NCBI GenBank assembly: GCA_020722885.1
Contig: DYJZ01000003.1
Location: 1 to 53,540 of the forward strand
DNA length: 53,540 bases
DNA from: Thermoanaerobaculum aquaticum
Lineage (GTDB): Bacteria > Acidobacteriota > UBA4820
Direction of reading: 5' to 3'
The notes below the pieces were generated by a model that saw nothing but the letters and a program-made list of their open reading frames with translations, had not been told where the DNA came from and did not search any database. Positions 1 through 53,540 of this stretch are shown here, piece after piece; positions within the stretch are counted from its first letter, which is position 1, and every line of letters starts with the position of its first letter. Position numbers and translations under genes: made by a program.

Positions 1-261
1 TCGATGGGTCCACAAACGAAGTGATCTTCCTTTGTGAAAAGAGGAGGATTGCTTCACGGGAAAATGCCTCGAAGTAGAATTCGCAATGACTGCGTTGCTT
101 ATTAAAAAGAGGAAGATTGCTTCGGCGGACTTTCCCACGAAGGAGCGCTCGCAATGACACGGTTAGTGAGCACTCGCAACGGAATATTTCTAAATAATCC
201 TGACATTTTTCCTCTTGTCTTCTTAGATGGTTCTGTCAAAATTTATTTTTGGACAGATGTG
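1..261 (-). repeat. Dispersed mosaic repeat, inverted copy
   Basis: This stretch is an inverted copy of the repeat family that recurs throughout the window. On the minus strand it begins with CACATCTGTCC (251-261), continues through TTTTGACAGAACCATCTAAGAAG and a TGTCA-GATTATTTAGAAAT motif, and then enters CATTGCGAG/GCAATCTTCC-type units. The first 100 bases also match 39640-39720 in the same orientation. It carries no gene of its own and replaces the 3' end of the neighbouring secreted-protein gene. Confidence 0.75.
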
Positions 262-720
262 ATTGTTCAATGGTTCTAAAATATCAAAACCCTGCTCCAA
301 TCCATCTTCGTTATTTACATACCACTCTATGATTTTACCTTTGTATATCTGAACCTTGTTTTCTCTGGTTGTAATTGATCATTCCCCACTTTTACCTGCC
401 ATTAGTTCAAAACCAAGCTTCCACTCTTCCTCTTCCTGTAAAGAATAAACTTCAATACCCTTTTCTGCAAAAATTACTTTGAAAGAATTTGCCCTGTTTA
501 GTGCTTCAAAATTTTTCCCGTCTTCAGAAGAATAAATCATATATTCTTCCTTTGATATATTTTTCTTCACTGTATCAAACCAGATAGATGAAACTCCTTC
601 AAGCAATTCACGCTTTGGGGCGGGTAGAACTACCTTATTGTTTCCATTTACCTGTCCAACATAAGAAACAACATAAAGGGAAAAGATTAAACCAAAAATA
701 ATAACTTTTATCTTTTTCAT
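223..720 (-). pseudogene. Broken gene for a small secreted protein (in-frame TGA, 3' end lost in a repeat)
   Basis: The reading frame opens with a hydrophobic signal-peptide-like segment (residues about 3-24) and runs 113 codons to a TGA at 379-381. The same frame continues after the TGA with protein-like sequence (VQIYKGKIIEWYVNNEDG, then LEQGFDIL) and only then runs into the dispersed repeat at about 261, ending at a TAA at 223. The post-stop peptide resembles the 'EWY..N..GLEQGF' phrase of large bacterial secreted repeat proteins; that is recollection, not a search. I chose the ATG at 720 because AGGAG lies six bases upstream; an ATG at 726 abuts it. One nonsense change plus truncation by the repeat makes it most likely a pseudogene. 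The upstream 113 codons could still give a short secreted product. Function unknown. Confidence 0.6.
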
Positions 721-861
721 TATCATCTCCTGAAATAAAATAGTAAAAATAAAATAAAAAGTCTAGTATATTGAATCTATTGGAAACAAAATCATTTAAT
801 CCCCCATTTGCAGAATTTGAAAACATTTTAGCTTGTGTTAAATTATTCTTTTGGAGGCTTA

Positions 862-1581
862 ATGACTCATAAAAGAAGATTTTACATCCCCCTTTCTTTT
901 GTAAAGGATAGCATTGTAACTATTAAGGGTGAAGAGGCTCACCATGCTGTAAAAGTTTTAAGGGTTAAAGAAAATGAATTTGTTACTTTGATAAATGGGA
1001 GGGGAGAAAGTGTTTTAGGAACAATTGTTAAAATTACAAAAGATGAATTGGATATTTATATTTCTGGAACTCTTGTTGTTTTTGAAGAGCCACGATTAAA
1101 GGTTTCTCTACTTATAGGAATGGCAGAAATCGCAGTTCTTGAAGAGTCGCTTCTTCACTCAACAGAGCTCGGATTGTGGAGATTCTGCCCTGTCCAGACA
1201 AAATTTTCAGTAACAAACTGGAAAACGATTGAAAATAAACTTGAAAGGTTTCAGAGAATTGCCATTTCAGCAATAAAACAATCAGGCTTCCCCTTCCTCC
1301 CGCAAATAACCATTTTTAAGGACTTAAAATATGCACTTTCAAACCTCTCTTCAAAAGGATTTTTGTTATCTCAGGAAGGAGACACCCACCTTTCAGATTT
1401 TGCTGACCTTAAAGGAGAAATTACGCTTGCCGTAGGTCCTGAAGGCGACTTTTCGGACGAAGAAAAACTTCTTTTTTCACAATTTGGATACAGGAAAACG
1501 AAACTCTCAATGAACACACTCAGAGTTGAGACAGCAGCCTTAACAGCAATGGCTCAAATACAAAACCATTTTGAATTTTGA
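862..1581 (+). CDS. rsmE: 16S rRNA (uracil-1498-N3)-methyltransferase RsmE
   Basis: RsmE methylates N3 of U1498 in 16S rRNA using S-adenosylmethionine. The 239-residue protein has the family's usual length. It shows the N-terminal PUA-like region with EEAHHAVKVLRVK and the C-terminal SPOUT knot signature AVGPEGDFSDEE followed by MNTLRVETAALTAMAQIQ, which forms the SAM-binding trefoil knot. The ATG at 862 is preferred over 835 because GGAGG sits six bases upstream and MTHKRRFYI is the normal N-terminus. It is followed by accB after 46 bases and probably shares its transcript. The identification is secure. Confidence 0.93.
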   Translation: MTHKRRFYIPLSFVKDSIVTIKGEEAHHAVKVLRVKENEFVTLINGRGESVLGTIVKITKDELDIYISGTLVVFEEPRLKVSLLIGMAEIAVLEESLLHSTELGLWRFCPVQTKFSVTNWKTIENKLERFQRIAISAIKQSGFPFLPQITIFKDLKYALSNLSSKGFLLSQEGDTHLSDFADLKGEITLAVGPEGDFSDEEKLLFSQFGYRKTKLSMNTLRVETAALTAMAQIQNHFEF

Positions 1582-1627
1582 CTTATAACTTCTTTTGCTT
1601 TACCATAGAATAGGAAAGGAATGTGGT

Positions 1628-2155
1628 ATGGTTCAGGAGAAAAAACAAAAATCGGGCGTTCTTGACTTTAATAAAATTAAGAAATTAATTGAAATACTTG
1701 AAAAAAGCTCTCTCGAGGAAATTGAAGTTGATTGTAAGGATGTTCATTTGAAGTTAAAGAAACCTTCCTCAGCAGGAAGCACTGTCTCTCAACCTGCTCC
1801 GGCAATTTCTGTTCCTGCGCTTCCAATTGTTCAATCGCTCCCTTCGAATGTTGCACTTGAACCATCTCTCGAAAAAAAGGTAACAGAAAGTAAAAATACA
1901 GAAATTGAAGCAAACCGTTTTGAAGTTAAATCCCCTATGGTTGGCACCTTTTATAGAGCTCCAGCTCCTAATGCAAACCCATTTGTAAAACTTGGTGACT
2001 TTGTAAAAAAAGGACAGACACTATGCATTATTGAAGCAATGAAGATTATGAACGAAATTGAATCTGAAGTAGACGGAAAAGTGGTTGAAATAAGGATTGA
2101 AAATGCAAATCCTGTTGAATATGGTGAAGTAATTATGGTAATTGAAACAGCATAG
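1628..2155 (+). CDS. accB: Biotin carboxyl carrier protein of acetyl-CoA carboxylase
   Basis: This subunit carries biotin between the biotin carboxylase and carboxyltransferase half-reactions of acetyl-CoA carboxylase, giving malonyl-CoA for fatty acid synthesis. The 175-residue protein has an N-terminal helical region ([20 protein letters not shown]), a Pro/Ala/Ser-rich linker (about residues 50-90) and a C-terminal lipoyl-like domain. The biotinylation motif EAMKIMNEI places the modified lysine at about residue 139. [13 protein letters not shown] is typical of AccB. I chose the ATG at 1628 (MVQEKKQ), with AGGAAAGGA just upstream. An in-frame start at 1595 would add a tail foreign to the family. 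accC follows within five bases. Confidence 0.93.
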
Positions 2156-2159
2156 TGAA

Positions 2160-3500
2160 ATGTTCAGAAAAATTTTAATTGCAAATAGAGGCGAAATAGC
2201 GTTAAGGGTTATCTGGGCTTGTAAAGAATTAGGCATTAAAACTGTGGCAGTTCACAGCGAGGCGGATTCTGATTCTCTCCATGTAAGGTTTGCAGACGAA
2301 AGTGTTTGTATTGGACCTTCACCAAGCCATCAGTCTTATCTGAAGATTCCGTCAATAATAGCAGCAGCAGAAATCTCAAACGCAGACGCAATACATCCTG
2401 GATACGGTTTTTTATCTGAAAACCCTGAATTCGCTGAAGTTTGTCGTGTATGCAATATAACATTTATAGGTCCTCCTCCAGAAATTATTTCTCTTATGGG
2501 AAACAAATCTAAGGCAAAAAATGTTATGAAGGAGGCAGGTGTTCCAGTTTTACCTGGCTCTTCTGACCCTGTAAATGATTATGAGGAAGCATTGTCTTTA
2601 GCAAAAGAAATTGGTTTCCCTGTAATTTTGAAAGCGGCTGCTGGGGGTGGCGGAAAAGGAATGAGAGTAGTTTACTCTGAAAAGGAGATGGAACAAGCTT
2701 TCAAAATGGCAAAGAGCGAAGCCGGGGCATCATTTTCTGATGACTCCATTTACATAGAGAAATATCTTGAGAATCCACGCCACATTGAAGTTCAAATACT
2801 TGGAGATAAATTTGGCAACATAATCCATTTAAATGAAAGGGAATGTTCAATTCAGCGCAGGCATCAGAAACTTTTAGAGGAAGCGCCTTCATCTGCCCTG
2901 ACTCCCCTTTTGAGAAAAGAAATTTGTGAAACAGCAGTAAAAGGGGCAAAATATGTTGGCTATCAGAATGCAGGAACTATGGAATTTCTTTATGAAAAAA
3001 ATAAATTCTATTTTATGGAGATGAACACAAGAATTCAGGTCGAGCACCCCGTTACTGAAAATATAACAGGTATTGACCTTATTAAAGCACAGATTCTTTC
3101 TGCCGCAAATGAAAAAATGATTTACAATCAGGACGATATAAAGATTATTGGACATTCCATTGAATGCCGGATAAATGCAGAAGACCCTTATAGATTTATT
3201 CCCTGCCCAGGAAAAATATCCACATTTCACATTGCTGGAGGTCCTGGTGTCAGAGTGGATACCGCTGCATATTCTGGTTATGTGGTTTCACCTTACTACG
3301 ATTCCCTGATTGCAAAATTAATAGTAAGAGCACATACTAGACAGGATTGTATTTCCCGGATGAAAAGGGCACTGGAATCTTTTATAATAGAAGGAGTTAA
3401 AACAAACATTCCCCTTCACCTGAAGATTCTTGAAACAAAGAACTTTAAAGAGGGAAAATTAACTACAAAATTCCTTGAAGAGATTCTTCCCCAAAAATGA
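2160..3500 (+). CDS. accC: Biotin carboxylase subunit of acetyl-CoA carboxylase
   Basis: AccC carboxylates biotin on AccB using ATP and bicarbonate. The 446-residue protein has the full family length: N-terminal [17 protein letters not shown], an ATP-grasp domain with the glycine-rich loop [14 protein letters not shown] (about residues 158-171), HIEVQILGD, the active-site strand [15 protein letters not shown], and the C-terminal [12 protein letters not shown] frame extension to 2142 overlaps the accB stop, but the ATG at 2160 gives the canonical N-terminus. No strong ribosome binding site is present at either start, so translation is probably coupled to accB. The stop overlaps the thiE start (ATGA). 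The carboxyltransferase genes accA/accD are not in the window. Confidence 0.95.
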
Positions 3501-4141
3501 TAACCATCGACCCTGTTTATCCTATTTCTCCATCAGGATTTGACCAAAAAAAACTATTTAAGTGGTTTAAATCGCTGCTCGATGAGGGAGCCACTTTTCT
3601 GCAATATAGAGACAAAAATAGAAGCGAAACAGAACTTTTTCGAAATGCAGAAAAACTCCTTAAACTCTTTGAAAACTATAATGCAACTCTTGTAATTAAT
3701 GATCGTGTTGATATTGCACACATTCTTGAAGCAAAAGCAGTTCATCTTGGCTGGGATGACCTTCCACCAAAAGAAGTCAGAAAACTTTCAGGAAATAAAA
3801 TCATAATTGGAATTTCCACTCATAATTTAAGACAATTAAAAACGGCATTAAATTATGAAATAGATTATATAGCACTTGGTCCTGTTTTCGAAACTTTAAC
3901 AAAAGAAAATCCCCATCCAGTTGTGTCTGATAGAGTTCAAAAAAAAGCCATTAAATTAACAACGCTTCCTCTTGTTGCAATTGGCGGAATTACTACAAGA
4001 AATTCAGCACAACTTTATAAAAAAGGTTTTACTTCACTTTCTGCCATATCTGCTTTTAAAGAAAATCCTGCAAAAGCTTACAGGGAGTTTAAAAAAGTTT
4101 ACAGGGAATTCAAAATAAACTTAAAAACAACAAATAAATAA
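3497..4141 (+). CDS. thiE: Thiamine-phosphate synthase (ThiE family)
   Basis: ThiE couples HMP pyrophosphate and thiazole phosphate into thiamine phosphate. The 214-residue protein matches the family in length and shows QYRDKN near the N-terminus (pyrophosphate-binding region), [42 protein letters not shown] and AIGGI. The start overlaps the accC stop by four bases (ATGA), so it is translationally coupled. The usual Q-x-D after AVHLG is replaced by W-x-D, so a TenI-like regulatory paralogue is possible but less likely. thiD lies about 11 kb away. The C-terminus is lysine-rich and overlaps the convergent permease remnant by 43 bases. Confidence 0.82.
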
Positions 4142-5343
4142 CATATAGAAATTAGGGAACTTATAAATGTTATAATAAGACCAGACCTTAAATATTCTCT
4201 AAATCCCACAATTCTTGTTCCCTTAGCCATTTCCACCACTATCAAATTAGCCATCGAACCAAGTAAGGTTAGATTTCCTGCAAGGGTTGAAATTGCAGCG
4301 AGAATATAATAGAAATATTCAGAAGAGGCGGTCTTTGACGCCCATTTCATTGCAACCATAACAAAAGGAACATTTGAAAAGAAATTACTGAAAATGACTG
4401 TTATAAAGGAAAAAATCACGCTTCCTTCAAAAGTGAGTTCTTCAGGAATGTAGGGGGTAAGGTATTCAAAAAACCCTGTTTCTTCCATTGCTCCGATTAC
4501 GACAAAAAGTCCGGCAAAAAAAAGAAGTATAGAAAGGTCAATCTTCGAAAAAATTCTTTGAGGAGAAATTCTTACCATAAGAATCAAAAAAGCTGCACCG
4601 CAGAGGGCGGTAAAAGAAAGGTGAAACCCCAAAAACCAAAAAATAATAACTGCAAAAAGGACGAGACCAGATTTGATCATCAGGTTTCTTTTTATTCTAA
4701 ATTCAGGGATTCTTGGGTCTCTTTCTTTGTCCGAAATGAGTACTTTGTTAAAAATTTTTAATAAAAGAATGTTGTTAACATAAAGTAAAAAAAGAGCAAG
4801 AGGAAAAACAATTACAAAGTATCTTGAATAGCTTTAATTTCCATAAGAACCAATAAGCATATTTTGAGGATTTCCTGTCAATGTTCCCATTGAGCCAATA
4901 TTTGAAGAAGTTGCAAGTGCAATAAGAAAAGGAAGTGCGTCAACTTCAGAAGAAATGGTAAATGCAAGAATAATAGGAGTCATCATTATACAAACGGTAT
5001 CATTCACAAGAAAAGCAGAACCAAGTCCAGATATCCAGACAACTGCTGTGAGAAACTTTTTAGGAGAAGAGATATTTTTTATGAAAATGGAAGCAATCCC
5101 TCTGAAAAAGCCTGCAAGCCTGAGATATTCTGAAATCACCATCATCCCAAAAAGAAGAACGATTGTGTTTAAATCAATAATTCTGTAAGCCCCATCAACT
5201 GTTAAAACTCCAAAAAAAACCATCATGGCTGCACCGAGCATTGCCCCTGCAGGCCTTCCGATGTGAAGAACTCTAAACCTCCTTGCTGCAATAAGAATAT
5301 AAGTAAAAACAAAAATAAGAAGTGCTATAACATTCTTTTCCAT
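4099..5343 (-). pseudogene. ArsB/NhaD/SLC13-like ion permease interrupted by one in-frame stop
   Basis: Two adjacent open segments (5343-4834 and 4680-4099) and the sequence between them share one frame, separated only by a TAA at 4834-4836. Read through, they give about 415 residues, the full length of an ArsB/NhaD-type permease, with about ten hydrophobic helices. Family phrases are IDLNTIVLLFGMMVISEYLR, FLVNDTVCIMMTPIILAF and SSNIGSMGTLTGNPQNMLIGS in the first half and FSNFFSNVPFVMVAMKW and AGNLTLLGSMANLIV in the second. The stop falls right after the conserved TGNPQNMLIGS loop, where an Ile codon (ATT) would restore YGNISYSRYF. It is therefore probably a recently inactivated transporter (arsenite, sodium/proton or organic anion), or a single base-call error. 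There is no obvious ribosome binding site. Confidence 0.75.
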
Positions 5344-5379
5344 AGTGATAAATAATAGCACAGATTTTTAGGCAAAGTT

Positions 5380-5878
5380 CACATCTGTCCGAAATAAATT
5401 TTGACAGAAGCATCTAAGAAGTCAAGAAGAAGAATGTCAAGACTATTTAGCAATACTCCGTTGTGAGTGCTCACTAACTGTGTCATCGCGAGCATTCCTT
5501 CGAAGGAAAGCCACCGAAGCAATCTTCCTCTTGCTCATAAAGCTGAAACGGAAAGCCTTAGAGAGGTGTTCAATAGGGGTTTGCAAAAATATTTTAATCT
5601 TTTTACGGTTTTTCCACTGCCATTTTAGAGAACATTTTCAATTAGTTTAAGAGAGGAAATTATCATATAGCTTTGACAGGGAACTTATGAACCATCAAAC
5701 CTGAAACCTTTAAGCCCGGCCTTTTTGAGAACCAATTGGAAGCATAATGACATATACAGGCATAAAAACAGTGAGCCTCATTTTCAAGCCTTCCTAAAAC
5801 CCGTCCAAAACCCCCGTTTTTACAGGATCACTTTTCCGATTCTAAATTATCTTGGACAGCAGTGGGACAGCAGTGAAT
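5380..5878 (+). repeat. Long composite dispersed repeat, copy 1
   Basis: It starts with CACATCTGTCC, then TTTTGACAGAAGCATC, TGTCAAGACTATTTAGCAATACTCC and CATCGCGAG/GCAATCTTCC units. From about 5538 it continues as a block of some 300 bases that recurs in the same orientation at about 31730-32037. The block includes GCTGAAACGGAAAGCCTTAG, CTTTGACAGGGAACTTATGA and GACATATACAGGCATAAAAAC. It ends a few bases from the scpA stop codon. A frame inside it (5725-5882) encodes a peptide conserved in the other copy, but it is broken in both and is not called a gene. Nothing else is seen in this gap. Confidence 0.85.
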
Positions 5879-5882
5879 TTAA

Positions 5883-6620
5883 TTATTTTCTTTTAATGAT
5901 TTTTATAGGGGAAAAAGGAACTTCTTGAAATAGCATTATCACCCTTTTTCTTGCTAGTTCAAGGATAGCAAGAAAAGTAACCACAATCTCGCCTCTGGTT
6001 AACTCTTTCAAAAGCTCTTCAAACATAGCTGAAGGTTTTTCTTTCAGAATTTCTATTATTTCCTCAATTTTTTCACTTAAATTTTTTCCATCAAGAAGAA
6101 TGATCTTCTTTCCTCTATCCTCAGCTCTTTGTATTACATCTTTAAGCGCCGTAACAAGATCCCACACCTGAACATCACAGACAGCAAGAGAGCCCTCTTC
6201 CACAGGCAATTCAGTTCTGTAATAATGGTTACACATAAGGTTTTCCTTCTCTCCAAGCATCTGCCCAAGGTCAAGAAATTTTCTGTGTTCAACAAGTTGC
6301 CTTACAAGAACCTCCCGTGGGTCTTCCTCCTCTCCCTCTCTAACCATTTCGCTTTTAGGAAGAAGCATATAACTTTTTATATAAATCAGCGCGGCAGCCA
6401 TACTTATAAAGTCAGCCGCTATGTAGAGATTAAGTTCTTTCATCCTTGAAAGATATTGATTGTACTGCCTGGTAATAAAAGCAATCGGTATATCGTAAAT
6501 GTCAATTTCGTTTCTATCTATAAGATATAAAAGAAGATCAAGGGGACCCTCAAAGACAGGCAGGGAGTATCTCGGTCCTTTATTCTCAAACAAATTTATT
6601 TCTTCAACTATATCTGCCAT
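5883..6620 (-). CDS. scpA: Segregation and condensation protein A
   Basis: ScpA is the kleisin subunit that bridges SMC heads in the bacterial condensin used for chromosome segregation. The 245-residue protein has the diagnostic N-terminus SLPVFEGPLDLLLYLIDRNEIDIYDIPIA, then ADFISMAAALIYIKSYMLLP, and the C-terminal winged-helix region ending VTFLAILELARKRVI. The start at 6620 gives the normal N-terminus MADIVEEINLF. The usual partner scpB is not next to it; instead the downstream side is the long repeat, which begins within five bases of the stop codon. Loss or displacement of scpB by that repeat is possible. It is divergent from the mutase gene, with a 66-bp shared promoter region. Confidence 0.92.
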   Translation of the reverse strand: MADIVEEINLFENKGPRYSLPVFEGPLDLLLYLIDRNEIDIYDIPIAFITRQYNQYLSRMKELNLYIAADFISMAAALIYIKSYMLLPKSEMVREGEEEDPREVLVRQLVEHRKFLDLGQMLGEKENLMCNHYYRTELPVEEGSLAVCDVQVWDLVTALKDVIQRAEDRGKKIILLDGKNLSEKIEEIIEILKEKPSAMFEELLKELTRGEIVVTFLAILELARKRVIMLFQEVPFSPIKIIKRK

Positions 6621-6686
6621 ATAAAAAATTCCAGAATGTGTATTATAATATTAAAACTTGATTTATGAAAGATTGGAGGATACTTT

Positions 6687-8330
6687 ATGAATAAAGAAAA
6701 GATAATGACTTTTAGAGAAAAGCACAAAGAAAAGGTACAGAAAACACTTAAAGATAAGACTTTTTTATCTTCAACATCGGGATACGAATTTGAACCAATT
6801 TACACCCCTCTCGATATTCCTGAAGATAGCTATATGGAGGATCTTGGGTTCCCCGGAGAATTCCCCTTTACAAGAGGTGTACAGCCGACTATGTACCGGG
6901 GAAAATATTGGACTATGCGGCAGTATGCTGGATTTGGAACTGCGAAAGAATCAAACCAGAGGTACAGGTATCTTATCGAAAAAGGTCAAACGGGGTTATC
7001 TGTTGCCTTTGACCTTCCTACTCAAATGGGGCTTGATTCAGACGACCCATTGTCGCATGGCGAGGTTGGAAAGGTTGGCGTTGCAATAGACACTCTTGAT
7101 GATATGGAGATACTTTTTAAAGATATTCCCCTTGATAGAGTATCAACTTCAATGACCATAAATTCTACAGCCTTTGTTCTTCTTGCGCTTTACATCGCTG
7201 TGGCAGAAAAGAAGGGAGTCGCCTCAGAACTTCTATCGGGAACAATTCAGAACGACATCCTGAAGGAATATATTGCAAGAGGAACTTATGTTTTTCCACC
7301 AACTTCTTCTTTACGTCTGATAACGGATATATTCGAATTTGCCGGTAAGAAAACCCCAAAATTCAATACAATCTCAATATCAGGATACCATATAAGAGAA
7401 GCGGGCTCTTCTGCCGTTCAGGAAATTGCGTTCACATTTCTCAACGGAATAACCTATGTCAAAGCAGCAATTGACAAAGGGCTTGATGTTAACTCCTTCG
7501 GAGAGAGACTTTCCTTCTTTTTCAATGCTCACAATAATTTTATTGAAGAGATTGCAAAATTCAGGGCTGCAAGAAGGCTATGGGCAAAAATTATGAAAAA
7601 TAAATTCAATGCTGAAAATCCTAAAGCTCAGATGCTGCGCTTTCACACACAAACCGCAGGATGCACTCTTCTTGCACAACAGCCAGATGTCAATATAATC
7701 AGGGTAACTCTTCAGGCACTTGCTGCAGTTCTTGGAGGAACACAGTCTCTTCATACAAATTCAAGAGATGAAGCACTTGGGCTTCCTACAACAGAAAGCG
7801 CAACCCTTGCTTTAAGAACCCAGCAGGTTATAGCGTATGAAAGTGGTGTTACAGATATTATTGACCCACTTGGTGGTTCTTACGCTATTGAAGCGCTAAC
7901 AAACAAAATTGAATCAGAAGCAGAAAAACTCATTGAAGAAGTTGAAAAAATGGGAGGAATGGTCACTGCAATTGAAAAAGGATGGGTTCAAAGACAGATA
8001 GAAGACTCTTCTTACAGGTACCAGAAGGAATTAGAACAGAAAAAAAGAATAGTAGTCGGTTTGAATTCATTTACAGAAGAAAAGGAAACCCCGATACCAA
8101 TTTTGAAAATAGACCCAGCACTTGAAGAAGATCAGATAAAAAGGCTTCAGAAAGTTCGAGCGGAAAGAGATAATACAATCGTCGTAAAATGCCTGAAAAA
8201 CCTTAAAGACACCGCAATGTCAAAAGATAATATAATGCCCCCTACACTGGAGGCGGTAAAAAATTACGCAACAATAGGAGAAATCGTCAAAATTTTGAAG
8301 GAGGTTTTCGGGGTCTATAGGGCAACTTGA
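6687..8330 (+). CDS. Methylmalonyl-CoA mutase, large (catalytic) subunit without B12 domain
   Basis: The enzyme interconverts methylmalonyl-CoA and succinyl-CoA with adenosylcobalamin. The 547-residue protein is a TIM-barrel catalytic chain with [98 protein letters not shown] and [13 protein letters not shown]. It ends before any DxHxxG cobalamin-binding domain, so it belongs to the split type in which a separate small subunit (McmB/MutB-like) binds B12; that gene is not in the window. A strong GGAGG precedes the ATG. The GTG of the MFS remnant follows one base after the stop. The exact acyl-CoA specificity (methylmalonyl, ethylmalonyl or isobutyryl) cannot be read reliably, but methylmalonyl is most likely. 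Confidence 0.9.
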
Positions 8331-8331
8331 T

Positions 8332-9501
8332 GTGAAAGAAAATTTTACCCCAATCCTGAAAAAAACATTATTCTTTCATACCCTTGCCCTATTTTTCGAA
8401 GGAATACTTAACGGAGTATGGCTTTTAAACGATGTTGTTGCAAGGAAGCATTTTCTTTCAAGTCCCTTTTTAATAACTCTTCTCGTAATGGCTCCTTCAG
8501 CCTCATTAATTCTCTCTCTTCCTCTGGGGCATTTTATTGCAAAATGGAATAAGAAGCCATTTTTTCTTATAGCAGGAATTTTACGACTTTCGCTTCTCTT
8601 TGTTCCTTTATGTGACCAGGCTTTTTGTTTTGTTGTTCTTGCAACAATTACATCAGCATCCTGGCCTATATTTTACACTTCTCAAAATGCAATACTTAAA
8701 GAGAATTATCCCGAAACAAAAAGGGGAAAATACTTCAGTTTGATATACTCCCTTTCAGGTTTTATTGCTATTTTAACCTCCCTTTCCCTGGGCAATTTTT
8801 ATGACTTTCTGACAGATTACATAGTTTATGTTTATCCTTTTGCAGCACTATGCGGTTTTTTTTTCATGTTTTTTGATGTCCAGAATATCTGAGAAAAAGA
8901 GAAATAATGACGAAAATATTGTAACAAATCCTTTTGAAATAATTATGAAAGAAAAAAATTCAGGCAGTTCGAAATTTCATTCTTTTCATACGGCTGCGGT
9001 TATATGATGATGCTTCCCCTTCTTCCTCTTTTTCTTGTTGACCATCTTAAAGTGAACTACACTCAGGCATCATTTCTTAATGGATTTTTTTATCAGGGAA
9101 TGATAGTTCTTTTTTCCTGGGCTGTTGGAAGGCTTTCCGATTCCATAAATCCATTAAAACTTGCAAAAATTGGTTTCCTTTTTCTTTTTTTCTATCCCCT
9201 TTTACTTTCTTTTACAAATTCTATAAGTTACACCTGCTTTGTTTATGCCTTTTATGGTCTCAGTATGGCAATCGTTAATGTAACCTGGTATCTTGCACCA
9301 CTTACATTTTGCAGAAAACCGGAAGAAGCCTCGTCTTTTATGGCGGTCCATGTGGCACTTGCTGGAGTAAGGGCATTTATTGCATTCCCCCTCGGTACCA
9401 TTCTCTATTCTCTTTCAGAAAGTTTTTCTCTTCCCTTTTTTGTATCCTCCTGTCTTTTCTTTATAGGATTTCTAATAATGCCCTTGAAAAAACAACCTTG
9501 A
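8332..9501 (+). pseudogene. MFS transporter with two compensating frameshifts
   Basis: The first segment (8332-8892, GTG start) encodes about six hydrophobic helices with an MFS-like loop (GHFIAKWNKKPFF) between helices 2 and 3. The second segment (9004-9501) encodes five to six further helices including GRLSDSINPLKLAKIG. They share one frame, but the linker between them reads sensibly only in the +1 frame (SEKKRNNDENIVTNPF... to HTAAVI, about 8876-9000), giving a hydrophilic central loop as expected for a 12-helix MFS protein. The first shift lies just after runs of nine and six T (about 8856-8874), the second at about 9000 before ATGATGATG. Total length, about 390 residues, fits one transporter. 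It is either a pseudogene or affected by homopolymer errors. Substrate unknown. Confidence 0.75.
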
Positions 9502-9524
9502 CATTCCTTTTCTTCTCATTTTTC

Positions 9525-9670
9525 TGTCAAGACTATTTAGAAATACTCCGTTGCGAGAGCTCACTAACCGTGTCATTGCGAGTGCTCCTTCGGGGCAATC
9601 ACCCCCGAAGCAATCTTCAACTTTTCAACAAAGGAAGATCACTTCGTTTGCAAATACTTCGAAGTGAACC
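9525..9670 (+). repeat. Dispersed mosaic repeat, short copy
   Basis: It begins TGTCAAGACTATTTAGAAAT, continues through the CTCACTAACCGTGTCATTGCGAG unit and GCAATCTTC, and ends in a CGAAGTGA motif. It lies immediately after the MFS remnant and forms the left border of the island at 9.7-13.1 kb. The rest of the gap to 9875 is AT-rich and holds only the possible small ORF listed separately. Confidence 0.75.
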
Positions 9671-9758
9671 TCATTAGACATTATCAATAATTATGAGAAA
9701 TTTTTTCGTTATCCTTAACTTTTTATTATTTTTATCTAAAATGACAGGTGGAGGAGAA

Positions 9759-9860
9759 ATGAAAAGAGGACATTTAAGATATAGCCTTTTTTTTAAACTT
9801 CAACAACGAGCAAAAAAAAGCAGATTGACAAAGCACAATGAGAAATATTGTCTATCCTGA
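9759..9860 (+). CDS. Possible small ORF upstream of the ankyrin gene
   Basis: This is a 33-codon frame, MKRGHLRYSLFFKLQQRAKK onwards, basic and without a recognised family. Its ATG has a strong GGAGGAGA ribosome binding site just upstream, and it ends 15 bases before the ankyrin gene's start. An in-frame ATG at 9693 would add a hydrophobic N-terminus and give 55 residues, but it lacks a binding site. It could be a leader peptide coupled to the ankyrin gene or a chance frame; only the binding site supports it. Confidence 0.3.
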   Translation: MKRGHLRYSLFFKLQQRAKKSRLTKHNEKYCLS

Positions 9861-9875
9861 TATAAAGGAGGTCAA

Positions 9876-11033
9876 ATGAAAAAACTCTTTGTAACTATTT
9901 TTCTTCTTTCCTTTACTCTTTTTGTCTTTGCTAGCAATTGGAACGATAAGCTTTTTGAGGCAGTAAAAAATGGCGATTTAAAAACCGTTGAAAAAGCGAT
10001 AAAGAAAGGCACTGATGTTAATGCAAAGGACAAAGACGGCTTCACGGTGCTGATGAAGGCTGCTGCAAATGGTTACAAAGACATCTGCGAACTTCTTATT
10101 TCAAAAGGTGCCGATGTGAATGCAAAAAACAAAGATGGCAGGACAGCGCTGGACCTGGCAAAAGAAAAAAACAACAAGGCTATAGCAGAACTTTTGATTT
10201 CAAAAGGCGCAGCTGACCCAATGGCAAAGCCAACTGAGAAGCCGCCCATGGAACTGGCTAAATTAAATAAAAACAAGAAAGAAGAGCCCAAGGCAGAAAC
10301 TAAGGAACCGATACAGGTTGCCCAGAACGTTCCAAAAGATAGCAAGAAGCTGAGCCAGGACCAGGGGGCTGGAGAAGTAAAAAAGGAATTGACATTAACT
10401 TTGAAAGAATATGATGAGGTCGGTCAAGTAATGCAGAAACTCATCGAAAAGAAAGAGGTTCGGGAAGTTCATTTAAACGTTGAGCCTAAAGCCGGGAATT
10501 ATGTAACTCAAGCCGAAGAGTGGACAATCTCTTACGAGCAGGGGGGTCCTGGCAATATGTTTACTAAAGGTGTAATTACCAATAAGTATGGCATAGAAAC
10601 TTCTGCCGAGTTCTTTATTTCGATGGCAGTTACAAATTTGGCTATGGAAACTGATCAGGTAGACTGTACTTTCCTTAAAATTTTTACTGTCATAAGACCT
10701 GATGATAGAAGCCAAACTGCATTGATTATTTCAGATAAAGTTGGTGCTGTGTTTTTCACCCTTAATGGGAATAAGAGAATTGTGCGCACTGGGTTCAGTG
10801 CAGGTGACGCTAAAATCGATAAAACACCAAGAATCGATCTTGACGTTGGTTTTGACGAGTATGGCGGCTATATAGACGTGAATGTATCAGATGAAAATGC
10901 AAGACAGAAACTGGCTGATGGCAAGGAAGCTCGTTTGGTGTATAGTGCCGTTTACCCCACGAACGAAGATAATCCGATAGCTCGCCCCCGCATCAGGTTA
11001 CCAACCGTGTTTGTAATCGTGAATGGCGAATAG
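9876..11033 (+). CDS. Secreted ankyrin-repeat protein with an unknown C-terminal domain
   Basis: The 385-residue protein starts with a clear signal peptide (MKKLFVTIFLLSFTLFVFAS, cleavage after about residue 20). Three ankyrin repeats follow at about residues 22-53, 54-86 and 87-116, with consensus phrases such as KDGFTVLMKAAANGYKDIC and LLISKGADVNAKNKDG. A Lys/Glu/Pro-rich linker runs to about residue 165. The remaining 220 residues are a predicted beta-rich domain that I do not recognise. It is probably periplasmic or extracellular, where ankyrin repeats bind protein partners. It has a near-perfect ribosome binding site (AAAGGAGGTCAA). Its stop overlaps the start region of the next ORF, so the two are probably coupled. 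Composition is richer in GC than the flanking housekeeping genes. Confidence 0.85.
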   Translation: MKKLFVTIFLLSFTLFVFASNWNDKLFEAVKNGDLKTVEKAIKKGTDVNAKDKDGFTVLMKAAANGYKDICELLISKGADVNAKNKDGRTALDLAKEKNNKAIAELLISKGAADPMAKPTEKPPMELAKLNKNKKEEPKAETKEPIQVAQNVPKDSKKLSQDQGAGEVKKELTLTLKEYDEVGQVMQKLIEKKEVREVHLNVEPKAGNYVTQAEEWTISYEQGGPGNMFTKGVITNKYGIETSAEFFISMAVTNLAMETDQVDCTFLKIFTVIRPDDRSQTALIISDKVGAVFFTLNGNKRIVRTGFSAGDAKIDKTPRIDLDVGFDEYGGYIDVNVSDENARQKLADGKEARLVYSAVYPTNEDNPIARPRIRLPTVFVIVNGE

Positions 11034-11874
11034 AATGGCGGGATCTTGGCAGAAAACTAGCCGTGAGGTTTCGGGAGCACCTTTAGATTCGGGAACATCT
11101 TTAGATTCTATTTTTGTGGTTTTACAGGCTACAGGTATGGACCGATCTTTATTTACCACTAATGGCACTATCGATAAAGCTAAACTAGTTGTTCTACTGG
11201 AAAAAGAATATGGTAAATATGGTCCCAAAAATGGTGGTTGGAGCGCCTTCGTTGATAGTTTAATAGAACTGAGTCAAAATCAAGCAAACGTTTCATTAGA
11301 CTACCAAAAAGCCCAAAAAGCCGCAGGTTTAACAGCTACGTTGGAAGAATCAATAGCAGCAAAGCTCGATGACGAGGCTGCAAAATCTACATCTCGAAAA
11401 GAGAAAATCCGTTTAGAAAATGAAGCTGCAAAACATGAAGGTTCAGCTACCTTTAATCGCACGAAAGAGAAAGCTACATGTCCTGAAGAAATAGCCAGAA
11501 TTGATAAGGACGAAAAACACTTTCTTTTCTTAATCGAAACGAATCAACTTAAAACTGCAGAAGACATTAGGAATTACATGCTCTCTACTTCTTACGCGTC
11601 GGAATTCAAAACTGTTGTTTCTGAGGTCAACCAAATAATATCTCAACTTACTGCCGAAGTGGGGCATAGTGCGGCAAGCCGACAGGAAAACTTAGGCATC
11701 CAATCGACAGAGGAAGGCATAAAGAGTGGCACAGAAAAAAGCACTGAAAAGGAAACCGCAATTGGTCCACTTCTAGATACTGGTGAAGCTGAGACCGAAA
11801 AAGGAAAAAAGAGCGACAAGAAGCCTCTGTGGGCCGAGTATATTCCAAAGAAGAACCACACGGAAGCTTCTTAG
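11023..11874 (+). CDS. Hypothetical hydrophilic protein coupled to the ankyrin protein
   Basis: This 283-residue protein has no signal peptide and no membrane segment. An N-terminal part (residues 1-100) contains a globular stretch around LFTTNGTIDKAKLVVLLEKEYG. A Lys/Glu/Ala-rich, likely helical or coiled-coil middle follows (about 100-215), then a low-complexity acidic and Ser/Thr tail with repeated TEKE/EKG-type words. The start overlaps the ankyrin gene by 11 bases; an ATG at 11035 is the alternative, and neither has a clear ribosome binding site, which fits translational coupling. I recognise no family. Pairing with a secreted ankyrin protein suggests functional linkage, for example a cytoplasmic partner, but this is inference. 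Confidence 0.65.
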   Translation: MANRMAGSWQKTSREVSGAPLDSGTSLDSIFVVLQATGMDRSLFTTNGTIDKAKLVVLLEKEYGKYGPKNGGWSAFVDSLIELSQNQANVSLDYQKAQKAAGLTATLEESIAAKLDDEAAKSTSRKEKIRLENEAAKHEGSATFNRTKEKATCPEEIARIDKDEKHFLFLIETNQLKTAEDIRNYMLSTSYASEFKTVVSEVNQIISQLTAEVGHSAASRQENLGIQSTEEGIKSGTEKSTEKETAIGPLLDTGEAETEKGKKSDKKPLWAEYIPKKNHTEAS

Positions 11875-11904
11875 TTTCTATTAAGCTTGGAAAGGTGTTT
11901 TCAA

Positions 11905-12549
11905 ATGAAATTCTTCCTGGATTCAGCGAATGTGGAAAAAATCAAGAATGCAGTAGGATTAGGGCTGTGCGACGGCGTTACTACTAATCCAACGATAATA
12001 ATGAAGGAGGGAAAGGAGCAGAAATCCGTAATTTTGGAAATAGCAAAAATAATGAAGGGCCCGCTCAGCGTGGAAGGGATAGGGGAAACCGCTGAGCAGA
12101 TGGTAAAGGACGGGGAGGAATTCGCGAAATGGGCTCCTAATGCGGTTGTGAAGATTCCGATGACCGCGGAAGGGCTGAAGGCGGTAAGGATTCTGGAGAA
12201 AAAAGGGATAAAGACAAACGTTACTTTGGTATTTTCCGCTTCACAGGCGCTTCTTGCAGCAAAGGCAGGCGCATCTTTTGTCTCTCCTTTTGTCGGAAGA
12301 TTGGACGATATTGGGCAGGATGGGATGAAAGTAGTTGAGGATATCGCCCAGATTTACAGGAATTACGGATTCAAGACCGAAATAATAGTGGCTTCGGTAA
12401 GAAGCACAGCCCATGTGGAACGGGCTGCGAAATGCGGCGCACATATAGCTACAATTCCCCCTAAAGTGTTCGAGGAGATGTTTAGGCACCAGCTTACTGA
12501 CAGGGGAATAGCCAGGTTTTTGGAAGATTACAAAAAAGCCAAAAAATAG
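11905..12549 (+). CDS. Transaldolase / fructose-6-phosphate aldolase (FSA-type), archaeal-looking
   Basis: This is a 214-residue TIM-barrel enzyme of the short transaldolase/FSA family, which transfers or releases dihydroxyacetone units from sugar phosphates. Motifs are MKFFLDSANVEKI, DGVTTNPTIIMKEG, VVKIPMT with the Schiff-base lysine at about residue 83, GIKTNVTLVFS, SPFVGRLDDIG, VASVRSTAHV and ATIPPKVFEEM. The ATG at 11905 gives the canonical N-terminus. The tail ends near HQLTDRGIARFLEDYKK, as in the TalC/FSA group. Composition (AGG/AGA arginine, more GC) differs from flanking bacterial genes, and the following genes look archaeal, so this is probably transferred or mis-joined DNA. FSA and transaldolase activities cannot be separated by eye. 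Confidence 0.88.
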   Translation: MKFFLDSANVEKIKNAVGLGLCDGVTTNPTIIMKEGKEQKSVILEIAKIMKGPLSVEGIGETAEQMVKDGEEFAKWAPNAVVKIPMTAEGLKAVRILEKKGIKTNVTLVFSASQALLAAKAGASFVSPFVGRLDDIGQDGMKVVEDIAQIYRNYGFKTEIIVASVRSTAHVERAAKCGAHIATIPPKVFEEMFRHQLTDRGIARFLEDYKKAKK

Positions 12550-12573
12550 CCTCCTTTTAAGCTCAATCCAAAC

Positions 12574-12582
12574 CTTTTTATA
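12574..12582 (+). promoter_or_regulatory. Archaeal-type TATA box candidate
   Basis: CTTTTTATA lies 47 bases upstream of the ATG of the small HTH gene in a short intergenic gap, with no good bacterial -35 element at the right distance. T-rich TTTATA boxes are typical of archaeal promoters. Together with the neighbouring gene content this supports an archaeal origin of the segment. It is a weak motif on its own. Confidence 0.4.
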
Positions 12583-12629
12583 CATCTTTGCCTAAATTAG
12601 TTATTAGTTGATAACTAAAGGTGATTAAT

Positions 12630-12905
12630 ATGACTAAAGGAGTGCAGATAACAATCCAGCATTCGCCCACTCTCAATACAGTGCTCATGGTTGAAAATGC
12701 CATAAGGAACGCAAAGTACAGCGTGGTTACGGTCGCGCAGATAAAGAGGATGCTTCCGAAGCAGGTCAACCACAATACGCTCATGACGGTGCTTGCATAC
12801 CTCGAGGAGAGCAACAAGATAGCTGTAACCCTTAAAGGGATAACCTGGATTCACAATCCGAACCCGAACCTGAGAAAAGCGATTGCAAAGGGAATGGAAA
12901 TATGA
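12630..12905 (+). CDS. Small winged-helix-like protein, probable antitoxin of an archaeal RelE-like pair
   Basis: This is a 91-residue protein (MTKGVQITIQHSPTLNTVLM onwards) with a predicted helix-turn-helix/winged-helix core: VENAIRNAKYSVVTVAQIKR as the first helices, QVNHNTLMTVLAYLEESNK as the likely recognition helix, and GITWIHNPNP as the wing. The ATG at 12630 has AGGTGATT just upstream. From memory, similar short proteins occur in archaea directly before a RelE/ParE-like gene, the arrangement seen here. The stop overlaps the next start (ATGA). It is most likely a DNA-binding antitoxin or regulator; family assignment needs a search. Confidence 0.6.
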   Translation: MTKGVQITIQHSPTLNTVLMVENAIRNAKYSVVTVAQIKRMLPKQVNHNTLMTVLAYLEESNKIAVTLKGITWIHNPNPNLRKAIAKGMEI

Positions 12906-13036
12906 AAACAGTAAGGTTGTGTTCCCCTGAAGCCGAGGAGGTTTACAAATATTTGAATGAGCATGCTGCGCACTCCAAGAGCGAGCGAACATTCCTCAAC
13001 GCAGTAAACAAGAAAATCGAATTAATGAAACAATGA
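12902..13036 (+). pseudogene. Truncated RelE-like toxin gene (first 44 codons only)
   Basis: The frame overlaps the HTH gene stop by four bases (ATGA), as in a toxin-antitoxin operon. It encodes 44 residues with PEAEEVYKYLNEHA, SKSERTFLNAVNKKIELMK and then an abrupt stop. This resembles the N-terminal helices of archaeal RelE-like toxins of about 100 residues, in which the 'NKKIELIK' stretch leads into the beta-sheet that carries the catalytic residues. All of that part is missing. Beyond 13036 the sequence changes to intergenic DNA and bacterial-type repeats. The toxin is therefore cut at a recombination or assembly junction and would be inactive. Confidence 0.55.
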
Positions 13037-13127
13037 GAGTCAGGACTTTAGTCTTGAATTGTCAAGTCTGAAACTGTAGTATCTATCTATAAAATAAAGC
13101 TATTCCTGGATTGCTAGGAAGCCTGAA

Positions 13128-13270
13128 ACCTGTCATTCCGACTACATCTTAGAAGCATTGACAAAGAAAGGAATCTTCCTCACTTCCAAAATAAGGAAGA
13201 TTGCTTCGAAAGACAAGGCTACGAAGGAGCACTCTCAATGACAGGTTACCTCTGCTCGCAATGACTGCTA
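13128..13270 (+). repeat. Dispersed mosaic repeat units
   Basis: This region holds TGTCATTCCGACTACATC, GGAATCTTCCTC, then GGAAGATTGCTTCGAAAGAC and GAGCACTCTCAATGACAGG in opposite orientation, followed by GCTCGCAATGACTGC. These are the same units as at 39.5 kb. It forms the right border of the ankyrin/archaeal island. The rest of the gap (13037-13127 and 13271-13465) has no gene that I can see. Confidence 0.75.
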
Positions 13271-13465
13271 AAAACTTAAAAATGAATTTGTATTGCTGCC
13301 TTTGCTCCTCAAAAGTTTCAAATGTTGTGGACTTCCACATTTTCTTGACTTTTTTGGGTTTTGCCTGTAATATAGGAACTCTTCCTGATGAGAAGTTTTT
13401 AAACTCAGAAGGAAACTTTTTATGGCTTTAAATCGCAATAAATTATTTTTTGAGGGGGAAGGAAT

Positions 13466-14713
13466 ATGAATGTTTTTGTTTTAAACACAGGAAGTTCTTC
13501 AGTTAAATTTCAGATTATCACAACCGATCTTGACCTTTTTGAGAATGACGCAGATGAAATGGTAGCAAAAGGTCTAATTGAAAGAATTGGAAAGGAAGAT
13601 GCAATTTTCACTTTAGAGGCAATTGGAAGTGAGCCCGTAAGAGGAACAGAATCAATACACGACCACAGAGAGGCAATTCTTAAAATCAAAAATTGGGTAG
13701 AATCAAAAGAGACAAAAATTAAAGGTGTTAATGGATGGAAAGACATTAACGCAGTAGGGCACAGACTTGTTCACGGTGGTGAAAAGTTTACAAGGTCTGT
13801 TCTCATTACTCCTGAAGTTATTGAGAAGATGGAGGAATGCTCAGACCTTGCTCCTTTGCATAACCCTGCAAATCTGAAGGGTGTTGCAGCCTGTTCTGAA
13901 ATTTTTCCTTCAACCATTCCTCAGGTTGGAGTTTTTGATACAGCCTTCCATTCCACTATGCCTGAAGAGTCCTACCTTTATTCAATCCCTTACGAATTTT
14001 ATGAAAAATACAGAATCAGAAGATACGGCTTCCATGGTACATCGCACAGGTATGTGGCATACAGATACAGAAAATTAACTCAAACCCCACGAGAAAAAAC
14101 AAACATAATTACAATTCATCTCGGTAATGGTTCTTCAATGACTGCAATAAAAAATGGATATTCAATCTTCAACAGTATGGGAATGACCCCTGTGGAAGGT
14201 CTGATTATGGGGACAAGAAGTGGAGATATTGATGCAGGAATTATTGAATATCTCTACAGAAAGGGAATGGGAGAGCTTCCCGATATAATGAATATCCTTC
14301 AGAAGAAGAGTGGAATGCTTGGTATTTCAGGAATTAGCAATGATATGAGAGATATAGAAAAAGCGGCTGCAGATGGGAACAAAAGGGCTCAACTTGCCCT
14401 TAAAATGTTCGCTTTCAGAGTAAAGAAATACATAGGTGCCTGTTTTGCCCAGATGGGTGGCACTGACGCTATTATTTTTACCGGTGGCATAGGTGAAAAC
14501 GATGTTCTTTCGAGGGAAATGATATGTGAAGGGCTGGAATGCCTCGGAATAATACTCGACAAAAACCTTAATAATCAGGCACAGAAGGGCAAATGTATGA
14601 GAATTTCAAAAGAGGAGAGTTCCTGTCATATTTGGGTAATTCCAACAAATGAAGAACTTGTAATTGCAAGAGACACTGTGAGAGTTGTAAAAGATGCTCC
14701 GAGAGAATGGTAG
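13466..14713 (+). CDS. ackA: Acetate kinase
   Basis: AckA transfers phosphate between acetyl phosphate and ADP, making ATP and acetate at the end of fermentation (or the reverse for acetate use). The 415-residue protein has full family length and the ASKHA-fold signatures MNVFVLNTGSSSVKFQI, VGHRLVHGGEKF, VFDTAFHSTMPEE, YGFHGTSHRYVA, ITIHLGNGSSMTAI, GLIMGTRSGDIDAG and IIFTGGIGEND. GAGGGGGAAGGAAT precedes the ATG. pta follows after nine bases and thiD after that, all on the plus strand. The sequence is complete and unremarkable. Confidence 0.96.
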   Translation: MNVFVLNTGSSSVKFQIITTDLDLFENDADEMVAKGLIERIGKEDAIFTLEAIGSEPVRGTESIHDHREAILKIKNWVESKETKIKGVNGWKDINAVGHRLVHGGEKFTRSVLITPEVIEKMEECSDLAPLHNPANLKGVAACSEIFPSTIPQVGVFDTAFHSTMPEESYLYSIPYEFYEKYRIRRYGFHGTSHRYVAYRYRKLTQTPREKTNIITIHLGNGSSMTAIKNGYSIFNSMGMTPVEGLIMGTRSGDIDAGIIEYLYRKGMGELPDIMNILQKKSGMLGISGISNDMRDIEKAAADGNKRAQLALKMFAFRVKKYIGACFAQMGGTDAIIFTGGIGENDVLSREMICEGLECLGIILDKNLNNQAQKGKCMRISKEESSCHIWVIPTNEELVIARDTVRVVKDAPREW

Positions 14714-14722
14714 GAAGAAGAA

Positions 14723-15703
14723 ATGGCTGAAAATAATTTTGTAAAATCAATAAGAGAAAAGGCTTCAAAAAGATTCCTTAAGGTGGCTTTTCCAGATGCT
14801 GAAGACCTGAGAACTTTGGTTTGTGCAAGAACATTAATTGAAGAAAAAATAGGTGTTCCTGTTTTAGTAGGAAGTAGCGAAACAATTTTTAAAGTTGCAA
14901 ATGAAAACAGTGTGGATATTAAAGAAATTGAAATCATCGACCCCTTAAAGTCAGATTTAAGGAAGCAATTTTCAACTCTTCTTTTTGAAAAAAGAAAGTC
15001 AAAAGAAATGACTTACAATCAGGCAGAAGAAGCCACAAAAAATCCTCTCTACTTCAGCGGTTTGTTGCTTGCGACAAACAGAGTGGATGAAGTAGTGGGT
15101 GGAAATGTCTCCTCTACAGGAGATATATTAAGAGCCGCAATCCATACAGTAGGTTTTGCAGAGGGGATTAAGACCGTATCAAGTTATTTTATTATGGTTT
15201 TAAAAGAGAGAATGCTATGCTTTGCCGACTGTGCCGTAATTCCTGACCCAACAAATGAACAACTTGCCGACATTGCAATAACTTCTGCAAAAAGTTTTGC
15301 GGCAGTAACAGGTCTTGAGCCAAAAATTGCAATGCTCTCTTTCTCAACAAAAGGGTCTGCAAAACATCCGAGTGTTGATAAAGTTTTAAGCGCTGTTGAT
15401 ATTGTCAAAAAGAGGGCTCCTGAGCTTCTTGTTGATGGAGAAATGCAGGCAGATGCCGCATTGATTCCTTCCATCGGAGAAAGGAAATGCAAGGGAAGTC
15501 CTGTGGCAGGACAGGCAAATGTTCTTATTTTTCCAGACCTCGATGCAGGTAACATTTCATATAAACTTGTTGAAAGACTTGCTGGCGCCCTTGCTGTTGG
15601 ACCAATTATTCAGGGATTGGCTAAACCCTATTGCGACCTATCGAGAGGGTGTTCTTCTGATGATATGGTAAATGTCGCCGCCTTATGCTCATTGATGGTA
15701 TAA
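14723..15703 (+). CDS. pta: Phosphate acetyltransferase
   Basis: Pta converts acetyl-CoA and phosphate to acetyl phosphate and CoA, the step before acetate kinase. The 326-residue protein is the short, single-domain form: [99 protein letters not shown] and a C-terminal [10 protein letters not shown]. It lies nine bases after ackA with its own AGGAAGAAGA site. The pairing with ackA points to substrate-level phosphorylation from acetyl-CoA. Phosphate butyryltransferase is the alternative family, but the context favours Pta. Confidence 0.94.
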
Positions 15704-15713
15704 AGGAGATGAA

Positions 15714-16502
15714 ATGAATAGAACTATTTTAACGATAGGCCCCTTTGATTCCAGCGGAGCAACCGGGATTATAGCAGACATCAAGACTTTTCAAACATTC
15801 AGAGTTTACGGTGCTCCTGTTGCCACAAGCGTAATTGCTCAGAATACTCAGGGAATTCAGGCGGTTTTTCCAGTACCTATGGAATTTGTGGGACAGCAAA
15901 TAGAGGCGATTGTTTCTGATATGCCTCTTCATGGGGTAAAGTTAGGTTTTTTGTCTTCTTCATCAAATATCGAAATTATTGCCTCTCTATTAAATGCCTT
16001 GAAGATAAAAGCCCCCATTATGCTTGACCCTGTTATTTATAATCACGAGGGGCAACGACTTCTGCAGCCTGATGGAGTGGAGGCACTTAAAGGGAAACTT
16101 ATTCCTCTTTGCTTTGCTATTACCCCAAACACTGCTGAAGCCAAAGAGCTAAGCGGAGTGGAAATTACTGATATAAACAGCGCAAAAGAGGCAGCAAAAG
16201 TAATTTATCAGCTCGGAGCAAAGAATGTTGTGATAACTGGAGGAGACCTGAAGGAAGTAAGGGCTCTTGATTTGTGGTATGACGGTTCCCACTTTCATAT
16301 TTTTGAAGCGCCGAGAATCTCTTCAAAAAACACCTTAGGCCTTGGGGCTACTTTTTCGTCAATCATCATAGCCCTGATTGCAAGAGGGCTATCAATGGGT
16401 GAAAGCATAGAAAAAGCAAAACAGTATATTGCAAAGGCGATGCAGCATCCTTTCCAGATTGGAAAAGGGCTTGGACCTCTCAACCACACAATTCCGATGT
16501 GA
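15714..16502 (+). CDS. thiD: Hydroxymethylpyrimidine/phosphomethylpyrimidine kinase (ThiD family)
   Basis: ThiD phosphorylates HMP and HMP phosphate to the pyrophosphate used by ThiE. The 262-residue ribokinase-like protein shows FDSSGATGIIADIKTFQ, GAPVATSVIAQNTQG, DMPLHGVKLGFL, MLDPVIYNHEG, AITPNTAEAKELSG, VVITGGDL and a C-terminal GLGATFSSIIIALIARG that replaces the usual GTGCTLSSAIA. The catalytic cysteine position of that loop is thus altered (GLGAT), and the N-terminal GGDPSGGAG is degenerate, so it could be a divergent pyridoxal-type kinase. It has an AAAGGAGATGAA site and follows pta by ten bases. The 3' end overlaps the convergent kinase gene by 23 bases. Confidence 0.8.
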   Translation: MNRTILTIGPFDSSGATGIIADIKTFQTFRVYGAPVATSVIAQNTQGIQAVFPVPMEFVGQQIEAIVSDMPLHGVKLGFLSSSSNIEIIASLLNALKIKAPIMLDPVIYNHEGQRLLQPDGVEALKGKLIPLCFAITPNTAEAKELSGVEITDINSAKEAAKVIYQLGAKNVVITGGDLKEVRALDLWYDGSHFHIFEAPRISSKNTLGLGATFSSIIIALIARGLSMGESIEKAKQYIAKAMQHPFQIGKGLGPLNHTIPM

Positions 16503-17409
16503 CCCTCTTTTGCAGGAATAAAAGATAATCTTTCAAATTTTCACTTTTTACAACTTTCTCTCCAAGAAGTTCATTGAGATAAGAAACGGTTCTTTTAACG
16601 GAAGTGACATATCTAACTTTTTTTCGATAGACAATTTGAAAACCGAATGTTCCAAGTGCTTTGAGGGCTCTTTGTAAAGCAGTTTTTAAAAATTCTCCTT
16701 CTGTCGCATTAAAAATTTTGAGAGCCCTATTTTTAACGGATTGCCTTGCACTTTCCGGGAAATCAAAGTAACCATCCACATACAGGGAAGCATAATCATA
16801 AGTTCTTGGAGCCATCAAGGCGTCCTGATAATCCAGAATAAAAACATTTTCCCCATCAGATACTATATTTTCACTGTGGTAGTCTCTGTGACAGAATGAT
16901 TTTGGAAATGAATCTATCTCTTCAGCAAACAGATGGATTTCTCTTCTAATTTCCTCTCCAACATTTTGATTTGCAAAAACTTCGCAAAAGTGTAAAATAA
17001 AAAAATCTAATTCATATATAATCCTTTTCAGACCAAGAGTTAAAATATTTAAGTTTTTAAGAGAGTCTTCTTTTATTAAAGAAAATTTTTCTGCCTGAGA
17101 GAGAATCAGTTCAAAAACTTTTTCGCGGCAGCCTGATTTTGAAATCAGATTTCCATTTGCAAACTCGGTTACCAAGAAGGAATAATCTCCTTGCGGTAAA
17201 TAAATTATTTGAGGGACAGATATTTCGTTTTTCAAAAGAATTTGGGTAAGTCTATAGAAAGAGTCTCTTTCATCTTTTCCTCCTTCAAAATCTATAAGAA
17301 GAGACTTTTTTCCCTCCCATTTTCCAACATAAAATTTTTTTGTCGAGGCATGCGCCTTCAAAGGCACAAATTCCCCTTTTAAAATAATTTCAGAGAGGGA
17401 TTGTGTCAT
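16480..17409 (-). CDS. AmgK-like sugar kinase (aminoglycoside phosphotransferase fold)
   Basis: This is a 309-residue APH/choline-kinase-fold protein. The catalytic loop is CHRDYHSENIV and the metal-binding loop is ILDYQDALMAPRTYDYASL. QDA.. P.TYD and the later QRALKALGTFGFQ are characteristic of AmgK, the N-acetylmuramate/N-acetylglucosamine anomeric kinase of cell-wall recycling. It is therefore more likely a sugar kinase than an antibiotic-resistance enzyme. Its start overlaps the stop of the YbgF-like lipoprotein by one base (TGATG), so the two are co-translated at the end of the minus-strand stress operon. The usual partner nucleotidyltransferase (MurU) is absent here. Substrate is inferred. 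Confidence 0.75.
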   Translation of the reverse strand: MTQSLSEIILKGEFVPLKAHASTKKFYVGKWEGKKSLLIDFEGGKDERDSFYRLTQILLKNEISVPQIIYLPQGDYSFLVTEFANGNLISKSGCREKVFELILSQAEKFSLIKEDSLKNLNILTLGLKRIIYELDFFILHFCEVFANQNVGEEIRREIHLFAEEIDSFPKSFCHRDYHSENIVSDGENVFILDYQDALMAPRTYDYASLYVDGYFDFPESARQSVKNRALKIFNATEGEFLKTALQRALKALGTFGFQIVYRKKVRYVTSVKRTVSYLNELLGEKVVKSENLKDYLLFLQKRVTSELCG

Positions 17410-18050
17410 CAGTTATTTATTGTTTCTATCTCTTTCAAAAGTTTTTCAGCTTTTTCGGCGGCATCAGAGAAGGGGTAATTCTCCTTAACTTCCTTTAAAA
17501 TTTCAACTCTTTTTTTATTATCGCCAAGTTGTCCGGCACAAAGTGCTGTTTTGTACATAGCATCAGGCACCTTGTTCCCGAAAGGAAAATGCTCTACCAC
17601 GCCTTCAAATGTCTCTTTTGCCTCTTTATATTTTTTTTCACTGTAAAGGCATTCTCCAAGCCAATATTGTGCATTGTCGGCAAGATCACTTTGTGGAAAA
17701 TCTCTTACAAATTGCGCAAAAGAGGTTTCTGCCTCTTCAAGCTTGCCTTCCTTCATAAGTTGCAACCCTTTTTCATATAACGTTGCCGGATCCGATGACA
17801 GGTTTCCAGAATCTTCAATAGCAATCTTTTCTAAATCAACATTTTTTTCAATTTCATTTGACCTTGAAATCTCACTTTTGGTTAATGCATCAATTTTTCT
17901 GGCAAGTTCCTCCTGTTGCCTGGTTAGCTGTTGAACATCCTGGCTCAAACGGTCAACAGACCTTTGAATTTCAGAAGGAGGTTCAAGCATAGAAGCACAT
18001 CCCGCAAAAAAAATCAAAGTGGCTATCAATAATGTCAAACGAATTACCAT
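17409..18050 (-). CDS. YbgF/CpoB-like TPR lipoprotein
   Basis: The 213-residue protein begins with a lipoprotein signal peptide ending in the lipobox IFFAGC (Cys at about residue 17). A coiled-coil region follows (about 27-66: SVDRLSQDVQQLTRQQEELARKI), then three tetratricopeptide repeats at about 88-210 (ATLYEKGLQLMKEGKLEEAE, AQYWLGECLYSEKKYKEAKE, AMYKTALCAGQLGDNKKRVE). This is the layout of YbgF/CpoB, which in Proteobacteria coordinates outer-membrane constriction with peptidoglycan synthesis. No tol-pal genes are adjacent. It sits three bases after dnaJ and overlaps the AmgK-like gene, so envelope functions are read through from the chaperone operon. Confidence 0.85.
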   Translation of the reverse strand: MVIRLTLLIATLIFFAGCASMLEPPSEIQRSVDRLSQDVQQLTRQQEELARKIDALTKSEISRSNEIEKNVDLEKIAIEDSGNLSSDPATLYEKGLQLMKEGKLEEAETSFAQFVRDFPQSDLADNAQYWLGECLYSEKKYKEAKETFEGVVEHFPFGNKVPDAMYKTALCAGQLGDNKKRVEILKEVKENYPFSDAAEKAEKLLKEIETINN

Positions 18051-18053
18051 TTT

Positions 18054-19151
18054 TTATTCTCCCTTGAATATCCTTTTAAAAAAAGATTCCTTTTTTTCAG
18101 ACTTTTTCATCTCAAGTTCATAAAGTTTTTGCCATAGTTCTTTTTCTTCTTTTGAAATTTTGTGAGGAGTTAGCAGGTTCACTTCAACAAAAAGGTCTCC
18201 ATTTCTTCTTCCGTTTATAGATGGAAGACCCATTCCTTCAATTCTAAAAATTTTTCCATTTTGTGTATTTTCTGGTATTTTCACTTTTTTCTTTTTGCCT
18301 TCAAGTGTTGTTATCTCATATTCAGTACCCAAAACCGCTTCCGGAAGGGATATGTTTATTTTGCAAAGCAAATCGGACCCTTTTCTTTTAAAAATAGGAT
18401 GCTCTTTTACGAAAACTGCTATATACAAATCACCCCTTCTTCCGCCTCTCAGGCCCATCTCTCCCTGGCCGGAAACCTTAAGCATTGTTCCATTTTCAAC
18501 TCCTAAAGGTATTTTCACCTTGATTGTTTTTGTCCTGTGAATTTTCCCCGTTCCTTTACAGGAAGAACATTTTTCTTTTGCTATATATCCTTCACCAGCA
18601 CACTGAGGACAGGTTCTGGAAACCGAGAAAAAGCCCTGCTGGTAAAAAATGTTTCCTCTCCCTTCACAGGCAGGACACCTTATCTTTTTTCCCTCCCTGG
18701 CACCGCTTCCGGAACAATCCTCACATATTTCTTCTAAAGGTATCTCTATCTCTTTTTCTAATCCCTTATAAACATCTTCAAGTGTAATTTCAATATCATA
18801 CCTTAAATCCGATCCTTTTTGCGGACCTCTTCTTCTTGAACCCCCAAAAATGTCTCCGAAACCGAAGAAGCTTCCAAAAAGGTCAGAAAAATCGTCAAAA
18901 ATGTCTGAATCCCAATTGATTCCTCCATAATTTCCTACTTTACCGTAAGCATCATATTGTGCCTTTTTCTGGGGGTCCCCGAGCACAGAATATGCCTCTG
19001 ATGCCTTTTTGAACATTTCTTCAGCCTCTTTGTTTCCTGGATTTCTATCAGGATGATATTTTAAAGCCGCTTTTCTATAGGCGGCTTTTATCTCTTCCTG
19101 AGTTGCATCTCTTGAGACGCCAAGAATTTCGTAATAATTTTCTGTGCTCAT
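18054..19151 (-). CDS. dnaJ: Chaperone protein DnaJ
   Basis: DnaJ delivers unfolded clients to DnaK and stimulates its ATPase. The 365-residue protein has the J domain (residues 5-70) with the HPD motif in KYHPDRNPGN, a Gly/Phe-rich region (DDFSDLFGSFFGFGDIFGGS), four CxxCxGxG zinc repeats (CEDCSGSG, CPACEGRG, CPQCAGEG, CSSCKGTG) and the C-terminal client-binding domain. It is slightly short through a compact G/F region. Its start overlaps the dnaK stop by one base (TAATG type), the usual coupling in hrcA-grpE-dnaK-dnaJ operons. Confidence 0.96.
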   Translation of the reverse strand: MSTENYYEILGVSRDATQEEIKAAYRKAALKYHPDRNPGNKEAEEMFKKASEAYSVLGDPQKKAQYDAYGKVGNYGGINWDSDIFDDFSDLFGSFFGFGDIFGGSRRRGPQKGSDLRYDIEITLEDVYKGLEKEIEIPLEEICEDCSGSGAREGKKIRCPACEGRGNIFYQQGFFSVSRTCPQCAGEGYIAKEKCSSCKGTGKIHRTKTIKVKIPLGVENGTMLKVSGQGEMGLRGGRRGDLYIAVFVKEHPIFKRKGSDLLCKINISLPEAVLGTEYEITTLEGKKKKVKIPENTQNGKIFRIEGMGLPSINGRRNGDLFVEVNLLTPHKISKEEKELWQKLYELEMKKSEKKESFFKRIFKGE

Positions 19152-21025
19152 TATTTTTTCTTTTCTTCAGAAGGCTTTTGCTGGCTTTCTCCCGATCCAG
19201 ATTTTATTCCCATCTGAGCAAGAGGATCGTTCATTATGGTCTCGGTTATGACGTGTGAAATATCGCTTAATTCGTAAAATATTTCATTAAGGGTAGATCC
19301 GGAATCACTCAAAATTTCTCTACGAGCTTTTTTGATAGCCTCTTCTGCCTTTTTCTTGGTCTCTGCGTCAAGGATTGTTCCGAATTCAAAAAATGATTTT
19401 TCAATGCTTTCGACAAGTTTTTCAAGTTTCAACTTGAGTTTTTGGATCTCGACTATTCTTCTATCTTCGTCCTCTTTTGATTTTGCGTCTTCAATTATTC
19501 TTTGAATTTCGCTTTCACTGAGCCCTGATGAAGGATTGACAACTATTTTTTGCTCATTTCCTGTCATTAAGTCTTTTGCGTAAACAGAGACTATTCCGTT
19601 TGCATTTATATCAAATGTTACTTCTATCTGGGGAAGACCTTTTGGCGCAGGTGGTATGCCAACAAGCTCAAATTTTCCGAGAGAAATGTTTTCTGATGAG
19701 ATCTCTCTTTCACCTTGAAGAACATGAACTTCAACACTATCCTGGTTATCTGTAACGGTCGTAAATATTCTGCTCTTTTTTGTGGGAATTGCAGAACCCC
19801 TTTCAATGAGTTTGACAAATAGATTTCCTTTTGCCGCTACCCCGAGGCTAAGCGGGATTGAATCTAAAAGAACTATTTCTTTCACATCCCCCTTCAAAAT
19901 TCCTGCCTGAAGAGCAGCACCAAGTGCCACAACTTCATCCGGGTTTTTGTCTCTTCTTGGTTCTTTCTTAAAAATTTCTCTTACTGTCTCAATTACAAGC
20001 GGAGTTCTCGTTTGTCCTCCAACAAGAAGAACTTCGTCTATGTCCGAAACGCTTAATCCAGCAATTTTGAGGGCTTCAAAACAGGGTTCTTTCGTCCTTT
20101 CGACGGTTTCTCTTATTATATTTTCAAATTCAGCTCTCGTTAAAGTTGTCTGAAGGTGTTTTGGACCTGTCTGGTCTGCAGCAATGAAGGGAAGATTTAT
20201 TTCTACACTTTCTCTCACAGAGAGGTCACATTTTGCTCTCTCTGCTGCTTCTTTAAGTCTTTGCAAAGCCATCCTATCACCTGCCAGATTTATATTCGTA
20301 CTTTTCTCAAACCTTTGCATGAGTTCGCGCATAAGAGCCTGATCCATATCCTCGCCACCAAGATAGGTGTCTCCTGAAGTGGCTATAACTTCAAAAAGCC
20401 CTTCGCCGAGACGCATTATTGAAATATCAAATGTTCCTCCCCCCAGATCATAAACTGCAACTGTTTTTGTGTGAGTTTCATCAAGATTAAAAGCAAGACA
20501 GGCTGCCGTCGGCTCATTCAAAATCCTTAACACTTCAAGCCCTGCTATCCTTCCAGCATCTTTTGTTGCCTGCCTTTGTGGGTCTGAAAAGTAAGCAGGT
20601 ACGGTTATAACCGCCTCAGTAACTTCCTCTCCAAAAAACTCTTCAGCGCTTTTTTTAAGCTCAGAAAGGATAAAGGCAGATATTTCCTGAGAACTGAATT
20701 CGGCAGCTGAAGTCCTTATTCTTATATCTCCGTTAGGGGCTTCAACAAGAGTATAAGGAAGAACCTCTCTTGCTTTCTCCATTGTGGGATCTTTATACTT
20801 TTTTCCGATAAGTCTCTTTACAGCATAAATAGTGTTGGTGGGGTTCGTTACCGTCTGCCTTTTTGCAAGGTTTCCAACAAGCCTCTCCCCACTTTCCGTA
20901 AAAGCAACAATTGAAGGAAGAGTCCTTCCGCCCTCCCTCGTTGGAATTATTACAGGTTCGCCACCTTCAGTAAAACCCATACAACTGTTTGTCGTTCCGA
21001 GGTCAATTCCAATGACCCTTCCCAT
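19151..21025 (-). CDS. dnaK: Chaperone protein DnaK (Hsp70)
   Basis: This is an ATP-dependent chaperone of 624 residues. The actin-like ATPase domain starts MGRVIGIDLGTTNSCMGF, with VITVPAYFSDPQRQATKDAG, ILNEPTAACLAF, VYDLGGGTFDISI and VLLVGGQTRTP. The substrate-binding domain has PLSLGV and IEVTFDINANGIVSV. The C-terminal lid is present and ends in a Lys/Glu-rich tail; a C-terminal EEVD is not expected in bacteria. An AGGAG-type site precedes the start. It is the third gene of the operon, 23 bases after grpE. The C-terminus is a little shorter than in E. coli but otherwise ordinary. Confidence 0.97.
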   Translation of the reverse strand: MGRVIGIDLGTTNSCMGFTEGGEPVIIPTREGGRTLPSIVAFTESGERLVGNLAKRQTVTNPTNTIYAVKRLIGKKYKDPTMEKAREVLPYTLVEAPNGDIRIRTSAAEFSSQEISAFILSELKKSAEEFFGEEVTEAVITVPAYFSDPQRQATKDAGRIAGLEVLRILNEPTAACLAFNLDETHTKTVAVYDLGGGTFDISIMRLGEGLFEVIATSGDTYLGGEDMDQALMRELMQRFEKSTNINLAGDRMALQRLKEAAERAKCDLSVRESVEINLPFIAADQTGPKHLQTTLTRAEFENIIRETVERTKEPCFEALKIAGLSVSDIDEVLLVGGQTRTPLVIETVREIFKKEPRRDKNPDEVVALGAALQAGILKGDVKEIVLLDSIPLSLGVAAKGNLFVKLIERGSAIPTKKSRIFTTVTDNQDSVEVHVLQGEREISSENISLGKFELVGIPPAPKGLPQIEVTFDINANGIVSVYAKDLMTGNEQKIVVNPSSGLSESEIQRIIEDAKSKEDEDRRIVEIQKLKLKLEKLVESIEKSFFEFGTILDAETKKKAEEAIKKARREILSDSGSTLNEIFYELSDISHVITETIMNDPLAQMGIKSGSGESQQKPSEEKKK

Positions 21026-21048
21026 TTTTTATCTCTCCTGTTCTCCTC

Positions 21049-21648
21049 CTAAAGCTCTTTCTTGTTAATAAAAACCTTTGCAGGCCTTAAAAGACCATCT
21101 TTAAAAAGATACCCCTTTTGAACAATTTTTGCAACTGTTCCGTCCTCATATCCATCAACGTAATCAAAACCTATCGATTCATGAAAATTGGGATCAAACA
21201 AAATTCCGCACTCATTTATTTCTTTCAGCCCCAGTTGCTCAAGGGCAGACTTAAAATCTTTGAGAGAGAGTTGAATCCCTTCAAGCCAATTTGGATCAAC
21301 ATTCCCTGAAACCGTTGCAAAAGCTCTCTCAATGTTGTCAAGAAAAGGAAGAATCTGCCGTAAAATCTCCATCTGAGACCGCTTCTCTTTTTCATTCCAT
21401 TCTTTTAAAATCCGCTTCCTGTAATTTTCAAAGTCTGCCCTTAACCTAAGCATCCTTTCTTCCGTATTTTTAAGTTTTTCATCTATTTCAAGGCAGGGAT
21501 TGTCCTCTTTTTGAGATTTTTCTTCAATAATCTTTTCAGGAACTTCATTAACATTGTGAACTTCATCGTGTTCAACAAACTCTATGGTAATATCGTCTGT
21601 AGGGGTAAATTCTTTGTTCCTGGTGTCTTTGTCGTTTCCTTCGCCCAA
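21049..21648 (-). CDS. grpE: Nucleotide exchange factor GrpE
   Basis: GrpE releases ADP from DnaK. The 199-residue protein has an acidic disordered N-terminus (about 1-55), a long coiled coil (LKNTEERMLRLRADFENYRKRI) and the C-terminal beta domain with LEQLGLKEI, G.LFDPNFHESI and IVQKGYLFKDGLLRPAKVFI, all diagnostic. It lies two bases after the hrcA stop, so it is tightly coupled. Position and motifs make the call secure. Confidence 0.95.
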   Translation of the reverse strand: MGEGNDKDTRNKEFTPTDDITIEFVEHDEVHNVNEVPEKIIEEKSQKEDNPCLEIDEKLKNTEERMLRLRADFENYRKRILKEWNEKEKRSQMEILRQILPFLDNIERAFATVSGNVDPNWLEGIQLSLKDFKSALEQLGLKEINECGILFDPNFHESIGFDYVDGYEDGTVAKIVQKGYLFKDGLLRPAKVFINKKEL

Positions 21649-21650
21649 GT

Positions 21651-22727
21651 TTACTCTCCTTTGACCAGGGTGGAGTTAATTGACGCTTTTCCGAGGAAAA
21701 AAGCTGACATTGAAAGATTTTTTAAAGCCTCATCATACTTTATTGCCTTCCCTCCTATCATACCAATGACTCCCTTTCCTGAGACAGGATCACCGTATAA
21801 GACCGAAACAATAGCTAAAGGAAGATAGTTGATAAAATGATTAAGTTCAGAGCCAAAAACTATTACACTCTCCCTTCCTTTCCCCATAATCTCATCAATT
21901 AGCCCAAGAAGTTTCTCTTTTTTTTCAATTGTTTCAAGAAAGACTTTTAAAGAATATGAATCCCTCACTATTTCCGGTATTTCCGTGATCCATTCAATTC
22001 CACTTATAAAAATATCAATTTCCATAGGAATTTCAAGAAGGGCTGGTGAAACTAAAGTCATAGCATCAGCCACCAATTCGGTAACTTTTCTTCTCGCATT
22101 TACAATCTGGTTATGGAGATGAACTTTAATCTCCCTGAATGTCCATCCTCTATAATTTTGCGTAAGGTTGTCACCAAAATATCTCAATTTTTCATAACTG
22201 TAATTCTGTTTTGCATTTATTACTTTTTCGTAAAGGCGCCCACTTGTGGAAAGACAGAGAACTACAACCCTGCCGCCTGAAAGAGGATGAAGTTCAATAG
22301 ATTCAAGCCTTGCGTCAAGCATTGAAGGTGCTGTTGCAAAAGCCACAAGTCTGTGTTTTTTAGAAATGTCTTCAGCAAAAGTCCTTGCAAGTTCTTTTAT
22401 GTCAGTATTATCTTTTACATTTTTGCCTATGCTATTTTTTATTTCAATTACAGACAACTCATTTACAGCCGTTTCAGCAAAATATTTGTAAGAAAGGTCG
22501 GTAGGAACTCTTCCCGAAGATATATGTTCCTTTTTCAAATACCCTTTTTTCTCAAGTTTAAACAAAATTGACCTTATTGTTGAAGAAGAAAGTTTTTCAT
22601 TGTAAACATTATCGAAATATGATGAAGGCACAGGCTTTTTAGTATCAATATACCTTCTTACCAGCAAAATCAGAATGTTACTTTCTCTTTTTGTAAGGCT
22701 AATTCCTTCTAACTCTTTTGCTTCCAT
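21651..22727 (-). CDS. hrcA: Heat-inducible transcription repressor HrcA
   Basis: HrcA normally represses class I heat-shock operons by binding CIRCE elements and is kept active by GroEL. The 358-residue protein has an N-terminal winged-helix DNA-binding domain (residues 8-85: VPSSYFDNVYNEKLSSSTIRSILF, KKGYLKKEHISSGRVPTDLSYKYF), a GAF-like middle and the C-terminal GVIGMIGGKAIKYDEAL. It starts the hrcA-grpE-dnaK-dnaJ operon. I see no TTAGCACTC-N9-GAGTGCTAA inverted repeat in the 122 bases upstream, so autoregulation through a standard CIRCE is not supported. No clear ribosome binding site precedes the ATG; see the promoter entry. Confidence 0.93.
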   Translation of the reverse strand: MEAKELEGISLTKRESNILILLVRRYIDTKKPVPSSYFDNVYNEKLSSSTIRSILFKLEKKGYLKKEHISSGRVPTDLSYKYFAETAVNELSVIEIKNSIGKNVKDNTDIKELARTFAEDISKKHRLVAFATAPSMLDARLESIELHPLSGGRVVVLCLSTSGRLYEKVINAKQNYSYEKLRYFGDNLTQNYRGWTFREIKVHLHNQIVNARRKVTELVADAMTLVSPALLEIPMEIDIFISGIEWITEIPEIVRDSYSLKVFLETIEKKEKLLGLIDEIMGKGRESVIVFGSELNHFINYLPLAIVSVLYGDPVSGKGVIGMIGGKAIKYDEALKNLSMSAFFLGKASINSTLVKGE

Positions 22728-22733
22728 TTAATT

Positions 22734-22762
22734 AGACTACCATTTTTTTATAAAGTCGTCAA
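22734..22762 (-). promoter_or_regulatory. Candidate sigma-70 promoter for hrcA operon
   Basis: On the minus strand TTGACG (22762-22757), a 17-base spacer and TAGTCT (22739-22734) precede the hrcA ATG by only six bases. That would make a nearly leaderless transcript, in agreement with the missing ribosome binding site. The -10 match is weak, so this is only a candidate. No CIRCE is seen around it. Confidence 0.3.
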
Positions 22763-22849
22763 TACCGGTTTCCATCCAATTCTTGCTTTTTTATTATTTA
22801 ACTTATTACCTGATGTATTACGCAGACTTGCCTTAAAAAATTGTACATT

Positions 22850-23359
22850 TTACACTCTCTTCATCCTGTAAATTTCCTCTTTCCTGTTCCCATTTTCAGA
22901 ATGAACCACTGTTATTTCAAGAAGATCTTTTGTTAGAAGTTTATAAGTGATTGTTTCATTTTGTTTATCTTCTTTACCAGCAAAAAGCGCACTCTTTTTG
23001 TCATATTCCTTGAGTATATAAATAGCAGTTTTATCTTTTTCTTCTAAAGCAAGTTTAATTCCATTGGTGAAATGACGTGTCCTCATTACCGTTTCTTCAC
23101 CTTCTTGTCCTATTAGCCTGACTTCGATCAGGGAACCAGAATTGGAAATTTCCCGACACATAGCCATCATTTCTCCACCGAGAAAACTAAAGTGCTCCTC
23201 TCGCAATTTATCTCCATAAGCCTTTACCCACTTGCCTTCAAGCCAGGATATTTTCTGGATAGGTTTTTCCTCGATAACTTTCTGTTCCATAGCGCTAATA
23301 ACAAAAAAGAAAACAAAAATCAGCAAAAAACAAAGTGTAGAAATTGAAATTCTTTTCAT
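22850..23359 (-). CDS. Secreted DUF6265-like protein
   Basis: This is a 169-residue protein with an N-terminal signal peptide (about residues 1-22). The mature part is probably a small beta-barrel. ISWLEGKWV, followed by REEHFSFLGGEMMAMCREI and ending LLEITVVHSENGNRKEEIYRMKRV, matches the pattern of DUF6265, lipocalin-like exported proteins of unknown role. It lies 13 bases downstream of the alcohol dehydrogenase gene and ends the nrdR-hsp20-adh transcript; hrcA begins 123 bases further on. Nothing identifies a substrate. Confidence 0.7.
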   Translation of the reverse strand: MKRISISTLCFLLIFVFFFVISAMEQKVIEEKPIQKISWLEGKWVKAYGDKLREEHFSFLGGEMMAMCREISNSGSLIEVRLIGQEGEETVMRTRHFTNGIKLALEEKDKTAIYILKEYDKKSALFAGKEDKQNETITYKLLTKDLLEITVVHSENGNRKEEIYRMKRV

Positions 23360-23372
23360 ATCCCCTCCATTT

Positions 23373-24404
23373 TTAATTTAAAATTAAAACTTTTGCACCT
23401 CTAATTTTTTTCTCTTTTATTTCTAAAAGCGCCTTCTTTGCATTTTCAAAAGAATAAATCTCTACTTCAGGTCTGATACCGTGTTTAAAAGCAAGCGAGA
23501 GAAATTCTTCAACATCCTTTCTTGTAACATTTGCAACGGTCTTTATCTCTTTTTCAAGCCAGAGATGGGAAGCATAATCAAGATTTAAAAGTTCTTCCTT
23601 GTCAATTTCCTCTTTTCTGATTGCATTTATAACCACTCTTCCACCACTTTCCAGATTTAATAAAGAAGAAATTATTGGTTTAAAGACGGGGGTAGTATCA
23701 ATTATTGCCTTCAGTTTTTGAGGGGATTCATCTCCTCCTATATCCCCTGCCCAGTTTGCTCCAAGTTCTAAGGCAAAGTTTCTCTCTGCCTTGCTTCTTG
23801 CAAAGACAAAAATAGGTGTATCGGGAAAAAGAATTTTTGTGATTTTTAAAACAATATGTGCTGAAGCACCAAAACCTGCAAAACCGAGCGGCTCCCCATT
23901 TTTTATTTTCGTTAGAATGAGAGAGCGATATCCTACAGCTCCCGCACAAAGCAATGGGGCAACATACTCGTCTTCAAACCCATCATTTATATTGTATGCA
24001 AAATCTGCTTTCGCCACAGTGTATTGGGCATAGCCGCCATTTATATCTCTCCCTGTTGCTTGAAAATCATTACAGAGATTTTCAAATCCGCTTTTGCAAT
24101 AACGACATTTCTGGCAGGCTGAACCTATCCAGGCAACCGCTGCTCTGTCTCCTATTTTGAATTTCGACACTTCTTTCCCGACATCTTCCACAACTCCCAC
24201 AATCTGATGGCCAGGTATAACAGGAAATGTGGCAGGAGGAGTTCTTCCTTCTATTTCGTCCAATTCAGTGTGACAGATGCCCGAAGCCTTTATTTTTATC
24301 AGAATTTCGTCCTCTTTTATTTTTGGGATATCAACCGTGCCCAATTCAAGAATTTCGTCATTTTCAACAATATTTCCACATCTTTTTAACAACCACGCCT
24401 GCAT
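23373..24404 (-). CDS. Zinc-dependent alcohol dehydrogenase
   Basis: This is a medium-chain dehydrogenase of 343 residues that oxidises alcohols or reduces aldehydes with NAD(P). Catalytic-zinc ligands are in ASGICHTELDEIEGR and FPVIPGHQIVGVV. The structural-zinc lobe is GSACQKCRYCKSGFENLC, with four cysteines. The Rossmann loop GFGASAHIVLKI follows YVAPLLCAGAVGYRSL, as in AdhP/AdhA-type enzymes. NGGYAQYTVA is also typical. It sits between the small heat-shock gene and the DUF6265 gene on the minus strand. Substrate cannot be told from sequence; a role in fermentative ethanol/aldehyde metabolism is plausible. Confidence 0.88.
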   Translation of the reverse strand: MQAWLLKRCGNIVENDEILELGTVDIPKIKEDEILIKIKASGICHTELDEIEGRTPPATFPVIPGHQIVGVVEDVGKEVSKFKIGDRAAVAWIGSACQKCRYCKSGFENLCNDFQATGRDINGGYAQYTVAKADFAYNINDGFEDEYVAPLLCAGAVGYRSLILTKIKNGEPLGFAGFGASAHIVLKITKILFPDTPIFVFARSKAERNFALELGANWAGDIGGDESPQKLKAIIDTTPVFKPIISSLLNLESGGRVVINAIRKEEIDKEELLNLDYASHLWLEKEIKTVANVTRKDVEEFLSLAFKHGIRPEVEIYSFENAKKALLEIKEKKIRGAKVLILN

Positions 24405-24454
24405 TTTTCTTACCCTGTAACATTTAAAAAAATCGAATTAATAAAAATTCCATA

Positions 24455-24907
24455 TTATTTTTTTGTTTCTTTTAGAATTTCAATTGAATGAGGAGTACCC
24501 CTTCTATCTTTTACTTTCGGGAATTCTATTCTTAGAACTCCTTTGGCAAAAGTGGCACTCCCCTTGTGAGTATTTATGGCTGCATCGATTTCAATCGTTC
24601 TTTTAAATTTTCCCCTCGATCTTTCAAGAAGGTGATAGCGAGAAGATTTCCTTTTTTTACTGTTTCTTAGCCCCTCAACAAGAATATGGGAACCAGAAGC
24701 GATGAGTCTAAGACTGTCAGGCTCACAACCAGGCAGATCAATTTCAATAATGACAGATTCGGGTGTTTCAAAAGCATCGTACAGTGGGGCGTATTCAATT
24801 TCAAAAGTGGAATCTTCAGATTGAAGACCCTCAAGCATCTCAAAAATTCTGTTCATTTCCGATTGGAGTCTCATAAGTTCAAGAACAGAAGTGAATGCTT
24901 TTCTCAT
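24455..24907 (-). CDS. Small heat-shock protein (Hsp20/alpha-crystallin)
   Basis: This is a 150-residue holdase-type chaperone. The alpha-crystallin domain (about residues 40-140) includes APLYDAFETPESVIIEIDLPG, LRLIASGSHILVEGLR, YHLLERSRGKFKRTIEID and FAKGVLRIEFPK. The N-terminal arm is short and the C-terminal I-x-I-like SIEIL is present. The start overlaps the nrdR stop by four bases, so translation is coupled. Its place just upstream of the hrcA operon groups stress genes together. Confidence 0.9.
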   Translation of the reverse strand: MRKAFTSVLELMRLQSEMNRIFEMLEGLQSEDSTFEIEYAPLYDAFETPESVIIEIDLPGCEPDSLRLIASGSHILVEGLRNSKKRKSSRYHLLERSRGKFKRTIEIDAAINTHKGSATFAKGVLRIEFPKVKDRRGTPHSIEILKETKK

Positions 24908-25380
24908 ACGGAATCAGCGCCCTTCTTTTCTTTTGAGGTCAGTTTTTTAACTTCCTCAATAAATTCGCTAATGTCGCCAAATCTTCTATAAACGCTTGCA
25001 AAACGAACATAGGCAACCTGATCCATTTCCTTCAATCTGTCCATTATTACATTTCCTATTTCACTTGTTGGTATCTCCCTGTCCGGGGAATTTTGAATTA
25101 ATCCTTCTATCTCATCGGCAATTTCTTCAAGTTTTATTGCAGATACAGGCCTTTTCTGGCATGCCTTGTAAAGCCCCTCAAGAAGTTTCTCTCTGGCAAA
25201 CTTTTCTCTCCTGCCATCTCTTTTAATTACCTGAAAAGGAATGGTGTCAATCCTTTCATAAGTTGTGAACCTTCGGTGACACTTCAGACATTCTCTTCTT
25301 CTTCTTACAACATTTCCCTGAATTGATTCTCTTGAATCAACAACTTTGTCTTCAAGATTTCCACAAAATGGACAGAGCAA
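24904..25380 (-). CDS. nrdR: Transcriptional repressor NrdR
   Basis: NrdR senses ATP/dATP and represses ribonucleotide reductase genes. The 158-residue protein has the N-terminal zinc ribbon (MLCPFCG ... ECLKCHRRF, four cysteines at 3, 6, 31 and 34), VVDSR and RRRRECLKC, and an ATP-cone domain (about 47-138: VIKRDGRREKFAREKLLEGL, DREIPTSEIGNVIMDRLKEMDQVAYVRFASVYR). No ribonucleotide reductase gene is in the window, and I see no clear NrdR-box pair nearby. It leads the minus-strand stress gene set and overlaps hsp20. Confidence 0.95.
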   Translation of the reverse strand: MLCPFCGNLEDKVVDSRESIQGNVVRRRRECLKCHRRFTTYERIDTIPFQVIKRDGRREKFAREKLLEGLYKACQKRPVSAIKLEEIADEIEGLIQNSPDREIPTSEIGNVIMDRLKEMDQVAYVRFASVYRRFGDISEFIEEVKKLTSKEKKGADSV

Positions 25381-25435
25381 GTTTCACCTCCCAGACTAAA
25401 GTTTACAACAAGAGAGAAAAAATAACAATTGCCTG

Positions 25436-25610
25436 TAAAGTCCCCTAACATACTGGACTTTAAGGGGTGAAACCATGAGGAGCTACAATGCCACTGCGAT
25501 CCCTTTTTTAACCTGTCATTGCATGTGCTCCACCTCCTGCGTCATTGCGAGCAGACGTAACCAGTCATTGCGAGCCTTCTCTAAAATTGTCTTTGCGAGC
25601 CCTTCTTCTT
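25436..25610 (+). repeat. Intergenic repeat units and a perfect inverted repeat
   Basis: The gap between nrdR and the kinase gene (25381-25691) holds TAAAGTCC (25436-25443) and its exact complement GGACTTTA (25455-25462), a potential hairpin with an 11-base loop. It then holds three short copies of the dispersed unit (CTGTCATTGCATGTGCTCC, GCGTCATTGCGAGCAG, CAGTCATTGCGAGCC). No gene is seen. These copies lack the long flanks found elsewhere. Confidence 0.6.
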
Positions 25611-25691
25611 TTTTATATTTCTTTAAGGAATAAAAATTATTATTGCTTTTGAAAAATTTTTATTAGATAATAGTTTTTGAGGTTTATGATT

Positions 25692-26339
25692 ATGTCTGTG
25701 AATGATCTTAAATTCAAGCATATTGCAGTTGAGGGGCCTGTTGGCGTTGGTAAAACAACTCTTGCAAGGCTTATTGCCAGAAAGACTGACTCCAGTCTTC
25801 TTGAAGAGGAGTCCATAAACCCATTTTTAAAAGATTTTTATCAGGGAAAAAGGGGAGCAGCATTTCAGTGTCAACTTTATTTTCTTTTGATGCGTCATCA
25901 GCAGATGTCTTCAATAATTCAGCCGTCACTTTTTGAAAAAGCCATAATTTCAGATTACATTGCCGAAAAAGAGATTATTTTTGCCCAACTTACCCTTGAT
26001 GAAAAAGAACTTTTCATTCACAGAAAACTTTACAATCTCTTGCTTGCTCCTTTACCTCGTCCACAGGCTGTGATTTATCTTCAGGCGACTACAGATGCCC
26101 TGAAAAAAAGAATTAAAAAGAGAAACAGGGAAACTGAAAGGAATATCTCGGATGACTACATTGAAAAACTCAATGAGGCTTACAACTACTTTTTCTTCCA
26201 CTACAAACAGACTCCTTTGCTCATAGTCAATGTCAATGATGTTGATTTTGAGAAAAAGCCTGACGAGTTAAATAGACTTATATCAATGATAAATTCTCTT
26301 GAGTATGGTGTTATGCTTTATAATCCTCTTGCATCCTGA
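25692..26339 (+). CDS. Deoxynucleoside kinase (dGK/dAK/dCK family)
   Basis: This is a P-loop kinase that phosphorylates deoxynucleosides for salvage. The protein of about 215 residues shows AVEGPVGVGKTTLARL (Walker A), FQCQLYFLLMRHQQM, a DYI motif in IISDYIAEKEIIFA in place of the usual DR(S/Y), and the lid RIKKRNRETERNISDDYIEKLNEAYNYFF with the arginines that contact phosphate. GAGG lies nine bases before the ATG at 25692; ATG 25686 and TTG 25677 are possible alternatives. It resembles Bacillus-type deoxyguanosine/deoxyadenosine kinases. It is transcribed toward the panBCD cluster with a 75-bp gap. Base specificity is not determined. Confidence 0.85.
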   Translation: MSVNDLKFKHIAVEGPVGVGKTTLARLIARKTDSSLLEEESINPFLKDFYQGKRGAAFQCQLYFLLMRHQQMSSIIQPSLFEKAIISDYIAEKEIIFAQLTLDEKELFIHRKLYNLLLAPLPRPQAVIYLQATTDALKKRIKKRNRETERNISDDYIEKLNEAYNYFFFHYKQTPLLIVNVNDVDFEKKPDELNRLISMINSLEYGVMLYNPLAS

Positions 26340-26414
26340 AGGGAGCGGGAAGGAATGAAAGATTTTTTTAATTATTCTTCCCTCGACTTGAAATAGAGCG
26401 GGGAGAAGGGGGAA

Positions 26415-27275
26415 ATGATGTCCAAAGTAGTTCCCAATCAGTTAAAGAGTCTGAGCGTTCCTCTAATCAAAGAGAAAAAAAACAAAAATGAAAAGATTGT
26501 TATGGTAACGGCTTACGATTACCCTTCTGCAAATATAGGTGACGAATCAGGAGTCGACATAATTCTTGTTGGAGATTCACTGGGAATGGTTATCCAGGGA
26601 AATGAAGACACTCTTTCTGTTACACTCTCTGAGATAATTTACCATACTAAAATGGTTTCAAAAGCGGTGAGAAGAGCCCTTGTTGTGGCAGATATGCCTT
26701 TTTTAAGCTATCATACAGGAGTAAAGGAAGCTATAAAAAACTGCGGGATGTGTATCAAAGAAGGAAGAGCACAGGCTGTGAAGCTTGAAGGTGGCAGGAA
26801 GCGTGCTGATTTGATAAAAAGGATTGTTGACAGTGAGATTCCTGTAATGGGACATATAGGACTTACACCTCAGTCTATTCATAAACTTGGTGGTTTTAAG
26901 GTGCAGGGGAAAGATAAATCTTCCGCTGACAGACTGATTGAAGATGCAGTTGCTCTTGAAAAGGCGGATGTCTTTTCAATTGTTCTGGAGTGTATCCCTG
27001 CTGAAGTTTCAGAAATCATAACTAAAGAGGTTAAGGTTCCAACGATTGGAATTGGTTCTGGTCCTTACTGTGACGGACAGGTTCTTGTTTTTCATGATCT
27101 TCTGGGGATCAGCGACGATCCCCTCCCCCGCTTTGTAAAAAAATACAAAAACTTAAGAAAAGAAATTACTGAAGGAATTTCTTCCTTTGCTAACGAAGTA
27201 AAAAAGGGTACTTTCCCTAAAGATGAAAATTGTTATCACATAGTTGATACTTTGAATAAAGAAAGTGCAAAATGA
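26415..27275 (+). CDS. panB: 3-methyl-2-oxobutanoate hydroxymethyltransferase
   Basis: PanB is the first committed step of pantothenate synthesis, adding a hydroxymethyl group from methylene-THF to 2-oxoisovalerate. The 286-residue TIM barrel shows IVMVTAYDYPSANIGDESGVD, ILVGDSLGMVIQG, MPFLSYHTG, VKLEGGRKRAD, VMGHIGLTPQSIHKLGGFKVQGK and PTIGIGSGPYCDGQVLVFHDLLG. The start has a GGAGAAGGGGGAA site. The stop overlaps the panC start (ATGA). panB, panC and panD are in consecutive order, giving the whole route to pantothenate apart from ketopantoate reductase (panE). Confidence 0.96.
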   Translation: MMSKVVPNQLKSLSVPLIKEKKNKNEKIVMVTAYDYPSANIGDESGVDIILVGDSLGMVIQGNEDTLSVTLSEIIYHTKMVSKAVRRALVVADMPFLSYHTGVKEAIKNCGMCIKEGRAQAVKLEGGRKRADLIKRIVDSEIPVMGHIGLTPQSIHKLGGFKVQGKDKSSADRLIEDAVALEKADVFSIVLECIPAEVSEIITKEVKVPTIGIGSGPYCDGQVLVFHDLLGISDDPLPRFVKKYKNLRKEITEGISSFANEVKKGTFPKDENCYHIVDTLNKESAK

Positions 27276-28120
27276 TAGTAGTTGAAACAGTAAAAGAAGT
27301 AAGAGAAATAATAAGAGAAAAAAAGAAAAGTGGCTTGAAGATAGGGTTTGTTCCTACAATGGGATGTCTCCATAGAGGACACGTATCTTTGCTTGATGTG
27401 GCTTCAAAGTTGTCGGATTATGTTGTTGTCTCAATTTTTGTGAACCCTATACAGTTCGGTCCAAATGAAGATTATGAAAAATATCCAAGAACATTTGAGC
27501 AGGACAAAATTATGTGTGAAAAACATAATGTTCATATGGTTTTTCATCCTTCTGTAAAGGAAATATATCCTGAAGGTTTTTCAACCTTTGTGGAAGTCGA
27601 GGGACAGATTGGAAAAGTTCTTTGTGGGGCAAAGAGAAAGGGGCACTTTCGCGGGGTTGCGACAATTGTGACAAAACTTTTTAATATTGTAGAACCAGAC
27701 ATTGCCATTTTCGGGCAAAAAGACGCCCAGCAGGCATTCATAATCAAGAAAATGGTCAAAGATATGAACATACCGATAGAAATAGTTGTTTCTGAAACGA
27801 TAAGAGAGAAAGACGGGCTTGCAATGTCAAGCCGTAACAACTATCTTTCGAAGGAGGAGAGGGCTGTAGCCCCCATCATCAAACAGGCTCTCGATGAGGC
27901 GTATTCAGCTTTTCTTAACAATGAAATAAAAGCCTCAAGTCTGAAAAAAATAGTTGAAAAAAAGATAAGTTCCTGCCCCCTTTTCAAAATAGATTATGTA
28001 GAAATTGTTGATACAGTAACATTCTTTCCAGTTGAAGAGGTAGTAAAACCTTCTTTACTTGCCGTTGCTGCTTATCTGGGAAAGACAAGATTGATTGACA
28101 ATGTTTTCTTAACAAAGTAA
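27272..28120 (+). CDS. panC: Pantothenate synthetase
   Basis: PanC joins pantoate and beta-alanine with ATP. The 282-residue protein has the nucleotidyltransferase signatures GFVPTMGCLHRGHVSLL, VVSIFVNPIQFGPNEDYEKYPRT, FRGVATIVTKLFNIV, AIFGQKDAQQA and DGLAMSSRNNYLS. It overlaps panB by four bases and is followed by panD after 21 bases. The second position of the usual MGALHxGH loop is Cys, a conservative change. The sequence is complete. Confidence 0.96.
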   Translation: MIVVETVKEVREIIREKKKSGLKIGFVPTMGCLHRGHVSLLDVASKLSDYVVVSIFVNPIQFGPNEDYEKYPRTFEQDKIMCEKHNVHMVFHPSVKEIYPEGFSTFVEVEGQIGKVLCGAKRKGHFRGVATIVTKLFNIVEPDIAIFGQKDAQQAFIIKKMVKDMNIPIEIVVSETIREKDGLAMSSRNNYLSKEERAVAPIIKQALDEAYSAFLNNEIKASSLKKIVEKKISSCPLFKIDYVEIVDTVTFFPVEEVVKPSLLAVAAYLGKTRLIDNVFLTK

Positions 28121-28141
28121 ATTACATTATGGAGTAAAACA

Positions 28142-28495
28142 ATGTTTATTGAAGTTTTAAAATCAAAGATTCACAGAGCCAAAGTTACCGATGCAAATCT
28201 TGAATATGAAGGTTCTTTTTCTATTGACAGAGAGGTTATGAGAAGTGCAAAAATTGCCCCCTTTGAGGCTGTTGAGATTTACAATGTGACAAACGGGTCA
28301 AGACTCAAAACCTATGCAATAGAAGGGAAAAAGGGGGAATTTTGTGCAAACGGAGCCGCCGCCCATTTAATAAAAAAGGGTGATATTGTTATTGTCTGTT
28401 CTTACGCCTTAATTGATAAGAAAAAAGCAAAAAAGCACAAGCCAGTCATTGTAAAAATGGATAAAAACAAAAATTCTCAAAAGAAAGGTCGCTGA
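28142..28495 (+). CDS. panD: Aspartate 1-decarboxylase (pyruvoyl enzyme)
   Basis: PanD makes beta-alanine from aspartate. The 117-residue proenzyme has LKSKIHRAKVTDANLEYEGS with the self-cleavage site Gly24-Ser25, where Ser becomes the pyruvoyl group, and VTNGSRLKTYAIEG, GAAAHLIKKGD and VIVCSYA. Cleavage in many bacteria needs the helper PanM/PanZ, not present here. The basic C-terminal tail (KKKAKKHKP) is somewhat extended. It lies two bases before the peptidase gene. Confidence 0.95.
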   Translation: MFIEVLKSKIHRAKVTDANLEYEGSFSIDREVMRSAKIAPFEAVEIYNVTNGSRLKTYAIEGKKGEFCANGAAAHLIKKGDIVIVCSYALIDKKKAKKHKPVIVKMDKNKNSQKKGR

Positions 28496-28497
28496 AA

Positions 28498-30249
28498 ATG
28501 AAAAAAGTTTTAATTTGTTTGGTTGTATTTTTGTTAACTTTTTCCTTTTATGCAGATGTTAAAGACATTTCTGACATTGACAGAGCAATTGAAAATCTTC
28601 GAAATTTCAAGAAGCTGGAGGCACAAAGGAAAGCGCTTATGGTTAATGAGATGAGAACAATTGAAAAAGCAGGTTATCAACCAAAGCAAGATATTGATAT
28701 GCTTCATTATGATTTTGATTTAAAAATAGACCCATACCAGAAATTTGTTGGAGGCGTCGTAACTCTGACATTTTCACCTACAGCTTCCATAACTTCTCTA
28801 AACTTCAGACTTCATAAAAAACTAAATCTGTTTTCAGTGCTTCTTGATGGACAAAATGTTTCCTATTCAAGAAATAAAGATGATTTAAAGGTTTCGTTTC
28901 CTGCTGCTCTTAGCGAGGGTTTAACTTACAAAATTGCTATTGAATATGGTGGAACGCCTGAGGTGACGGGCTCTCTCGGTGGAGGGATGCTTCTATCCTC
29001 TCACGAAAATGTTCCTTCTGCGACAACTCTTTCGGAGCCCTTTGAAGCTTACGCATGGATCCCCATTATTGATGAGGTTTCTGACAAATTTACAGCAAAT
29101 ATTAACCTGACCGTTCCTTCTGATATGGTTGGTGCAACAAACGGCGTTCTTGTTGAAACATTGACCAACACTGACGGAACAAAAACTTACAAATGGGTGG
29201 AAAATTGCCCAATATCTGCATATCTTATTAGTGCAAATGTAACAAACTACGCATACTTTGAAGATAGCTACACTTCAATTGATGGAACAAAGACAATGCC
29301 TCTTTCATATTATGTATATCCCGAACATCTTTCGGATGCTCAGGTTTTCTTTAGTGATGTTCCTCAAATGATAGCCCTTTATGCAAATTATGTTGGAGAA
29401 TATCCCTTTATAAATGAAAAATACGGAATGGTAGAATTTCCCTGGGGCGGCGGTATGGAACACCAGACCCTTACGAGCATTGGAGAATACTTTGTAGGCT
29501 ACGATTATTACTACAACAATTTGATTTATGCCCATGAATTATCACACCAGTGGTTTGGAGATGAAGTGACCTTGGGCACATGGCATGACATATGGCTGAA
29601 CGAGGGCTTTGCAACATATTTTGAAATTTTGTGGATGGTTTATGAATACAGCAATTATGGACTTACAGTTAGCAATGTTTTAAACAATTACTACGATGAC
29701 CACAATGTGAACGGCTATATGAAGGGTTCTGTTTATGTTTATAATGAAGATAAACCCTTTAATGATACTGGAGCAGTTTACGATAAGGGAGCATGGGTTT
29801 TGCATATGCTTTCACATGTTATGGGAGAGGATAAATTCTGGAACGCCATAAAAACATACAGGCAGAGGTACTCCTTTTCAAATGCAGTAACTGCAGATTT
29901 TCAGAAAGTCTGTGAAGAGTCTTATGGTTCTTCACTGCAATGGTTTTTTGATGAGTGGGTATACACAAAGAAAAGACCTGTTTACTCCTATTCCTATTCG
30001 CAGGATGGAAACACTCTTAATTTGAGAATAACTCAAAAACAAAAACACAAAATTAAAGGAAGAACAGAAAAAAGGGATGTCTATATTATGCCTGTAGACA
30101 TTACGCTTTATTACGAAGACGGTACCTCTGAAACAGTAGTTGTAGAAAACGATGAGAGAGATCAGCAGTTTTCTATAACCGTTCCAAAGACTGTAACAAA
30201 TCTCGAATTTGACAAAGAAGGTTATATTTTGAAAGTCATTAAAAATTAA
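28498..30249 (+). CDS. Secreted M1-family metallopeptidase
   Basis: This is an aminopeptidase-N-like zinc peptidase of 583 residues with a signal peptide (about 1-19), so exported. The N-terminal beta domain (about 60-240) leads to the exopeptidase motif GGGMEHQT (GxMEN type with His for Asn, common in bacterial members). The zinc site is H346-E347-LSH350 with the third ligand E369 in NEGFATYFE. The catalytic Tyr region is present downstream (GAVYDKGAWVLHML). It is shorter than 850-residue aminopeptidases and lacks the large C-terminal helical domain, as in the 600-residue LTA4H/short M1 group. It starts two bases after panD, probably coupled. It likely degrades peptides outside the cytoplasm. 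Confidence 0.92.
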   Translation: MKKVLICLVVFLLTFSFYADVKDISDIDRAIENLRNFKKLEAQRKALMVNEMRTIEKAGYQPKQDIDMLHYDFDLKIDPYQKFVGGVVTLTFSPTASITSLNFRLHKKLNLFSVLLDGQNVSYSRNKDDLKVSFPAALSEGLTYKIAIEYGGTPEVTGSLGGGMLLSSHENVPSATTLSEPFEAYAWIPIIDEVSDKFTANINLTVPSDMVGATNGVLVETLTNTDGTKTYKWVENCPISAYLISANVTNYAYFEDSYTSIDGTKTMPLSYYVYPEHLSDAQVFFSDVPQMIALYANYVGEYPFINEKYGMVEFPWGGGMEHQTLTSIGEYFVGYDYYYNNLIYAHELSHQWFGDEVTLGTWHDIWLNEGFATYFEILWMVYEYSNYGLTVSNVLNNYYDDHNVNGYMKGSVYVYNEDKPFNDTGAVYDKGAWVLHMLSHVMGEDKFWNAIKTYRQRYSFSNAVTADFQKVCEESYGSSLQWFFDEWVYTKKRPVYSYSYSQDGNTLNLRITQKQKHKIKGRTEKRDVYIMPVDITLYYEDGTSETVVVENDERDQQFSITVPKTVTNLEFDKEGYILKVIKN

Positions 30250-30301
30250 CACTTGATTTTTTTGTTAGAATTGTTGTAGCCTTTATATGAGGAGAAAAAC
30301 T

Positions 30302-31399
30302 ATGAGTGATGAGAGAGAGGGGAAAAAAGAGGAACTTCCAAGTTTTGAATCGCTCTATGTTGGGCGGTTTAAAATAGATAAAAACTTGAGGGTTGTTGAC
30401 ATTTCAGATGAGTCTGCCAGAATTCTCAACTGCACTGCAGCAGACTTAATTTCAAAAGAATTTACTGCTGATTTTGGACCAGGCAAAAATCTTTTTGAAG
30501 ATTTTTTAGAAGGAAAAGTCCAGATTTGCGAATGTAAAATGGTAGACGGAACTTCCTGCAATATGTGTTTTAGAATTAAAGAGAGTTCTAATGGAAAAGG
30601 ATTTGATGTTGTCTTTGCAAAGGAGTGCCCTCCTTTTGAATGCCACGATGGAGAAAGTCTTCATTACAGGGAACTTCTTGTAAAATCCAGAGACCTTGAA
30701 AATCACGCCCTTTTTTTGGAAAATCTCTTTGCTAATATTGGTTACGATTTAAAAACTCCTCTCGGAATCATTTTAGGCTACTGTGAATTGCTTATTAAAT
30801 CAAAAGCATCCGCATCGGGTTCCGTTGATACTGAAAGGGCTTTGAGAACGATATACAGGAATTGCGCATGGATTGCTGATATAGTTGAAAAACTTGAATT
30901 GCTTGTCTCTCTTGTAAAAAGAGGCAAAGGCGAAAATAAGATTTGGTTGGATATTAAGATGTATCTTCAGGAAACTATCTCAAGGCATACAAGAACCTCT
31001 TTTGCGAAGATGACAAGAATTGAAACAGATAAAATAGATGATATAAAGATACTTGCCTCGCCGACGCTTATTTCTCTTCTTTTTGACGAAATCATAAAGA
31101 ATGCCGTTCAATTCTCGAGGAAGGGAAAAGAAATTGTAATCAACCTTATAAGAACTGATGAAAAAGTTAAACTCACCGTTGAAATTGCGTCCCTTGAAGA
31201 AGAAATACCTCCTTTGAATCATTTTATTGAAAGACTATTTCCATACACTTATGACCCCAAAAAAGATGATTATTCAACCAAGGTTGAATGTCTTGGGCTT
31301 GGTGCTGTCAAATATCTCGCCCACTTAAACGATTTTTCTTTTGAAGTCAAAAGAAAAGCCACGGGAAGTGAGGTAATGATTCTTGAAAGGAAGGTTTGA
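30302..31399 (+). CDS. Histidine-kinase-like protein lacking the phospho-acceptor His
   Basis: This is a soluble protein of 365 residues. A PAS-like domain (about 16-108) reads VGRFKIDKNLRVVDISDESARILNC. It has six cysteines in CEC-x7-CNMC and two further singles (C109, C114). The dimerisation helix reads LFANIGYDLKTPLGIILGYCELL: the H-box histidine is Tyr148. The ATPase-like part keeps an N-box-like FDEIIKNAVQFS and a CLGLGAVKYLAHLN helix, but no DxGxG (G1) motif is visible. It is therefore probably a pseudokinase sensor or scaffold, possibly sensing metal or redox state through the cysteines (inference). The ATG at 30302 has GAGGAG upstream. No response regulator is adjacent. The 3' side is the long repeat. 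Confidence 0.75.
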   Translation: MSDEREGKKEELPSFESLYVGRFKIDKNLRVVDISDESARILNCTAADLISKEFTADFGPGKNLFEDFLEGKVQICECKMVDGTSCNMCFRIKESSNGKGFDVVFAKECPPFECHDGESLHYRELLVKSRDLENHALFLENLFANIGYDLKTPLGIILGYCELLIKSKASASGSVDTERALRTIYRNCAWIADIVEKLELLVSLVKRGKGENKIWLDIKMYLQETISRHTRTSFAKMTRIETDKIDDIKILASPTLISLLFDEIIKNAVQFSRKGKEIVINLIRTDEKVKLTVEIASLEEEIPPLNHFIERLFPYTYDPKKDDYSTKVECLGLGAVKYLAHLNDFSFEVKRKATGSEVMILERKV

Positions 31400-31417
31400 C
31401 CTTTTTTACCTGTAAAG

Positions 31418-32037
31418 CACATCTGTCCAAAATAAATTTTGACAGAACCATATAAGAAGTCAAGAAAAAAAATGTCAAGACTATTTAGAAATACTCCGTT
31501 GTGAGTGCTCACTAACCGTGTCATTGCGAGCCCTCTCTAAAATTGTCATGCGAGTGCTCCTTCGTAGCTTCCTTCCGCGAGGCAATCTTCCTCTTCCCAA
31601 ACAAAGGAAGATCACTTCGTTTGTAAAAGCCTCGAAACATCCCTCGTGATGACAGTTAATTGTTATTAACGCAGTCATTGCGAGTGCTCCTTCGAAGGAA
31701 AGCCCCCCGAAGCAATCTTCCTCTTGCTCACAAAGCTGAAACGGAAAGCCTTAGAGGAGTGGTTCAATAGAGGTTTGCAAAAATATTTTAATCTTTTTGC
31801 GGTTTTTCCACTGCCATTTTAGAGAACATTATCATATAGCTTTGACAGGGAACTTATGAACCATCAAACCCGAAACCTATCACTCGAGCCTTTTAGAGAA
31901 CTAATTGGACAGCATAATGACATATACAGGCATAAAAACAGTGAGCCTCATTTTCAAGCCTTCCTAAAAGCCGCCCAGAATCCTCAATTTCTCAGGATTC
32001 CGTTTCCGCTTTCAAATTATCCTCGATAGCAGTGCTG
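31418..32037 (+). repeat. Long composite dispersed repeat, copy 2
   Basis: It has the same order as copy 1: CACATCTGTCC, TTTTGACAGAACCAT, TGTCAAGACTATTTAGAAATACTCCG and CATTGCGAG units, with an extra stretch of about 180 bases (31550-31730) of further units. From about 31730 comes the 300-base block shared with copy 1. The extra stretch is an inverted match to 39590-39690. Like copy 1 it ends a few bases before the stop codon of a convergent minus-strand gene. No intact gene lies in it. Confidence 0.85.
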
Positions 32038-32045
32038 TAACAAGT

Positions 32046-32384
32046 TTATTCAAACTTTCCGAAAAAATTAGAGATGTCAAAATAGACTTTTAATTCCCTG
32101 CCATCTTCAGTTTTTATGGTAATTATGTCGTATGGCTTATTACCCTCAAATACTAAACTTTGTCCCAGCTTTTGGCAACCAGGGTATTTCTTTTCAAGAT
32201 AAGCATACTCCCAATCAATCCCTTTAAATTCAGTTGTTTCTGGAACCACCACTGCATTTTCAAAGGAACTTCCTTCTTCACTAACACTTGCATCACCTGT
32301 AATTGAAGGGATTTTTCTTGTTGCGCAGGAAAAAATAGAAAGTAAAAGCAAAAAGAGCACTGACAATAAAAAAGATTTTTTCAT
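32046..32384 (-). CDS. Small lipoprotein of unknown function
   Basis: This is a 112-residue protein with a lipoprotein signal peptide (KKSFLLSVLFLLLLSIFSC, lipid-anchored Cys at about 20). An unstructured Ser/Glu-rich stretch follows, then a small domain with EYAYLEKKYPGCQKLGQSLVFEG and YDIITIKTEDGRELKVYFDIS, which looks like a short beta domain. I recognise no named family. It follows the deacetylase gene by 11 bases, so is probably the last gene of the minus-strand ABC-patatin-deacetylase set. Its stop is nine bases from the long repeat. Confidence 0.7.
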   Translation of the reverse strand: MKKSFLLSVLFLLLLSIFSCATRKIPSITGDASVSEEGSSFENAVVVPETTEFKGIDWEYAYLEKKYPGCQKLGQSLVFEGNKPYDIITIKTEDGRELKVYFDISNFFGKFE

Positions 32385-32395
32385 CGTTATTCTCC

Positions 32396-33817
32396 TTAGT
32401 TTATTTCACTTTTCTGTTTAGCCCACATCGTATTTTCTATTGTAATAAAAGAGTAACCTTTTTCCCGCAATTTTTCTATAAGATCTTTTAAAATTGTATC
32501 TGCCCTCAACTCCCCTTCCCTTTCAGAACCGAGATGCATAAGGATAATACCACCATCAAGAGACTTTTCCCCTTTTTCAGCCTCTTTCAGAACTCTCATT
32601 AGTATTTCTCTCGGCTCCCTAAAAAGAGGATCTGATTTATCAGCCACCCAGTCAAGGGTGTCAAGTTTTGGTGTCCAGTGAACATGTCTGAACCCTGCCT
32701 CGTAAGCCCATTTTAAGATCTCGGAATTTTTTTCTCCAAAAGGAGCCCTCCAGTAGGGAGACATCTTTTTTCCTGTTACCGATTCGTAAAGGGCTTCTGC
32801 TTTTTTAAGTTGTTCAATTACCGTCTCTTTTTTAACTCCAGGAAGAGTCGCCTGCTTTTGGTTAAAACTGTATGTTGTAAGATGGGGATGGCTATATGTG
32901 TGGTTTCCTATAACATTTCCTGCCGATGCAAGTTTTCGTACTTTTTCAGGGTATCTTCTAATGTATTCCCCCGTCAAAAAAATTGTTGCTTTTACATTTG
33001 ATTCTTCAAGCGTTTGGATTATACTGTCTGTGGCATTGTCGTTGCTCCCACCATCAAAAGTTAAAAGGATTGTCTTTTTTCCTTCTTTTGCCTGTTTAAT
33101 ATCGAGGAATGAAGAAAGAACGGGACTGAAGAAAGGCTCTTCCCTTTCAGGAATTCCAAAAATTGATGGATTTGCGATTAGCTGGACTGTTACTGCTTTT
33201 GAATATGCGTTGTTGCCATAATTATCAAAATATCTTACCTGTAAAATACTCTTTTTTTCTTTAAGTGGAACTTTTTCAAAAACGAATTTTCCATCGTGGC
33301 TAAAGACAGCATCAACCCTCTCTGAATTAACATATAAACCAACCATAGATTCTTTTGGGGCAATTCCTGAAACCATAATTTCGCTTTCATTTACTGAGCT
33401 GTTTTCGGAGGGATATTCAATCTCAATTGACGATGGAGAGGACCAGTCAGGTGTAGCATTTTTATTACCCTTTTTGATTTCTGGCGCTAAGGATTTTATT
33501 TCTTTTTCATCAATTGATTCAATCCATTGTCTGTAAAGGAAAAAGGAAAGCAAAATAAAAAAGATAAGAACTGGATAAAAGACCATTCTAAAGGCATAAA
33601 ACTTACCTTTTTTCTTTATAAAATCACTAACTTTTTCCTGCATATCCTTTTTCTTAAAATCATTGAAGCATTTCTGAGAACAAAAAATGTGACCTTCTAA
33701 CCTTATCTGGCACTTTGGACAAATGTATTTTTTGCAGTTGAAACACCTTCTCTTTGCCTCAGAAAGTGGATGTTTATAGCAGGTGTGTATTTGCCTGATT
33801 TTTTCTTTTGAAGACAC
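32396..33817 (-). CDS. Membrane-anchored polysaccharide deacetylase with N-terminal zinc finger
   Basis: The 473-residue protein has an unusual order: a cytosolic B-box-like zinc module (residues 11-50; C13, H16, C25, C28, C33, C36, H43, C46, C50), one transmembrane helix (about 76-95), a beta-sandwich resembling a glucodextranase-like domain (about 127-210; VNESEIMVSGIAPKESMVGLYV) and a NodB deacetylase domain (about 240-470). The NodB motifs are TFDGGSND (the usual second Asp is Gly), GNHTYSHPHL, YWRAPFGE, DTLDW and ILMHLGS. Metal ligands His-x3-His are present. It probably removes acetyl groups from peptidoglycan or other glycans outside the cytoplasm. Its start overlaps the patatin stop by one base. 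Confidence 0.85.
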   Translation of the reverse strand: MSSKEKIRQIHTCYKHPLSEAKRRCFNCKKYICPKCQIRLEGHIFCSQKCFNDFKKKDMQEKVSDFIKKKGKFYAFRMVFYPVLIFFILLSFFLYRQWIESIDEKEIKSLAPEIKKGNKNATPDWSSPSSIEIEYPSENSSVNESEIMVSGIAPKESMVGLYVNSERVDAVFSHDGKFVFEKVPLKEKKSILQVRYFDNYGNNAYSKAVTVQLIANPSIFGIPEREEPFFSPVLSSFLDIKQAKEGKKTILLTFDGGSNDNATDSIIQTLEESNVKATIFLTGEYIRRYPEKVRKLASAGNVIGNHTYSHPHLTTYSFNQKQATLPGVKKETVIEQLKKAEALYESVTGKKMSPYWRAPFGEKNSEILKWAYEAGFRHVHWTPKLDTLDWVADKSDPLFREPREILMRVLKEAEKGEKSLDGGIILMHLGSEREGELRADTILKDLIEKLREKGYSFITIENTMWAKQKSEIN

Positions 33818-34791
33818 TATTTAAGTTCCTCTTTTTTCAGGTCTATTGACCATTTTCTACCAAAAATATTCCAGAAGACTTTTTTTAATCTGGCTAAAAA
33901 TATCTTTTTTCGTATTTCAGAAATTTTTTCTCCTGCAACAGAAAATCCTTTTTCAAAAAAAACATCAATTTTGTCAAATTCTGTCCAGTGTAGTTCCTCA
34001 AGTTGCGGTTTGACTATAACATCTGCAAACCTCAACTGATACATTTTAGCCGTCTCAGCAAGAATCATTGTGGCTCTTATCTGGCTTTTGCTTCCAGAAA
34101 CTTTTTCATCCTCCTTTAGAGGAGGAACTATTGAAGAGACATCAACAGCGATAACCACATCAGCACCTAATTTAAAAGCATCTTCAACGGGAATCTGATT
34201 GACATAACCACCGTCAATCAATATTTTGCCCTCTATTTTTACTGACGGGAAAATTCCTGCTATCGCTATACTTGCTTTTACCGCGTCAGAAATTTTTCCA
34301 TCTGTAATTATGACCTTTTTTGCATTGTTAAGATCTGAAGCAATAATTGCAAGCTTTACTGGCAGTTCTTCTAAACATTTGTCTCCAAAAAGAGATTCTA
34401 TGCTTTTTTCAACTTTCTCTCTCGGAATGTAACTCTCCGTTGTTGCTGTTTTAATCGCAAAACTTCCAAGAAGAAAAATCCTTTTTATTTTTTTAAGAAA
34501 TCCAGGTTTAGTTTCGGTTGAAACCATCATATTCCTTACTTTTTCAAAATATTTATGGTCAAACCCCTCTGAAGAAAAAAAATTGGAAAGTGTTGAGTAG
34601 GTCAAAAGAGCACTTTTATTCATACAATAAACTGCTCCAACAAGCGCTCCTATTGATGTTCCTACAATCATATCAATTTTGATGCCCTCTTTTTCAAGAA
34701 ATGCAAGAACTCCAAGATGGGCAAGCCCTCTTGCTCCTCCTCCTCCAAGAGCAAGGGCGACATTTGGCCTAAAAAATTTTCTATTAGCCAT
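33817..34791 (-). CDS. Patatin-like phospholipase (RssA type)
   Basis: This is a 324-residue lipid acyl hydrolase with a Ser-Asp dyad. The oxyanion loop is ALGGGGARGLAHLG, the nucleophile elbow GTSIG puts Ser at about residue 46, and the catalytic Asp lies in LIDGGYVNQIPVEDA (about 194). No signal peptide is seen; the C-terminal third is basic and may associate with membrane. It overlaps the ABC ATPase gene by eight bases and abuts the deacetylase, suggesting an envelope-related operon. Substrate unknown. Confidence 0.9.
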   Translation of the reverse strand: MANRKFFRPNVALALGGGGARGLAHLGVLAFLEKEGIKIDMIVGTSIGALVGAVYCMNKSALLTYSTLSNFFSSEGFDHKYFEKVRNMMVSTETKPGFLKKIKRIFLLGSFAIKTATTESYIPREKVEKSIESLFGDKCLEELPVKLAIIASDLNNAKKVIITDGKISDAVKASIAIAGIFPSVKIEGKILIDGGYVNQIPVEDAFKLGADVVIAVDVSSIVPPLKEDEKVSGSKSQIRATMILAETAKMYQLRFADVIVKPQLEELHWTEFDKIDVFFEKGFSVAGEKISEIRKKIFLARLKKVFWNIFGRKWSIDLKKEELK

Positions 34792-35524
34792 TTTCGCTCT
34801 CTTCTGTGAGTTTTAAAAACACAGTTTCAAGGTCTTTATCTGTCGTTTTTGATTTTTCAATCAGTTCTTCCATTGTTCCTTCAGCAACAAGTTTTCCTTT
34901 ATTTATTATTCCAATTTTGTTGGAAAGTTCCTCAGCAACACCGAGAGAATGAGTGGATAATATTAGAGCAGTTCCTTGCGAAGAAATTTTTTTGAAAAGT
35001 TCCCTCACTTTTCTTGACGATTTTGGATCGAGCCCAACCATCGGTTCATCAATAAGAAGAAGTTTAGGGCTATGAAGAATAGATGAAACTATAACAAGTT
35101 TTTGTTTCATTCCGTGAGAATACCCCTCAATCAGACGGTTAATGCTATCACGAAGTTCAAAAAAATCTAAATAGTAATCTGCCTTTCCCTCCCAGTTTAT
35201 GATACCCCTTATTTCCGATATTAAATTTAGATATTCCCACCCTGTCAGCTTTTCATAAAGATAGGGTCTATCAGGAATATAAGCCATTGATTTTCTAAAT
35301 TCAACTTTATCGAGTCCTACCTCTTTACCGTCAATTTCCACATAACCTTGATCAGGCTTAAGAATTCCTGAGCATATCCTGAGGGTTGTTGTCTTTCCAG
35401 CACCGTTGGGACCCAAAAAACCATATATCTCCCCTTCTTTGACATTTATATTGAGACAACTTACAGCATTTACATTTCCAAAACTCTTTGAGATATTGAC
35501 TATTTTTAAAATATCTTCAGCCAT
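34784..35524 (-). CDS. ABC transporter ATP-binding protein
   Basis: This is a 246-residue ATPase of the ABC-2/drug-export type. Walker A is GFLGPNGAGKTTTLRI, the Q-loop region is MAYIPDRPYLYEKLTGWEYL, the signature is YSHGMKQKL, Walker B is LLLIDEPMVGLDP and the switch is STHSL. GYSHGMKQK and the D-loop are typical of exporters of the NatA/CcmA-like class. No permease gene is next to it: upstream (35525-36138) is repeat and remnant DNA, downstream is patatin. The membrane partner must be encoded elsewhere or has been lost. Confidence 0.92.
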   Translation of the reverse strand: MAEDILKIVNISKSFGNVNAVSCLNINVKEGEIYGFLGPNGAGKTTTLRICSGILKPDQGYVEIDGKEVGLDKVEFRKSMAYIPDRPYLYEKLTGWEYLNLISEIRGIINWEGKADYYLDFFELRDSINRLIEGYSHGMKQKLVIVSSILHSPKLLLIDEPMVGLDPKSSRKVRELFKKISSQGTALILSTHSLGVAEELSNKIGIINKGKLVAEGTMEELIEKSKTTDKDLETVFLKLTEESENG

Positions 35525-35619
35525 TTACGCTCCGAAATGAAAAGTATAAATTATTTTTATTAAAAAATGTAATTGTTTAATTTCTTGTGTCATAACAATA
35601 TGATAATGTCCTCTTCTAA

Positions 35620-35655
35620 ACTAATTAGAAATGTCCTCGAAAATGGCAGTTTAGG
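35620..35655 (+). mobile_element. IS-end remnant (AGAAATGTCCTC type)
   Basis: ACTAATTAGAAATGTCCTCG and the following AAAATGG.AGTTTAGG match, with few differences, the complement of 47761-47796. A second GATAATGTCCTCTTC lies just before it (about 35602). Repeated TAGAAATGTCC words are typical of the ends of IS481/IS3-like integrase elements. No transposase is present, so this is a remnant or solo end. Confidence 0.45.
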
Positions 35656-35696
35656 AACTCCAACGGGAAAAGATACTGGGGCTGTCTTCCTAAAAA

Positions 35697-35965
35697 AGCG
35701 GTCATTACAAGCAGCCGTTAACCTGTCATTGCGAGCACTCCTTCGAAGCCTTCGCTTGCGAAGCAATCTTCCTTATGAAAAAAAGCAGTCACTGTGAGAG
35801 AGCCTTCATGGACTTGCCAAACGAAACAATCTTCCCTATTTTTTAAGTAAGGACGATTCCTTTCTTTGTAAGCGTTTCGAAGCTTGAATCGGAATGATAT
35901 GTTTCACCAAGTTAGCCTTCGTAGGTTCAGCAAGCGAAGCAGTCTTCCTCATCCCATCGCAAAGA
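35697..35965 (+). repeat. Dispersed mosaic repeat units, degenerate
   Basis: The gap between the ABC ATPase and the sensor kinase (35525-36138) holds CTGTCATTGCGAGCACTCC, CGAAGCAATCTTCC and more diverged copies (CACTGTGAGAGAGCC, CGAAACAATCTTCC, GCGAAGCAGTCTTCC). The rest of the gap (35966-36138) has a frame-like stretch but no supportable gene. These units form the left border of the higher-GC PepSY/two-component island. Confidence 0.7.
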
Positions 35966-36138
35966 AATTCCCCTCTTCAGGGATGGCTTGCACCGCAAGA
36001 CAGGACTATCCCCTTTTGTTTAAACCATCTTTCGTAACTGTGATTCACAAATCACCCTTGCACAAGATTATCCGGTTGCAAGGTGAAGGCGTTTACTCAA
36101 AAACACAGGTCTTATAAATGCTTGAAGGCTCGGAGCTT

Positions 36139-37590
36139 TTACTCATATTTTGCTCCCTTGAGGTAAACGGAAACAACAGTTCCTTTGTCGATTTGGCTTT
36201 TGATTTCTATCCTGCCTCCGTGCTGTCTTATGATCTCCCTGCTGATGCTCAGCCCCAAACCGATGCCGCCGCTTGCTCTGGAACGTGATTTGTCGACCCG
36301 GTAAAAACGATCGAAAACCTTCTCCAATTCTCCTTCCTGGATGCCGATCCCCGTGTCCGCTATTTCCGCAATGATGAACTCGCCCTCCTTTCTGATGCTG
36401 ATGTCGATTCTTCCGTCAGGGACATTATATTTTATGGCGTTATCCACAATATTGACGAAGGCCTCAGGAAGTGCCTCTGAATCACCATACACCGAATATT
36501 TGCTACCGTCTGCAGGCATGGTGATGAGGATCCTTTTTTCATCAGCAAGGGGAGAAAGTAGTTTGAGCGTTTTATCGATTATCCCGTTCAGGGAGATTTC
36601 CTCCATCTGCAAGATCAGCCGATCGGAGCTAAAACGCGCCAGCGTCATCAGTTTCTCAATGAGCAGGGACATCATCCCTGCAGTGTTGAGAATAGCCGTC
36701 AGGGCTGCCCTGTATTCTCCTGGTTCCCGCTCCTTTCTGAGACTCACCTCTGTTTGACTGATGATGACCGAAAGAGGCGTTTTCAGTTCGTGGGACGCAT
36801 CCGATACAAACTGTCTCTGACGGTTGAAAGCCATCTCCAGGCTACTGAAAACTCTGTTGAAGGAATCGGCAATCCTTTTTAACTCATCAGCAATTTTTTT
36901 ATCCGCGATCCTTTCCGAAAGGTTTGTTTCTGAAACCCTGTCTATCGCATCCGAGATGTTCCTGATTGGTTCAAGCGCCTTTTTGGCAATAAAGAATCCT
37001 CCTGCAGCGGAAAAGATCACGACAAAAAAAACAGTTACTGCCAGAACCATTCGGAATCTACTTAAAATGGATGTTTTTTCCTCTATCGCCTCAGCGCACT
37101 GGATGACAATGTCATATCGTGGTGTTTTTATCTCATTTACTCCTTCTTTTGGCATAGGAAAATTGACCAGTCGAACTTTTCTGCCCTTAAGAAAAGTCGT
37201 CTGGAAATCTGCCGAATGGACAACAGGATAAAAAGGAAGCTCTGAATCTCCGAGTGATGCCGATTTTTCAATCGTGGTTCCATCAACTCTCCTGATTTGA
37301 AAGTAGTTTGTTGAAGTTGGGGAACTGTATTCCCACATGATTTCATCAGAAAAGTTAAATTCGGTTTCCAATTCATCTTCACGAATGAATGTGGCATCAT
37401 CGGAAACATCCTCAATATCTTCACTAATTAATGTTGCAAGAGCCTTTGCCCTGGAAAGGAGAGACGAATCAATAAAGGCATAGACGATCCGGTGCAGGCT
37501 AAAATAGAGGATGTTCCCCATAACTGAGAGGGTGACAAGCAAAATTGCAAGATAGAACAGAACAATTCTAACTTTGATGGAAGAAACCAT
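36139..37590 (-). CDS. Sensor histidine kinase (CusS/ArlS type)
   Basis: This is a membrane sensor kinase of 483 residues. TM1 lies at about 8-32, followed by a periplasmic loop (about 33-155), TM2 at about 160-182, HAMP (AKKALEPIRNISDAIDRVSE), HisKA with the phospho-acceptor in FVSDASHELKTPLSVIISQ, N-box IVDNAIKYN, G1 IADTGIGI, F-box FDRFYRVDKSRS and G2 GGIGLGLSI. All catalytic motifs are intact. The ATG at 37590 has AGGAG upstream, inside the end of the regulator gene; an upstream extension to 37620 would overlap it further. GC content is clearly higher than the surroundings. It probably responds to an envelope or metal signal together with the PepSY protein. Confidence 0.93.
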   Translation of the reverse strand: MVSSIKVRIVLFYLAILLVTLSVMGNILYFSLHRIVYAFIDSSLLSRAKALATLISEDIEDVSDDATFIREDELETEFNFSDEIMWEYSSPTSTNYFQIRRVDGTTIEKSASLGDSELPFYPVVHSADFQTTFLKGRKVRLVNFPMPKEGVNEIKTPRYDIVIQCAEAIEEKTSILSRFRMVLAVTVFFVVIFSAAGGFFIAKKALEPIRNISDAIDRVSETNLSERIADKKIADELKRIADSFNRVFSSLEMAFNRQRQFVSDASHELKTPLSVIISQTEVSLRKEREPGEYRAALTAILNTAGMMSLLIEKLMTLARFSSDRLILQMEEISLNGIIDKTLKLLSPLADEKRILITMPADGSKYSVYGDSEALPEAFVNIVDNAIKYNVPDGRIDISIRKEGEFIIAEIADTGIGIQEGELEKVFDRFYRVDKSRSRASGGIGLGLSISREIIRQHGGRIEIKSQIDKGTVVSVYLKGAKYE

Positions 37591-37591
37591 C

Positions 37592-38260
37592 TTACTCCTT
37601 AAGCATATATCCAGCGCCACGCAGGGTGTGGATCAGTTTTTTTCTAAACCCCCTGTCCACCTTCTTGCGGATGCGGTTGATAAAGACATCTATGACATTG
37701 CTGTCGAGGTCAAAGTCGTGGTCGTAGAGATGCTCTGAGATGTTCGTTCGGCTGAGCACCCTGTTTTTGTTGAGCGCCATATACTCAATGAGGGCATATT
37801 CCTTTGCAGAAAGCAAGATGGTTTTCCCTTCTCTTTTTACTTCATGAGTAGCCATGTCAATAAGAAGGTCTCCTATCTCTATGGCTGAGCTTTTAACTCC
37901 TGAATCCCTTCTTAATAATGCCCTTATTCGTGCCAGGAGCTCTTCAAAAGAGAAGGGTTTTGTCAGATAGTCGTCAGCGCCGCTGTCCAGTCCTGATACC
38001 TTGTCCATAACTGTACCCTTAGCAGTGAGCATAAGAACAGGAGTCTTAATCCCTGCTTTACGGATTCTTTTAAGGATGGTTATTCCATCGATAACCGGCA
38101 GCATGATATCCAGGATTATGAGGTCCGAGGGCTCATTTTCAGCCATGAAAAAGCCATCCTCGCCATTGTATGCGATATCCACAGCATACCCCTCCTCCTC
38201 AAGTCCTTTCTTCACGATATCAGCAAGTGGCTTCTCGTCTTCCACAATCAATATACGCAT
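37592..38260 (-). CDS. OmpR-family response regulator
   Basis: This is a 222-residue regulator. The receiver domain has the acidic pair E7/D8, phospho-acceptor D51 in LIILDIMLPVIDG, LTAKG and LTKPFSFEELLAR. The C-terminal winged helix shows LSAKEYALIEYMALNKNRVLSR, SNVIDVFINRIRKKVD and THLRGAGYML-type ending (IHTLRGAGYMLKE). It resembles CusR/ArlR-type regulators. It is one base before the kinase start on the same strand. Immediately upstream is the decayed gene and then the PepSY gene, probably its regulatory target. Confidence 0.95.
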   Translation of the reverse strand: MRILIVEDEKPLADIVKKGLEEEGYAVDIAYNGEDGFFMAENEPSDLIILDIMLPVIDGITILKRIRKAGIKTPVLMLTAKGTVMDKVSGLDSGADDYLTKPFSFEELLARIRALLRRDSGVKSSAIEIGDLLIDMATHEVKREGKTILLSAKEYALIEYMALNKNRVLSRTNISEHLYDHDFDLDSNVIDVFINRIRKKVDRGFRKKLIHTLRGAGYMLKE

Positions 38261-38263
38261 AAT

Positions 38264-38631
38264 TTATTTTACTCCTTTCTTCCTCCTGAATGCTACAAGT
38301 GTAAAGACGAATCCGATAAGGATGAGCTCGCCAATAGTGCTTGAAGCACATTATTCGGGTTAAGCCTGACTATCCTTTTTATCTCAAAATGTGACATTGT
38401 GCTACTTATGGGGATATTGTAGTTTTTGTCTTCAGCCTTTATATAAGCCACATAACTTCCATAGTCAATCAGGCACATCTGCCATTTACCCTCGTCTGTC
38501 TCGTGCGTTTGTAAGGAACAGGTAACTAATCACACTCAATATGTCCGATGTGAGGGATATACCATAAAAAAACCCTTCGGGGTTAAAATGCTCTCCCTTA
38601 TCTCCTTTTGCATTATATATGCTGTCTTCAT
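38264..38631 (-). pseudogene. Decayed small membrane-protein gene between PepSY and regulator
   Basis: An ATG at 38631 follows a very strong ribosome binding site (AAAGGAGGGGACGCT) and starts MKTAYIMQKEIRESILTPKG. The frame breaks at a run of seven T. Sensible sequence continues in other frames: SLTSDILSVISYLFLTNA, then DEGKWQMCLIDYGSYVAYIK and ISSTMSHFEIKRIVRLNPNN, and finally GELILIGFVFTLVAFRRKKG with a stop at 38264. Three frame changes are needed, so it is a pseudogene of an originally roughly 120-residue protein with a C-terminal membrane anchor. The family is not recognised. It once formed one operon with the PepSY gene and the two-component pair. Confidence 0.6.
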
Positions 38632-38726
38632 AGCGTCCCCTCCTTTGTGGATTTAGAAGATATCTTCTATAATTCCTTTTTTAACTTTGCCGCTTATGAT
38701 CATCTGTTGCCTCTTTATTTAAATGG

Positions 38727-38750
38727 AGGGGCGGAAAAAATTCCGCCCCT
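38727..38750 (-). terminator. Hairpin downstream of the PepSY gene
   Basis: AGGGGCGGAA and TTCCGCCCCT form a perfect ten-base-pair, GC-rich stem with a four-base loop, eight bases after the PepSY stop codon. A T-run after it is not visible on the minus strand, so it may act as an attenuator or RNA 3' end rather than a classic terminator. Confidence 0.55.
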
Positions 38751-38758
38751 TGATGTCA

Positions 38759-39382
38759 TTACCTTTCACCTCCTTCTTCATCTTCGTTTTCTGAATTTTC
38801 CTCATCGTCGTCGTCATCATTGTCATCGTTGTTCTGTTTCAAAAGCTTGCCGGTTTCAGCATCGATCTCCACATCCGCAATCTGTTTGTCAGTCTTGACG
38901 ATCTTCACACCATAAACGAGATGACCATCTTCGTTTTCCAGTTCAACCTCCAGGACCTTTCCCGGCACCACCTGAAGAGCCGCCTTGACCGCATCATCGA
39001 GGGATACTTTCGCCTTTGCCGCGTATTTAGCCTCATTTTCGCCGTCATTGCGTTCATTGTCCAGTTTCAAAAACTTGCCGGTTCCAGCATCGATCTTCAC
39101 ATCCACAATCTGCCTGTCAGCCTTGAGGATCTCCACATCATAAACGAGATAACCATCCTCGTTTTCCAGTTCAACCTCCAGGACCTTTCCCGGCACCACC
39201 TGAAGAGCCGCCTTGACCGCATCATCGAGGGACTCTTTCGCCATCCTTGCATATTCGGCCTCATCGTTTCCTTTCAGTGCGATACTGCCGGTCAATTTGG
39301 GCTGCTGGGAACTGACTGTAAGTCCGCCAATCGCCATAACTGTCACAACTACAACACCGATGAGCATTACTGTTTTTCTCAT
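38759..39382 (-). CDS. Exported double-PepSY protein
   Basis: This is a 207-residue protein with a signal peptide (about 1-26) and two PepSY domains (about 45-107 and 118-180), each reading SLDDAVKAALQVVPGKVLEVELENEDG followed by a (V)EI..DAGTGK(F/L)LK turn. A strongly acidic Asp/Asn/Glu tail (about 185-205) could bind cations. PepSY domains often accompany peptidases or metal/two-component systems, acting as periplasmic inhibitors or sensors. The ATG at 39382 has a consensus GGAAAGGAGGTGAT site and is preferred over 39412. The two domains come from an internal duplication that is nearly identical in DNA. It is probably regulated by the adjacent OmpR-type pair. Confidence 0.88.
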   Translation of the reverse strand: MRKTVMLIGVVVVTVMAIGGLTVSSQQPKLTGSIALKGNDEAEYARMAKESLDDAVKAALQVVPGKVLEVELENEDGYLVYDVEILKADRQIVDVKIDAGTGKFLKLDNERNDGENEAKYAAKAKVSLDDAVKAALQVVPGKVLEVELENEDGHLVYGVKIVKTDKQIADVEIDAETGKLLKQNNDDNDDDDDEENSENEDEEGGER

Positions 39383-39518
39383 TTTTATCACCTCCTTTCC
39401 GTATAAAATCACAGACTTTTTTCAGCCTGCAATGTTATTATAGCAATGCAAAGATTACAGGAACATGAACGAAACAAAAAATATTTTCCCCGTCATAAAT
39501 ATACAATGACTGATTAGG

Positions 39519-39800
39519 ATTGAAAAGAAGAAGATTGCTTCGCAGGCAAATGCTCCGAAGGAGCACTCGCAATGACAGATTACGCTTGCTCGCAATGACT
39601 GCGCTATTAACAATTGACTGTCATCACGAGTGTGGCTTCGAGGCACGGACAAACGAAGTGATCTTCCTTTGTTTGGGAAGAGGAAGATTGCTTCACGGGA
39701 GAATGCCTCGAAGTGAAATTCGTAATGACAGGGTTAAATTGTAAAGTGGAAGATTGCTTCGAGAGACTTTCCCACGAAGGAGCACTCGCAATGACAGATT
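39519..39800 (-). repeat. Dispersed mosaic repeat array
   Basis: Several units follow each other: GAAGATTGCTTCGCAGGC...GAGCACTCGCAATGACAG, GCTCGCAATGACTGCG, ACAAACGAAGTGATCTTCC, GGAAGATTGCTTCACGGG and GAGCACTCGCAATGACAG. 39590-39690 is an inverted match to about 31600-31690, and 39640-39720 matches 1-100. It forms the right border of the PepSY island. The remaining gap up to queD (39801-40058) is AT-rich with no gene, and I do not see a preQ1 riboswitch. Confidence 0.8.
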
Positions 39801-40058
39801 ACGTCTTTTTACTTTTTCTCGCAACCACCGCTAATTATTTTTCATTTATAAAGTTTGCACAATAGGTTTAAAGATAGTGATATAAACAACTTTACTAATT
39901 ACTACCTCATAAAGTAAAAGATTTTCCATTTTTTTCGTTCTCTTATAGGTCTCATAGTTTCCTGAATATTAACAGGTTATTTTTTTGAATTCTGTCTATT
40001 TCATAAATGTTTAGAAAATTTCTTCTCTTGTGGTATTCTATTTAGGAGGAGCGTTTTT

Positions 40059-40415
40059 ATGTACGAACTTATGGTAAAACTCCATTTTTCTTCGGCGCAC
40101 AGAGTCGAGGATTATCCAGGAAATTGTGAGAGACTTCACGGACACAACTGGACAGTCAAAGTTTATGTTGAGAGCGACAAACTCGACGGTCTTGGAATGG
40201 TTGTTGATTTCAGAACATTAAAAGAAAAAGCAAAGAATGTCATTTCTATTATAGACCATCAATACCTTAATGATATAGAACCATTCAAAAAAATCAATCC
40301 TACTGCAGAAAATATTGCAAAATGGATTTATGACCAACTTAAAAAAGAGCTAAGTGTATCAAAAGTTACAGTTTTTGAGAGCGAAGATTCTTCTGCTTCC
40401 TATTCAGAGAAATGA
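40059..40415 (+). CDS. queD: 6-carboxy-5,6,7,8-tetrahydropterin synthase
   Basis: QueD converts 7,8-dihydroneopterin triphosphate to carboxytetrahydropterin, the second step of preQ0/queuosine synthesis. The 118-residue protein has the zinc ligands in FSSAHRV and LHGHNW, the catalytic Cys in GNCERLHGH, MVVDF and the IDHQYLND and PTAENIAKWIYDQL motifs. It starts after a GGAGGAGCG site and leads a compact queD-queE-queC set with start/stop overlaps. Length is normal. Confidence 0.94.
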   Translation: MYELMVKLHFSSAHRVEDYPGNCERLHGHNWTVKVYVESDKLDGLGMVVDFRTLKEKAKNVISIIDHQYLNDIEPFKKINPTAENIAKWIYDQLKKELSVSKVTVFESEDSSASYSEK

Positions 40416-40416
40416 A

Positions 40417-41103
40417 ATGAAAAAAAAATTTAAAGGAGTTGACAGGTACCCTCTAATAGTTTCAAAACAAAGCTTTCTTATTGTAAATGAAATTTACAAA
40501 TCAATAAATGGTGAAGGACCTCTACAGGGCTTTCCAACTGTAATTTTAAGACTTACAGGTTGCAACTTAAGATGTGGATACTGTGATACAAAATATTCTT
40601 ATTACAAAGGAGAAAGGATCTCATTCAAAAACGCTCTGAAGAAAATCACCTCCTTAAAAAGCAAAAGTGTTCTTATTACGGGGGGCGAGCCACTCTGCCA
40701 GAACTCAATTTTTGAATTTATGAAAATATTGATAGAAAAAAATTATTTGGTTTCATTAGAAACCAATGGAAGTTATCCTCTTGACGAAGTCCCGGCAAAG
40801 GTTCTGAAAATAGTTGATGTAAAAACTCCGGACAGTGGCAGTTTCGGCTCCTTTCTTGAAAAAAATATTAAATATCTTGACAAAAAAGATTGCCTGAAGT
40901 TTGTCCTTTTATCAGAAAAGGATTACAAATGGGCAAAGAATTTCATTAAAAAAAATCAAATAAAATGTCAGATTTTCTTTTCACCTGTTCACAAAAAACT
41001 TCCACTAAAGAAACTGGCTGAATGGGTAGTCAAAGACAACCTTAATGTAAAAATTTCTTTTCAACTTCACAAATATATATGGGGTAAAAGAAGAGGTGTA
41101 TGA
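40417..41103 (+). CDS. queE: 7-carboxy-7-deazaguanine synthase (radical SAM)
   Basis: QueE rearranges carboxytetrahydropterin to 7-carboxy-7-deazaguanine. The 228-residue protein shows VNEIYKSINGEGPLQGFPTVILRLTG and the radical-SAM cysteine motif CNLRCGYC (CxxxCxxC), then VLITGGEPLCQ and SLETNGS. The ATG at 40417, one base after the queD stop, is chosen because an in-frame ATG at 40354 would lie inside queD. The queC start overlaps its stop. The protein is complete. Confidence 0.93.
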   Translation: MKKKFKGVDRYPLIVSKQSFLIVNEIYKSINGEGPLQGFPTVILRLTGCNLRCGYCDTKYSYYKGERISFKNALKKITSLKSKSVLITGGEPLCQNSIFEFMKILIEKNYLVSLETNGSYPLDEVPAKVLKIVDVKTPDSGSFGSFLEKNIKYLDKKDCLKFVLLSEKDYKWAKNFIKKNQIKCQIFFSPVHKKLPLKKLAEWVVKDNLNVKISFQLHKYIWGKRRGV

Positions 41104-41864
41104 TGGAAGAGAAGCAAAAATGTGTAGTTTTATTAAGCGGTGGTATGGATTCTCTTACCACACTTGCAGTTGCCTTAGAACAGAATTTCGATCCCTATTT
41201 AATCCATCTAAACTATGGTCAGAAAACTGAGGAAGCTGAATTAAGGGCTTTCAATAAAATAGCAACTTTTTACGGAATTAAAGAAGATAAAAGGATAGTC
41301 TGTCATACAAATTTTTTCGCGCTATTAAAGGGCTCTTCGCTTATTGACAGGGAAATGGAAATTCCAAAGGGAAATCTCGATAGTGGTGTAATTCCATCCA
41401 CTTATGTTCCTTTCAGAAATGGCCTTTTGCTTTCTCTTGCAGTTTCCTATGCTGAAAAAATAATGTGCAAAACCATCTTTTTTGGTGCGGTTTCTGCCGA
41501 TTTTTCAGGATATCCCGACTGCCGGCAAGAATTTATAGACAAATTTGCCGAGTGTGCAAAAGCAGGGACAACAATAACGGATATAAGGATAATAGCACCA
41601 CTTGTTAGCTTAAAAAAATCTCAGATCCTTACCCTTGCAACCCGCCTTGGTGCTCCTCTTCATTATACCTGGTCCTGTTATAAGAGAAACGATCTTGCAT
41701 GTGGGGAATGCGACTCCTGCCTTCTGAGATTAAGGGCTTTTGAGGAGATTGGAAGTTCTGACCCCATCCAGTACGCCAAATTTTCAAAAGACAGAGAACC
41801 TTCAAAGATTGACAAACTTGTTCGCCTGAAAAGACTTCTGAGTGCTTTAACTGCAAAAACATAG
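41100..41864 (+). CDS. queC: 7-cyano-7-deazaguanine (preQ0) synthase
   Basis: QueC converts carboxydeazaguanine to the nitrile preQ0 with ATP and ammonia. The 254-residue PP-loop protein has VVLLSGGMDSLTTLA, IHLNYGQKTEEAELRAF, STYVPFRNGLLLSLA and YPDCRQEFI. The zinc-binding Cys cluster is SCYKRNDLACGECDSCLLR. It overlaps queE by four bases. QueF, QueA and Tgt are not in the window, so whether preQ0 goes to queuosine in tRNA or to deazaguanine in DNA is open; no DNA-modification (dpd) genes are nearby. Confidence 0.95.
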   Translation: MMEEKQKCVVLLSGGMDSLTTLAVALEQNFDPYLIHLNYGQKTEEAELRAFNKIATFYGIKEDKRIVCHTNFFALLKGSSLIDREMEIPKGNLDSGVIPSTYVPFRNGLLLSLAVSYAEKIMCKTIFFGAVSADFSGYPDCRQEFIDKFAECAKAGTTITDIRIIAPLVSLKKSQILTLATRLGAPLHYTWSCYKRNDLACGECDSCLLRLRAFEEIGSSDPIQYAKFSKDREPSKIDKLVRLKRLLSALTAKT

Positions 41865-41927
41865 AAATTGTCTTATTAAAGTTGTAAAATAAACACTTGG
41901 TTTACTTATGTTCACGGGAGAAAATTT

Positions 41928-42857
41928 ATGCACAGAAGAAAGGTTTCTGTCATAGGGGCTGGAAATGTAGGAGCGACCACCGCTTTAAGAATAATTGAAG
42001 GTAAGCTCGCAGATGTGGTGCTGGTAGATATAGCAGAAAGACTGGCAAAAGGTAAAGCGCTCGATATTTTACAATCCTGTCCAATACTCGGTAGTGACTG
42101 TTCCATTAAAGGAACAAGCGACTACTCTGAAACAGAAGGGAGTGAAATAGTTGTTATGACCGCAGGCATTGCAATAAGGCCTGAAATGAAGGCGGAAGAC
42201 CTTTTGCAAACCAATTTTCAGGTTGTCAAAAACTGCCTCGAATCGTGGAATAAGTACTGTCCTGAAGCAATAATTATAATGGTTACAGATCCTCTTGATT
42301 TAATGTCTTATGCAGCATACAGGTTTTCCGGGCAGGACAAAAGAAAAATTCTCGGAATGTCGGGTGTTGTTGAGACAGCAAGAATAAAAACTTTGATAGC
42401 AGAAAAAATAAAAGTTTCTTCTGGAGATATAAAGGCTCTTGTCATTGGAGGAAGGGGAGAATATATGATTCCTCTTTTAAGACTTGCAACTGTCAATGGT
42501 GTCCCTCTTGAAAAGCTTTTGAATCAAAAAGAGATTCAAGAAATTGTCTCTTTAGCAAAAAGAAGTGAAACAGAGATCATTCAGCTTCTTCAGGCAGGAA
42601 GCGCATTTTACGCTCCTGCAGCAGCCATTTTTGAAATTGTTGAATCAATACTTCTCGATAAAAAAAAGATACTCCCCTGTTCTGTTTATTTAGATGGAGA
42701 ATACAATCAGAAAAATGTTTTTTTATGTGCTCCGGCAAAGCTTGGTAGTTCGGGTGTTGAAGAGATAATAAATATTCCGCTTACAAGAGAAGAGCAAGTT
42801 GCTTTTGATAAAGCGGCATCCTATTTTAATCAATTGAAAAGCATTGTAAATCTTTAA
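41928..42857 (+). CDS. Malate/lactate dehydrogenase-fold protein with lost catalytic residues
   Basis: This is a 309-residue protein alignable along its whole length with LDH-like malate dehydrogenases. The NAD-binding VIGAGNVGATTA and VVLVDI are intact, as are SAFYAPAAAIFEIVESIL and GSSGVEEI. The catalytic set is not. The mobile loop usually reading (P)RKPGM.R reads AIRPEMKAEDLL, with Ile83 and Ala89 in place of the two arginines. VTNP is VTDP (Asp121). The relay Asp is Glu149. The catalytic His of GGHGD is Arg176 in GGRGEYMIP. Only Arg152 of the substrate site remains. It is probably an NAD(H)-binding pseudoenzyme or an enzyme with new chemistry. It precedes the fumarase genes by 24 bases, where a normal mdh would be expected, and has a GGGAGAAAA site. 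Confidence 0.85.
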   Translation: MHRRKVSVIGAGNVGATTALRIIEGKLADVVLVDIAERLAKGKALDILQSCPILGSDCSIKGTSDYSETEGSEIVVMTAGIAIRPEMKAEDLLQTNFQVVKNCLESWNKYCPEAIIIMVTDPLDLMSYAAYRFSGQDKRKILGMSGVVETARIKTLIAEKIKVSSGDIKALVIGGRGEYMIPLLRLATVNGVPLEKLLNQKEIQEIVSLAKRSETEIIQLLQAGSAFYAPAAAIFEIVESILLDKKKILPCSVYLDGEYNQKNVFLCAPAKLGSSGVEEIINIPLTREEQVAFDKAASYFNQLKSIVNL

Positions 42858-42881
42858 AACATTAAATTAAAGGAGGTGGAA

Positions 42882-43721
42882 ATGAGAACAATTAACAGCA
42901 AGGAGATAACAGAAGCAGTTATTAGGTTAGCCATTCAAAAGGCTTATGAGATAGGAGATGATATTTTAAAAGGTTTTGATTGGGCTCTTACAAATGAAAA
43001 ATCTGAAACAGGAAGAGAGATCCTTCAGCAGTTGAAAGAAAACGCCAAAATTGCTGCAGAAGGGGTGGTTCCATACTGTCAGGATACCGGAATGGCGGTT
43101 CTTTTCGTCGAAGTGGGACAGGATTTAAGAATCGAGGGAGACCTTGAAGAAGCACTTAATGAAGGAATAAGAAGAGCTTATGTAGATGGTTTTTTAAGAA
43201 AATCGGTTTATAAAGACCCAATTAGAAGAGTAAATACAGGTGATAATACTCCCGCTATAATACATTATTCGATAGTAAAAGGTGACCAATTAAAAATCAC
43301 CTTCGGGGCAAAAGGCGGAGGCAGTGAGAATATGTCTCGTCTTAGTATGCTCAAGCCAAGTGATGGAATAGAGGGAGTAAAAAATTTTGTCATTGAAACA
43401 GTTTCTATTGGTGGAGCAAACGCCTGTCCGCCGCTTGTTGTTGGCGTTGGGATTGGAGGAAATTTTGAGAAATGTGCCATCCTGGCAAAGAAGGCTGCCC
43501 TGAGGTCTTTTCAAGTAAGAAATCAAGACCCTTTCTATGCGGAAATAGAAGAAGAGTTGAAAGAAAAGTGCAACGCTCTTGGAGTAGGGCCTATGGGACT
43601 TGGTGGAACTGTTACTGTTCTGGGAGTAAACATTGAGGTTTTCCCGTGCCATCTTGTTGCTCTTCCTGTTGCTGTAAATATTAACTGTCATGCCGCAAGA
43701 CACGGCGAAATAATTCTTTAG
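42882..43721 (+). CDS. Class I fumarate hydratase, alpha subunit (Fe-S)
   Basis: This is the N-terminal catalytic half of the two-subunit, oxygen-sensitive [4Fe-4S] fumarase; the tartrate dehydratase alpha subunit is the close relative. The 279-residue protein has the cluster cysteines in VVPYCQDTGMAVLF, GGANACPPLVVGVGIGG and VNINCHAARHGE, plus TGDNTPAIIHYSIV and FGAKGGGSENMS. The ATG at 42882 follows AAAGGAGGTGGAA, decisive over the in-frame GTG at 42876. The beta subunit follows after nine bases. Fumarate/malate interconversion is the likely activity. Confidence 0.92.
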   Translation: MRTINSKEITEAVIRLAIQKAYEIGDDILKGFDWALTNEKSETGREILQQLKENAKIAAEGVVPYCQDTGMAVLFVEVGQDLRIEGDLEEALNEGIRRAYVDGFLRKSVYKDPIRRVNTGDNTPAIIHYSIVKGDQLKITFGAKGGGSENMSRLSMLKPSDGIEGVKNFVIETVSIGGANACPPLVVGVGIGGNFEKCAILAKKAALRSFQVRNQDPFYAEIEEELKEKCNALGVGPMGLGGTVTVLGVNIEVFPCHLVALPVAVNINCHAARHGEIIL

Positions 43722-43730
43722 GAGGAAAAA

Positions 43731-44288
43731 ATGGCAGAATACAGATTGATAGCACCACTTAAAGACGATGATGTAGTTAAACTCAAAATAGGAGATAAAG
43801 TATTGCTCAGTGGAATTGTATATACTGCAAGAGATGCTGCCCACAAAAGACTTATTGAACTTTTAGACAAAAACGAAAATCCCCCATTTGAAATAAAGGG
43901 CTCTGTTATTTACTATGTTGGACCAACACCACCCCGTCCCGGAAAGGTAATTGGCGCAGCGGGGCCTACAACAGCAGTCAGGATGGATGCTTATGCTCCC
44001 CGCCTTATGAAAGAGGGAATGAAGGGAATGATAGCAAAGGGAAAGAGGAACGATTCTGTTAAAAAAGCAATGATGGAATACAGGGTTGTCTATTTTGGCG
44101 CAACAGGAGGAGCTGGGGCGCTAATAAACAGGTGCATTAAAAAAGCAGAGGTTGTCGCTTTTGAAGATCTTGGACCTGAAGCGATCAGGAAACTCGAAAT
44201 TGAAGACTTTCCTTTAATTGTTGTAGGTGACTCTTTTGGAGGAGACCTCTACATTGGAGGAAGAATGAAATGGGAGAAAAAGGAATAG
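43731..44288 (+). CDS. Class I fumarate hydratase, beta subunit
   Basis: This is a 185-residue swivelling C-terminal domain of split class I fumarase. The signatures are IGDKVLLSGIVYTARDAAHKR, IYYVGPTPPRPGKVIGAAGPTT, RMDAYAPRLMKEGMKGMIAKG and YFGATGGAGALINRCIKKAE. It is nine bases after the alpha subunit with GGAGGAAAAA before the ATG. The 3' end overlaps the DUF4388 gene by 19 bases. Together with the alpha subunit it forms the complete enzyme. Confidence 0.93.
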   Translation: MAEYRLIAPLKDDDVVKLKIGDKVLLSGIVYTARDAAHKRLIELLDKNENPPFEIKGSVIYYVGPTPPRPGKVIGAAGPTTAVRMDAYAPRLMKEGMKGMIAKGKRNDSVKKAMMEYRVVYFGATGGAGALINRCIKKAEVVAFEDLGPEAIRKLEIEDFPLIVVGDSFGGDLYIGGRMKWEKKE

Positions 44289-45847
44289 AAAAAATTCCAT
44301 TCCCTCCAACAAAAGACGACCTGAGAGAAATTTCAAAATTAAAAGAGGGAAGCCTTGACTCAATCCCCTTCCCATTTATTCTTTTCTCTCATTTTATCGA
44401 AGAGAGAACTTTAACGCTCGAAGTAACCAAAGGACGAATACTGAAGAAAGTTTTGATAGAATTTGGGACTCCGGTTGATTGTCAGTCAAATCTTGCCCAC
44501 GAAACCTTTGGAAGGTTCCTTTCTCAATTAGGAAAGTTTTCTGACGAAGAGGCAAACCTTTATTTTTCAGAATCAATTTCTAAAGGCATTCCTTTTGGAG
44601 AACATCTGGTTTCTAAGGGAATACTCAACCACTCTGAACTCTACAGATATCTTCAACAAAACCTTGCAAAAAAACTTCTTGATCTATTTCTTATAAAAGG
44701 TGGACAATTTAAACTCTCCTTCAACAATTTTGAAAACAGATCATCTCTCAAAGTTAATGTCCCCCAACTCATTTTCACTGGAATTACCAAATTCGCATTA
44801 ATCAATGAGGTTAACAAATTTCTTGCCCCCTTAATAGGAAAAGTTCTTGCGCTTTCTGTTGAAAGCCACTTTGACACCAATGAAATCAAATTAACAAAAA
44901 GTGCACAGGCTGTGGTAAAATCGCTTGAAAAACCAAAAAGGCTTGACGAAATTGTTTCTGAACTTTCGATTCCTTATGAAGATTTCTCGAGAATTCTGTA
45001 TGCGCTATGCCTGATTGGAATGATAGTTCCAGAGGAAAGAAACAAGGGAAAATCCGTAAAGAAAACAGAGCAAAAGATAGAAGACAACAAAAAAGAAGTT
45101 ATTTGTAATTCATCATTGACTGATGAACAGGTTCGAAAAATTAAAGAAAACCTTCACAAAGAGTATCTATCTTTCAGAGGAAAGGATGCTTTTGACCTTC
45201 TTTCTCTTCCAGAAACTGCAACGATATTACAAATAAAGGAAGCCTATCTTAATTTTGCTTCCAGATTCAATCCTGACAATTTCAAAGCAAATGAAATTTC
45301 TGATCTTAAGGAAAAGGCTATTGAACTTTTTCTTGCAGGGGCAAAGGCGTACGCCATTCTTTCTGATGGGGAATTAAAAGAAAAACTGAAAAAAGAGAGA
45401 ATTCTTAAAAGACAGAAAGCCTTTAGTGCTTCAACTCCTGAGCAAAAAGACCCCTATAAAGAACTTCTTGATGCAAAAACGCAGTTCAAAACTGCAAAGG
45501 CTCTTCGTCATCAAGGAAAACATAAAGAAGCACTGAATTATTTTGAATATGCTCTTGAACTTGACCCTCAAAACTCTGAATATGGGGCTGAATTAGCCCT
45601 TCAAAGGTTTCTTCATAGTGAACTATTTGCTGACAGATCTTTAAAAGAACTTGCCGGGATTTTAAAAAGAGAGCAGAACTGTTTCGTCGCCTATATAAAC
45701 ACCGCCTTTATCCTTGCAAAAAGAAACAATCTCGAATCTGCAAAGGCGAACCTTGCAAAGGCAGAAAAACTTATACCTAATGATCCCAGAATTGTAGAAG
45801 TTAAAGAGATTATTTCAGCCATGCAAAAATCCTTCCTGAAAAGATAG
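44270..45847 (+). CDS. DUF4388 - degenerate J-domain - TPR protein
   Basis: The 525-residue cytosolic protein has several modules. Residues about 25-170 resemble DUF4388 (effector-like domain with EGSLDSIPFPFILFSHF, LEVTKGRILKKVLIEFGTPV and LHxAL-like helices). A winged-helix-like stretch follows (about 205-260). A J-like domain (about 303-365) reads DAFDLLSLPETATILQIKEAYLNFASRF with NPD (about 334-336) instead of HPD, so it should not stimulate an Hsp70. TPR-like helices come last (about 390-525: AKALRHQGKHKEALNYFEYALELDP). Such proteins occur in Acidobacteriota- and Deltaproteobacteria-like genomes, often near signalling or gliding genes. It overlaps fumarase beta by 19 bases. Confidence 0.75.
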   Translation: MGEKGIEKIPFPPTKDDLREISKLKEGSLDSIPFPFILFSHFIEERTLTLEVTKGRILKKVLIEFGTPVDCQSNLAHETFGRFLSQLGKFSDEEANLYFSESISKGIPFGEHLVSKGILNHSELYRYLQQNLAKKLLDLFLIKGGQFKLSFNNFENRSSLKVNVPQLIFTGITKFALINEVNKFLAPLIGKVLALSVESHFDTNEIKLTKSAQAVVKSLEKPKRLDEIVSELSIPYEDFSRILYALCLIGMIVPEERNKGKSVKKTEQKIEDNKKEVICNSSLTDEQVRKIKENLHKEYLSFRGKDAFDLLSLPETATILQIKEAYLNFASRFNPDNFKANEISDLKEKAIELFLAGAKAYAILSDGELKEKLKKERILKRQKAFSASTPEQKDPYKELLDAKTQFKTAKALRHQGKHKEALNYFEYALELDPQNSEYGAELALQRFLHSELFADRSLKELAGILKREQNCFVAYINTAFILAKRNNLESAKANLAKAEKLIPNDPRIVEVKEIISAMQKSFLKR

Positions 45848-45878
45848 TTATCTGATAAAATAGCTCTGGAGGTTATTT

Positions 45879-46538
45879 TTGAAACTATTTGCAGTAGTAA
45901 GCGAGCAAGAAAAAAATAATTGGTGCAAACCAGGACATCCATTTAATAGGTCTGACATTAAGATAGTCTATTTTTTGGGAGGATACGATCTTAAAGAACG
46001 ACTTTTGAAATCTGGACTCCCTGACATTCTCATTGTAGAAGATTCCCTTCTTTTTCAAAAGCCGGAGGAATTTTTGTGGGATTTGAGAGAAATTAAATCG
46101 TGGGAAAAAGTTCAAACCGTTTTAATATATGCAAAATCAGAAACTTACTCAGGAGCAAAACAGCCCAATACCCATTACTTTACAATGCCAGTAAGCCCGG
46201 CACAGTATGAAGAAGTTATCAAGTCAATCGGTAAGGTCGTTTCAAGAAGATATCCTCGAAAGGAAATAAACGCACCATGTAAATTAGTTTATTTTGCAAA
46301 ATCAATTGATTGCACAATCAGGGATCTGTCCTTAAGCGGATGCAGAATAGATTACGATGGAGAACTAAAAACTGGAACTGTTGTCCAACTTGCATTTGGA
46401 ATAAATTTGGGAACAAAAAGATTTGTTATAAAAACCACAGCGAAAATAGTAAGGTCTGTCAAAAATGAATATGGGTTAAACTTTTTGTCAATGGAAAGTA
46501 ATGATAGAAACCTTTTAAGCTCTTTTATAAGAGGTTAA
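45879..46538 (+). CDS. PilZ-domain protein with receiver-like N-terminus
   Basis: This is a 219-residue protein with a TTG start behind CTGGAGG. The N-terminal part (1-120) resembles a receiver-like fold with ILIVEDS and a late MPVSPAQYEEVIKSIGKV in the position of a response regulator's KP segment, but no clear phospho-Asp. The C-terminal PilZ domain (about 126-218) has the c-di-GMP motif RRYPRKEINAPCKLVY and DLSLSGCRIDY, then a YGLNFLSM ending. It is therefore expected to bind cyclic di-GMP. It lies between the DUF4388 and squalene-synthase-type genes on the same strand, which supports a signalling role for its neighbour. Confidence 0.82.
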   Translation: MKLFAVVSEQEKNNWCKPGHPFNRSDIKIVYFLGGYDLKERLLKSGLPDILIVEDSLLFQKPEEFLWDLREIKSWEKVQTVLIYAKSETYSGAKQPNTHYFTMPVSPAQYEEVIKSIGKVVSRRYPRKEINAPCKLVYFAKSIDCTIRDLSLSGCRIDYDGELKTGTVVQLAFGINLGTKRFVIKTTAKIVRSVKNEYGLNFLSMESNDRNLLSSFIRG

Positions 46539-46541
46539 ACT

Positions 46542-47552
46542 TTGCCTAAAGACGATATCAAGTTTTGCCACGACTTCCTTCCCAAAGTTTCAAGGACATT
46601 TGCTCTTTCAATTTCTCAACTCAAAGAACCATTGAGAAGTGAAATCTGCGTAACATACCTTATTTGCAGAATCCTCGATACCATTGAGGACTCCCCTTCC
46701 CTTCCGTTTAAAAGAAAAGAAAACTCAATAAACTTTTTTCTTGATTGTTTGGTAAATCAAAAAATAAACACCAATGCTTTTGAAGAAATTTACAGTGAAC
46801 TAAAGGAACAATCTTCGCCTTATGACGCTGAACTTGTGAAAAATGGAGATAAAATTAGGCGCTCTTTTCTCTCTTCAAGGAAAGAGTCCCAGGAAGCGAT
46901 ACACCCCTGGGTGGTTGAAATGGGAAAGGGTATGCTCCTTTACAACAAAAAGATGGAAGAGAAAAATGGGCTCAAAGAGATAAAGACTTTAGAAGATCTT
47001 GATAATTACTGCTACTACATAGCAGGAACAGTTGGTTATATGCTGACAAACCTTTTTTCTCTTAATTGCCCTGAAATTGATAAAAATAAATACAATTATC
47101 TTAAAGAAAGGGCTAACGATTTTGGCCTTGCACTTCAGAAAGTAAATATTTTAAAAGATATTAGGGAAGATTATATAAGAGGGTGGGTTTTTATTCCGCA
47201 GAAAATTCTTATTCAAGCAAAGATGGAGCCTTCTAACCTTCTTGATGAAAACTACAGCATCATTTTGTACAATTCCCTCTTTCCTCTTTTTGAAACATTA
47301 AAGAAAAATCTACAAAGTGCATTTGAATATTTAATAGCAATTCCTGAAAATGAAAAAGAGGTTCGTCTCTTTCTATCAACAAGTCTTTTTTTTGCTCGAG
47401 AGACGGTAAATCTCATCCAGAAAAAGAAAAAAAATTTTCTTTCTCAAGAAAAACTTAAAATATCCCGTCTTCAAGTTTCAAAAATCCTTGCAGCTCTTCA
47501 AAGCAAATGCAACTCAAACTTAAAACTCGAAAAGATGTGGAAAAGAAATTGA
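46542..47552 (+). CDS. Squalene/phytoene synthase family protein (squalene-synthase-like)
   Basis: The 336-residue head-to-head prenyl synthase (TTG start, three bases after the PilZ gene) has both aspartate-rich motifs: RILDTIEDS and LKDIREDY. It also has FCHDFLPKVSRTFALSI near the N-terminus and YCYYIAGTVGYMLTNLF, GLALQKVNILKDI and RGWVFIPQ. The LDTIED form and YIAGTVG resemble squalene synthase (FPP to squalene) more than phytoene synthase. No hopanoid or carotenoid gene is adjacent, so the end product is open. There is no obvious C-terminal membrane anchor. Confidence 0.85.
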   Translation: MPKDDIKFCHDFLPKVSRTFALSISQLKEPLRSEICVTYLICRILDTIEDSPSLPFKRKENSINFFLDCLVNQKINTNAFEEIYSELKEQSSPYDAELVKNGDKIRRSFLSSRKESQEAIHPWVVEMGKGMLLYNKKMEEKNGLKEIKTLEDLDNYCYYIAGTVGYMLTNLFSLNCPEIDKNKYNYLKERANDFGLALQKVNILKDIREDYIRGWVFIPQKILIQAKMEPSNLLDENYSIILYNSLFPLFETLKKNLQSAFEYLIAIPENEKEVRLFLSTSLFFARETVNLIQKKKKNFLSQEKLKISRLQVSKILAALQSKCNSNLKLEKMWKRN

Positions 47553-48135
47553 GAAAATTCTGTACCCTTCGATTATGTGAATAATGTTAATTTTTACACT
47601 TCTAAAATGAAAATTTATCCCCTGACTTCCCATTTATTAAGTAATAGAGTTTTATAATGTTCTTTTTTAAATTGGGAAAGAGGTGAGAAAATAAATAAGG
47701 AATTCTGGTAAAGTCTTCATTAGTACGCTATTTCCATTAAATTTTCTAAAACAGGCAGTACCTGAACTTCCATTTTTGAGGACATTTCTAATCAGTCAAA
47801 GTGAGGGAATCATCATAATTTATTGTCTCTTAATAGAAAAAGAACTATTGCGTAAATAAGTGTTTCAGATGTGCTTTTATTTCCAGTGCCTTAATTTAAA
47901 AATACCCAAACAAACAGAGGAATTGATAGAAATCTCTTTTACATATTACTTAACTTTTAGGAAGTTACGGATTAAGACGACTTCTCTTCTTTGTCTCATA
48001 ATTGCCTGAATTGTTTACTCTTCAAGAGAAGATGGGGAAAAGCTCTCTCAATTTGAAAATGATGAGCAAAATACTCTTTTACATAAAAAGTAAAAAAATA
48101 TTTTCTCTTTTAGTCAACAACCCTTTGAAAATAAA
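47553..48135. other. Gene-free AT-rich gap with an IS-end remnant
   Basis: This gap of about 580 bases lies between two convergent transcription units (squalene-synthase-like gene and ispF). It is AT-rich. The only structured element is 47761-47796, whose complement (ACTGATTAGAAATGTCCTC) matches 35620-35655 and is interpreted as an IS-end remnant. A frame starting at 48002 runs antisense into ispF and is not accepted. I see no RNA gene or strong terminator. Confidence 0.55.
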
Positions 48136-48609
48136 TCAAATCCTGGTTATAAGGACAACGGAAAAGGATTCTATAGCTTCCCCTTTCCCCGTTTCTCCTA
48201 TTCCCTCTTTCGTTTTTGCTTTGAAGGAAACCTGCTCCATATCTATATTGAGGAGGTCTGAAATTCGTTTCCTGATTTTTTCTTTATAAGGATAAAGTTT
48301 GGGTTTCTCCAAAATCACCGTTATATCAACATTCGAAAGGGAAAAACCTTTCTCTTTCAAAAGGCGAAGAGCTTCTTTGACAAAGATAGAGCTTTCTGCA
48401 TCCTTCCATTTTAAATCTGTGTCTTTAAAATGATCCCCTATATCACCGAGTGAAAGACTTCCTAAAATAGCATCTACAAGAGAGTGCAGAACAACATCCC
48501 CATCCGAATGCCCAAGTGCACCTTTTTCTGAATCAATTTCAACTCCTCCTAAGAGAAGTTTCCTTCCTTTTACAAGTCTATGGATATCCCAGCCGAATCC
48601 TACGCGCAC
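48136..48609 (-). CDS. ispF: 2-C-methyl-D-erythritol 2,4-cyclodiphosphate synthase
   Basis: This is the fifth step of the MEP isoprenoid pathway, cyclising CDP-ME 2-phosphate. The 157-residue protein has MRVGFGWDIHRL with the zinc ligands D-x-H, LLLGGV, GALGHSDGDVVLHSLVDAILGS, GDIGDHF and a C-terminal AKTKEGIG.TG.GEAIES. It overlaps the ispD stop by ten bases, the classic ispD-ispF order. It supplies precursors that the squalene-synthase-like enzyme could use. Confidence 0.95.
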   Translation of the reverse strand: MRVGFGWDIHRLVKGRKLLLGGVEIDSEKGALGHSDGDVVLHSLVDAILGSLSLGDIGDHFKDTDLKWKDAESSIFVKEALRLLKEKGFSLSNVDITVILEKPKLYPYKEKIRKRISDLLNIDMEQVSFKAKTKEGIGETGKGEAIESFSVVLITRI

Positions 48610-49304
48610 GGCATCCCCGAAAGTATTGCTTCCGCAGTTTCTATATCTTTTGGATAGGTGACTTTTATGTTTGAGTTTGAAGAAAAGACACAGACAACCT
48701 TTCCCCCGTTTTTAACAACATAAGAGGCGTCGTCAGTTCCTTCAAAACCTTCTTCAATTCCTTTCTTTAATGAATCATAAATTATAGGGAAATGGAACGC
48801 CTGCGGGGTAAATGCTCTTACAAGATTTTCCCTTTTGATAGTTTCTTTTACAGAGTCATTTCCCATCTTCCATATTGTGTCGGTCAGTTCAATTCCAAGA
48901 AACGCTCCGTCAGCGCTTGTTAGAGAATTTATTAGTGAAGAAACCTCCTCAGAGCTTATACAGGGGCGAACAGCATCGTGAATAATTGCTATTTCTGGAT
49001 TAGATTTTTTTAATGTTTCAAGCGCATTCATAGAAGACATTGCCCTGGTTTTTCCTCCTGGCACAATCTTTCTTCTGACATCTTCTCCATAAGGCTGCAG
49101 CGCTTTTTCAAGTAGTGGAATTTGTTCTTCTGGAAAAGTAATAACTATTGAAGAAACAATATTAAAAGACGAAAAAAGTTTTAAACTGTAATAAATCAGT
49201 GGGTGGCCCAGAACATGCACGAGAGGTTTTGGAGTAATTCCTCCAAATCTTACTCCCTTACCTCCCCCAAGAATCGCAACACCGATTCTGGGTTCAAAAG
49301 CCAC
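48600..49304 (-). CDS. ispD: 2-C-methyl-D-erythritol 4-phosphate cytidylyltransferase
   Basis: IspD makes CDP-methylerythritol from MEP and CTP. The 234-residue protein shows a variant nucleotide loop, ILGGGKGVRFGGITPKPLV (usually AAGxGxR...PKQ), then GGKTRAMSSMNAL, AIIHDAVRPCISSEEV, RAFTPQAFHF and EGTDDASYVVKNGGKVVCVFSSNSNIKVTYPKDI, the last characteristic. The altered loop keeps the basic residues. It starts three bases after the frr stop and overlaps ispF. Confidence 0.92.
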   Translation of the reverse strand: MAFEPRIGVAILGGGKGVRFGGITPKPLVHVLGHPLIYYSLKLFSSFNIVSSIVITFPEEQIPLLEKALQPYGEDVRRKIVPGGKTRAMSSMNALETLKKSNPEIAIIHDAVRPCISSEEVSSLINSLTSADGAFLGIELTDTIWKMGNDSVKETIKRENLVRAFTPQAFHFPIIYDSLKKGIEEGFEGTDDASYVVKNGGKVVCVFSSNSNIKVTYPKDIETAEAILSGMPCA

Positions 49305-49307
49305 TTC

Positions 49308-49862
49308 TCATCCCTCCATTATGTCTTTTTCTTTATTTGCAACCGAATGTTGAATTTCTTCTATAGCCTTATCGTGAAGTTTTTGAATTTTCTCAAAGCC
49401 CTCCTTTTTGTCGTCTTCTGAAATCTCTTTGCTCTTTTCTTTTTTCTCAAGTTCCTCTCTTGCTTCGTGTCTGATATGTCTTATGGCAATTTTTCCTTTT
49501 TCCCCGATTTCTCTCGCTTTTTTGCAAAGTTCTTTTCTTCTCTCTTCAGTAAGAGGAGGAACGGGAACCCTGACAACCCGTCCATCATTTGCAGGATTGA
49601 AACCGAGGTTTGCCTCTCTTATTGCTTTTTCTATAGCTGCTATCTGCTTCGGGTCCCATGGAGCTATTAAAATCATCCTTGCATCTGGAACGGAAAGATT
49701 TGCAATCTGTTGTAGCTGGACTTTTGATCCGTAATAATCCACTTTCACAGGATCAAGAAAAGATATTGTTGCCTTTCCCGTTCTTAATGTCATCAATTCG
49801 TGCCTTGTCGCTTCAATGGCATGCTTCATTTTTTCGTCGCATTGTTTGACAACATTGTTCAT
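49308..49862 (-). CDS. frr: Ribosome recycling factor
   Basis: Frr splits post-termination ribosomes with EF-G. The 184-residue tRNA-mimic has LRTGKATISFLDPVKVDYYGSKVQLQQIANLSVPDARMI, IREANLGFNPANDGRVVRVPVPPLTEERRKEL and the C-terminal helices. Its start overlaps the pyrH stop by four bases. The order tsf-pyrH-frr is highly conserved in bacteria. Confidence 0.97.
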   Translation of the reverse strand: MNNVVKQCDEKMKHAIEATRHELMTLRTGKATISFLDPVKVDYYGSKVQLQQIANLSVPDARMILIAPWDPKQIAAIEKAIREANLGFNPANDGRVVRVPVPPLTEERRKELCKKAREIGEKGKIAIRHIRHEAREELEKKEKSKEISEDDKKEGFEKIQKLHDKAIEEIQHSVANKEKDIMEG

Positions 49863-50593
49863 TTTAATCCTCCCCTGACAATTGAACCAGTCCTGTATCC
49901 CTTAAGTTCTTGAGCAAGGTTTCCTTTTTTGAAAAAATTAAAAATGTGAAGAGTGAGATTTGCATCTTTTGCAAGCGCAATTGCCGTCTGATCCATAATG
50001 TTTAGATTTTTAGAAATTGCCTCGTCATATGTTAGAACCTCATACTTTTTTGCGCTTCTGTCCTTCATTGGATCCTTTGTGTAAACCCCATCAACTTTTG
50101 TTGCCTTGAAAAAGGCGTCTGCCTGAATTTCAATTGCCCTCAAAACGCCGGTCGTGTCCGTTGTAAAAAACGGATGCCCTGTTCCTCCTGTGAAAATAAC
50201 AACCCTTTTTTCTTTCAACATCCCCTCTGCTTTTTGATGAGTATATCCTTCAGCAAAGGGAGTTATATCAAAAGAGTTTAGAACATCAGCTTCAATTCCC
50301 CTTCTTATCAAGCCATCTTTTAACGCAAGCCCGTTAATAACGGTAGCCAACATTCCCATATTGTCGCCGGTTTTTTTCTCAATTGAAAATTCCTTGCTAC
50401 TTATTCCGCGGAAAATGTTTCCGCCCCCTATCACAACCGCCAGTTCAGGAACAACTTCTTTTGCTAAAATAAGTTCATCAACCACATATTTTAGGAAAGT
50501 AGTCGTAATTCCGTATCCTGCCTCTCCCGATAAAGATTCCCCAGAAAGTTTAACCAGAACACGTCTGAATTTTCCAGACCTATTGGTTTTCAT
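49859..50593 (-). CDS. pyrH: Uridylate kinase
   Basis: PyrH phosphorylates UMP to UDP. The 244-residue amino-acid-kinase-fold protein shows RVLVKLSGESLSGE, VVIGGGNIFRG, GDNMGMLATVINGLALKD, VIFTGGTGHPFFTTDTTGVLRA, KATKVDGVYTKDP and MDQTAIALAKD, all diagnostic. The start overlaps the tsf stop by one base. The C-terminus GYRTGSIVRGG is standard. Confidence 0.97.
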   Translation of the reverse strand: MKTNRSGKFRRVLVKLSGESLSGEAGYGITTTFLKYVVDELILAKEVVPELAVVIGGGNIFRGISSKEFSIEKKTGDNMGMLATVINGLALKDGLIRRGIEADVLNSFDITPFAEGYTHQKAEGMLKEKRVVIFTGGTGHPFFTTDTTGVLRAIEIQADAFFKATKVDGVYTKDPMKDRSAKKYEVLTYDEAISKNLNIMDQTAIALAKDANLTLHIFNFFKKGNLAQELKGYRTGSIVRGGLK

Positions 50594-51465
50594 CAGCCGC
50601 CTTGTGGGGAAGAACTTTCACCCACCTGAAATCTCTTGAATGAAATAACTTCAAATGACTCTGAAACAATTGAAGATATGTACTTTGAAACTTTGATTGC
50701 AGGGTCTTTAATGAATGGCTGTTCTAAAAAACAAACTTCTTCATAGAACTTTCCCATTTTGCCTTCCACTATTTTGTCAACAATGTTAGCTGGTTTACCC
50801 TGAGCAAGAATCTGCTCTCTATAAATTTCTTTTTCTGATTCAATCACATCACTGCTGACATCTTTTGGAGTGATAAATCTGGGAGATGAAGCAACAACCT
50901 GCATGCATAAATCTTTGCAAAGTTCTTTTACCTTGTCCTGTACTGACGAAACTTTTACGGAAAGAATAACACCAACTTTTCCACCAGCGTGAATATAACT
51001 TGAAACATAGTCTCCTTCAATTCTTTCAAACCTTTTCAGCTGTATATTTTCGCCTATCTTTCCGATCACACCAAGAATTCTGTCCTTTACTTTCAAAGAA
51101 GGATCAACAGAAGATTTTTCCTCAAGTAATTCGGCAACACTCTTTGCTGGCGATGAGAGAAGTTTTATTCCAATTTCATTAAGAAGATTTTTGAAATCGT
51201 CTGTCTTTGCAACAAAATCGGTTTCACAATTAAGTTCAACTATGACACCTTTCTTGAAATCGGGAGATATGAAAGAGGCAATCTGACCTTCATTGGCACT
51301 TTTTTCAGCTCTCTTCTCTGCAGTCGCCATTCCCTTTTTTCTTAAAAGTTTTATGGCTTCTTCCATATCGCCTTTAGCTTCTTCTAATGCTCTTTTGCAA
51401 TCCATCATTCCTACGCCAGTTTTTTCCCTCAGTTCCTGAACCAATTTAGATGTAATCTGCGCCAT
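50593..51465 (-). CDS. tsf: Elongation factor Ts
   Basis: EF-Ts recharges EF-Tu with GTP. The 290-residue protein starts ITSKLVQELREKTGVGMMDCKRAL (the EF-Tu contact), continues LRKKGMATAEKRAEKSANEG, VELNCETDFVAKTDDF and a YIHAGGKVGVILSV core, and ends with the second core repeat. It lies nine bases after rpsB with its own AGGAGT-type site and is one base from pyrH. Confidence 0.97.
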   Translation of the reverse strand: MAQITSKLVQELREKTGVGMMDCKRALEEAKGDMEEAIKLLRKKGMATAEKRAEKSANEGQIASFISPDFKKGVIVELNCETDFVAKTDDFKNLLNEIGIKLLSSPAKSVAELLEEKSSVDPSLKVKDRILGVIGKIGENIQLKRFERIEGDYVSSYIHAGGKVGVILSVKVSSVQDKVKELCKDLCMQVVASSPRFITPKDVSSDVIESEKEIYREQILAQGKPANIVDKIVEGKMGKFYEEVCFLEQPFIKDPAIKVSKYISSIVSESFEVISFKRFQVGESSSPQGG

Positions 51466-51474
51466 TTTTAACTC

Positions 51475-52290
51475 CTATTCAGAAACGGTGTTCTCTTTCT
51501 CACCTTTGTTTGTTTTTTCCCCGAAACTTTCTCTGTATTTCTGTTCTTCGGACTCAATTCTCTCAGCCAGAGCGTCCTTTTCTGTCTCTTCAATCTTTCT
51601 CGATTCTCTCATATCAAGCCCTTCCTGAACCGCTTCGGCAATTTTTGAGGTGAAAAGCTGAATTGATCTTACTGCATCGTCGTTCCCGGGTATCGGGAAA
51701 TCAACGGCATCAGGGTCGCAGTTTGTATCAACCATTGCAACAACCGGAATGGAAAGTTTTCTCGCTTCTGCTATGCAGTTTTTCTCCTCTTTTATATCAA
51801 CAACAAAAAGGGCAGATGGGATTTCCGTCATCTCTCTTATGCCGCCAAACATCGTTTGAAGCTTCTCTCGCTCTTTTACCAGAAGTTGTTTTTCTTTTTT
51901 TGTCAAATTCTGGAATTTTGGGTCTGTGTCAAGCCTGTCAAGATCTTTCAGTCTTTCAATTCTGCTTCTTATCGTCCCAAAATTTGTAAGCATTCCTCCA
52001 ACCCATCTTTCAAGGACATAGGGCATATTGACTTTTTCTGCTGCTGCCTGAATTACGGGTTGCGCCTGTCTTTTTGTACCAACAAAAAGAACAGTTCCTC
52101 CTGCCATAACGGTGTCGGAGATAAACTGATCCGCTTTCTTGTACTCTCTCAATGTGTGCTGAAGGTCAACAATGTGGATCCCATTTCTTACTCCAAAAAT
52201 GTACTTTTTCATTTTTGGGTTCCACTTCCTTGTTACATGACCGAAGTGGACTCCCGCTTCCAGAAGTTCTTTCATACTGATTGTGGCCAA
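51475..52290 (-). CDS. rpsB: 30S ribosomal protein S2
   Basis: S2 of 271 residues: MATISMKELLEAGVHFGHVTRKWNPKM, IFGVRNGIHIVDLQHT, TVLFVGTKRQAQ, YVLERWVGGMLTNFGTI, PSALFVVDIKEEKN and PVVAMVDTNCDPDAVDFPIPGNDDA. An acidic 45-residue tail (after about 225) exceeds the shortest family members. AAAGGAGGATTA precedes the ATG. A structured leader precedes it (separate entry), suggesting autoregulation. Confidence 0.98.
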   Translation of the reverse strand: MATISMKELLEAGVHFGHVTRKWNPKMKKYIFGVRNGIHIVDLQHTLREYKKADQFISDTVMAGGTVLFVGTKRQAQPVIQAAAEKVNMPYVLERWVGGMLTNFGTIRSRIERLKDLDRLDTDPKFQNLTKKEKQLLVKEREKLQTMFGGIREMTEIPSALFVVDIKEEKNCIAEARKLSIPVVAMVDTNCDPDAVDFPIPGNDDAVRSIQLFTSKIAEAVQEGLDMRESRKIEETEKDALAERIESEEQKYRESFGEKTNKGEKENTVSE

Positions 52291-52305
52291 TTAATCCTCC
52301 TTTTA

Positions 52306-52358
52306 CTCAGCCGCCGTAAAGCGGTCAGCGCAACGCCGAGAAAGCCATTCCGGCTTCC
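52306..52358 (-). promoter_or_regulatory. Structured rpsB leader (possible autoregulatory RNA)
   Basis: In the 137-base gap between rpsI and rpsB the minus strand can form a seven-pair hairpin (GGAAGCC 52358-52352 with GGCTTTC 52346-52340) and, next to it, a long-range stem (CTCGGC 52340-52335 with GCTGAG 52311-52306) enclosing CCG-CTTTA-CGG. The local GC content is much higher than in other gaps. It lies just before the rpsB ribosome binding site, where S2-binding leaders occur in many bacteria. Family membership is not shown. Confidence 0.4.
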
Positions 52359-52427
52359 TTACCCGATTTTCTAACACGGCGGGAAAATAGTCATATCTCT
52401 TCTTTAGAACGCTCTCAGGCTTGAAGA

Positions 52428-52823
52428 TTAACGCTTGCTGAACTGGAAGCGTTTTCTTGCCTTTGGGCGTCCGGGCTTCTTTCTCTCAACTTCTCTGGCG
52501 TCTCTGGTTAAGAGACCGTGAGCACGAAGTTTGCTTTTTAGTTCCGGATCGCAAGAAAGCAGTGCTCTTGCAATTCCGTGCCTGACTGCTCCTGCCTGAC
52601 CTGACAAACCTCCACCTTTAACATTGACTTTTATGTCAAATTTATCTTTTGTCTGTGTAACATTAAGAGGAATTTCAATAATCATTCTGTGGACAGGATT
52701 TGGAAAATATTCCTCAAATTTCCTTTTGTTGATTGTTATCGTTCCGCTTCCACTTTTTAATATTACCCTTGCAACCGCGGTTTTTCTTTTTCCTGTTCCC
52801 TGATTTACAACATTTTGCTCCAT
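52428..52823 (-). CDS. rpsI: 30S ribosomal protein S9
   Basis: S9 of 131 residues: [21 protein letters not shown], the [20 protein letters not shown] strand, [15 protein letters not shown] and the basic C-terminal tail [22 protein letters not shown], which reaches the ribosomal P site. It overlaps the rplM stop by one base, in the conserved rplM-rpsI pair. Confidence 0.98.
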
Positions 52824-53278
52824 TACTTAACTCCTCTCTTTGTCTCATGAATCGGAAAAGGCGCGGGCTGTTGAGCCTCGTGAGGATGTTTCGGTCCCGA
52901 ATAAACTTTTAGTTTAGTTATCAGTCTATCGCCAATTTTTGTCTTTGGAAGCATTCCCCTTACCGCTACTTCAATTAGAGATGTGGGGCTTTTCTTAAGA
53001 AGGTCTTTTGCAGCCATCTCCCTCAAGCCTCCCGGATACATTGTATGATGTCTGTAAATTTTATCATCCCATTTCTTGCCAGTAAGAGAAACTTTTTCGG
53101 CATTTACGACAATGACAAAATCACCGCATTCGGTGTGAGGTGTAAAAATAGGTTTGTGCTTTCCCATCAAAACTTTTGCTATCTGCGTTGCTAGCCTTCC
53201 GAGCGTTTGCCCTTCTGCATCCACCAGATACCATTTTCTAACCACTTCGCCTTTTTTGGCAAAACAAGTCTCAGACAT
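52823..53278 (-). CDS. rplM: 50S ribosomal protein L13
   Basis: L13 of 151 residues: [58 protein letters not shown] and [34 protein letters not shown]. It opens the minus-strand translation block. AAGGAG precedes the ATG, and a near-consensus promoter and a leader hairpin lie just upstream. Confidence 0.98.
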
Positions 53279-53302
53279 TATGAACTCCTTAAAAAAGCAT
53301 TA

Positions 53303-53318
53303 CACCTTTGAAAAGGTG
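53303..53318 (-). promoter_or_regulatory. Leader hairpin of rplM mRNA
   Basis: CACCTT and AAGGTG form a perfect six- to seven-pair hairpin with a short loop between the promoter and the rplM ribosome binding site. Such leader stems can be L13 autoregulation sites in some bacteria; here it is only a structural observation. Confidence 0.4.
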
Positions 53319-53325
53319 AATGGGT

Positions 53326-53354
53326 ATTTTAATATATTAACTCATTATTGTCAA
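53326..53354 (-). promoter_or_regulatory. Sigma-70 promoter of the rplM operon
   Basis: On the minus strand a perfect TTGACA (53354-53349), a 17-base spacer and TAAAAT (53331-53326) lie about 50 bases before the rplM ATG. This is the best promoter match that I see in the window and fits a highly expressed ribosomal operon. Confidence 0.75.
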
Positions 53355-53372
53355 TAGGTTTTGCCCCTTTTG

Positions 53373-53484
53373 TGTCAAGACTATTTAGAAATGTCCCCTA
53401 AATTAACTAACTAAAAATGTCCTGTTACAAGTTTAATTAGTAGAGGCTGTGGAAATTGTGGACAATTCGTCAATTTCCTCAGCC
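53373..53484 (+). mobile_element. IS-end-like sequence with inverted repeat
   Basis: TGTCAAGACTATTTAGAAAT and GTCCCC are followed by AACTAAAAATGTCCTGTTAC, that is two TAGAAATGTCC-type words in tandem as at ends of IS481/IS3-type integrase elements. After that, GGCTGTGGAAATTG (53445-53458) and CAATTTCCTCAGCC (53471-53484) form an inverted repeat with one mismatch and a 12-base loop. No transposase is seen before the window ends, so it may be the start of an element that continues outside or a remnant. The remaining bases to 53540 hold nothing recognisable. Confidence 0.5.
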
Positions 53485-53540
53485 ATTGCGTTTTTTCCTG
53501 AAAGGGGGAATTTTCGTTGAAAGGAAGAATAGGAACGAGC

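Follow-up and report, generated by a model that had tools for sequence, protein, structure and literature searches.

The malate dehydrogenase (MDH) position directly before fumarase is occupied, in the 53,540-nucleotide stretch of DNA analyzed here (the window), by an intact gene whose product has the MDH fold but has lost most of the catalytic residues of the family. Judged from its sequence, the protein is probably a maintained pseudoenzyme, non-catalytic and structural or regulatory in role, which probably still binds NAD(H). It appears that an enzyme of core metabolism has become something different. The altered form is present in two species of one genus, both uncultured Acidobacteriota: the window genome (G000, a MAG, 91% complete) and G001 (JAAZNT010000192, a Thermoanaerobaculaceae MAG from a separate assembly, 88% complete). 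They were compared with a third congener that has a canonical MDH (G002), other species of the order (G008 and G010), a genome of the sister genus (G003, 95% complete) and genomes of family f2 (G006 and G007). The gene and its neighbors in the window are as follows.

41100-41864, + strand: queC, the upstream syntenic marker of the mdh slot.
41928-42857, + strand: MDH-fold pseudoenzyme, 309 aa, with the ATG at 41928 and the stop codon ending at 42857.
42876-43721, + strand: fumarase alpha subunit, class I two-subunit type; the likely start is the ATG at 42882, ∼24 nt after the stop of the pseudoenzyme gene.
43731-44288, + strand: fumarase beta subunit.

The coordinates, frame and start assigned in the original prediction were right, and the ribosome binding site it described is a GGGAG ∼8 nt upstream of the ATG. 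Its assignment of the product to the LDH-like MDHs over the full length also held: both Pfam domains, Ldh_1_N and Ldh_1_C, are present at full length (110 and 88.7 bits, both above the cut-off), and the nearest solved folds to the predicted structure are malate dehydrogenases (TM 0.97), with which the protein shares 44%–46% sequence identity. The mean pLDDT of the AlphaFold models is 95.1 for the window protein and 93.9 for the G001 protein. With LDH-like bacterial MDH (PRK06223/TIGR01763, EC 1.1.1.37) the protein thus has in common full-length homology, the Rossmann NAD domain, the predicted fold and the synteny with fumarase; it differs in that five of the six catalytic or substrate residues are replaced and in that it narrowly misses the cut-off of TIGR01763, the bacterial MDH equivalog (345.3 versus 351.85 bits). 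Because it passes the cut-off of the NCBIfam MDH subfamily PRK06223 (369.7 versus 283 bits), automatic annotation would name it malate dehydrogenase, and the organism would be assigned a TCA step that is probably missing.

The residues of interest were assigned by aligning the window protein with 111 canonical homologues; LDH numbering is used for the residues replaced.

41955-41972, + strand: NAD-binding loop, G10-A-G12-N-V-G15, intact.
42174-42176, + strand: codon 83, Ile, in place of the specificity Arg102; Leu in G001.
42192-42194, + strand: codon 89, Ala, in place of Arg109; Pro in G001.
42288-42290, + strand: codon 121, Asp, in place of Asn140; Asp in G001.
42372-42374, + strand: codon 149, Glu, in place of the relay Asp168; G001 keeps Asp.
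42381-42383, + strand: codon 152, Arg171, kept in both proteins.
42453-42455, + strand: codon 176, Arg, in place of the catalytic His195; Arg in G001.
42567-42569, + strand: codon 214, Glu, in place of the first-shell Gly237; Glu in G001.

Each of the residues named beforehand (I83, A89, D121, E149, R152 and R176) proved correct, as did the retention of the NAD-binding loop, to which Asp34 can be added; the loop glycines and D34 are unaltered in G001 as well. At the six catalytic positions the window protein reads I A D E R R and the G001 protein L P D D R R. The canonical G002, G008 and G010 proteins read R R N D R H, and so do all the other homologues recovered with tblastn from the loci fetched, which came mostly from Acidobacteriota, Desulfobacterota and Nitrospirota. 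The original prediction had proposed a check for the same substitutions next to fumarase in related genomes, and they recur in G001, where N121D, H176R and the loss of both loop arginines occur in the same slot. Since that assembly is separate from G000, chance or assembly error is excluded as their source.

Boucher et al., 2014 (PMC4109310) list 16 first-shell residues for MDH; nine of these are altered in the window protein and eight in G001, compared with none in G002, G008 and G010. Near-invariant columns, defined as at least 95% invariant among canonical homologues (n = 80), are altered at 24 positions in the window protein, 22 in G001, 17 in both and four in G002. The columns altered in both species fall preferentially in the first shell (7/14 versus 10/66, p = 0.008); catalytic segments picked by the analyst gave p = 3e-5, and the literature-defined first shell was relied on instead. 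At 12 of the 17 shared columns the new residue is the same in the two species (D121, V148, L156, I173, R176, E178, I181, A210, E214, I218, A296 and F300), which indicates that the altered site is itself conserved. The new residues differ at the remaining five (83, 84, 88, 89 and 209), of which four lie in the mobile loop. From this distribution it follows that the floor of the pocket was rebuilt and then held, whereas the loop that delivers the arginines drifted, a pattern that suggests a pocket no longer closing on substrate.

The substrate site would have been dismantled in the common ancestor of the two species, through the loss of the loop arginines, the exchanges Asn to Asp and His to Arg and the gain of an acidic residue at Gly237, with the dinucleotide half and the overall fold kept. 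Hydride transfer on malate or oxaloacetate is most likely gone; on the LDH/MDH mechanism, the joint loss of His195, Arg109 and Arg102 should abolish ordinary hydride transfer on oxaloacetate. The pocket is probably filled by a network of salt bridges from D121, D/E149 and E214 to R152 and R176.

The altered gene arose from the MDH already in place. The window and G001 proteins are 69% identical to each other, and the canonical MDH of G002 is 55%–56% identical to both. In the family tree, which the original prediction had called for, the two pseudoenzymes group with the canonical proteins of G002, G008 and G010 (SH-aLRT 100), and synteny is kept, ruling out horizontal replacement by a foreign homologue; the gene is an in-place, direct descendant of the family's ordinary malate dehydrogenase. 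When 396 genomes of the phylum were scanned with a spaced DNA pattern for the Arg176 form (Asn or Asp at position 121), two matched, G000 and G001; the pattern would miss forms with a residue other than Arg at 176 or with shifted spacing. Among the fetched loci, the analogous canonical pattern matched 115 of 134 and the Arg176 pattern the two species only.

Evolutionary rates separate the origin of the altered form from its later history. On a fixed five-species tree, the stem branch leading to the two pseudoenzymes has a length of 0.39 for MDH versus 0.019 for fumarase, ∼20 times faster. The two terminal branches are 0.24 and 0.20 for MDH versus 0.09 and 0.07 for fumarase, about 2.5–3 times faster, and the branch of the canonical congener G002 is 0.10 versus 0.14, or 0.7 times. 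In a codon model of three species, joint neutrality of both terminal branches was rejected (2ΔlnL = 209). The branch ω values of 0.03–0.07 resemble those of the neighboring queC and queE; fixing the window branch alone at ω = 1 gave a 2ΔlnL of only 4.0, a weak rejection, and because synonymous sites are saturated the exact value for each branch is unreliable. An initial burst along the stem and the constraint that came after it agree with a change of function rather than with decay. The dN/dS comparison therefore bears out the claim that the gene is maintained. It also bears on two linked possibilities raised with the original prediction, that orthologues would carry the normal His and Arg residues and that this copy would be a lone decaying allele. 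Such orthologues do exist, in G002, G008 and G010, but the copy is not a lone decaying allele, because two species have the altered form and purifying selection on it is strong.

A more general form of decay, with the gene of both species on its way to the loss completed in G003, is barely credible. The family can do without MDH, since G003 has no gene in the same slot, and the terminal branches do run faster than those of fumarase. Nevertheless, the frame has stayed intact in two species at their present divergence, the neutrality test and the ω values argue for constraint, and the new residue is identical at 12 of the 17 invariant columns altered in both.

The burst and the constraint that followed it would fit a neofunctionalized enzyme, in which R176 and D/E149 serve as acid or base, R152 grips a carboxylate and another substrate is turned over with NAD(H). 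We regard this as unlikely, although several features speak for it. Arginine is capable of general acid–base catalysis in other enzymes, and R176 adjoins D/E149, making new chemistry possible. The two species conserve the changed pocket (D121, R152, R176, E178 and E214 are identical) along with an intact NAD loop. At position 102, the hydrophobic I/L recalls specificity shifts toward non-dicarboxylates, and an altered residue 102, neither Arg nor Gln, was noted by Boucher et al. in the L-2-hydroxyisocaproate (HicDH) clade (PMC4109310). However, the HicDH and other known altered-specificity clades retain Arg109, Asp168, Arg171 and His195 (PMC4109310), a set that the window protein does not keep, Arg109 and His195 being gone. 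The loop positions, moreover, vary between the two species (I/L, A/P, R/H and K/T), which suggests no specific contact with a substrate. A maintained, non-catalytic protein remains the preferred reading.

The pathway content of G000 was checked family by family. The second, canonical mdh that the original prediction had proposed to look for was not found: G000 has no second Ldh_1 or Ldh_1_C protein and G001 no Ldh_1_C protein beyond its own copy, although both are incomplete MAGs (91% and 88%), in which a canonical mdh could have been missed. Neither Mqo nor Ldh_2, either of which might have compensated, was found in any of the seven genomes searched, G000 included. PYC_OADA and PEPCK_GTP were likewise absent from the seven.

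Malate can exit through malic enzyme, bypassing MDH, and a route from methylmalonyl-CoA through succinate, fumarate and malate to pyruvate without MDH is a reasonable inference. The malic enzyme of G000 is an NADP-type protein of 426 aa, encoded near methylmalonyl-CoA epimerase and MeaB (L122:1012-2292). That of G001 belongs to a different subfamily (493 aa, L121:2-1483) and has the same downstream genes, as if one malic enzyme had been swapped for the other between the two species. The relatives examined, G002 among them, have a long malic enzyme of ∼580 aa that was not found in G000 or G001.

A citrate synthase of the PRK09569 type, which resembles the eukaryotic form, is encoded in G000 (C71:13208-14287) and in G001 (C173); none was found in the canonical congener G002 or in G003. 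The need of this enzyme for oxaloacetate might be taken to mean that the window protein, which occupies the mdh slot and keeps R152, is still a slow or unusual malate dehydrogenase. This is very improbable given the combined loss of His195, Arg109 and Arg102, as changes at R102 alone strongly cut the oxaloacetate activity of engineered MDHs (PMC4109310). In addition, oxaloacetate may come from a PEPCK-like protein of 577 aa in the same genome (C51, L143:451-2184), which scores 277 bits against PRK09344 (cut-off 369) and 87 bits against PEPCK_ATP. Weak PEPCK matches of a similar kind occur in all seven genomes searched and possibly represent a divergent PEPCK subfamily.

Pseudoenzymes often originate from a spare copy. 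With no second copy found, an ordinary single-copy enzyme of a core pathway here seems to have been repurposed in place. We suggest, tentatively, that the sole MDH may have been converted within its own operon, with no sign of a duplication in the genomes searched, and that it became either a dedicated NAD(H)-sensing regulator or an enzyme of arginine-based chemistry not known in the LDH/MDH superfamily. In the papers searched, no pseudoenzyme was found to stand in for the sole MDH of a bacterial central-metabolism operon, and nothing bore directly on MDH pseudoenzymes. Parallels can nonetheless be drawn. Work on pseudoenzymes in general describes loss of the catalytic motif from a conserved, selected protein (PMC5106787, PMC10211241), as is seen here. 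According to PMC8564385, citing Schreier 2018, a catalytically dead plastidial NAD-MDH rescues its mutant via a non-enzymatic role. That protein, found in the FtsH12-FtsHi complex, is alike in that the role of an MDH protein outlasts the loss of activity; it is unlike in that the dead variant is experimental and the natural plant enzyme active, and it comes from another organism and another branch of MDHs.

The position of the gene before fumarase is inherited. The block queE-queC-mdh-fumA-fumB is common to G000, G001 and G002, in keeping with the placement first described, and mdh also stands before fumarase in G008, G010, G006 and G007; the order is ancestral and was already present with a canonical mdh. 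G003 has the same block without mdh, fumarase starting at 7337 of L149 after the end of queC at 7259, and no MDH homologue was found elsewhere in this 95% complete genome. Fumarase in this family needs no MDH-like neighbor. These two observations, an ancestral order and a fumarase block free of MDH, mean that adjacency is no independent evidence of partnership, and the suggestion drawn from placement, that the protein partners fumarase, is not supported. In favor of a stabilizing or regulatory subunit of the adjoining two-subunit fumarase are the shared strand and the ∼24 nt to the alpha start, an arrangement kept in both species. Such a role is nevertheless improbable, given that the arrangement is ancestral to catalytic mdh in the order and that the fumarase pair of G003 occurs in a genome where no MDH-like protein was found. 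One slot in one family is thus found in three states: catalytic (G002), dismantled but selected (G000 and G001) and absent (G003). The slot offers, in compact form, a natural experiment on how a central enzyme comes to be dispensable and on what its protein can do from then on.

In family f2, exemplified by G006 and G007, a different canonical MDH, ∼35% identical, precedes the same fumarase genes (L127:1447-2463; L129, − strand) and carries extra residues in the specificity loop (PRKARPDGTFPSREE); there another MDH seems to have filled the mdh slot anew. After fumarase, positions 44270-47552 of the window encode a DUF4388-DnaJ-TPR protein, a PilZ protein and a squalene/phytoene synthase-like protein, a block that is also present in G001 and G003.
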